Source: Acidobacteriota bacterium
GTDB lineage: Bacteria; Acidobacteriota; Blastocatellia; HR10
Direction of reading: 5' to 3'
DNA: 37,463 nt
Assembly (NCBI GenBank): GCA_030550025.1
Contig: JAUQQC010000003.1
Span: 1-37,463 of the forward strand
Part shown: piece by piece, positions 1 through 37,463 of the stretch
Layout of the letters: each line of letters opens with the position of its first letter
How positions within the stretch are numbered: position 1 is the first letter of the stretch
Position numbers and translations under genes: made by a program
Notes under the pieces: generated by a model
Seen by the model: the letters and a program-made list of their open reading frames with translations, nothing else
Database searches by the model: none
What the model was told of the DNA's origin: nothing

Positions 1-113
1 TCGGAGGCTCTCGTTTCAGAGTGACGATTGATGGGAAGACGGTCATCAACGCTCCGGTCCACGAGCTCGAGGCCATCTGGCAGAACGTCCTCCCTGAATA
101 CCTCGGCCCCTGA
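1..113 (+). CDS. purL: C-terminal fragment, probable phosphoribosylformylglycinamidine synthase PurL
   Basis: Frame 3 is open from the window edge and ends at TGA 111-113, giving 36 residues that finish INAPVHELEAIWQNVLPEYL then two residues. The pattern of a short beta-hairpin (VTIDGKTVINAPV) followed by an ELxxxWxxxLP helix resembles the extreme C-terminus of the small-type PurL subunit, which makes FGAM from FGAR, ATP and glutamine-derived ammonia in purine synthesis. Only the tail is visible, so no catalytic motif can be checked. The assignment rests on pattern memory of the family end and is moderate at best. That a real coding sequence ends here is more secure than its name. Confidence 0.5.
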   Translation, partial: GGSRFRVTIDGKTVINAPVHELEAIWQNVLPEYLGP

Positions 114-124
114 GCGACACGGTC

Positions 125-495
125 CGACGTCGCGTACAGCGCAGGACCGAACGGATGGTCGAGGTTCTCTTCCAAGAAGCGCGCGTTCGCGAGCTTCCAA
201 CGGGCCGCTTCGGCGCGTGCGGCCTCTATCCCTTCGGCCGAGAAATCCACGCCCACGAAACGGCTGTTGGGAAACGCCCGCGCCATCACATTGACGGCAT
301 GCCCTTTCCGATCCCGAGACCGAGCACGTCAATGCCCGAACGCAATCGCTCCACGACCCCGTCCGCCAAGGGCAAGATCGCCTCCACCAACGCCGTGTCG
401 TAGAGCGCGGCGCTCTCCTCAGCCTGGAGCCGTTGGAAGTCGGGATACTTCTCGTAGCCGACCTCGCCGCCTTCGCGGAAAGCGAAGCACCTTGC
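125..495 (-). pseudogene. Decayed class I SAM-dependent methyltransferase (relic)
   Basis: The minus strand encodes a recognisable but broken methyltransferase of the family with a winged-helix N-terminus and a Rossmann C-terminus. The first piece (495 down to about 306) holds the pre-motif helix region FREGGEVGYEKYPDFQRLQ and runs into an eroded motif I, GLGIGKG, where the family has DxGCGxG. A missing base near 301-308 shifts the frame. The next piece reads HAVNVMARAFPNSRFVGVDF and continues to NARF. It then jumps at about 171-177 straight to LEENLDHPFGPALYATS, a block that in intact members lies some 55-60 residues further on. Both termini are also absent: a stop lies upstream at 496-498 and the homology ends near 125. 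A frameshift, an internal deletion, two truncations and a lost SAM-binding Asp together make a functional product very unlikely. The 244 bases from 496 to 739 show no convincing gene. Confidence 0.8.
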
Positions 496-739
496 TCAAC
501 CAACAGATGCCGTCCGGTACTTTCGTCCATCCGGGCTGGTTCGCTTCTGTCATGGGGACTGCGACTGCTGTTTCGCCGAAGTGTGGAGGCAACGGCTACC
601 TGGGTGATCGCTCGGATTTCCACGCTCTCCCATTCAAGCGAGCGGGGCGAGCTGCGAGGATTGGTGAAGGCCTATCTTGACCCGTTACAATTTTCCTTGC
701 GCCATGTGGCGATGGAGGGAAGATGAGTCAGGAGAGTAG

Positions 740-815
740 TGGTGGCCAGGGACGGAATCGAACCGCCGACACAGGGATTTTCAGTCCCCTGCTCTACCGA
801 CTGAGCTACCTGGCC
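740..815 (-). tRNA. tRNA-Phe (anticodon GAA)
   Basis: On the minus strand a 76-nt cloverleaf runs from 815 to 740. The acceptor stem GGCCAGG pairs perfectly with CCTGGCC, followed by discriminator A and an encoded CCA. The D-arm has AGCTCAGTCGGTAGAGC. The anticodon stem GGGGA/TCCCT closes the loop CTGAAAA, giving anticodon GAA (Phe). The T-arm contains GGTTCGATTCC. All standard invariant positions are present, so it should be functional. No obvious rho-independent terminator follows on the minus strand. Confidence 0.97.
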
Positions 816-830
816 ACATATGCGAACTAT

Positions 831-860
831 AGCTTACTGGGAGGAGGGCTTGGCTGTCAA
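831..860 (-). promoter_or_regulatory. Sigma70-type promoter for tRNA-Phe
   Basis: On the minus strand a perfect -35 box TTGACA (860-855) is followed after 18 bp by TAAGCT (836-831), which matches TATAAT at the T, A and final T positions. Transcription would start about 8-9 nt before the tRNA 5' end at 815. The distance and strand suit a stable-RNA promoter. The -10 is weak, so this is a reasonable prediction only. Confidence 0.55.
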
Positions 861-1028
861 CTCGATGGAGTGCGGATGCGGGGATGATCCTGCCATCGGA
901 GCTTCGCCGCTAACCCAACGAAGCGAAAAATAAGGGCGCAGGCGTGCAGCTCGCCAACTTGACGACGCAAGGACTTTCGCGATGCGCCCGCGATGAAGTG
1001 AGGGCTTTTCGAGTGGGCGAGCCAATGA

Positions 1029-1775
1029 GTGACGGCGATGGCGATTAAAGAGAGCGAGGCGTTTGTCCTGATGACTTATCCGCTTGCGGAGGCGGATAAG
1101 ATCGTCGTCCTCTTCACTCGCCTCTATGGGAAGATTCGCGCCGTGGCGCGAGGAGCGCGTCGGCCAAAGAGCCGGTTCGGCGCCTGCCTGGAACCACTCT
1201 CGGAAATCCTCATCTCCTTCTACGAGAGAGAATCGCGAGAGCTTGTCGCTCTGAGACGGTGCGAGCTCTTCTGCTCTCCTTTCGAGCGCGCGGCGACGCC
1301 TGAAGGTGAAGCCTTTCTTCATCATGTGGCCGAACTGGTGGATGCCCTACAACCTCCGGCGGAGCCTCATCCACCGGTCTATCGGTTGATTCGAGCGACG
1401 CGCGATGCGTTCCTTCAGGGCGCGTCGCTTCCGGCGCTGGCCGCTTATTTCGAGATGTGGATGCTGAAGCTCGGGGGCTTCTTCTCCCCTTTGGAAGCGT
1501 GCGCCGCCTGTGGGAAAGCGTTCCCCCCTGAGGCGCCCATCTGGATTGCTCGGGATGGAGTCCCCCGGTGCGCGCGATGCGGCCCACCCGCAGGCGGGCA
1601 TATGATCCTGGCATCGCTGCGTCGCCTTTTGGCAGAGATGCTCACGCGCTCTCCAATCGAATGGTCCTCTCTCCCCACACCGAAAGAAGCGATCCAACTC
1701 CATCGCCTTCTCACGCGACTCCTTCGCGACGTTCTTGAACGCGAGTTGAAGACCGAGCTATCATTGAATGTTTAA
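1029..1775 (+). CDS. recO: DNA repair protein RecO
   Basis: Encodes a 248-residue RecO, the usual family size. RecO works with RecR and RecF to displace SSB and load RecA at gaps and to anneal SSB-coated strands. The N-terminal OB-fold has the family pattern ESEAFVLMTYPLAEADKIV, then FTRLYGKIRAVARGARR. The helical C-terminal part carries a four-cysteine zinc site, C158-x2-C161 and C181-x2-C184. The GTG start at 1029 gives MTAMAIKES; ATG 1038 gives MAIKES and fits the family N-terminus equally well. Neither has a strong ribosome-binding site. The 213 bp upstream, back to the tRNA, hold the tRNA promoter and nothing else I can name. It is followed by ppdK after 90 bp containing a long inverted repeat. 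Confidence 0.93.
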   Translation: MTAMAIKESEAFVLMTYPLAEADKIVVLFTRLYGKIRAVARGARRPKSRFGACLEPLSEILISFYERESRELVALRRCELFCSPFERAATPEGEAFLHHVAELVDALQPPAEPHPPVYRLIRATRDAFLQGASLPALAAYFEMWMLKLGGFFSPLEACAACGKAFPPEAPIWIARDGVPRCARCGPPAGGHMILASLRRLLAEMLTRSPIEWSSLPTPKEAIQLHRLLTRLLRDVLERELKTELSLNV

Positions 1776-1832
1776 ATTTCGAGGGCGCGGAGGATGGAGA
1801 AGAGATGCACGTGAGGCGCACGCCCTCGAAAT
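1776..1832 (+). repeat. 12-bp perfect inverted repeat in the recO-ppdK gap
   Basis: ATTTCGAGGGCG at 1776-1787 is repeated as its exact reverse complement CGCCCTCGAAAT at 1821-1832, separated by 33 nt. It starts immediately after the recO stop codon and ends 33 nt before the ppdK ATG, so it lies in the ppdK leader or read-through region. There is no T-tract after the right arm, so it is not a classical terminator. It could be an RNA hairpin controlling read-through or translation of ppdK, or a protein-binding palindrome with a long spacer. Confidence 0.7.
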
Positions 1833-1865
1833 CTGGAGAAGAATCTTCGCGGAGAGGGAGGCACT

Positions 1866-4580
1866 ATGGGGAAAAAATACGTCTACTTCTTCGGGAATGG
1901 CCAGGCGGAGGGCTCGGCGCGTTTGAAGGACCTTCTGGGAGGGAAAGGTGCTGGACTCGCCGAGATGACCAATGCGGGGCTGCCGGTCCCTCCGGGATTC
2001 ACGATCACGACCGAGGTGTGTCGCATCTTTTATGAGAACGAAGGCCGCCTGCCGATGGAGATCGAGGCGGAGATTCAGAGCGCGCTTCGGCGGCTGGAGG
2101 AAGTGCGCGGAGAGCGATTGGGAGATCCGGAGCGGCCGCTTTTGGTCTCGGTGCGCTCTGGCGCGAAGTTCAGTATGCCGGGGATGATGGACACGATCTT
2201 GAATCTCGGCCTGAACGATGTGACCGTCCAGGCCCTGGCCCGCCGCACCCAGAACCCCCGCTTCGCCTACGATTGCTATCGCCGATTCGTTCAGATGTTC
2301 GGCAACGTCGTCCTCGGTATCGAGAAGAGGAAGTTCGAGGAAGTGCTCGAGGCGAAGAAGCGAGCGCGGGGTGTGCAGCATGATACGGAGTTGACGGCTG
2401 AGGACCTCAAAGAGCTGGTGCGGGAGTTCAAGCGCCTCATCGCGGAGGAGACGGGGCGGGATTTTCCCGAAGACCCGCACGAGCAACTACAGCAAGCGCG
2501 CGATGCCGTCTTCCGTTCATGGAACAATGAGCGGGCGATCACCTATCGGCAGATTCACAATATCCCGCACGATTTGGGAACGGCCGTGAACGTCCAGGCG
2601 ATGGTCTTCGGCAATATGGGCGAGACGAGCGGCTCCGGGGTCGGCTTCACGAGGAATCCGGCGACCGGAGAGAAGGAGCTGTTCGGAGAATTCTTGCCAA
2701 ATGCACAAGGTGAGGACGTCGTCGCGGGGATTCGGACGCCGCTCCCCGTGCAGAAGCTGCGGGAGATTCTTCCGGATGTCTATCGTCAACTGGAGGAGAT
2801 CGCCGAGCGGCTCGAGCGCCATTACCGTGACGTTCAAGACTTCGAATTCACCGTTCAAGAAGGACAACTCTTCATGTTGCAGACGCGGAGCGCCAAGCGC
2901 ACGGGTTTGGCGGCCATTCGCATCGCCTGCGACATGGTGGACGAGGGACTGGTGACGCCGGAAGAATCGCTGCGGCTCATCGAGGCACCCACATTGAACC
3001 AACTCCTTCACCCCACGTTCGATCCCGTGAAGCGGAAGGAATTTCGCGTCATCGGTCGGGGATTGGCGTCCTCTCCGGGCGCGGCGGCCGGACGCATTGC
3101 GTTCACGGCACGCCGTGCGGTCGAGATGCGGCGACAGGGAGAGCGGGTCGTGCTCGTGCGCATGGAAACTTCACCCGATGATATCGCCGGCATGCAAGCG
3201 TCGGAGGGATTTCTGACGGCTCGCGGCGGCGCGACTTCGCATGCCGCCGTCGTCGGGCGCCAGATGGGCAAGCCGGCCGTCGTCGGCTGCAGCGCGCTCA
3301 TTATTGACGAAGAAGCGGGCACGGCGCGCCTTGGCGACGTGCTGCTGCGCGAGGGCGACTATATCTCCATTGATGGGACGACGGGCGAGATCATGCTCGG
3401 CGACGTGCCCAAGGTCGAATCGGAGATCTTGCGCGTCCTGAATGGAGAGTTGGAGCCGGAGCAGTCGAAGATTTATCAATACTTCAAGCGAGTGATGGAT
3501 ACGGCCCGCGAAGTCAAACGGCTCGGCGTTCGCGCCAATGCCGATACGCCGGGAGACGCCCGTTTGGCGCGCGCCTTTGGAGCCGAGGGGATCGGCTTGG
3601 CGCGCACCGAGCACATGTTCTTCGCTCCGGATCGTCTCCCCCATATGCAGGCGATGATCCTCGCTAGCACGGAGGTAGAACGACGCGAGGCGCTCGCACG
3701 GTTGCTCCCCATGCAACGCGAGGACTTCGCCGCGATCTTCCGCGTCATGGATGGGTATCCGGTTACGATCCGATTGCTCGATCCGCCGCTACATGAGTTC
3801 CTGCCCAAACGCGAGCAACTCATGGTGGAGATCGCCATCCTGCGAGCGAAGGGGGAGACCGAAGGCGTGGAGGAGAAGGAGCGACTGCTGACGCGCGTCG
3901 AGGAATTGCACGAATTCAATCCCATGCTTGGGCTGCGCGGCTGCCGGCTCGGGATCCTCTACCCGGAGATCACCGAGATGCAGGCGCGCGCGATCTTCGA
4001 GGCCGCGTGCCAGGTCGCCCGAGAGGGCGTTCGCGTGCTGCCCGAGATCATGGTGCCGCTTGTTGGCATCGCGCGGGAATTCGAGGCGCAACGCGAGATC
4101 ATTGATCGCGTGGCGCGCGAGGTCATGAGAGAAGCGGGCATCCAGATCCCGTATCTCGTCGGGACGATGATCGAGCTGCCGCGCGCTGCGCTCACGGCCG
4201 GCGAGATCGCGCGCTCGGCCGAGTTCTTCAGCTTCGGCACGAACGATCTCACGCAAACGACCTTCGGCTTCTCCCGCGACGATACGGTGGCCGTCATCGA
4301 GGCGTACCTGAGTCAGGGGATCCTGGAGACCGATCCCTTCCTCATCCTCGACCGTGCGGGCGTGGGCGAACTCATGAAGATGGGTGTCGAACGTGGGCGC
4401 GCCGTACGTCCGAATTTGAAGACGGGCATCTGCGGCGAGCATGGGGGCGAGCCAAATTCCGTCGAGTTCTGCCACCGCATCGGATTGGACTACGTCAGTT
4501 GCTCCCCATACCGCGTGCCCATTGCCATTTTAGCCGCTGCGCAAGCGGCCGTCACCGAACTCGCTGCCGTCCTGGAGTGA
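1866..4580 (+). CDS. ppdK: Pyruvate, phosphate dikinase
   Basis: A 904-residue PPDK, slightly longer than the usual 870-880. It interconverts pyruvate + ATP + Pi with PEP + AMP + PPi in the cytoplasm, for gluconeogenesis or PPi-dependent glycolysis. The N-terminal ATP-grasp region starts LLGGKGAGLAEMTNAGLPVP. The swivelling phosphohistidine domain has GGATSHAAVVGRQMGKPAVV with the phospho-acceptor His at 459. The PEP/pyruvate barrel ends with FSFGTNDLTQTTFG and the catalytic Cys in TGICGEHGGEP at residue 856. These motifs separate it from PEP synthase and enzyme I of the PTS. The start is well supported by GGAGAGGGAGG about 6 nt before the ATG. No PPDK regulatory kinase is adjacent. A hairpin terminator follows. 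Confidence 0.97.
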   Translation: MGKKYVYFFGNGQAEGSARLKDLLGGKGAGLAEMTNAGLPVPPGFTITTEVCRIFYENEGRLPMEIEAEIQSALRRLEEVRGERLGDPERPLLVSVRSGAKFSMPGMMDTILNLGLNDVTVQALARRTQNPRFAYDCYRRFVQMFGNVVLGIEKRKFEEVLEAKKRARGVQHDTELTAEDLKELVREFKRLIAEETGRDFPEDPHEQLQQARDAVFRSWNNERAITYRQIHNIPHDLGTAVNVQAMVFGNMGETSGSGVGFTRNPATGEKELFGEFLPNAQGEDVVAGIRTPLPVQKLREILPDVYRQLEEIAERLERHYRDVQDFEFTVQEGQLFMLQTRSAKRTGLAAIRIACDMVDEGLVTPEESLRLIEAPTLNQLLHPTFDPVKRKEFRVIGRGLASSPGAAAGRIAFTARRAVEMRRQGERVVLVRMETSPDDIAGMQASEGFLTARGGATSHAAVVGRQMGKPAVVGCSALIIDEEAGTARLGDVLLREGDYISIDGTTGEIMLGDVPKVESEILRVLNGELEPEQSKIYQYFKRVMDTAREVKRLGVRANADTPGDARLARAFGAEGIGLARTEHMFFAPDRLPHMQAMILASTEVERREALARLLPMQREDFAAIFRVMDGYPVTIRLLDPPLHEFLPKREQLMVEIAILRAKGETEGVEEKERLLTRVEELHEFNPMLGLRGCRLGILYPEITEMQARAIFEAACQVAREGVRVLPEIMVPLVGIAREFEAQREIIDRVAREVMREAGIQIPYLVGTMIELPRAALTAGEIARSAEFFSFGTNDLTQTTFGFSRDDTVAVIEAYLSQGILETDPFLILDRAGVGELMKMGVERGRAVRPNLKTGICGEHGGEPNSVEFCHRIGLDYVSCSPYRVPIAILAAAQAAVTELAAVLE

Positions 4581-4589
4581 TGGTCAAAC

Positions 4590-4617
4590 GGCCTCCCGCG
4601 CTCTGGTGCGGGAGGCC
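4590..4617 (+). terminator. Hairpin terminator after ppdK
   Basis: GGCCTCCCGC (4590-4599) pairs perfectly with GCGGGAGGCC (4608-4617) around an 8-nt loop, giving a 10-bp GC-rich stem 9 nt past the ppdK stop. The tail TCTTCTCC is pyrimidine-rich but not a true U-tract. Because the stem occupies this interval, waaA must begin after it, which supports the ATG at 4639 rather than a GTG inside the loop. Confidence 0.72.
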
Positions 4618-4638
4618 TCTTCTCCCCGATCGCCGCGC

Positions 4639-5958
4639 ATGGGATATGCGCTCTACAACCTGCTGCTGCTTCTGGCGACCGCGTTCCTCGTCCCATATCT
4701 GATCGCGGCCATCGCCAGAGGAGGGCACCGAGGATGGCGCGAGCGTCTCGGTTCCCTCCCCCCGCTTCCACGAGAGAAGCCAGTCCTTTGGATTCACGGT
4801 GTCTCGGTCGGCGAGATTCTCGCCGCCGAACCCTTGATCGAAGCCCTCGCCACATCGGCAGGAGGCCCCTCGGCGTTCCAGCTCGTGCTCTCGACCGTGA
4901 CGGAGACGGGACAGCAGATCGCCCGTCACCGCTATGGGACCAAGGCGCGGATCGTCTATTTCCCATTCGATTGGCCCTTCTCCGTCGCGCGCGCGCTGAA
5001 ACGACTGCATCCGAGCCTCGTCCTCATCCTGGAGACGGAGATCTGGCCGAACTTCCTGCGCCAATGCGCCCGACGGAACGTCCCCGTCTTGCTGGTGAGC
5101 GGTCGTCTTTCAAATCGCTCGTTCCGCCGGTACCGATGGATTCGTCCATTCATGCGGCGCGTCCTCGAAAACTTTCGCCTCTTGCTCATGCAGAGCGAAG
5201 AGGACGCCCGCCGGATGCGCGAATTGGGCGCCCCTGGGGAACGCGTGTACGTCGTCGGCAATTTGAAATGGGATGCGCGTCCTCCGGCCGACGAAGCGGC
5301 CAAAGCCGAGGAGCTAGCGCGAAGCCTCGGACTCTCCGCAGAACATCCGTTGATCGTCGCCGGGAGCACAGCGTCGGGCGAAGAGGCGCTGATCTTGCGC
5401 GCGTTCGAAATCCTCAAGGCCGAGCACGCGCACCTTCGTCCGGCGCGTCTTCTCATCGCTCCCCGACGTCCGGAACGATTCGACGAAGTGGAAGACCTGC
5501 TGCGGGCTTCAAGAGTGCCATTTGTCCGCCGCACGCGCGCGACCGATCGAAAGGAGGTCGAACGCGCTGAGGTCATCCTCTTGGACACCATCGGAGAACT
5601 GGCCGCGGTCTATCGGTTGGCTTACGTGGCCGTGATCGGTGGAAGTCTGCAGGCTTCCCTCGCTCACAATGTGATCGAGCCGCTCGTGCGCGGCGCCTGC
5701 GTCATCGTCGGGCCTCGATACAACGACCCGAATTTCCCGGCCTATGAGGCCTGCGTGTGGCGCCTCCCCGCTCAAGCGCACCCGGAAGCGCTCGCGCGTG
5801 CGCTCGCCCATGCGCTCGGCCGACTCCTTCTGGAGGAAGACCTGCGAGCGCGCTTTCGCGAGGCCGCCCGTCAGTTCCTCGCCCAGCATCGCGGAACGAC
5901 GGAACGCGTCCTTGCTCATCTCCAACCGATCCTCGTCGAGGCGATGATGAAGAGATGA
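4639..5958 (+). CDS. waaA: 3-deoxy-D-manno-octulosonic acid (Kdo) transferase
   Basis: A 439-residue GT30 glycosyltransferase that adds Kdo from CMP-Kdo to lipid IVA at the cytoplasmic face of the inner membrane. An N-terminal anchor helix (about 5-24, NLLLLLATAFLVPYLIAAI) leads into WIHGVSVGE, where Glu59 is the expected catalytic base. Family blocks LILETEIWPNFL, VVGNLKWDA, VAGSTASGEE and the sugar-nucleotide region VIGGSLQASLAHNVIEPL are all present. The start at 4639 (MGYALYNLL) is chosen because it begins the anchor and clears the upstream hairpin. The stop overlaps the lpxK ATG by 4 bp, so the two are translationally coupled. Whether it is mono- or bifunctional cannot be read from sequence. 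Confidence 0.95.
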   Translation: MGYALYNLLLLLATAFLVPYLIAAIARGGHRGWRERLGSLPPLPREKPVLWIHGVSVGEILAAEPLIEALATSAGGPSAFQLVLSTVTETGQQIARHRYGTKARIVYFPFDWPFSVARALKRLHPSLVLILETEIWPNFLRQCARRNVPVLLVSGRLSNRSFRRYRWIRPFMRRVLENFRLLLMQSEEDARRMRELGAPGERVYVVGNLKWDARPPADEAAKAEELARSLGLSAEHPLIVAGSTASGEEALILRAFEILKAEHAHLRPARLLIAPRRPERFDEVEDLLRASRVPFVRRTRATDRKEVERAEVILLDTIGELAAVYRLAYVAVIGGSLQASLAHNVIEPLVRGACVIVGPRYNDPNFPAYEACVWRLPAQAHPEALARALAHALGRLLLEEDLRARFREAARQFLAQHRGTTERVLAHLQPILVEAMMKR

Positions 5959-7019
5959 TCGAACGACTCCTTCGACTTCCGCGACCGATCCGAAAGGGGT
6001 TGGCGCTACTGTTCCAGCTCGGCGTCGCTTTTCGGCTCGCGTTGTACAAAGCGGGCTACGTGAAGCCCAAGCGCGCGCGCGCCTTCACCATCAGCGTGGG
6101 CAATCTCACCGTCGGGGGAACGGGCAAGACCCCGCTCGTCGAATACACGGCGCGCTTACTTTTGGCGGAGGGGTATCGTCCATCCGTTATCAGTCGCGGA
6201 TATGGCCGGCGCTCGCGCGCCCCTTTCGTCCTTGTCTCCGATGGCTCCCAAATGCGCGCGACGGTTCACGACGCCGGAGACGAACCGATCCTTCTCTCCC
6301 GTCACCTTCCTGGCGCCATCGTCGCCGTCGGCGCCCGCCGCTACGCCGTCGCCCGTCACCTTGAAGAGCGCTTCCAGCCGGACGTCCACGTGCTCGATGA
6401 CGCGTTTCAACATCTCGCTCTCGAACGCGACCTCGACCTGCTGGTCATTGACGCTTTGGATCCCTTCGGCGATGAAGCGCTCCTTCCCCTAGGGCGATTG
6501 CGCGAACCGTTGAGCGAGATCGCGCGCGCTTCTGCGATCATCATCACGCGGGCCGATCACCCATTCGATCACCTCGCCCTGGAAGCACGGTTGCGCGAGC
6601 TGGCCGGCCCGATCCCGATCTTCTACAGCTATCATGAGATCGTCGAACTCTTCGCCCCGGGCATCGGAGATGCGTTCTCTCCTCAGAAACTCTATGGACG
6701 GACGATCGGGGCCTTTTGCGCTGTGGGGAATCCGCAGCTCTTCGAGCGCGACCTCGCCCACTATCGCGCTCGGATCGTGTTCTTTCGATCCTTCCGCGAT
6801 CACCATTGGTACACGCCGCGGGATATGAGGCGCCTGTTCCGAGAAGCGGAAGCCGCGGGGGCCGAATTCCTCGTGACCACGGAAAAAGATTGGGTTCGTC
6901 TGGAATCCCTCTCGCTCCCGGAAACGCCTCCGCTGTACGTCGCCCGGATCAAGGCCCGCTTGGAAGATGCCGAAGCCTTCCGAGCATTTCTCCTTCGGCA
7001 TCTGCGGGCTCAGGCGTGA
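5955..7019 (+). CDS. lpxK: Tetraacyldisaccharide 4'-kinase LpxK
   Basis: A 354-residue LpxK, the membrane-associated kinase that phosphorylates the 4' position of the lipid A disaccharide, just before Kdo addition by WaaA. The N-terminal amphipathic/membrane segment (about 15-30) is followed by SVGNLTVGGTGKTPLVEYTA with the P-loop at 54-59. VLDDAFQHLALERDLDLLVI is the characteristic second nucleotide/metal motif, and PLGRLREPLSEIARASAII follows. The C-terminal domain includes TTEKDWVRL. The ATG at 5955 overlaps the waaA TGA (ATGA). The gene ends only 13 bp from the convergent S41-like gene. Confidence 0.95.
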   Translation: MIERLLRLPRPIRKGLALLFQLGVAFRLALYKAGYVKPKRARAFTISVGNLTVGGTGKTPLVEYTARLLLAEGYRPSVISRGYGRRSRAPFVLVSDGSQMRATVHDAGDEPILLSRHLPGAIVAVGARRYAVARHLEERFQPDVHVLDDAFQHLALERDLDLLVIDALDPFGDEALLPLGRLREPLSEIARASAIIITRADHPFDHLALEARLRELAGPIPIFYSYHEIVELFAPGIGDAFSPQKLYGRTIGAFCAVGNPQLFERDLAHYRARIVFFRSFRDHHWYTPRDMRRLFREAEAAGAEFLVTTEKDWVRLESLSLPETPPLYVARIKARLEDAEAFRAFLLRHLRAQA

Positions 7020-7032
7020 TGGCCGATGCCGG

Positions 7033-8277
7033 TCACTTCTTCCGCAAGATCTCGATGGCTTTCTTGAGCGGGAGATCCTCAGCGGAGGCCGGAGCGGGTG
7101 GGTGGATCAAGGGTTCTTCCGGAGGCAGTTCCTCGCGTTCTTCAAGCTCCTCCGGTGTTGGTCCGCGATCCGGCCGCGGCACTTCCACTGTTGGGACGAT
7201 GCCGCTGGTCGCCGAGGTAGTGCCCATAATAGGCTTGCCCGAAGGCATCGCGTACTTCACAACGGTGATATAGAGCCCGCCGCCATCTCGCAACGGGAAG
7301 AGCTTCTGCTCCCCTCCGGCTCCGAAGGTGCGCTCGCCCACCAATTCGCCACGTTTATTCTCCAAGATGGCGGCGGCGATGATCTCAGCTGCTCCCGCCG
7401 TGCTTCGATCGATCAACACAGCTAATTCGCCGCGATAGAGCTGCCGCTGAGGATCCGCCGCGAAGGTGTGCAGGACTCGTCCCTCTCGTCCGATCGTCTT
7501 AGCCAGCGTCCCCGAGCCGATGAAATAATTGGCGATAGCGATCGCCTCGGCCAACGTTCCCGTCGCGACGCCCCGCAGGTCCAGGATCAACCGATTCACC
7601 CCTTGAGCGATCAGACGCTCCAATTCCTCGCGAATTCGAATCGACTCTCCCTCCTCGAGCGTGGCGAGCTTCAAATAGCCAAGTCCTCGCTCGATGACTT
7701 TGGCCTCAGGCTTGGGACGTGGGAAAGGCTCGAGTTTGAACTTGAAGGTCTCCGACCGCCCTTCCCGGAAGACCTTGAGCTCGACCTCCTTCCCCGACGG
7801 CCCGATGAGCAACTCGCGGGCCTCGTAAAGGCTCATATCGCGCGTCGCCCGCGTCCCAATGTACTCGATGACATCGCCGGGGCGAAGGCCGGCGATCTCA
7901 GCGGGCGATCCCTTCAAGACGGAAACCACATAGGCATATCCCGCGACCTTCGAGAGGACGATGCCGCTCTCGACGACGCCCGCTTCCGCGCGTCCCCCAT
8001 TCAACCGTCGGACCTGCTCCGGCGTCAAATAGGCGCTGTATGGATCCAAGCCCTCGGCCAATCCCCGCAGGGCCCCCACGCGCACCTTCTCCAGATCAGG
8101 CTCGTCCACGTAATCGTTGATGATGCGCGCGAGGACCTCCTGGAAGATCGTCAATTGGGAATAGGGATCGTTGTAGCTGGCGATCACCCCGCTGCGCGGC
8201 AGCAACCCGCCGATCACCACGTAGAGAGCGACGGCGACCGAGATGATCAGGACGCTCACTTTGAATTTCATCGCCAT
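7033..8277 (-). CDS. S41/C-terminal-processing-peptidase family protein with PDZ domain, predicted inactive
   Basis: A 414-residue envelope protein with an N-terminal hydrophobic segment (about 5-25) acting as signal or anchor, a helical linker with the family phrase LDPYSAYLTPEQV, and a PDZ domain (about 98-185, containing SPAEIAGLRPGDVIEYI). An S41 core follows and the protein ends in a Pro/Glu-rich tail. In active CtpA-type proteases the nucleophile lies in SASASEI and the general base is the Lys 25 residues later in TFGKG. Here the same positions read TAGAAEI (Gly295) and RTFGAG (Ala320), so both members of the Ser-Lys dyad are gone, and the usual DLRGNPGG reads DLRGVATG. A chaperone or binding role is more likely than proteolysis. 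ATG 8277 has GGGAG 8 nt upstream; 8271 is an alternative. It diverges from fadD. Confidence 0.88.
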   Translation of the reverse strand: MAMKFKVSVLIISVAVALYVVIGGLLPRSGVIASYNDPYSQLTIFQEVLARIINDYVDEPDLEKVRVGALRGLAEGLDPYSAYLTPEQVRRLNGGRAEAGVVESGIVLSKVAGYAYVVSVLKGSPAEIAGLRPGDVIEYIGTRATRDMSLYEARELLIGPSGKEVELKVFREGRSETFKFKLEPFPRPKPEAKVIERGLGYLKLATLEEGESIRIREELERLIAQGVNRLILDLRGVATGTLAEAIAIANYFIGSGTLAKTIGREGRVLHTFAADPQRQLYRGELAVLIDRSTAGAAEIIAAAILENKRGELVGERTFGAGGEQKLFPLRDGGGLYITVVKYAMPSGKPIMGTTSATSGIVPTVEVPRPDRGPTPEELEEREELPPEEPLIHPPAPASAEDLPLKKAIEILRKK

Positions 8278-8424
8278 GCGCGCGACTCCCATCCGCTTGA
8301 ACTTCGATCTGCCATGCACAGCAATGGTACACCACATGGTGAGGCCACAGCAACGGTGGGCGAGCCATGTGAGAGTCGCGCCCGAGGATGCGCGATCCCA
8401 TGGCTTTCGGCTCCTCTGGGCCGC

Positions 8425-8454
8425 TTGCGCGCGGACTTCGGGACCGACTATAGT
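8425..8454 (+). promoter_or_regulatory. Possible promoter for the fadD-fadN-fadA-fadE block
   Basis: TATAGT (8449-8454) is a good -10 match, preceded after an 18-bp spacer by TTGCGC (8425-8430), a partial -35. It lies 45 bp before the fadD ATG in the 222-bp divergent gap. No convincing operator for a fatty-acid regulator (FadR, FadP or TetR type) is visible by eye. Confidence 0.35.
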
Positions 8455-8499
8455 AGAGCGGCGCAGCATGGGTGGACATCTGATGGAGCGGGCACGGGG

Positions 8500-10299
8500 A
8501 TGTCGTTCGCAGAGCCGACGACGCTCAATGAACTCTTCGCCGCGGCGCTCGCGCGCTATGGGTCGAAGTCCGATGTCCTCAATTACCGTTCCGAAGGTCG
8601 GTGGAATGCTCTGTCGGCTGACGCGCTCGCCGAACGAGTACGAACGCTTGCGCTGGGCTTCTACGCCGAAGGGGTTCGCCAGGGCGATCGCGTCGCGATC
8701 TTATCGGAGAATCGGCTAGAGTGGACGCTCTCGGATCTGGCGCTTCTGGCGTTGGGCGCCGTGGATGTCCCGATTCATGCGACGCAAGCTCCGGCGCAAG
8801 TCGCGCACATCCTGCACGATTCGGGCGCGCGCCTGCTCCTTCTTTCGACCGGTGAGCAATGGCAACGCGTGCGCGAGGCGATCTCCCGCGTAGAGTCGGT
8901 GGAGAAGATCATCGCGTTCGAGGCGATCGCGGACGACCGTCTCCTCCCCTTCTCTCAGCTCTTCGAGCGCGGGCGACAGTGGGCGGCGCACGAACCGGAC
9001 CTCTACGACCGCTTGCGGCGCGCGGTGCGCGCGACGGATCTGGCGACCTTGCTTTACACCTCGGGGACGACGGGCGAGCCGAAGGGGGTGATGCTCACTC
9101 ACGGGAACATCACCTCGAACGTCATGGCAGCCATGCGCGTCCTGGACTATTCCGAGCAGGATGTCGTCCTTTCGATCCTCCCACTCTCGCACAGCTTCGA
9201 GCGAATGGCGTTCTACTGTTATCTGCACAGCGGGATGAGCATCTATTACGCCGAAGCTTTCGATAAAGTGGCCGAGAATTTGCGCGAGGTCCGCCCGACG
9301 GTTTTGGTCGGCGTGCCGCGCCTCTTCGAGAAGATGCGCGAGCGCATTCTGGCGGCGAGTCTGGAGCTTCCCGCGCTCAGGCGACGCCTCCTCTTGTGGG
9401 GACTTCAGACGGGGGAACGCTCTCAGCGCGCGTGGCGAACGGTGGGCACCGTCTCGCCGTGGCTGCGCTGGCAGCACCAAGCGGCTGAGCGCTTGGTCCT
9501 CTCGCGCATTCGTCACCAGCTCGGATTGGATCGCATCCGCTCGCTCATCAGCGGTGGCGCCGCGCTCGCTCCCGATGTCGCCTATTTCTTCCTCGGCTTG
9601 GGCTTGGAGATCCTCCAGGGTTATGGTCTCACGGAGACCTCGCCCGTGGTCACGGTGAATCCTCCGGGAGCGAATAAGATTGGGACGGTGGGCCGGCCCA
9701 TTCCCGGCGTTGAAGTCAAGATCGCCGACGATGGTGAGATCCTCGTGCGCGGACCGAACGTCATGCTCGGATACTACAATCGCCCGGAGGAAACGGCGGC
9801 TGCCTTCACCGAGGATGGTTGGTTGCGCACAGGCGATGTGGGATTTCTCGATGCGGATGGGTATCTGGTCATCACGGATCGAAAGAAGGATCTGATCAAG
9901 ACGAGCGGGGGGAAGTACGTGGCGCCACAAGCGCTGGAGAATCGGCTCGCGGCCAGTCCGTTGATCGCGCAAGCAGTCGTCGTGGGCGAAGGGCGGAAAT
10001 TCCCGGCCGCGCTCATCGTCCCTAATTTCGGCGCGCTTCGCCGATATGCGGAAGAGCGAGGGATCCCGTTTCGGGAAGAGCGCGAGCTGTGCGCCCATCC
10101 GGCGATCCAACGCCTGTACGAGGAAGAGGTGGAGCGCCTGATGGCGGATGTCTCGCCCTACGAGCGGGTGAGGAAGATCGCCCTGCTGGAGCGCGAGCTG
10201 ACGATCGCCCAAGAGGAGTTGACGCCCACGCTGAAAGTGCGTCGTCGCGTCATCGCGGAGAAGTATCGAGACGTCATCGAACGCTTGTACGCGGAATGA
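8500..10299 (+). CDS. fadD: Long-chain fatty-acid-CoA ligase (AMP-forming)
   Basis: A 599-residue ANL-superfamily acyl-CoA synthetase of the FACS type (about 600 aa), which activates fatty acids to acyl-CoA through acyl-AMP. The P-loop LLYTSGTTGEPKGVMLTH is at about 184-200. The linker and adenine motif GYGLTETSPVVTVNPPG, the WLRTGDVGFLD motif with its ribose-binding Asp, and the hinge ITDRKKDLIKTSGGKYVAP follow in order. The C-terminal lysine region (TPTLKVRRRVI) closes the fold. The ATG at 8500 gives MSFAEPTTLNELF. The reading frame stays open far upstream, but that part is antisense to the neighbouring S41-like gene and is not coding. fadN follows 18 bp downstream, so activation and oxidation are probably cotranscribed. 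Confidence 0.94.
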   Translation: MSFAEPTTLNELFAAALARYGSKSDVLNYRSEGRWNALSADALAERVRTLALGFYAEGVRQGDRVAILSENRLEWTLSDLALLALGAVDVPIHATQAPAQVAHILHDSGARLLLLSTGEQWQRVREAISRVESVEKIIAFEAIADDRLLPFSQLFERGRQWAAHEPDLYDRLRRAVRATDLATLLYTSGTTGEPKGVMLTHGNITSNVMAAMRVLDYSEQDVVLSILPLSHSFERMAFYCYLHSGMSIYYAEAFDKVAENLREVRPTVLVGVPRLFEKMRERILAASLELPALRRRLLLWGLQTGERSQRAWRTVGTVSPWLRWQHQAAERLVLSRIRHQLGLDRIRSLISGGAALAPDVAYFFLGLGLEILQGYGLTETSPVVTVNPPGANKIGTVGRPIPGVEVKIADDGEILVRGPNVMLGYYNRPEETAAAFTEDGWLRTGDVGFLDADGYLVITDRKKDLIKTSGGKYVAPQALENRLAASPLIAQAVVVGEGRKFPAALIVPNFGALRRYAEERGIPFREERELCAHPAIQRLYEEEVERLMADVSPYERVRKIALLERELTIAQEELTPTLKVRRRVIAEKYRDVIERLYAE

Positions 10300-10317
10300 A
10301 ACGCGGGAGAGGTCATC

Positions 10318-12723
10318 ATGACAAACCGAAGGATCAGGAGAGCGGCCGTGCTCGGAGCGGGCGTGATGGGGGCTCAGATCGCCGCGCATTTGGCGAACGC
10401 CGGGATCGAGGTCTTGCTGCTTGATCTCGTGCCGGCGTCTCTCACCGAGGATGAGCGGGCACGGGGGTTGACGCTGGAGAGCCCGGAGGTGCGCAATCGG
10501 ATCGCGCGCCTGGGCCTGGAGCGAGCGAAGCAGCTCCATCCGCCTGCCTTCTTTGACCCGGATCGAGTGCGCCTCATCACGGTGGGGAATTTCGAGGACG
10601 ACCTGCCGAAGGTCGCCACGGCCGATTGGATCCTCGAAGCCGTCGTCGAGGATCGGGAGATCAAGCGGGCCCTCTTCCGGCGCGTGGAGCCGTATCGGCG
10701 TCCGGATGCGATTGTCAGCTCGAACACTTCCGGCATTCCGATCGCGCAGTTGCACGAAGGACTCTCGGAGGGGTTTCGGCGCCACTTCCTCGGCACGCAT
10801 TTTTTCAATCCCCCTCGGTACATGAGGCTCGTCGAGGTGGTCCCGACATCGGAGACCGATCCGGAAGTCGTGCGCGCGATCGCCGATTTTTGCGATCGCG
10901 CGCTCGGCAAGGGCGTCGTCTTCGCTAAGGACACCCCGAACTTCATCGCCAATCGGATCGGCACCTTCTCCTTCCTCTGCACGCTCCGTGCGATGCTGGA
11001 GCACGAGCTGACCATTGAAGAGGTGGACGCGTTGACGGGACCGGCCATCGGCCATCCGAAGAGCGCGACCTTTCGGACGGCCGATCTCGCAGGTCTCGAT
11101 GTCCTCGCGCGTGTGGTCGAGAACATCGCCGCCAATGCGCCTCATGATGAGCGCCGCGAGGTCTTCGTCCTCCCCGACTTCGTGCGGGAGATGATTCGTC
11201 GCGGATGGCTCGGAGAAAAGGCCGGACAGGGCTTCTACCGCCGGGATCCGATCAGCCGGGAGATCTTCGCCCTCGATTACCGGACGCTCCAATACCGGCC
11301 CCGTCAGCGGGCGCACTTCCCCGCGCTCGAGATGGCCCGCACGATCGAAGACGTGCGAGAGCGCCTGCGGACGCTCGTCCGCAGCTCGGATCGGGCGGGA
11401 CGATTCCTCTGGGCGATCGTGAGCGAGACGCTCCTCTATGCGGCCCACCGGATTCCGGAGATCGCCGAGGACATCGTGCAAGTGGACCGTGCCATGAGAT
11501 GGGGCTTCAATTGGGAACTGGGCCCCTTCGAGACGTGGGATGCGCTGGGCATCCGTTGGATGGTCGAACGGCTGGAGCGCGAAGGGCGCGCGATTCCTCC
11601 ACTGGTGCAGGCGCTGCTGGCGTCGGGGAACGAGACCTTCTACCGCGAGGATGGAGGACGTCAGCGCTACTTCGATCTGGCGAGCGCGACGTATCGGGAA
11701 GTCGAGCTTCCGCCAGGCCTTCTCCTCCTCTCCCAGCTGAAGGCGCAAAATCGCCTCCTTCGCTCGAATCCCGGCGCGAGCCTTATTGATCTCGGCGATG
11801 GCGTTGCGTGTCTGGAGTTCCATTCGAAGATGAACACAATCGGCGCCGATACGATCCAGATGCTGCAGTATGCGCTCGAACGTGTGGCTGCGGATTTCGA
11901 GGGTCTGGTCATTGGCAATCAGGGCGAGCATTTCTCGGCGGGTGCCAATCTCGTTCTGCTTCTTCTGGCGGCCGAGGAGGGGGAATGGGACGAGTTGGAC
12001 ATGATGATCCGCGCCTTTCAGCAAGCCAATCTCGCCCTGAAATACGCGGAGAAGCCGGTCGTCGTAGCGCCCTTCGGCCTGACGCTTGGCGGGGGATGTG
12101 AGATCACGCTGCATGCGCCGAAGGCGCGCGCCGCGGCTGAGACGTATATCGGTCTGGTCGAGACGAGTGTCGGATTGATTCCCGCCGGAGGGGGGACGAA
12201 GGAGCTGCTGTTGCGCATGCTCGAACGCGCGCCGCGCGGGGATTCAGTGGATCTACTCCCCTACGTGCGGCAGGCCTTCGAGACGATCGCTCTGGCGAAA
12301 GTCTCCGGCAGCGCGCACGAGGCCAAGAGGATGGGCCTGCTGCGTCCGACCGATGGCATCACGATGAATCGCGATCGGCTCCTGGCCGATGCGAAGGAGA
12401 CGGTCTTGGCACTCGCGCGCGAGGGGTATGAGCCCCCGAGTCCACCTGCCGAGATCCCCGTGCTCGGCGAGCCGGGCTTGGCCGCGCTCAAGCTAGGCAT
12501 CCATTTGGCCTGGCGGGCCGGACAGATCACCGAGTACGATGCGCACATCGGGCGCAAGCTCGCCTGGGTGCTCTGCGGCGGCGATCTTCGAGCGCCGCGC
12601 TCGGTGAGCGAAGCGTACCTGCTCGATCTTGAACGCGAGGCCTTTCTCTCGCTGCTTGGCGAGCCGAAGACGCGCGAGCGCATCCGGCACATGCTCACCG
12701 AGGGAAAGCCGCTCAGGAATTGA
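10318..12723 (+). CDS. fadN: Bifunctional 3-hydroxyacyl-CoA dehydrogenase/enoyl-CoA hydratase, FadN type
   Basis: An 801-residue fusion with the dehydrogenase first and the crotonase domain last, the reverse order to E. coli FadB and the same as Bacillus FadN (about 790 aa). The NAD fold begins [19 protein letters not shown] (G13xG15xxG18). The dehydrogenase catalytic His161 lies in [17 protein letters not shown]. The C-terminal hydratase has the oxyanion segment [10 protein letters not shown] and [17 protein letters not shown], then [20 protein letters not shown] with the expected glutamate. It should hydrate trans-2-enoyl-CoA and oxidise the L-3-hydroxy product. GGGAGAGG about 6 nt before the ATG is a clear ribosome-binding site. 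Next in order are fadA and fadE. Confidence 0.95.
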
Positions 12724-12745
12724 GTACCCCGGAAAGGAGGGAGCT

Positions 12746-13927
12746 ATGCGCGAAGCCGTGATCGTCGCTGCCGTGCGAACGGCCGTCGGAAGGGCGCATA
12801 AGGGGACGTTGCGCTACATGCGCCCGGATGATATGGCAGCCGCCGTCTTGGCCGAAGCCGTGCGGCGCGTCCCCGGATTGCGCCCAGAAGAGATCGATGA
12901 CGTCATCCTGGGATGCGCTATGCCCGAAGGCGAGCAAGGGATGAACGTCGCGCGGATCGCCGTACTGCGCGCGGGCTTCCCCCATACGGTGCCGGCGATG
13001 ACGGTGAATCGCTTCTGCTCCTCGGGCTTGCAGACGATCGCGCTGGCGACCGAGCGGATCGCCGCGGGGTTCGCCGATGTGATCCTGGCCGGAGGGACGG
13101 AATCCATGTCGCTCATTCCCATGGGGGGGTATAAGATCGCGCCGAACCCCTATCTCATCGAACACTATCCGGATGTATATCTGAGCATGGGACTGACGGC
13201 CGAGAACCTCGTGCGGAAGTACGGCATCTCCCGCGAAGAGCAAGATCGGTTCGCCCTGCGGAGTCACGAGCGCGCCATCGCGGCCATAGATGCGGGGAAA
13301 TTCAAGGACGAGATCGTCCCGCTTCGCGTCCCCATCGAGGAGATGGACGAGCGCGGTCGTCCCCGCACGCACGAGATCCTCTTCGACACGGATGAGGGGC
13401 CGCGCCGGGACACCTCGCTGGAGGCCCTGGCGAAGCTCAAGCCAGTGTTTCACGTCGAAGGGACGATCACGGCCGGCAACTCCTCACAGATGAGCGATGG
13501 GGCGGCCGCCGTTGTCGTCATGTCGCGCGAGAGGGCGGAGGCCTTGGGCGTTCGCCCCTTGGGGAAGCTCATCGCGTACGCCGTCGCCGGCGTCCCCCCT
13601 GAGGAGATGGGGATCGGCCCGGTCGCGGCGATCCCCAAGGCGCTGCGCATGGCGGGATTGAGCTTGGATGATCTGGACCTGATCGAGTTGAACGAAGCCT
13701 TCGCCGCTCAGGCTCTAGCCGTCCTCAAGCTCCTGGAGCTGGACGTGAATAAGGTTAACGTCAACGGTGGAGCGATCGCCCTCGGCCATCCGCTCGGCTG
13801 CACGGGAGCGAAACTGACGGCGACTCTGCTCTACGAGATGAAACGGCGCGGTGCCCGCTACGGCATGGTCACCATGTGCATCGGCGGAGGCATGGGAGCC
13901 GCCGGGATCTTCGAACGCGTGGAATAA
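12746..13927 (+). CDS. fadA: Acetyl-CoA acyltransferase (3-ketoacyl-CoA thiolase)
   Basis: A 393-residue thiolase. It cleaves 3-ketoacyl-CoA with CoA to release acetyl-CoA, the last step of each beta-oxidation cycle. The nucleophilic Cys91 is in [13 protein letters not shown], the active-site His348 in [17 protein letters not shown], and the second Cys378 in [15 protein letters not shown]. Position after fadN supports a degradative thiolase rather than biosynthetic acetoacetyl-CoA thiolase. ATG 12746 is chosen for the strong GGAAAGGAGGG site just upstream and the standard [11 protein letters not shown] beginning. The gap to fadN is 22 bp and to fadE 13 bp. Confidence 0.95.
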
Positions 13928-13940
13928 GGAGGGAGATACT

Positions 13941-15722
13941 ATGGCGAAAGAAAACGAGCGCGTGAAAGGAGGGAGCTTTCTGATTCAAGAGACCCTCCCG
14001 GAAGACGTGTTCACGCCGGAGGATTTCAGCGAGGAGCATCGGATGATCGCGCGCACGGCCGAGGAGTTCATGGAGCGCGAGGTCTTGCCGAACGCTGAGG
14101 AGATCGAACATCAAAACTTAGAGCTGATGGTCGAGCTGCTGCGGCGCGCGGCGGATGCGGGATTGCTCGCGGCCGAGATCCCCGAGCGCTATGGCGGACT
14201 CGGTTTGGACAAGGTGAGCGCGATGATCATCTCCGAAAAGCTCGCGGCCAACAGCTCCTTTGCCGTCTCGCACGGTGGACACACGGGGATCGGCACGGCG
14301 CCCATCGTCCTCTTCGGCACCGTAGAACAGAAGCGGAAATATCTCCCTAAGCTCGCCAGCGGCGAATGGTTCTCGGCCTATGCCCTCACCGAACCCGAAG
14401 CGGGCTCGGATGCGTTGGCCGGAAAGACGCGCGCCGACCTCGCGCCCGATGGCCGCCATTATCTCCTGAACGGCTCGAAGATCTGGATCACCAACGCCGG
14501 ATTCGCGCATATCTTCATCACCTTCGCGAAAGTCGGTGGCGAGCACTTCTCCTGCTTCATCGTCCATCGAGATACGCCGGGCTTGACCATCGGACAAGAG
14601 GAGAAGAAGATGGGCATCAAAGGCTCCTCGACGCGCGCGCTGTTGTTTGAGAACGCGCGCGTGCCGGTCGAGAATCTGCTCGGCGAGATCGGCAAAGGGC
14701 ATAAGGTCGCCTTCAATGTCCTGAACCTCGGCCGACTCCGATTGGGCGCCAGCTGTGTCGGGGGATGCAAGATCGGTCTGACGACGGCGCTTCAGTACGC
14801 GAGGGAGCGCCGCCAGTTCGGTCGCCCCATCTGCGAATTCGGCCTGATCAAGCACAAGCTCGCGGAGATGGCCATCCGGACCTGGGTGGCCGAGAGCGCC
14901 GTCTATCGCACGGCGGGCCTCATTGATGCCGCGCTCTCCGGACTCGATGAGGATGATCAGCCCGCACGCATGCAAGCGGTCGAAGAATACGCCATCGAGT
15001 GCGCGATCGCAAAAATCATCGGGAGCGAATTCGCCAATTACGTCGCCGATGAAGCCGTACAGATCTTCGGCGGCAATGGCTACAGCGCGGAATATCCCGT
15101 CGAGCGCGCTTATCGTGATGCGCGCATCAATCGCATCTTCGAGGGGACGAACGAGATCAATCGCCTGCTCATCACGGGAATGCTCATGCGGCGCGCGCTC
15201 TCGGGCCATCTGCCCCTGCTTCCGGCGATCCAGCGCACGATGCAAGAGGTGCTCGCTCCCGCCATGCCGGAGCCGGAGGTCGAGGGCCTTCTGGAACGCG
15301 AGAAGCGCATCGTCGCGCAAGCGAAGAAGGTCGCGCTTTTGGTCGCCGGAGCGGCCGCTCAGAAGTATCGAGAGCAACTAGCCGAGGAGCAGGAGATCGT
15401 CGGGGCCATCAGCGACATGGTCATCGAGATCTTCCTCATGGAGAGCGCATTGCTGCGAGCGCTGAAATTGAGCGCGCGGCGCGAGCGAGAGTCCTGCGCC
15501 GTTCAACTGGACATCGCGCGCACGTACATTCACGACGCGATGGGGCGGATCGAGCTGCTTGCTCGCCAAGCCGTGAGCGCGCTGGCCGAAGGCGATGAGT
15601 TGCGGATGCAGTTGGCGGCGCTGCGCCGCTTCGCCAAGTTCACCCCGATGAATACGATCGCCGCACGACGCCGCATCGCCGACGCCCTCATCCGCGCCGG
15701 ACGATACATGCTTAACGATTGA
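13941..15722 (+). CDS. fadE: Acyl-CoA dehydrogenase, FadE (YusJ) type with C-terminal extension
   Basis: A 593-residue flavoprotein, about 200 residues longer than a classical acyl-CoA dehydrogenase and very close to Bacillus FadE (594 aa). It introduces the 2,3-double bond of acyl-CoA. The FAD-binding segments AYALTEPEAGSDA and KIWITNAGFAHIFITFAK are followed by KGSSTRALLFENARVP and the helical domain ARERRQFGRPI. The end of the core, YPVERAYRDARINRIFEGTN, carries the catalytic Glu401. The extra C-terminal helical domain (about 420-593) is typical of this subgroup. AAGGAGGGAG precedes the ATG at 13941. No etfAB or ETF-quinone oxidoreductase is in the window, so electron acceptors are encoded elsewhere. 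Confidence 0.95.
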   Translation: MAKENERVKGGSFLIQETLPEDVFTPEDFSEEHRMIARTAEEFMEREVLPNAEEIEHQNLELMVELLRRAADAGLLAAEIPERYGGLGLDKVSAMIISEKLAANSSFAVSHGGHTGIGTAPIVLFGTVEQKRKYLPKLASGEWFSAYALTEPEAGSDALAGKTRADLAPDGRHYLLNGSKIWITNAGFAHIFITFAKVGGEHFSCFIVHRDTPGLTIGQEEKKMGIKGSSTRALLFENARVPVENLLGEIGKGHKVAFNVLNLGRLRLGASCVGGCKIGLTTALQYARERRQFGRPICEFGLIKHKLAEMAIRTWVAESAVYRTAGLIDAALSGLDEDDQPARMQAVEEYAIECAIAKIIGSEFANYVADEAVQIFGGNGYSAEYPVERAYRDARINRIFEGTNEINRLLITGMLMRRALSGHLPLLPAIQRTMQEVLAPAMPEPEVEGLLEREKRIVAQAKKVALLVAGAAAQKYREQLAEEQEIVGAISDMVIEIFLMESALLRALKLSARRERESCAVQLDIARTYIHDAMGRIELLARQAVSALAEGDELRMQLAALRRFAKFTPMNTIAARRRIADALIRAGRYMLND

Positions 15723-15765
15723 GTATCTGCCGACGGATGCTTGGGCCTCCCGATGATCTGAAATG

Positions 15766-15795
15766 CGCCGGCCAGCGACGCACCACTGACCGGCG
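15766..15795. terminator. Possible bidirectional hairpin between fadE and the DUF4175 gene
   Basis: CGCCGGCCAG (15766-15775) and CTGACCGGCG (15786-15795) form a 10-bp stem with one mismatch around a 10-nt loop, 44 bp after the fadE stop in the 265-bp convergent gap. There is no T-tract on either side, so it may be a factor-dependent or weak terminator. Nothing else recognisable lies in the gap. Confidence 0.4.
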
Positions 15796-15987
15796 AAGCA
15801 CACGCGCATGCCGGTTCGTCGCTCCTCCGCCTTCACATGTGGGCGTCGCGCACACCCCAAGCGCGTCGAGCGAAAGAACAACCGGACAACTCCTCCCTAA
15901 AGCGGAGTCTCTGCAACTCCAAAGCAGGGTGAATGGCCAAAGCCTCAGGCTCGAAGCCGTGGCCGATTCGCGGCTATGGCTTCCCGC

Positions 15988-18900
15988 TCACTTCGGGCGG
16001 TGGGCGAGGCGTCGGTAGTATTCCTCGACCACACGTCGGTACTCGGGCGGAACGGCCATCTCCTCAGCCAATCGCAGCCGATCGGATCCCAAGCGCTCTT
16101 GCTGCCGACGGCTCAATTCCCACTCCAAGCGCCGGAGTGGATCGAGCACCTGACGTCTCAATCGCTCGATCTCCTCCGGGTCATGGAACAATCGCGCTTC
16201 ATCGAGGCGTCGAAGCTCGGCGATGAGTCGGTTGACGTCCTCCACGAGATCACGCATGGGCATAAGGCTGCGACGCAATTCCTCGGCCTCCCGCACGCGT
16301 TCATCGAGTTCGCGTCGGAGCTGCCGAAGGGCTTCGCCAAGATCGCGGCGCGGCTGCGGTTGCCCGAATGCTGTGGCATCGGCCGTGGAATCCTGAGCCG
16401 GACCGCGACTCCCCAGAGGATTCACGCGCACCTCGCCAGTACGTCGTTCGCCCGAGGGTTCGCGCGAGGACTCCGAAGTGGCCGACGCCTGCTCTCTGGA
16501 CCGATCTGCTCCTCCCCGCTGACTGCTCGCGCGCGAGGCCTCTTGCGCAGAAGCGCGCGACCCCCCTCTCCGAGCGCTCTCGCGCTCGGCGGACAATCGG
16601 TCGCTGAGCGACTGGAGATTTTCGGCCAAGCGACGCGCGCGCTCCTGGGCTTCGGCCATGCGATCGTCGAGCGAGCGCGCTCCAGCGTTCCGCGCCGCCT
16701 CATCGAGCCGACGGACGACTTCGCCAAGCGCGCGCGCGATCGCGCGCTCCTGCTGGGCGGCATATTCGAACCACCGATTCTCGAGCAGCCGATTCCCCTG
16801 CGCGATCCGCTCGGGCACGCGCTCGTGCCGAATCGTTTCGGCTGCGGCCGAGAGGCTCCTTGTGGCCGAGGCCGCGTTCTCCTGACGCGCTCGTCGCGCC
16901 GCGTCTTCGATCTGCTGCCCGAGACGGGCCACCTCTTCGGCGAGAGCGGACTTGCGCTCGCGGAGCGACTGACGTTCGACCTCTGAAGGCGCGCGATTGG
17001 CCTCGCGAGCGAAACGTTCGACCTCGCGAGCGATGCGCTCCTGATGTTCGCGGGCTTCGCGCGCGCGGTCTCGCAACCGATGGATCTCCTCGGCCAATTG
17101 CGAGCGCTGGGCCGATTGGAGCTGGCGCCGCGCTGCCTGCAGATGCTCCAGGGCTTGCGCCCGATGCGCTGCCGCCTCGCGCTCATCTGACGCACTGCGG
17201 GCGCGCTGCATCTCATGCGCCGCTCGTTCCAGGTGCTGACGAACCTGATCCAAAGGCGCCTCTCGACGCTCCCGCGTCAATCGGTCGAGCTGCCGCGCCA
17301 GCTCACGTACCTGTTCGACCATTTGGCCCTCTTCCCCGGAGCCTCGACCAGAAGCTCCCTGTCGCAGCTGTTGCTCCAAAAGCCGCTGCTGCCGCTCGGC
17401 CAGCTCGCGCAGCCGCCGCTCCAACTCCTCCAACTGCCGATCGCGCGTTTGTCCGCGGTCGCGCTGAATCGTCTCGTACTGATTCCGCATCTTGTCCAGC
17501 TCCAGCTCGAAGAGATCGGCCAGGTCTTGCGCACGCGCGTTTGCCCCACCATCGGCCCGATTGGCGAAGGCGACTTGTATCTCCCGAAAGAGGGAATCGG
17601 CGCGAAGGAGCTGTTGGTAGGCTCGCTGCTCAAAGGGCAGCGCTTCCTTCAGACGACGCGCCCGCAATTCCAGAACGGCGCGCTCCATCTCTCGAATGGC
17701 TGCACTCAAGGCATCGAAGAGCTTCTTGAACTCCTCCATCTCTTCCAAGCCCTCGCCGAGCCGTCGCTGCATGCGATCCACAACCGCCTGCACGTCCTCG
17801 CGCAATTTCGATTGCGCCAGCTCGAGCGTGTTCACGTCTGCTCGAAACTCTTCGGCCGAGGTGCGATCCTTCTCCCGAAGGACGCGCCAAGTTGCGGCGA
17901 TGATCTCTTTCTGCCGCTCCGCGAACGCGCTCTCGCGATCTCCGGCTCCCTGGCCCGTCGGCGCTTGCTGCGCTTGACGGAACCGCCGATCAAACGGTCG
18001 GACTTCGAGGAAGTAGATGTCGCTCGTCGCGACGCCGGGACCAGTCGCCGTATTGATGTCGTGGGCGGTGACGTAATAGCTGATGACATCGCCGGGCTCC
18101 AGATTCAGCTCTTCGAGGAAGAACGTGTGCGATCCGGTGATGGACCGAGGAGGCGCGCCGCGCGCTTGATAGAGCGTCACCTTCTGTTCCGGCCCCCCAT
18201 TGACCGAATAATGCAGCTCCACACGCCCGATGCCGTAATCGTCCTCGGCGCGCGCCTCGGTGAAGACCTCTTGGATGGCCGTCACCTTCATATCCCGTCC
18301 GGGTCTCTCGATGACGATCGTCGGAGGGGCATCATCCAACGCCTCGATCTGATATTCACGCGAAGCGGCATAGGCTTCTCCCACAAGTGGCTGCACCCGA
18401 ACGTGATATCGAGCGTTCTTGGAGACGACGATCGGCGCGGTGAAACTCGACGTCCCGCTGGGCGTCATCGTCAGCGAAGTCCCATCGTCGAAGACAAGCC
18501 ACGCTCTGCGCACGCGCCCGTTGAGATGGGCCGTCACCGTCACGCGCGTCCCTTTCAGGGCCGCGATGTCCCCATCCTCCTCGACCTTTCGCGACGGCTG
18601 TCCCGTATACGCCGGGTAGACGTAGAGCAGCTCAAGCCGACTCACGCGGGGCCAGTCCACGACCTCGATCCGAAATGCGGTGGAGCGGACGGCGCGAGCC
18701 ATCACGTAGTATTCGATCGAACGTTGCACGTCCGCAAAACGGAAGCGAAAGACGCGCGGCTCCGAAGCGTCCATCGGCTGCTCCCGCCAGTTCGATTCGC
18801 CTTCCGATCGGAAGATGATGCGCGCCGAATCGGCATCGAAATTCTGCAGCGTGGCCGTCACGAGCTGATCCAAGCCGCGCGGGATGCGCGTATCTCCAGG

Positions 18901-19545
18901 ATGCACATGAATTGCCAAATGCGGAGGCGAGGCGAGCTTCCACGGCAGATAGAGCCATTCGAGGCCCCGGCGAAGCGATCCCGGCCCCACCACCATGAGC
19001 GATGCGAAGAACAGCACGGGCGCCGCCACGAGAAATGCGCGAAGGCGCAATCGGCGCGTCGGCAACACGCTCTCGGCGCTCACCGTCGCGCACTGCGCGA
19101 GCGCATCGGCGAGCAACCGATGGACGAGCGCCGGAGAGAACGGCTCAGCGCGCTCGCGTGATCTCGCCGAAGGAGCGATCGAGACGCCGGGGGCGGCAAC
19201 GTCCGACCGAGAGAGGATCTCAATGGCCGTCACCAAGCGGTCTTCAAGACGCGGCTCCCGCTCCTCGATGAAGCGCGCGAAGGTCGCATCATCGGGGATT
19301 CGACGAAGTGGCCGCCAAACGAAGGCATACGCGATCGCCAGCACGATAAGCCCCGTGCCCACGCGAAGCGCCGTCAGGACTTCCGGCGCCACGGGCGCGC
19401 GCGACGCCGCGATCCCGGCCAGGATAAACCACCCGACCAGCCCCGCAGCGGCAAAGGCCGCATGCCGCAACCAGTAGCCCCACAACCACCGCCGACGTAG
19501 GCGACGAACGAAACGAATGAGCATCTCCGATGAAGGCGCTGTCAT
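15988..19545 (-). CDS. DUF4175 family membrane protein with very long coiled-coil C-terminus
   Basis: A 1185-residue protein, last gene of the leftward operon. The N-terminus has two membrane helices (about 28-47 and 57-78) with WRPLRRIPDDATFARFIEER between and after them, the usual DUF4175 beginning. A third hydrophobic helix lies at about 170-187. A beta-rich periplasmic region follows, with FILE-type motifs ending in EEGDVISYY-like segments (LNLEPGDVISYYVTAHD). From about residue 545 to the end the sequence is almost continuous Arg/Glu/Gln-rich helix, strongly predicted as coiled coil. The function is unknown; family members sit beside MoxR/DUF58/VWA genes and are thought to be envelope structural partners. 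The start at 19545 lies 3 bp after the preceding stop, with AAGGAGGG inside the upstream gene. Repetitive composition makes alignment to other coiled coils unreliable. Confidence 0.85.
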   Translation of the reverse strand: MTAPSSEMLIRFVRRLRRRWLWGYWLRHAAFAAAGLVGWFILAGIAASRAPVAPEVLTALRVGTGLIVLAIAYAFVWRPLRRIPDDATFARFIEEREPRLEDRLVTAIEILSRSDVAAPGVSIAPSARSRERAEPFSPALVHRLLADALAQCATVSAESVLPTRRLRLRAFLVAAPVLFFASLMVVGPGSLRRGLEWLYLPWKLASPPHLAIHVHPGDTRIPRGLDQLVTATLQNFDADSARIIFRSEGESNWREQPMDASEPRVFRFRFADVQRSIEYYVMARAVRSTAFRIEVVDWPRVSRLELLYVYPAYTGQPSRKVEEDGDIAALKGTRVTVTAHLNGRVRRAWLVFDDGTSLTMTPSGTSSFTAPIVVSKNARYHVRVQPLVGEAYAASREYQIEALDDAPPTIVIERPGRDMKVTAIQEVFTEARAEDDYGIGRVELHYSVNGGPEQKVTLYQARGAPPRSITGSHTFFLEELNLEPGDVISYYVTAHDINTATGPGVATSDIYFLEVRPFDRRFRQAQQAPTGQGAGDRESAFAERQKEIIAATWRVLREKDRTSAEEFRADVNTLELAQSKLREDVQAVVDRMQRRLGEGLEEMEEFKKLFDALSAAIREMERAVLELRARRLKEALPFEQRAYQQLLRADSLFREIQVAFANRADGGANARAQDLADLFELELDKMRNQYETIQRDRGQTRDRQLEELERRLRELAERQQRLLEQQLRQGASGRGSGEEGQMVEQVRELARQLDRLTRERREAPLDQVRQHLERAAHEMQRARSASDEREAAAHRAQALEHLQAARRQLQSAQRSQLAEEIHRLRDRAREAREHQERIAREVERFAREANRAPSEVERQSLRERKSALAEEVARLGQQIEDAARRARQENAASATRSLSAAAETIRHERVPERIAQGNRLLENRWFEYAAQQERAIARALGEVVRRLDEAARNAGARSLDDRMAEAQERARRLAENLQSLSDRLSAERESARRGGSRASAQEASRASSQRGGADRSREQASATSESSREPSGERRTGEVRVNPLGSRGPAQDSTADATAFGQPQPRRDLGEALRQLRRELDERVREAEELRRSLMPMRDLVEDVNRLIAELRRLDEARLFHDPEEIERLRRQVLDPLRRLEWELSRRQQERLGSDRLRLAEEMAVPPEYRRVVEEYYRRLAHRPK

Positions 19546-19548
19546 TTT

Positions 19549-21639
19549 TCATCCCTCCTTCGGCGAAGAGCGACCGAGCGACGCTCGGAATCTCCTCACC
19601 GTTCTGTCGGCCAGAACGGCCTCCGAGAGCAACACCAAGATGGCCGCCAGAAGCAACGCGCGCCATAAGGTTTGTCGCTCCGCTTGGACGCGTTCTTCTC
19701 CCGTGCTCGCAATGGCTCGTTTCCCTTCCCCTCCGCCCACCGCCGTCATCAGGCGTTCGCGCTCGGCCTCCTCCATTTTCGTCAGGTCTGACTCTCCGGC
19801 TTCGACGTTGACGGCGATCGGCTCTTCTCCACGTAAGTGTCGCACGCGATAGATGCCGATGCGTTCCGGTGTGAATCGGGTCGAATCTTCGGACACTTCT
19901 TCTCCCCCGCGATGAAGGCGTTCTCCATCGGGAGCGAGGATGGCGAGTGGCCTCCCTGGCGCCGCATCGGCGAGCGCGACGTTTTCCCCGACACGGAAGA
20001 AAGGCCGCGGCGAAGACCTCCTCACCGAAGCGAGCATCTGATGAATGAGCGGCGCATACAGCGGCGTGAGCGGAAGATTGCTCCACTGTGCATCGAGGCC
20101 GAAGGCTAGCAGGAGCACTCTCCCGCGCCCGCGCGCGATCTCCAGAACGGCCGGCTCGCCATCGTGAAACCGCGCTAGGACCAAAGGAGGCGTCGTGGAC
20201 ACTGCACCTGGATCGAGGGCGAGCTTCGCAGAGCGGGAGAATCGCACGTTGGAGAAATTCGCCCGACGCGGATCAGCAAAGGGACGAAAGAGCGGATGGC
20301 TGGTCTCGATCTCCGTGAGAAACGAGAACGCCTGGGCGCGCTCCCCTTCAACTTTCACGCCGAGCCAGGGGCCGAACGTTCGATTGAAAGCCCTCGCATC
20401 CGCATGTGGGCCAAGGGCGAGAATCATCCCCCCTCCGGCAGCGACGAACTCGCGGAGTGTGGCTTCCACCGCCGGATCGAGCGCCGCGGGATCAGTGAGC
20501 ACGATGGCCTCCGCTCTCTTCACCTGCTCCGGCGTCGCCTCCGAGAGCGCCCGCACAAGGACTCGTCCAGGACCGAATGCATCATCGGCCAGGAGCGCCT
20601 GCTGCACGTAGAAACCGGCGCTCTCGGCAGATGCGCGCGATCGAGCGCCTTCGAGGACGAGCACCGGTCGTGGCATCTCGCGCCGAATGATCAAGAAGAA
20701 GCGATCGTCGTCGGGCAGCCGATCGGGATCCAGCTCCACGCGCACGCGATTGAAGCCGGGATCGAGGGGAAAATCCGCAAACTCAACGGTCGCGACCACC
20801 CCCGGATCGAGCGCCACCTGCTTCTCCTGAACGAGTCGATCATTGACGAACAGGCGGATCGTCGTCGGCGCCGCCACACGATGGAAATTCCCCACCCGTA
20901 CGAGGAGCCGCTCCGGGTATTGTGGCATCATCACCCGTGCGAGCGCGCGCACGTCCAAGATGGCGCGGTTTTCGCCGCCCTCGGGCGCGACATCAATGGG
21001 CACAAGCCGCACACCGCGTGGAAGAGAAATCTCGGGCTCCGCGGATCGCCACTTCGAACGGTGAAAGTCGGAGATGAGGTAGATGATCTTCTCTCCCTCC
21101 TCGGCCCTCTCCAAGAGTGAGAGCGCGGCTTGCACCCCTTGGGCGTAATCGGTCGCGCGGAATGTCGGACGAAGTGCGCGCACGGCCGCCCGCGCGATCG
21201 CGCGATCGCGCTCAAGCGGCACGCGAACGTCCACGCGCGTGGAGAAGCCGATCACCCCTACACGAGCTCCTTCTGGCGCGCGCGCGAGGATCTCCTCGGC
21301 CCGCTCGCGCGCTCGCGCCAAGCGCCCGTCCGCGCGCATGCTGAGCGAGCAGTCCAGGAGCAGGACGAGCGCTGTCCCGGAACGCCCTCCCTCCCCATGA
21401 CCGCGCAGGTATGGACGCGCGAAGGCGAAGACGAGCAGAAGCAGCGCCATCGCGCGCAGCAAAAAGAGGAGCCAATGCCTCAAGCGCCGCCGCTGGTGCA
21501 CGGGCTCGGGCAACCGCCGTAGAAACAGAATCGACGCGAAGGGGATGCGTAACTTCGGCTCTCGCCGCATCAGGTGAATGAGCACCGGGATGACGAGCGA
21601 GAGCGCGCCAAGCAGAAACCATGGACTCAGAAACGACAT
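19549..21639 (-). CDS. BatA-like membrane protein with VWA and GATase-like domains
   Basis: A 696-residue protein. The N-terminus has two membrane helices, MSFLSPWFLLGALSLVIPVL (residues 1-20) and HWLLFLLRAMALLLLVFAF (about 55-73). This is the BatA/aerotolerance N-terminal module with the signature PVLIHLMRR. A VWA domain follows with the metal-ion-dependent adhesion site DCSLS (Asp96, Ser98, Ser100). After a beta-rich part, a class I glutamine-amidotransferase-like fold includes FVAAGGGMILALG; no catalytic Cys is evident. A C-terminal membrane helix lies near 665-683 (LLLAAILVLLSEAVL). It probably binds Mg2+/Mn2+ and partner proteins at the periplasmic face. Start 21639 is preferred over upstream in-frame codons because it begins the anchor and follows GAGGGG. 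It lies 11 bp after the DUF58 gene. Confidence 0.88.
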   Translation of the reverse strand: MSFLSPWFLLGALSLVIPVLIHLMRREPKLRIPFASILFLRRLPEPVHQRRRLRHWLLFLLRAMALLLLVFAFARPYLRGHGEGGRSGTALVLLLDCSLSMRADGRLARARERAEEILARAPEGARVGVIGFSTRVDVRVPLERDRAIARAAVRALRPTFRATDYAQGVQAALSLLERAEEGEKIIYLISDFHRSKWRSAEPEISLPRGVRLVPIDVAPEGGENRAILDVRALARVMMPQYPERLLVRVGNFHRVAAPTTIRLFVNDRLVQEKQVALDPGVVATVEFADFPLDPGFNRVRVELDPDRLPDDDRFFLIIRREMPRPVLVLEGARSRASAESAGFYVQQALLADDAFGPGRVLVRALSEATPEQVKRAEAIVLTDPAALDPAVEATLREFVAAGGGMILALGPHADARAFNRTFGPWLGVKVEGERAQAFSFLTEIETSHPLFRPFADPRRANFSNVRFSRSAKLALDPGAVSTTPPLVLARFHDGEPAVLEIARGRGRVLLLAFGLDAQWSNLPLTPLYAPLIHQMLASVRRSSPRPFFRVGENVALADAAPGRPLAILAPDGERLHRGGEEVSEDSTRFTPERIGIYRVRHLRGEEPIAVNVEAGESDLTKMEEAERERLMTAVGGGEGKRAIASTGEERVQAERQTLWRALLLAAILVLLSEAVLADRTVRRFRASLGRSSPKEG

Positions 21640-21650
21640 CGCACCGCCCC

Positions 21651-22568
21651 TCACGGAAGATGCGCTCGCCGTCCGAGATAGGTGTAGAGGGCCCAATCGA
21701 GGGGTTGCGTCGTGAGCACCCGCTGGTACGCGATCCCGTGAGCTTGACAAAAGCGTTCGACCTCGTCCAGATGCCGACGGACGGCTTCGCGATATTCGGC
21801 GCCGAGTGCATCGGGCGCGACGGGAACCTCCTCTCCCGTCTCCATGTCCACGAAGCGCGCGGCTTCAGAGAACGGAAACTCTACTTCCGAGGCGTCCAAG
21901 ATGTGGAAGACCATGAGGTCCTGCCCTTGGGACCGAAGAAGCCGCAAGGCCGATCCCAGCACGTCCGGCGGTTCGTACAAGTCCGAGAGGAGGACGACGA
22001 TGCCACGGCGTCGCACGCGTTCGGCGATGCGCCGCAGCGCCTCGGCGATCGCCGAGGTCCCGCCCGGCTTCAACCGCTCCAACGCACTCAAAATGAGATG
22101 GAGCTGCCCAGGCCGCAACCGCGCCGGGATGTACTCCACGATCCCGCGATCGAAGGTGATCAAGCCGACGGCGTCATTCTGCCGCGTCGCCAGATAGGCG
22201 AGCGACGCCGCCAGGTAACAGGCGTACTCGCGCTTTTCAATGGCCGGCGGCAGCCGATACGCCATCGAGGCGCTCACGTCCAAGAGCACGTACACGCGCG
22301 TGTTCGTGTCTCCGTGGAACCGCTTGATGTAGGTCCGGTCGGTCCGCGCCAAGACCTTCCAATCGAGGTAGCGGAGATCATCGCCGGGCATATACGGACG
22401 ATATTCCGCGAAATCCACGCTGAAGCCGATATAGGGCGAACGATGCAGGCCAGCGAGAAAGCCTTCGACGACCGTGCGCGCCAGCAGCTCCAGCGACGAG
22501 ATCTTCGCCAACACCTCCGGACGGAGAAATCGAAATGTCGGACGCGCTCCGTCGGTAGACCGATTCAT
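21651..22568 (-). CDS. DUF58 domain protein (VWA-like)
   Basis: A 305-residue soluble DUF58 protein. The family signature GFSVDFAEYRPYMPGDDLRY is followed by LDWKVLARTDRTYIKRF and then the MIDAS motif DVSAS (Asp97, Ser99, Ser101). Later VWA strands include VVLLSDLYEP. DUF58 proteins are almost always encoded next to MoxR ATPases and are regarded as their partners or substrates in cofactor insertion or complex assembly. The start is fixed by the ATGA overlap with the MoxR stop (22565-22568), which couples the two stoichiometrically. In-frame codons upstream are inside MoxR and are rejected. Confidence 0.92.
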   Translation of the reverse strand: MNRSTDGARPTFRFLRPEVLAKISSLELLARTVVEGFLAGLHRSPYIGFSVDFAEYRPYMPGDDLRYLDWKVLARTDRTYIKRFHGDTNTRVYVLLDVSASMAYRLPPAIEKREYACYLAASLAYLATRQNDAVGLITFDRGIVEYIPARLRPGQLHLILSALERLKPGGTSAIAEALRRIAERVRRRGIVVLLSDLYEPPDVLGSALRLLRSQGQDLMVFHILDASEVEFPFSEAARFVDMETGEEVPVAPDALGAEYREAVRRHLDEVERFCQAHGIAYQRVLTTQPLDWALYTYLGRRAHLP

Positions 22569-23593
22569 ACCGAAAGACCCGATGTCGGCTCCGGCACCGC
22601 TTCCAGCAAGCGGCGGATGATCTCCTCCGAATTCACCCCCTCGGATTCGGCCCGGAAATTCACGAGGATGCGATGGCGCAGGACCGGATACGCGAGCGCG
22701 CGCACATCCTCGCACGCGACGTGGTACCGACCGTTCAAGATGGCGCGCGCTTTCCCCCCGAGGATGAGGAACTGCGAGGCCCGTAAGCTCGCCCCCCAAT
22801 TGACCCACTTGCGGACGAAGTCGAAGGCCCCGTTCTCCGGTCGACTCGCCCCCACCAAGCGCACGGCGTAGCGAATGACGGATTCGGCCGCCGGCACCTG
22901 ACGGATCAAGCGTTGAAACTCGATGATGTCCCGCCCCGTGATCTGCCGCTCGAAGACGACGTCCTGTGGCGCCGTCGTCGCTCGCACGACTTCCACTTCC
23001 TCCTCCTCGCTCAAATAGCCGATCTTGATGTTGAACATGAACCGATCCAACTGCGCCTCCGGGAGCGGATACGTCCCCTCCAGTTCGATCGGATTCTGCG
23101 TCGCGAGCACGAAGAAGGGCTTGGGCAGCTCGTACGTCACGCCCTGCACCGTCACCGCTCCCTCCTGCATTGCTTCCAGCAGCGCGGCCTGCGTCTTCGG
23201 CGGCGTCCGATTGATCTCATCCGCCAGGACGATGTTGGCGAAGATCGGCCCTGGCACGAAATGGAAGTGCCGCTTGCCCGTCGCTCGATCCTCCTCGATG
23301 ACTTCCGTCCCCGTGATGTCGCTTGGCATGAGATCCGGAGTGAACTGAATGCGTTTGAACTTCAAGTCGAGGGCGTTGGCGATCGTCTTGATCAGGAGCG
23401 TCTTGGCTAATCCCGGCACCCCCGTGATGATCGAATGCCCACCGACGAAGAGCGAGATGAGCACTTGTTCGATCACCTCGTCCTGTCCGATGATCACCTT
23501 CCGAATCTCCCGCAAGATGTGCGCCTTCGCGCGGACGAGCTTCTCCAACAACTCCTCGTCGTGCGTTTGATCAACGGCCTTATTGATGAGCAT
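22565..23593 (-). CDS. MoxR-family AAA+ ATPase
   Basis: A 342-residue cytoplasmic AAA+ ATPase. Walker A is GVPGLAKT (58-65) and Walker B is NIVLADEINR (Glu126). Sensor 1 lies in ATQNPIELEGTYPLPEAQLD (Asn167), followed by RFMF with the arginine-finger candidate Arg184. The MoxR-typical FTPDLMPSDITG and FVPGPIFAN segments are intact. MoxR proteins act as chaperones that load metals or assemble complexes together with VWA-domain partners; here DUF58 and two VWA genes are in the same operon. The ATG at 23593 has GAGGGGAGGAG upstream. The gene is separated from the DUF4159 gene by 65 bp containing a hairpin. Confidence 0.95.
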   Translation of the reverse strand: MLINKAVDQTHDEELLEKLVRAKAHILREIRKVIIGQDEVIEQVLISLFVGGHSIITGVPGLAKTLLIKTIANALDLKFKRIQFTPDLMPSDITGTEVIEEDRATGKRHFHFVPGPIFANIVLADEINRTPPKTQAALLEAMQEGAVTVQGVTYELPKPFFVLATQNPIELEGTYPLPEAQLDRFMFNIKIGYLSEEEEVEVVRATTAPQDVVFERQITGRDIIEFQRLIRQVPAAESVIRYAVRLVGASRPENGAFDFVRKWVNWGASLRASQFLILGGKARAILNGRYHVACEDVRALAYPVLRHRILVNFRAESEGVNSEEIIRRLLEAVPEPTSGLSV

Positions 23594-23620
23594 CGCGTCG
23601 GTCTCCTCCCCTCAATCTGG

Positions 23621-23638
23621 CGAGCCCATGAGGGCTCG
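23621..23638. other. Intercistronic hairpin between DUF4159 and moxR genes
   Basis: CGAGCCC (23621-23627) pairs perfectly with GGGCTCG (23632-23638) around a 4-nt loop, in the only sizeable gap inside the operon. No T-tract follows on the minus strand, and the moxR ribosome-binding site lies just downstream. It is better read as an mRNA processing or stabilising element that sets the ratio of the two operon halves than as a full terminator. Partial termination cannot be excluded. Confidence 0.5.
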
Positions 23639-23658
23639 TCCCGGTGACGAAGCACCGC

Positions 23659-24414
23659 TCAATGCGTCAGCGCATAGATGGCGTAATTCACACCGAACTT
23701 GAAGGCTTCATTCGTATACTCGATGGGCGCGAACGGATCGTCCGACCACTCCCAGTATTCGCTCACATCGTTATTGTAGTTGACGATCATCATCAAGCGC
23801 CCCTTCTTGTCCGAGAGGCCGAAGAACTTCGGCGTACCCTCGCCATATGGGGGCGTCATCTCCAAGGTCTTGATGTTGAAGAAGCAGTTGAAAATGGGAT
23901 GCGAGATGTCCAATTCCTCCAGCTCCAACTCGGGGAACGCGCGGCGCAGGTGCGCGCGGAGATTCTCCAAGGCCCATTCCTCTCGGAAATCGTCCACGAT
24001 GAGGAAGCCCCCGCGCAGCAAGTACTCGCGCAAGCCCTCGATCTCTCGATCGCTCAATCTCATGAACCCGACCTCGCAAAGATACGCGAATGGGTATTTG
24101 AAGAGTCGCGGATCATCAAAACGGAGGATCACCTCATCGGGATTGGCGTCCACGAGGCTCACTTCGCTCAGGATCTTCATCAGGTGGCGCCCGCCACGCG
24201 GATAATCGTGTGCCCAAGGGGGCACGGCGCCAAAGAACGTGCGCGAGGAGAAGTGCCCGCCGTACTGAATGCGGGCGAAGGTGAACCGATTCGAGGAGGC
24301 GTCTAAGTCCACACCCGGCTGCGCCCCTTTGGGAGACGCCCCGCTGATGAGCACAGCCATTGCGCCTCCGATGAGCCACGCGCGCGCATGACGGGAGCGA
24401 CCGAGATTTCGCAT
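23659..24414 (-). CDS. DUF4159 domain protein, exported
   Basis: About 251 residues with an N-terminal signal segment (ARAWLIGGAMAVLISGA). The DUF4159 body begins FTFARIQYGGHFSSRTFFG. The core GGFLIVDDFREEWALENLR resembles a GATase/Rossmann-type strand-turn-helix, and PIFNCFF is another family block. The C-terminus FKFGVNYAIYALTH is characteristic. Biochemical function is unknown; the family is regularly found next to MoxR, DUF58 and VWA genes. Of two closely spaced ATGs, 24414 is chosen because GGGAGG lies 6 nt before it but directly abuts the ATG at 24420. Confidence 0.88.
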   Translation of the reverse strand: MRNLGRSRHARAWLIGGAMAVLISGASPKGAQPGVDLDASSNRFTFARIQYGGHFSSRTFFGAVPPWAHDYPRGGRHLMKILSEVSLVDANPDEVILRFDDPRLFKYPFAYLCEVGFMRLSDREIEGLREYLLRGGFLIVDDFREEWALENLRAHLRRAFPELELEELDISHPIFNCFFNIKTLEMTPPYGEGTPKFFGLSDKKGRLMMIVNYNNDVSEYWEWSDDPFAPIEYTNEAFKFGVNYAIYALTH

Positions 24415-24431
24415 CTTCATCCTCCCACGTT

Positions 24432-27110
24432 TCAGTTCTCGACGAGTTTCAAAAGGAGCGCCTGCGCTTTCTCGAACCCGGGCGCGATCTCCAGCGCCCG
24501 CAGGATTTCGCGTCGGGCTTCCGCTCGCGCGCCCTTCGCCAGAAGGGCTCGTGCGAGCTGATAATGCGCCTCCGCGCGATCCGGTGGATTCAGATGCAAC
24601 ACGGCGGAGAAGGCGCGCACGGCCCGCTCCGGTTGGTTCTGCTCCAGATACAACTCCCCAGCCTGCGCCTGCAGGTCTCGATCTAAGGGGGAGATCGCCA
24701 AGGCCGCTTCCAGGGCTCTCTCGGCCACGTCCCTCCTCCCCAGTTTCAACGCCAGTCGAATGATCCGCCGCTCAAGCGCCTCGTTCGCCTCTTCGCGAGC
24801 TGCCCATTGCTCGAGTACCTGTAAGGCTTCGGCCACATCCCCGCGCTCTTCAAGGATCGCGGCCAGCGCCTCATATGCGTTCCCCGGTCCCGTATAGAAG
24901 GGGAAGAGACGGATCGCCTCGCGCAGATGCCGGAGAGCCGCCTCCGTATCGCCGCGCGTTCGGAGCCTGCGCCCCAAGTGCAAGTGCGCGGCGAAATTCT
25001 CCGGATGGCGCGCGAGCGTCTCTCGCAGTTCCTCCTCCGAGACTTCCGATCGCCTGAGCAGGTTCGGATCGAGCCGCGCCAGATATGGTCCGATCTCTCG
25101 CATCACGTGCTCGCGAAAGAGCCGATCCAATTCTTCCACGGTCGCGCCGAGCGCCTTCTGAAATACCCCATCGGTGCGCTCCCCTTGGCGATAGAGGGCG
25201 AGCATCTGGCGCAGTCGCTCGAAGCCGAAGCGATCGACGAGGAATTCGACGACGAGCGAAGCTTGAAAATAGGCGAGCGAGAGCGCCTCCGGGGAGGGAG
25301 GGCGAAGGAAGGACGCCTCTAAGTGGCGCACAGGGACGAATCGTCCTTCGCCGAAGGCGCGCACGAATTCGAGCGTCCACTGATGCCCCCACCCCGGTCC
25401 CGCCCGTCGCTCCTCATAGACCGAGATGCCTTCGGAGAGCCATCGCGGGATGCGATACGCCGTCGCCTGCAGCGTGATCACGTGAACGAACTCGTGCCAC
25501 GCCGTGCTCGCCCAATTGAATGACCCGCGCGGGCGCGCCGATGGGGAATCCATGGCGATCACGCGTCCGAAGCAGGCGCCGAGCGCTCCGAGCCCAGGCA
25601 GTCCGACGGTCTTCACGGCGAAGTCCTCATGGTTCGGGAACAACTCGACGATGATGGGCCCCTCGGGTCGAAACTGATACCGTTCGCTGAGCTGCGCATA
25701 CGCACGTTCGAGCAGCTCCGCCACAAGCGGTGCGACGACAGGGCTCTCCGACGGCGCCATGCGGATGAGGAAGTGCTCGGTGATCGTCTCTCGATAGGCG
25801 CGCATGCTGTCGAGCAGATCGAGCGTGTTCTTCACCCAGACGTTGAACGGGTCTCCGGCGAAGGCTCGCTCCAGGACCTCGCGCCCTTCCGCGTCGCGCC
25901 CCAGGCGCAAGAGGTTCACCCCCAACGTCGCCCACGCACGCCACAACCACGGCGACAGCTCCACGGCTCGCCGCGCGAACTCGACGGCCTCGGGATATCG
26001 CCGGTTGAGCACGGCGAAATCGGCGAGGGTGGCGTACAGCTCGCCGTAGCGGGGGTTCGCGCCGAGCACGCGCCGGATCTCCTCGGCCAGGTCAGCCGCG
26101 CGATCCTCTAAATAAAAGGCTACTGCGCGCAGCGCGCGCGTCGAAAGCGAATGCGGATTCACGCGAAGCGCTTCCGCGAGATGCCGTTCGGCGGCCTCGA
26201 CCTCGCCCACCTCCAGCAACAGGGTGGCCATGAGGTCATGAGCCTCGACCAGCCGCGGATTCACGGCGAGCGCCCGTTGAGCATGAGCGAGCGCATCGCC
26301 CCCGCCGCCCGGCCGCGCGCTACGCGCCAGCCCCAGATGCGCTCGCGCGCAGTGGGGATTGATCCGCAAAGCATCGCGGAAGAAGCTCGCGGCCTCGGCG
26401 TAGTTGTACTTCTCCAGGAAGAGATCGCCCGCCTGCAGATATGCCTCCCGAAACGAAGGGTCACGCTCGATGGCCTTGGCGTACAACTCATTCGCCTCAT
26501 GCGGGCGATCCAGAAAGACGAGCGCACGCGCCGTCCAGGTCAAGTCTTCCGCCGACTGCAGCCCGCGCTCGAAGGCCTGCGCGCAGAGGCGGTGGAGAAA
26601 CTCACGCGCTTCTTCGCTGCGTCCCATCTGCCAGAGGACACGCCCCTTCTGAACGCTCGCCCGAATGGCGCCAGGCCACCCCGCGTGCGCCAGCGCGCGC
26701 TCGAATGCTCGCAACGCCTCGTCGAAACGGCCAGTCGTCAACAGCACCTCTCCAAGCAGCATCCCCAAGCGCGCCGTTTCGCCGGCCGAGCGAGTGCGAT
26801 CCGCACGCGCGAGGACGTCGCGGGCCGTCCGCTCGGCATCCTCATATCGTCCCGTCTCCATGTAGGCCGTAATCAAGCCTTCGGCGGCACGCACCGGATC
26901 CAGCTCGAGCGCCGCGTGAAGCTGAACGACCGCTTCCGCATATTCCCCACGCCGCAGTCTCTCCAACCCCGCTTCGATCGGTGACTGTGCTTCCCCTTGC
27001 GCGCCCCCCTCCAGGAAGACGAGAAGGAACAGGAGACACCTCACCAGCGGCGCGCCACTTCCGATATCCGGTCGCACGCACAACAGCTGCCTCCCACGCA
27101 TTCGCCTCAC
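24432..27110 (-). CDS. Exported TPR protein with embedded HExxH metallopeptidase domain
   Basis: An 892-residue protein. A signal-like hydrophobic stretch (about 22-37, LVRCLLFLLVFLEGGA) precedes about ten tetratricopeptide repeats (residues 45-435). The middle holds a gluzincin-type domain: STAWHEFVHVITLQ has zinc ligands His539 and His543 and base Glu540. The third ligand is Glu560 in RWLSEGISVYEE, 17 residues after the second His, as in peptidase MA-like families. The domain runs from about 440 to 670. A second block of TPRs (about 700-890) follows. All zinc and catalytic residues are present, so it is predicted to be active in the periplasm. The GTG start at 27110 overlaps the preceding stop (GTGA); ATG 27101 is an alternative. 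The substrate is unknown. Confidence 0.85.
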   Translation of the reverse strand: MRRMRGRQLLCVRPDIGSGAPLVRCLLFLLVFLEGGAQGEAQSPIEAGLERLRRGEYAEAVVQLHAALELDPVRAAEGLITAYMETGRYEDAERTARDVLARADRTRSAGETARLGMLLGEVLLTTGRFDEALRAFERALAHAGWPGAIRASVQKGRVLWQMGRSEEAREFLHRLCAQAFERGLQSAEDLTWTARALVFLDRPHEANELYAKAIERDPSFREAYLQAGDLFLEKYNYAEAASFFRDALRINPHCARAHLGLARSARPGGGGDALAHAQRALAVNPRLVEAHDLMATLLLEVGEVEAAERHLAEALRVNPHSLSTRALRAVAFYLEDRAADLAEEIRRVLGANPRYGELYATLADFAVLNRRYPEAVEFARRAVELSPWLWRAWATLGVNLLRLGRDAEGREVLERAFAGDPFNVWVKNTLDLLDSMRAYRETITEHFLIRMAPSESPVVAPLVAELLERAYAQLSERYQFRPEGPIIVELFPNHEDFAVKTVGLPGLGALGACFGRVIAMDSPSARPRGSFNWASTAWHEFVHVITLQATAYRIPRWLSEGISVYEERRAGPGWGHQWTLEFVRAFGEGRFVPVRHLEASFLRPPSPEALSLAYFQASLVVEFLVDRFGFERLRQMLALYRQGERTDGVFQKALGATVEELDRLFREHVMREIGPYLARLDPNLLRRSEVSEEELRETLARHPENFAAHLHLGRRLRTRGDTEAALRHLREAIRLFPFYTGPGNAYEALAAILEERGDVAEALQVLEQWAAREEANEALERRIIRLALKLGRRDVAERALEAALAISPLDRDLQAQAGELYLEQNQPERAVRAFSAVLHLNPPDRAEAHYQLARALLAKGARAEARREILRALEIAPGFEKAQALLLKLVEN

Positions 27111-28117
27111 GGCGTTTTCCTCCGCGCGTTAATACGCTCGGTGAGCCTAGCCAGCTCCAATAACCATCGCTCCAACTCCCGTTCGTACTCTTCCGGCGGC
27201 ATCTCGGCCTTCCGAGCTTTCACCGCCTCGATCTTCTCAAGGAGCGCCTGCCGCTGGCGAAGCAAAGCGCGCAGTTCTTCATCTTCTCCGCCGATCTCGA
27301 CCGGCGCTTCCAGATACACCGTTCGCGCCAGCTGTCCATCCCCCTCGCCTACCTCCCCGTGTCCGATGCCATCACCATTATCGTCGAGAAGAGGGTGCTC
27401 GGTCGCCAGGATCCCTTGCTGCGCATAATGCTCCGCTGTCAACGCGGTGGCGAAGGCGAAGGCTTCCGCGAGCGAGATGCGCCCATCTTTATCAGCGTCG
27501 GCTCGCGCATCGGTGAAAGCCTCGATGAAGTAGTGAGCGAAGATCGTCGCCTGCTGCTCGCGTCCGCTGCGCGTGGCCGTGATGACGATCGTCCCCGGTC
27601 GACTCAGCACCGGAAGGAACGCGCCGCTTGAGCTGGCCGCGTTCACGAAGACGATATGGCGCGCCTTCACTCGCGAAAGAAGAGCGCGGAAATCCTCCGC
27701 CGAGAGATCCGGCCCGACCAGATGGAAATATCCGCGCGCGCCATCGAAGCCGCCGTGCCCGATCAGGAAGATGACGATGAGACTCTCGGGCGTGCTCTCC
27801 ACGCGTAATCGTTCGAACGCGTGGCGAACCGCATCGGCGGTCGCGCGCGCGACATTCGGCGAACACCCGCGGCCATCGGGAGTGAGCACGAAGACGTGCT
27901 CCGGGCGAAATCGCCAGCGTTCGGTGAGGAGCCCGCAGAGGCGATCGGTCCATTCGGTGAACCGACGCTCGAACGTCGGGTCGCCACCGAGGCCGCGCAC
28001 GAGCACGGCGAACCGCTCATCCGGCGCGCGCCGCTCTCCTTGCGCGTGGGCTCCGCCGAGAAGCAACAGTCCCACGACCACGCTCGTCCCCATCTTTCCG
28101 AAGGACGATCGCGTCAT
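27107..28117 (-). CDS. Exported caspase-fold (C13/C14-like) protein lacking the catalytic cysteine, with EF-hand loop
   Basis: 336 residues with a signal peptide (SVVVGLLLLGGAHAQ, cleavage near 26). The caspase-like fold shows the His-Gly motif FLIGHGGFDG (His121). At the strand where peptidases have DACxSG, this protein reads VFVNAASSSGAFLPVLS (159-165), with no Cys. The only cysteines, at 61 and 85, are far from the site. The family-like segment TIVITATRSGREQ follows. A canonical 12-residue EF-hand loop lies at 207-218 (DADKDGRISLAE) and a looser DDNGDG at about 245-250. The C-terminus (about 265-336) is an Arg/Glu-rich coiled coil. It is probably a calcium-binding scaffold or pseudopeptidase. 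Start 28117 follows GGGGGAG and overlaps the upstream stop by 4 bp (ATGA). Confidence 0.8.
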   Translation of the reverse strand: MTRSSFGKMGTSVVVGLLLLGGAHAQGERRAPDERFAVLVRGLGGDPTFERRFTEWTDRLCGLLTERWRFRPEHVFVLTPDGRGCSPNVARATADAVRHAFERLRVESTPESLIVIFLIGHGGFDGARGYFHLVGPDLSAEDFRALLSRVKARHIVFVNAASSSGAFLPVLSRPGTIVITATRSGREQQATIFAHYFIEAFTDARADADKDGRISLAEAFAFATALTAEHYAQQGILATEHPLLDDNGDGIGHGEVGEGDGQLARTVYLEAPVEIGGEDEELRALLRQRQALLEKIEAVKARKAEMPPEEYERELERWLLELARLTERINARRKTP

Positions 28118-30387
28118 ATCTCCCCCAGTCGCCGCCGCAACGCCCACTCGAGCGAAAGGAAGCCGACTAGAAGCAGAAAGATGATCGGCATGTCCCACAA
28201 TTCTTTGGTCACGCGAATCGAGTGCGCTCCGGCCGAATACTCCAGCTCGGGCACCAGGGCTTCCGCTTCAGAGATCGGATGATATTCCCCGCCGGTCTCC
28301 CGCGCGAGCCACTTCAGCAGCTCGACGTTTTGTCCAGCTCCGCGATATTCTCGATCCGGCTCTCGCACGATCAACTGAGCCTCCGCCTCGCCCAACTCGC
28401 GATCGGCACGCTGCGCGCGCGCGCGAAGGCGATACACACCTGGTTCCCGCACCAGGAGCGCGCCGATGTACTCCCCCCCACTCTCCAGAGAGGGCTCCAC
28501 GCGCACGCGCTCGGTCGCGCCGTGCGGCGTGGTCACTTCGACCTCAACCGCGGCGTTCGGAACGGATCGGAAAAGCTCATCCCGCACCTCCACGCGGAGG
28601 GGAGCTTCATCCCCCACTTCGTAAGCGTCCGCATCAGTCCGCACTGTGACCGGATCCTCGGCGAAGCTGACCATATATCGCAGCATCTGCTTCCAGAACG
28701 TCTCGTGCGAGAGATCGCTCGAACCCATCTCCATCTGCCATCGCCAGGAATCCGAAGGCGTGAAGGCGAGACCGATCCCCCGACCATATCGGTGCAGAGC
28801 GAGCAGGACGGGACGCACTCCGGTGCGCAAGGCCTTCGCCCCTTCGAGCAAGACGATGGCGCCGGGCTTGGCGCGCGTGAAGACCTCGGGCACGGTCACG
28901 CGCGGCAGCGCTCGCCATGCGCGCTCGTTCGCCGCAGGATCGGCCTTCAGGCGCGTGATCGGATGTTCGCGCCCATCCGCGGTCAACATCGGCGCATAGG
29001 CCGCGACCTCCTGCTCGCTCTCGCGCGGATCTTCCGATCGTTCGTGCCGCACCTCGACGGGAAGGACCTCGGCGAGCGGCGTCAACGCATACCCCCCAGC
29101 CGAGAACGAACGCCGACCACCAAGCATGAGCAATCCCCCTCCACGCCGCGCGACGAACGCCTCCATCCACTCCAGTTGCTCGCGGGTGAAGAACCCGGCT
29201 TCCACGCTCCCGAGGATCAGCCCCTTGAACCGAAAGAGTTCCTCCGGGCGCTCCGGAAATCCCTGCACCAATTCCTCCCCGCTCTCGACGCCCTGCCGAT
29301 AGAATTTCCCCCGAGCCGTGCGCACGACCGAGACGAGATTGAGCTGCTCGTCATCGGCGACAGCGGCGCGCAGTTTCCCGTATTCCCACCGGGGTTCTCC
29401 CTCGATGTAGAGCACGCGCGCCACTTCGTCGCGCACCTCCACGATGGCCTCCAGCCGATTGTTCTCGGGGATCAATTCCCGCGGTTGGGGATCAATGACG
29501 AAGACGTACCGATGCACACCGGCCTCCGGCGGCGTGAACTCCAACGCGACCGCCAAGGACCCCATCTCGCGAGCGCACTCGATCGGTTTCACCTGAAGCG
29601 TGCGCTCGCCCTCGATGACGCGCACCGTCACGCGACGTTCCAGTCCGCGCCCGCAGCGGAGGAGGAGGTCGGCCTTCACCGATGATCCTTTGAGGACGCG
29701 CCGGGGAACGTTCACGCGCACCAGTTCGACGTCACGCTCGACCTGCCGTTGCCCCACGCCGACCGCGTAAATGGGGACGCGCCGCGCCGCAAACGTCGGA
29801 AGGAGGGCCGAGAGGTCTCGCCGCGCATTATGCGCCCCATCGCTGAGGAGGATGATGGCGGCCAGCGATTCTCCGTGAAGGCTTGCGAGAACGCGCTCAA
29901 GCCCGGTCGCGAGATCCGTCCGGGGGACAGTCGCCCGGTCCGTCAGCTCCCCGCCGCTCAGCGTGAAGACGCGCACCGCGAACTTCGCCGTGAGCGCGCG
30001 CCAGAATGTACCTTCGGAAGCGAGGAGCGCGTGAACGGCCTCCGCGCGAGAGCGACCGTTCACGTCCGGGATCGTCATACTGAGAGAATCGTCCACCACG
30101 ATCGCGACCGTCGCCGTGTGGGGGATGATCGAAGGGACGATCACGACCGGTTGCAACACGCAGAAGATCAACAGGGCGAGCGCGCTGAGCCGAAGACCGA
30201 GCAGGACGATCTTCATCCGCCGTGGGAGCAGCTGTCGCGCGCGCCGAACGATCAGATACGCGCCGCTGAGCGTCGCCGCCACCAGCGCGGCTCGGGCGCT
30301 CGCCGAAGAGAACGCCGCGAACGAAAACTCACCGCGCTCGAAAACGACCGGCGGATATTTGAAGAGCCATTCAAACACACGATCCAT
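28114..30387 (-). CDS. Membrane protein with VWA and glutamine-amidotransferase-like domains
   Basis: A 757-residue protein and first gene of the leftward operon. Two N-terminal membrane helices (about 31-47 and 59-83) precede a VWA domain whose MIDAS is DDSLS (Asp99, Ser101, Ser103). The VWA fold includes AIILLSDGAHNARRDL. An immunoglobulin-like segment and a GATase1-like domain follow, the latter with LILGSVEAGFFTREQLEWME and FVARRGGGLLMLGGRRSF; no nucleophilic Cys is apparent. Another beta-sandwich region lies before the final membrane helix (about 733-750, PIIFLLLVGFLSLEWAL). The architecture parallels the BatA-like gene at the other end of the operon, but the sequences are clearly distinct. 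ATG 30387 has no strong ribosome-binding site. Confidence 0.87.
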   Translation of the reverse strand: MDRVFEWLFKYPPVVFERGEFSFAAFSSASARAALVAATLSGAYLIVRRARQLLPRRMKIVLLGLRLSALALLIFCVLQPVVIVPSIIPHTATVAIVVDDSLSMTIPDVNGRSRAEAVHALLASEGTFWRALTAKFAVRVFTLSGGELTDRATVPRTDLATGLERVLASLHGESLAAIILLSDGAHNARRDLSALLPTFAARRVPIYAVGVGQRQVERDVELVRVNVPRRVLKGSSVKADLLLRCGRGLERRVTVRVIEGERTLQVKPIECAREMGSLAVALEFTPPEAGVHRYVFVIDPQPRELIPENNRLEAIVEVRDEVARVLYIEGEPRWEYGKLRAAVADDEQLNLVSVVRTARGKFYRQGVESGEELVQGFPERPEELFRFKGLILGSVEAGFFTREQLEWMEAFVARRGGGLLMLGGRRSFSAGGYALTPLAEVLPVEVRHERSEDPRESEQEVAAYAPMLTADGREHPITRLKADPAANERAWRALPRVTVPEVFTRAKPGAIVLLEGAKALRTGVRPVLLALHRYGRGIGLAFTPSDSWRWQMEMGSSDLSHETFWKQMLRYMVSFAEDPVTVRTDADAYEVGDEAPLRVEVRDELFRSVPNAAVEVEVTTPHGATERVRVEPSLESGGEYIGALLVREPGVYRLRARAQRADRELGEAEAQLIVREPDREYRGAGQNVELLKWLARETGGEYHPISEAEALVPELEYSAGAHSIRVTKELWDMPIIFLLLVGFLSLEWALRRRLGEI

Positions 30388-30737
30388 ACGCGCCCCGATT
30401 CCCTACACAAGGAACGTCCCGGCACGCCCATCGGTTGCGCCTTTCGCGCGCTCGCGCACGAAGCGCGTATCGGCCACCAGGAGGCTTCAGCGTCCGGCGC
30501 CGTGTCCTCGAGGCCTTCCGCCCTTTCCCCCTGCGCATCGTGGCGACAGCGAACCGTTTCAAACAACGTCTGCCGATGCCCCAGCGATCATCAGATCGCG
30601 TGAGGGCGTTCGATCCCGGTGCCCTCGCACGCCTCGGCGATTATATCACAGCTCGTCCGCATCGTAATCCTTGGGAAACGCTCGATGGCGCTCCCCTGGA
30701 CGAATCGGCCCGCTCTTTGTTACCTTGCTCTCCGGCG
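30388..30737. other. Divergent intergenic region without recognisable gene
   Basis: These 350 bp separate the leftward MoxR/VWA operon from tyrA. The tyrA frame stays open upstream to about 30435, but the translation is low-complexity Arg/Pro-rich and unlike any family I know. TATATC at 30642-30647 could be a -10 for tyrA, without a matching -35. No good promoter for the leftward operon is visible by eye, which is surprising for a 14-kb transcription unit and may point to an alternative sigma factor or an activator. Confidence 0.5.
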
Positions 30738-31565
30738 ATGAAGAGTGAAGGACCGACGTGCGCAGTCATCGGGTTCGGCCGCTTCGGCCGGTTGCTCGCG
30801 CGCATTCTCCGCGAGGAGTTCTCCGTCCGTGTGTGCGATCGGCAACCCGATCACGCAGCCGCCCGGGAGATCGGCGTGGAAGTCGTCCCGCTCGCGGCCG
30901 CGTGTGCCGCCGACGCGCTCTTCTTCTGCGTCCCCATCTCGGAGCTGGAGTCCGCAATTCGGGAAGCGCGCCCATATGTGCGCCCCGGCGCGCTGGTCAT
31001 GGATACGTGCTCGGTGAAGCTCCACCCGCTCGAGGTGATGCGTCGCCGGTTGCCCGAGGATGTGGAAGCCTTGGGCACGCATCCGCTCTTTGGCCCCGAT
31101 AGCGCGAAGGATGGATTATGCGGCTTGCGAATCGTCTTCTGCCCGTTGCGCGTGAGTGCGACCTCGCTGCAATTCTGGCGCGCATTCTGGGAACGGCGCG
31201 GCGTGCGCGTGATCGAGATGTCCCCGGACGAGCACGATCGCCGAGCGGCGTACTCGCAAGGGATCACGCACTTTGTCGGCCGCGTACTCGGGGAACTCCC
31301 CCTCGAATCGGGAGAGATCACGACCAAAGGTTTCGAGGCCATTCGCAGCGTGATCGAGCAGACGACACACGATACCTGGCAGCTCTTCCACGACCTCCAA
31401 CACTACAACCCCTACACGCCGCAGATGCGAGAAGACCTCATCCGCGCTTTCGCGAACGTCATGTTGAAGCTCTATCCCGACGATCCGACGCTGAAGGCCC
31501 TTTGGCGAGCCCAGCGCGTGCGACGAAGAGCGGAGGGGAAACGCCAGGAGTCTGAGGCGCCGTGA
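30738..31565 (+). CDS. tyrA: Prephenate/arogenate dehydrogenase family protein
   Basis: A 275-residue TyrA-type dehydrogenase (tyrosine biosynthesis; oxidative decarboxylation of prephenate or arogenate). The NAD(P) fold starts CAVIGFGRFGRLLARIL with GxGxxG at 12-17. The second strand ends in an Arg-rich turn, VRVCDRQPD, which may allow NADP. Active-site segments VMDTCSVK and GTHPLFGPDS (His115) are intact. The C-terminal helices include HDRRAAYSQGITHFVGRVL and the dimerisation region. No chorismate mutase or ACT domain is fused. ATG 30738 is chosen because it begins directly before the nucleotide-binding strand; no ribosome-binding site is evident. It ends 6 bp from the convergent guaA. Confidence 0.88.
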   Translation: MKSEGPTCAVIGFGRFGRLLARILREEFSVRVCDRQPDHAAAREIGVEVVPLAAACAADALFFCVPISELESAIREARPYVRPGALVMDTCSVKLHPLEVMRRRLPEDVEALGTHPLFGPDSAKDGLCGLRIVFCPLRVSATSLQFWRAFWERRGVRVIEMSPDEHDRRAAYSQGITHFVGRVLGELPLESGEITTKGFEAIRSVIEQTTHDTWQLFHDLQHYNPYTPQMREDLIRAFANVMLKLYPDDPTLKALWRAQRVRRRAEGKRQESEAP

Positions 31566-31571
31566 TCGGCT

Positions 31572-33125
31572 TCATTCCCACTCGATCGTGCTCGGGGGCT
31601 TAGAGCTGATGTCGTAGACGACGCGATTGACCCCGCGCACTTCGGAGACGATACGATTGGCCATGCGCTCGAGCACCTCGTAGGGCACGCGGACCCAATC
31701 GGCCGTCATCCCATCCACGCTGCTGACGATGCGAATGGCGATGGTCTGCTCATACGTTCGCTCGTCGCCCATGACGCCGACGCTGCTCACCGGCAGCAAG
31801 ACGGCGAAGGCTTGCCAGACCTGCTCGTAGAGCCCCGCCCGTCGGATCTCTTCCACTACGATGGCGTCGGCCGCGCGCACGATCGCCAATCGCTGCGGCG
31901 TGACTTCGCCCAGCACGCGCACGGCCAAACCCGGACCGGGGAACGGATGACGCTCGAGGATCTCGCGGGGGACTCCCAATTGCCGTCCGACCTCGCGGAC
32001 TTCGTCCTTGAATAATTCGCGCAGCGGCTCGATCAATCGAAAACCGAGTCGCTCGGGCAATCCTCCGACGTTGTGATGGCTCTTGATGACGGCCGAAGGC
32101 CCGCGCACCGACGTGGATTCGATGACGTCGGGATAGGTCGTCCCCTGCACGAGGAACTCGATGGGACCAAGCCGAACGGCCTCTTCGCGGAAGACGGCGA
32201 TGAACTCCGCGCCGATGACCTTTCGCTTCTGCTCGGGATCGGTGACCCCACGCAACCGGTGCAGGAAGCGTTCGCCCGCGCGCACGCCATGCACGCGCAT
32301 TCCCATGCGCTCATAGGCGTGCAGGACTTCCTCGAACTCGCCCTTTCGCAACAGCCCATTATCCACGAAAAGACCGATCAAACGCGAACCAATGGCGCGC
32401 GCCACCAGCGCCGCCGCGACCGAAGAGTCCACACCGCCAGAGAGCGCGCAGAGCGCGCGTCCCGATCCGACCTCTTTCCGAATCCGTGCGATAGTGGACT
32501 CGATGAACGCACTCAACCGCCACTGCCCGCGACAGCCGGCGATGTCGAAGAGGAAGCGGCGGAGGATCTCGCGCCCGTAGGGGGTGTGTGCGACTTCGGG
32601 ATGAAATTGCACCCCATAGAGACCACGCTCCGGATGAGCGATCGCGCCGATGGATCGGTCCGTGCGCGCGAGAATGCGGAATCCTTCCGGTGGACGACGC
32701 ACTTCATCACCATGACTCATCCAGACGGTCATCTCCCGGGGCAATCCGGCGAAGAGCGGGCTCTCGCCGATCACCTCAAGCTGCGCCGCGCCGTATTCTC
32801 GCCGATCCGAAGGGGCGACTTCTCCACCGAGGAAGTGCGCCATCAGTTGGACGCCATAGCAAATGCCGAGGATGGGAAGTCCCAGCTCCAGGATCGCGGG
32901 ATCACAGCGCGGCGCTCCCTCCTCGTAAACCGAGCGCGGTCCGCCCGAGAGGATGAGCGCGCGCGGTCGTCGCGCGCGAATCCGATCGACGGGAGTGGAG
33001 AAGGGCACGATCTCGGAATAAACGCCCAATTCCCGAACCCGTCGGCCGATGAGCTGCGTATACTGCGAGCCGAAGTCCAGGACGAGGACGACTTCGGGCT
33101 CGCTCGAAGCTCCGCTTTCCGTCAT
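31572..33125 (-). CDS. guaA: GMP synthase (glutamine-hydrolysing)
   Basis: A 517-residue GuaA, standard length, converting XMP to GMP with glutamine and ATP. The amidotransferase domain has the nucleophile Cys89 in [12 protein letters not shown] and the His175/Glu177 pair in [11 protein letters not shown]. The ATP-pyrophosphatase domain has the PP-loop SGGVDSS (229-235). The dimerisation domain ends with [16 protein letters not shown], the invariant GuaA terminus. ATG 33125 overlaps the Fur-family stop (ATGA), which fixes the start over the ATG 39 bases further upstream, and implies coupled translation with the regulator. No purine riboswitch is visible upstream. Confidence 0.97.
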
Positions 33126-33625
33126 GACCGTTGGGATGCGCGCCGTTGTTGACACGCTCGACAAATCCCCCAGATGCGCAAGCTGTGATCAACCATCCGA
33201 AAGCCGTGCCGCCGCACGACCTCAGCCTGAATGTTCTCCAACTGCTGGCTGAAGAACTCCGTGATCCCTCCGCACTCGATGCAGATCAGATGATCGTGAT
33301 GCTGCTGGTCGAGCCCTCGCTCATAATGCGTGTAACGATCCCCCAGTTGCATTGAGCGCGCGATCCCACATTCGGTGAGCAGCTTGAGCGTGCGATAGAC
33401 CGTCGTGAAGCCGACGCTGGGATCGCGCTCCCGAACCTTGCGATAGAGGTCTTCGCTCGTGATATGCTTCTCGCTCTCCAGGAACGTCTCCAGGATGAGG
33501 TCGCGCTGCGCCGTCCGCTTCAGCCCTTTGCGTCGCAGATACTCGTGAAAGAGCCGCTTCTCCGGGCGCTCTTCAGACGGAGCGATCGTCACTTCCGCGC
33601 GTGACGTCTTCTTCCTCTCGACCAT
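33122..33625 (-). CDS. Fur-family transcriptional regulator (Fur/PerR/Zur type)
   Basis: 167 residues. The winged helix spans about 25-95 with recognition-helix region [13 protein letters not shown]. The dimerisation domain has the metal motif [11 protein letters not shown] (His109, His110, His112, Cys115, Cys118) and a second CxxC, Cys155 and Cys158 in ICRAC, for the structural zinc. A basic N-terminal extension of about 20 residues precedes the domain. Sequence alone does not separate iron (Fur), peroxide (PerR) and zinc (Zur) subtypes. The order mutS, fur, guaA on one strand and the 4-bp overlap with guaA are unusual. GAGGAG about 7 nt before ATG 33625 supports the start. Confidence 0.92.
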
Positions 33626-33646
33626 CAGCGATCTCCTCGCTTCGAT

Positions 33647-33655
33647 ATTCTACCA
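33647..33655 (-). promoter_or_regulatory. Extended -10 promoter for the fur-guaA pair
   Basis: On the minus strand TGGTAGAAT (33655-33647) matches an extended -10 (TGnTATAAT with one mismatch). It lies in the 68-bp gap between the mutS stop and the fur ATG at 33625, giving a leader of about 15 nt with GAGGAG in it. No good -35 is present, as expected for extended -10 promoters. No clear Fur-box-like palindrome overlaps it. Confidence 0.45.
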
Positions 33656-33693
33656 CATCCGGCGCATTGCTCCTTCGCCCTGCGCGAGATTCA

Positions 33694-36363
33694 TCAGATG
33701 AGCTTCCGCTTGGCCTCTTGCAGCCAGCGCTTCGCTTCTTCCGGCGAGAGCCGATCCACATCGAGGGCACGCAGTTCGTCCAGAAGCGACCGCTGGACGA
33801 CTTCGAAGAGGGTCGGTTGCCGCTTCCATCCCTCGCGCCCAGGCAGATGCTCGGCCAATCGCGGGCGCCCCATCGGATCCAGTTCGTTCGCCTCCAGGTT
33901 CTCCAAGATCTCCCGCGCGCGCGCGATGACCGAACGCGGCAGCCCCGCCAAGCGTGCGACCTCGATCCCGTAGGATTTATTCGCGCTCCCCTCGACGACC
34001 TTGTGCAGGAAGAGGATCTCCCCTTTGGACTCCTTGACGAGGACTTGATAGTTCCGCACGCCGGGCAAGACGCGCGCCAGTTCCGTCAGCTCGTGATAGT
34101 GCGTCGCAAACAGCGTCTTGGCCGCATGATTCGCATTGTTGTGGAGATACTCGGCCACGGCCCAGGCGATCGAGAGACCGTCGAAGGTGGCCGTACCGCG
34201 TCCCACCTCATCGAGCAACACGAGACTGCGGGGCGTGGCCGTGTTCAGGATCTTCGCCGTCTCGATCATCTCCACCATGAAGGTGGAACGCCCTCGCGCG
34301 ACGCTATCGGACGATCCCACGCGCGTGAAGATGCGGTCCACCACGCCCAGGCGCGCTTCGTCAGCGGGGACGAATGATCCCATCTGGGCCATGAGGCAAA
34401 TGAGCGCCGTCTGTCGGAGATAAACGCTCTTGCCGCCCATGTTCGGCCCCGTGAGGATGAGCAGCCGATCGGTCGTGTTGTTCATGTAGAGATCGTTCGG
34501 GACGAAGCGCCCCAACTGCACCTCGACGACGGGATGACGCCCGGCACGAATGTACAACTCATCACCCTCGGTCAGGACGGGACGCCGATAGTTGCGGCGA
34601 ACAGCCACCTCGGCCAAAGCCGCCAGCACATCCAAATGCGCGAGCGCGCGCGCCGTCGCTTGAATGCGCCGGGTCGCGCGCGCCACCTCCTGGCGCAATT
34701 CGTGGAACAATTCCCGCTCCACTTCGAGGATGCGCTCTTCGGCCCCGAGGATCTTCGCCTCGTACTCCTTCAGCTCCGGCGTGGTGAAGCGTTCGGCTCC
34801 GACAAGCGTCTGCTTCCGCTCATAGTCGGGGGGGATCAGATGGAGATTCGCTTTGCTCACTTCGATGAAGTAGCCGAAGACCTGATTGAACTTCACCTTC
34901 AGTGAGGGGATGCCCGTCCGGGCGCGCTCGCGTTGTTCGAGGCGAGCCAGGTAGCTCTTGCTGTCCGTTGCCAGCGCGCGCAGCTCATCCAATTCCGCGT
35001 GGAAGCCGCTGCGGATCGTCGGGCCATCGCCAAGCACCGCGGGCGGATTCTCGACAAGCGCAGCCTCGAGTCGAGCGCGCACGTCCGGAAGCTCGTCGAG
35101 ACTCTCGCGCAGAATTTCGAGGAGCGAGGCCGTCGCTCCTTGCAACAGCTCTTTGAGCTCCGGCACAACGGCCAGACTGCTGCGCAGTGCGGCGAGATCG
35201 CGCGGTGTGGCCGTGCCCACGTTCACGCGCGCGAGCACGCGTTCGAGGTCTTGAATCCGCTTCAACCGCGCGCGCACTTGATCGCGCCACATCGTCTGGC
35301 GCACCAACTCCTCGACGGCATCCAGCCGCGCCGTGATCTCGGCCAGCCGATTGCTTGGGCGCAAGATCCATTGCCGTAGCAACCGCGCTCCCATCGCCGT
35401 CTCCGTCGCGTTCAACACCGCAAACAGCGTGTGCTCGCGCGAGCCATCCAACGCTTCGACCAGCTCCAGATTGCGAACCGTCGTCGGATCCAAGATCATG
35501 AATTCCGAGGGCCGGAAGAAGGAGACCTCCGTGATGTGCGTGGCCTGTGCCCGTTGCGTCTCGCGCACGTAATGCAGCGCCGCTCCGGCCGCTTGCACGG
35601 CCAGGGCATGCCCCTCCAGATCGAAGCCTTCCAGCGTCGAGACGCCGAAGTGCTCGCATAAGAGCGCATGGGCGTAGGCGAAGTCAAAGACCCAATCCTC
35701 AAGCGGCGTGCGCGCCGCGCGATCGAGGACCGTGCTCCCCACGGGCAGATCGCGATCCACGGCGTCTTCGGAGGGGATCGCCTCGCGCCGAACATAAGCG
35801 TTCAAGATCGGCTCCAGCGCTTTCGGAGAGAGCACCTCGCGCGGCGCAAAGGCGTCCATCTGTTCCAAGAGCTGCTCCCACGCCCGTTCCCCGACGAACT
35901 CCGTGACGATGAACTCTCCGGTCGAGAGATCGAGGAAGCTGGCCGCGGCAGCTTCGGCCGTCCCGCACACGGCGGCCAGGTAATTATTCTCGCTCGCTTC
36001 CAACAACGGCCCTTCCAAGACCGTGCCCGGAGTGATGATCCGCACGACCTCCCGCCGCACGAGCTTCGTAGAACTCTTCGGCTCTTCGATCTGATCGCAA
36101 AGGGCGACCCGATACCCTTTGCGAATGAGCTTCGCGATGTAGCCCATCACGGCATGATGGGGCACGCCACACATCGGGACGGGCGTCCCGCGCTCCTTGT
36201 GTCGCGCCGTGAGCGTGATCTCCAATTCGCGCGCGCCGATGATCGCGTCCTCGTAGAATAGCTCGTAGAAATCGCCCAGTCGGAAAAAGAGCAACGTGCC
36301 CGGATAGCGCCGCTTGATCTCGTGATACTGCTTGAGCATGGGCGTGAGCTGACTGGGATTCAT
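33694..36363 (-). CDS. mutS: DNA mismatch repair protein MutS
   Basis: An 889-residue MutS1, slightly above the usual 850-870. The mismatch-recognition domain has LLFFRLGDFYELFYEDA with the Phe-x-Glu wedge at 32-34. Core, lever and clamp domains follow. The ABC-type ATPase has Walker A GPNMGGKS (639-646), then the signature/Walker B region ending SLVLLDEVGRGTATFDG, and LFATHYHELTEL. The C-terminal helical dimer region is present. The frame is open for over 300 codons upstream, but that part is antisense to tsaB and is rejected. ATG 36363 gives the family N-terminus LTPMLKQYHEIKRRYPG. AGGAGG directly abuts the ATG, which is unusually close. Confidence 0.97.
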   Translation of the reverse strand: MNPSQLTPMLKQYHEIKRRYPGTLLFFRLGDFYELFYEDAIIGARELEITLTARHKERGTPVPMCGVPHHAVMGYIAKLIRKGYRVALCDQIEEPKSSTKLVRREVVRIITPGTVLEGPLLEASENNYLAAVCGTAEAAAASFLDLSTGEFIVTEFVGERAWEQLLEQMDAFAPREVLSPKALEPILNAYVRREAIPSEDAVDRDLPVGSTVLDRAARTPLEDWVFDFAYAHALLCEHFGVSTLEGFDLEGHALAVQAAGAALHYVRETQRAQATHITEVSFFRPSEFMILDPTTVRNLELVEALDGSREHTLFAVLNATETAMGARLLRQWILRPSNRLAEITARLDAVEELVRQTMWRDQVRARLKRIQDLERVLARVNVGTATPRDLAALRSSLAVVPELKELLQGATASLLEILRESLDELPDVRARLEAALVENPPAVLGDGPTIRSGFHAELDELRALATDSKSYLARLEQRERARTGIPSLKVKFNQVFGYFIEVSKANLHLIPPDYERKQTLVGAERFTTPELKEYEAKILGAEERILEVERELFHELRQEVARATRRIQATARALAHLDVLAALAEVAVRRNYRRPVLTEGDELYIRAGRHPVVEVQLGRFVPNDLYMNNTTDRLLILTGPNMGGKSVYLRQTALICLMAQMGSFVPADEARLGVVDRIFTRVGSSDSVARGRSTFMVEMIETAKILNTATPRSLVLLDEVGRGTATFDGLSIAWAVAEYLHNNANHAAKTLFATHYHELTELARVLPGVRNYQVLVKESKGEILFLHKVVEGSANKSYGIEVARLAGLPRSVIARAREILENLEANELDPMGRPRLAEHLPGREGWKRQPTLFEVVQRSLLDELRALDVDRLSPEEAKRWLQEAKRKLI

Positions 36364-36442
36364 CCTCCTGTCGCATCCTCCCTCTGCGCGATCGAGCACG
36401 CCTTGGAGAGGCTCGATTCCAATCGCTCGGCGCGCCCTCGGA

Positions 36443-36472
36443 TTGTCCCCATAGGGAAGCAGAATATATAAT
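36443..36472 (+). promoter_or_regulatory. tsaB promoter, overlapping the mutS promoter
   Basis: TTGTCC (36443-36448), an 18-bp spacer, then a perfect TATAAT (36467-36472). Initiation near 36479 gives a leader of about 41 nt to the GTG start at 36520. This is the best plus-strand promoter in the window. Confidence 0.7.
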
Positions 36473-36492
36473 TGGCCTGTCGGGTGTGTCAA
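36463..36492 (-). promoter_or_regulatory. mutS promoter, overlapping the tsaB promoter
   Basis: On the minus strand a perfect TTGACA (36492-36487) is followed after 18 bp by TATATT (36468-36463), five of six consensus positions. The start site would be near 36456, leaving a leader of about 93 nt before the mutS ATG. The -10 shares bases with the opposite-strand -10 of tsaB. Confidence 0.65.
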
Positions 36493-36519
36493 ATGAACGA
36501 TTCTCCAAGGGAGCCGAGC

Positions 36520-37293
36520 GTGAATTCTCCCGATCGCGAGGCGCCGTTGATCCTCGCCGTGGATACGACCTCCGAGCGAGGAAGCGTGGCGCTGCAGCGC
36601 GGAGCGGAGCTGGTGGCTGTGCTGGGCAGTTGGCGTCCGGGGACGCACTCGCAGATGCTGCATGAGGATGTGGATTTTCTGCTGCGCCGCGCGGGGATCG
36701 CGCTCCCGCAGGTCTCGCTTCTGGCCGTGGCGATCGGTCCGGGATCGTTCACCGGCGTGCGCGTAGGGATCGCGACGATCAAGGGGTTCGCGCACGCGCT
36801 CGCCAAGCCGGTCATCGGGATCGGCGCTCTCGAAGCACTGGCCTACAGCGTAGGCGCCAGCGGGACGATCTGCGCCTGTCGCGATGCGTTGCGCGGGGAG
36901 GTGTACGCGCAGCTTTTTCGCCTCACGGTCGAAGGCGAACTGCAAGCGCTCAACGAGCCGCACGTGATCCGGCCCGAACACCTGGTGGCTTCGCTTGAGG
37001 ATGAGTCGCTCCTTTTCGTCTGCGATGCCGGAGCTCCGCTTCTTGAAGCGCTTAAGGAGGCTGCGCGGCAAAAGGGTCGGCCGCTCATTCCACTCACACA
37101 CGTTCCGCACGAAGGGCGCGGATGGGGATTGCTCCCCCTTCGGCCGTTTCTCGCGCCGGCAGTTGCGGCGCTGGCCGCTCGCCGCTTCCCCGAGGGGCTT
37201 GACCCCGAAGGAGCGACCCTCGAGGCGCTCTATGTGAGGCCTGCCGATGCGGAAGTCCGATGGCGCATGCGCGCGGATTCCCTTCCGGATTGA
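36520..37293 (+). CDS. tsaB: tRNA threonylcarbamoyladenosine (t6A) biosynthesis protein TsaB
   Basis: About 257 residues from GTG 36520. TsaB is the ASKHA-fold partner of TsaD in transferring threonylcarbamoyl to A37 of ANN-decoding tRNAs. The N-terminal phosphate-loop strand LILAVDTTSERGSVAL and the motif AIGPGSFTGVRVGIATIKGF are diagnostic, and ACRDALRGEVYAQLF is a further family block. GTG 36520 has AAGGGAG with a 6-nt spacer and gives a short family-like N-terminus. ATG 36493 (nine codons longer) has no ribosome-binding site and overlaps the mutS -35 box, so it is the second choice. A rimI-like gene overlaps or follows directly, the common tsaB-rimI pairing. Confidence 0.94.
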   Translation: MNSPDREAPLILAVDTTSERGSVALQRGAELVAVLGSWRPGTHSQMLHEDVDFLLRRAGIALPQVSLLAVAIGPGSFTGVRVGIATIKGFAHALAKPVIGIGALEALAYSVGASGTICACRDALRGEVYAQLFRLTVEGELQALNEPHVIRPEHLVASLEDESLLFVCDAGAPLLEALKEAARQKGRPLIPLTHVPHEGRGWGLLPLRPFLAPAVAALAARRFPEGLDPEGATLEALYVRPADAEVRWRMRADSLPD

Positions 37294-37463
37294 TCGCATG
37301 AGCGAAGAGGATCTTCCGGAAGTGGTCGAGATCGAGGAATTGTCCCGCCTGAGTCGGTGGGGCTACTGGGGATATGCGCGCGAACTCGCCCTGCCGGAGC
37401 GCTCGATCCTTCTGGTAGCGCGCCCGGCGGAAGCGCACATCCCGCGCCGCGTTCTCGGCTTCC
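37247..37463 (+). CDS. rimI: RimI-like ribosomal-protein alanine N-acetyltransferase (partial, runs off window)
   Basis: The frame is open to the window end. FRIDRMSEEDLPEVVEIEEL is the beta1-alpha1 start of a GNAT acetyltransferase of RimI type, followed by RWGYWGYARELALPE and ILLVARP, and the truncated RRVLGF reaches the strand before the acetyl-CoA loop. The acetyl-CoA P-loop is beyond the window. ATG 37247 includes the whole first strand and overlaps tsaB by 47 bp. ATG 37298, 4 bp after tsaB, would cut part of beta1. Position after tsaB supports RimI, which in many genomes acetylates ribosomal protein S18. Confidence 0.75.
   Translation, partial: MRKSDGACARIPFRIDRMSEEDLPEVVEIEELSRLSRWGYWGYARELALPERSILLVARPAEAHIPRRVLGF

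Follow-up and report, generated by a model that had tools for sequence, protein, structure and literature searches.

A Cys-less legumain/caspase-like protein family, apparently exported, in a Bat/Cmd-type MoxR-vWA operon of Acidobacteriota and other bacteria

Introduction

A peptidase-like protein that keeps the histidine of its catalytic dyad and lacks the cysteine raises the question of whether another residue has taken over as nucleophile or whether the fold now serves some purpose other than cleavage. Such a protein is encoded in the 37,463-nucleotide stretch of an Acidobacteriota genome analysed here (contig JAUQQC010000003.1, hereafter the window), and the initial annotation, made from the sequence, had proposed either a calcium-responsive pseudopeptidase or an enzyme in which a serine among residues 162–164 replaces the cysteine. 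We asked which fold the protein has, what stands at the position of the cysteine, how far its loss extends among homologues, and in what genetic setting the gene is found.

Results

The gene reads on the minus strand from an ATG at 28117 to a stop at 27107–27109, a reading frame of 336 aa, with the following features.

27107..28117, minus strand: gene of the Cys-less legumain/caspase-like protein (P0001), 336 aa plus stop, backed by homologues
28043..28117, minus strand: predicted Sec signal peptide, about residues 1–25, MTRSSFGKMGTSVVVGLLLLGGAHA, from the sequence
27752..27757, minus strand: His121-Gly122, the HG motif, His121 being invariant (187/187)
27623..27643, minus strand: residues 159–165, NAASSSG, where active clan CD peptidases have D-x-C
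27464..27499, minus strand: EF-hand-type loop D207–E218, ligand set kept in 186/187
27350..27400, minus strand: second acidic motif, residues 240–256, EHPLLDDNGDGIGHGEV, equally fixed
27116..27280, minus strand: C-terminal two-helix tail, residues 280–334, from the AlphaFold2 model

The protein is apparently exported, as judged from the predicted signal peptide, and a comparable hydrophobic stretch lies ahead of the core in 58 of the 61 homologues with enough sequence. The strand due to bear the catalytic Cys reads VFVNAASSSG (residues 159–167, NAASSSGAF), and the only cysteines in the protein are Cys61 and Cys85; the initial annotation had described these features, together with His121-Gly122 and the loop D207–E218, correctly, and the gene lies on the minus strand. 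The coiled-coil tail that it had also proposed is helical, but in the model consists of two helices (280–301 and 308–334) with a turn between them, and so resembles a helical hairpin more closely than a single extended coiled coil.

Residues 105–230 match Pfam Peptidase_C13 (PF01650) with an E value of 3.4e-7 and 30.5 bits (curated cut-off 22.8), and P0001 has no match in NCBIfam. An AlphaFold2 model built with 81 input sequences has a mean pLDDT of 94.7; searched with Foldseek, it finds legumains best (E 5.5e-8), with metacaspases, GPI transamidase and caspase-7 further down the list, and VIA-align superposes it on prolegumain with a Z of 22.9 (202 residues at 2.3 A). The Pfam match and the legumain matches of the model speak against a fold of any other kind; on the model, the protein has the clan CD (caspase/legumain) alpha/beta/alpha fold, an assignment not due to chance and in agreement with the caspase-like fold first suggested. 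In a sequence profile search of the PDB, metacaspases were matched over the N-terminal part alone, up to the HG motif, and because these matches stop there the search yields no register for the Cys.

In active caspases from the same class the core strand ends in D-x-C. In a profile alignment with one such group (L199/L201/L202/L203), the Asp at −2 falls on Asn159 and the Cys on Ala161, and the Cys falls on Ala161 as well in the three single-sequence alignments with a probability of at least 93 that resolve the position by default (L181, L199 and L203). The remaining alignments place it at 162 or 163, except for two that stray far off, and none places it at 164; hhalign against mixed C14 sequences, in a first run, gave Ser162 at low column confidence. 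In the model the strand ends at Asn159 and a helix starts at Ser164, which indirectly supports Ala161. We thus infer that Ala161 is the preferred occupant of the Cys position, with a register that is ambiguous by sequence, the weaker alignments favouring 162 or 163.

The loss of the cysteine is not peculiar to the window. Counting the genome of the window itself, 26 of 98 relatives have a match to the protein, and 25 of the matches span most of it; across the phylum, matches, including weak partial ones, occur in 123 of 396 genomes, and matches were also obtained in 63 of 121 genomes in the phylum around one Gemmatimonadetes MAG (that of L048). Further members, labelled KSB1, Latescibacterota, Woeseiaceae and others, came from a scan of named genomes; most of these genomes are MAGs, so the labels may be wrong. 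The family is therefore large, found in Acidobacteriota, Gemmatimonadota and other bacteria, and present in one copy in most genomes. Several genomes (G123, G407, G241, G338, G310, G359 and G380) have two strong full-length family copies. Copies and operons of the acidobacterial type also occur in MAGs labelled Acidimicrobiia or Cyanobacteria (L042, L052, L069, L099 and L044); these records are probably mislabelled or contaminated.

We aligned 187 distinct homologues, in which the residues around the expected nucleophile are distributed as follows.

Site 161: T 90, A 69, S 23, G 4, M 1
Site 162: S 139, A 14, E 11, G 10, T 7, P 3, N 3
Site 163: A 121, S 39, G 14, C 8, T 3, V 2
Site 164: S 182, A 5

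None of the 187 has Cys at 161 or 162, while every one has His121; the absence of the catalytic Cys holds family-wide, as the first reading of this single protein had left to be seen. Cys occurs at 163 in 8 of the 187 and at 160 in 4. No column of the alignment has Cys in more than 8 sequences, and we rejected the idea that another Cys has taken over catalysis. The five members with Ala164 (L206–L209 and L256) carry Ser163, reading S-S-A-G.

To follow the individual sites we used a FastTree phylogeny of the 187 members, with the motif masked and three active caspases serving as the outgroup; many forks in this tree are weakly supported. Sites 159, 160, 161, 162 and 163 change 25, 37, 41, 29 and 36 times, respectively, the median over all columns being 49. 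No change at all is seen at His121, Gly135, Asp137, Asp207, Glu240 and Asp246, while Glu218 changes once and Ser164 twice. The eight members with Cys163 (L073, L093, L099, L127, L222, L254, L263 and L264) read T-x-Cys-Ser-Gly in place of the usual A/S-Ser-Gly, and one of them (L093), when modelled, has the same fold (pLDDT 95.1). Because Cys163 needs three changes on the tree and lies two residues beyond the preferred position, we do not read it as the retained ancestral nucleophile; it is possible that this minority has a regained or relocated thiol.

A serine or threonine standing in directly for the cysteine at 162 or 163 (or 161), as had been proposed initially, has some numbers on its side: 139 of the 187 have Ser at 162, 113 have Thr or Ser at 161, and the pattern S162-x-S164-G165 is invariant in the 25 close orthologues. 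However, the protein in the window has Ala at 161, which is also the best register for the Cys, and in the wider family A, E, G, T, P or N may also stand at 162, so that Ser162 as a plain swap, which would fit the close orthologues, fails beyond them. Since sites 161–163 change freely (29 to 41 times, with 29 for Ser162 and 36 for Ser163), unlike His121 and Asp137, a nucleophile at any of the three is improbable on sequence grounds, and we hold the direct swap to be the least credible of the readings considered here.

Ser164, near-invariant and never aligned at the nucleophile, is a different case. One could envision an active serine hydrolase on a caspase fold, in which the work of the Cys-His dyad has passed to Ser164, possibly together with His121 and Asp137; the invariant His121 and Asp137 and the Ser164 of 182 members are among the most conserved residues, and Ser164 changes just twice while the rest of the motif drifts. 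The strict retention of His-Gly and Ser164, which a dead site would not need, likewise counts against a pseudopeptidase. However, Ser164 lies three residues beyond the preferred Cys position and opens the next helix in the model, no alignment pairs it with a catalytic Cys, five members have Ala instead, and its conservation would be explained equally well by a helix N-cap or a contact with a partner. A serine enzyme is thus unlikely. Were it real, His121, Asp137 and Ser164 would make up a new catalytic arrangement, that of a periplasmic non-cysteine hydrolase within a MoxR-vWA envelope machine, for which we see only a slim chance.

Residues 207–218 (D207-A-D-K-D-G-R-I-S-L-A-E218) form a canonical EF-hand-type loop of 12 residues, flanked in the model by predicted helices 193–202 and 216–234, the exiting helix beginning within the loop. 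Its ligand pattern (D at position 1, D/N at 3, D/N/S at 5, E/D at 12) is kept in 186 of the 187 homologues and exceeds almost all other features in conservation; Gly at loop position 6 is found in just 120. No Pfam EF-hand model reaches its cut-off (EF-hand_1, 12.7 bits against 25.4). In the second acidic motif, Glu240 is found in 187/187 and Asp246 in 186, with one gap. The same EF-type loop is present in 4 of 20 active-caspase hits from the same class; as L173 and L201 are the same gene, these four hits represent three distinct proteins. The loop is thus best read as an old, inherited structural site that would bind calcium, rather than as a new switch. Of the calcium-responsive pseudopeptidase first proposed, the pseudopeptidase with a calcium-type loop is supported (187 homologues without the Cys, ligands kept in 186), whereas "responsive" is an overstatement, since the loop also occurs in caspases from this class that have kept the Cys.

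The gene is embedded in a row of others, listed here from upstream to downstream.

28114..30387, minus strand: upstream membrane protein with weak GATase1-like and VWA matches, in 71/80 homologous loci
24432..27110, minus strand: TPR protein with a Peptidase_MA_2 (HEFVH) domain, 892 aa, in 32/80 loci
23659..24420, minus strand: DUF4159 protein (Pfam, E 1.4e-45)
22565..23593, minus strand: MoxR AAA+ ATPase (Pfam AAA_3, E 1.6e-63)
21651..22808, minus strand: DUF58/vWA protein (Pfam DUF58, E 3.2e-49)
19549..21750, minus strand: BatA/VWA membrane protein (Pfam BatA, E 1.6e-17; VWA_2, E 1.4e-17)
15988..19545, minus strand: 1185-aa operon protein with no convincing Pfam family, in 37/80 loci

The stop of the upstream GATase/vWA-like gene overlaps the start of the Cys-less gene (ATGA), and the GTG start of the TPR/Peptidase_MA_2 gene overlaps its stop (GTGA). 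The start of the DUF58 gene probably lies downstream of 22808, since at 22808 it overlaps MoxR. The 1185-aa protein had been called DUF4175, a name we do not retain, as Pfam gives no DUF4175 match even at an E value of 10. With the TPR protein directly downstream (24432–27110), the operon couples a presumably dead peptidase with a metallopeptidase of the HExxH type that is possibly live.

Despite short contigs, the 80 homologous loci include BatA in 41, DUF58 in 30, DUF4159 in 26 and MoxR in 26; nearly all neighbours are on the same strand, and in eight loci the TPR gene lies upstream instead. MoxR, DUF58 and BatA/vWA in one same-strand cluster constitute a Bat/Cmd-type MoxR-vWA operon. The MoxR protein matches the bpMoxR model far more weakly (E 6.4e-10) than AAA_3.

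This setting bears on another possibility, that the protein serves a conflict (defence) system as an effector or decoy without activity. Such a role has been proposed for the inactive caspases of VMAP-type MoxR-vWA systems, whose effector position these domains commonly occupy (PMC7159879), and here too such a domain adjoins MoxR and vWA genes. However, PADLOC gives no match for P0001 and only weak, unconvincing ones for the neighbours scanned; none of those neighbours was recognised as a third component (VMAP, iSTAND, FtsH or beta-propeller), and they are instead the classical BatA, DUF58 and DUF4159; and the protein is present in one copy in most genomes and is predicted to be exported. We therefore consider a role in conflict quite unlikely.

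Discussion

The reading that we favour, and hold to be probable, is that of an exported Cys-less pseudopeptidase, which in the periplasm probably serves a Bat/Cmd-type MoxR-vWA system as a binding or scaffold subunit stabilised by Ca2+. The fold, the absence of the Cys, the conservation and the operon are results of computation; that the protein is exported, binds Ca2+ and a partner, lacks catalysis and acts in the envelope we infer. A C13/C14-type domain would have lost its nucleophilic Cys early in a large family and kept the fold, the His-Gly turn, the EF-hand-type loop and the C-terminal two-helix tail. The old substrate groove might then bind a peptide or a partner, for example the adjacent GATase/vWA-like membrane protein, and the protein, cleaving nothing itself, would serve in the periplasm as a Ca2+-stabilised subunit of the surrounding MoxR-vWA system. 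Because the Cys is lost family-wide, the loop is kept and the gene is mostly tied to one envelope operon, a binding or scaffold part is probably a better description than an enzyme.

Such a part would not be without precedent. For the inactive caspase domains of MoxR-vWA conflict systems, the authors of PMC7159879 suggest dominant-negative regulation or peptide binding, pseudo-orthocaspases are an instance of a dead caspase fold (PMC6426788), and an earlier census lists one Gemmatimonadetes homologue without the dyad, which may belong to the present family (PMC3501461). The rhizobial cmd operon is reported to have effects on envelope and morphology, as cited in PMC5700661.

Compared with known relatives, the family shares with legumain/C13 (PF01650) the fold, the HG motif and a profile match above the cut-off; unlike legumain, it has no catalytic Cys and no recognised LSAM domain, and it is bacterial and operon-encoded, with an EF-type loop and a two-helix tail. 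It resembles bacterial C14 orthocaspases of the DTCHSAG type (L199, L201 and L203) in its core strands, HG motif and EF-type loop at the same place, whereas those retain D-x-C and lie within larger proteins. With pseudo-orthocaspases (PMC6426788) it has in common a caspase fold without the catalytic pair, but these have a Tyr-Ser dyad and have lost the His, while the present family has an invariant His and, at the Cys position, T, A or S, none of them fixed. What it shares with the inactive caspases found in ternary MoxR-vWA conflict systems (PMC7159879) is a presumably dead caspase domain adjoining MoxR and vWA genes; those, however, are effectors fused to vWA components, and this is a stand-alone protein, predicted to be exported, beside BatA, DUF58 and DUF4159. 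The operon resembles the Bat (Bacteroides aerotolerance) and Rhizobium cmdABCD operons in MoxR, DUF58, vWA/BatA and TPR, and a caspase-like component goes unmentioned in those parts of PMC5700661 that describe them.

In the open-licence literature we found no description of a large exported family that keeps the His, lacks the Cys and is tied to a single Bat-like operon. Dead bacterial caspases have been familiar mainly as variable conflict effectors or as substituted variants in groups that include Cyanobacteria and Alphaproteobacteria. In the present family the nucleophile is lost throughout, much else is strongly constrained, and the gene is linked to a single conserved envelope operon in Acidobacteriota and Gemmatimonadota, which makes the protein a concrete subunit, with His121, Ser164 and D207/E218 as testable residues, for probing the function of Bat/Cmd-type MoxR-vWA systems.
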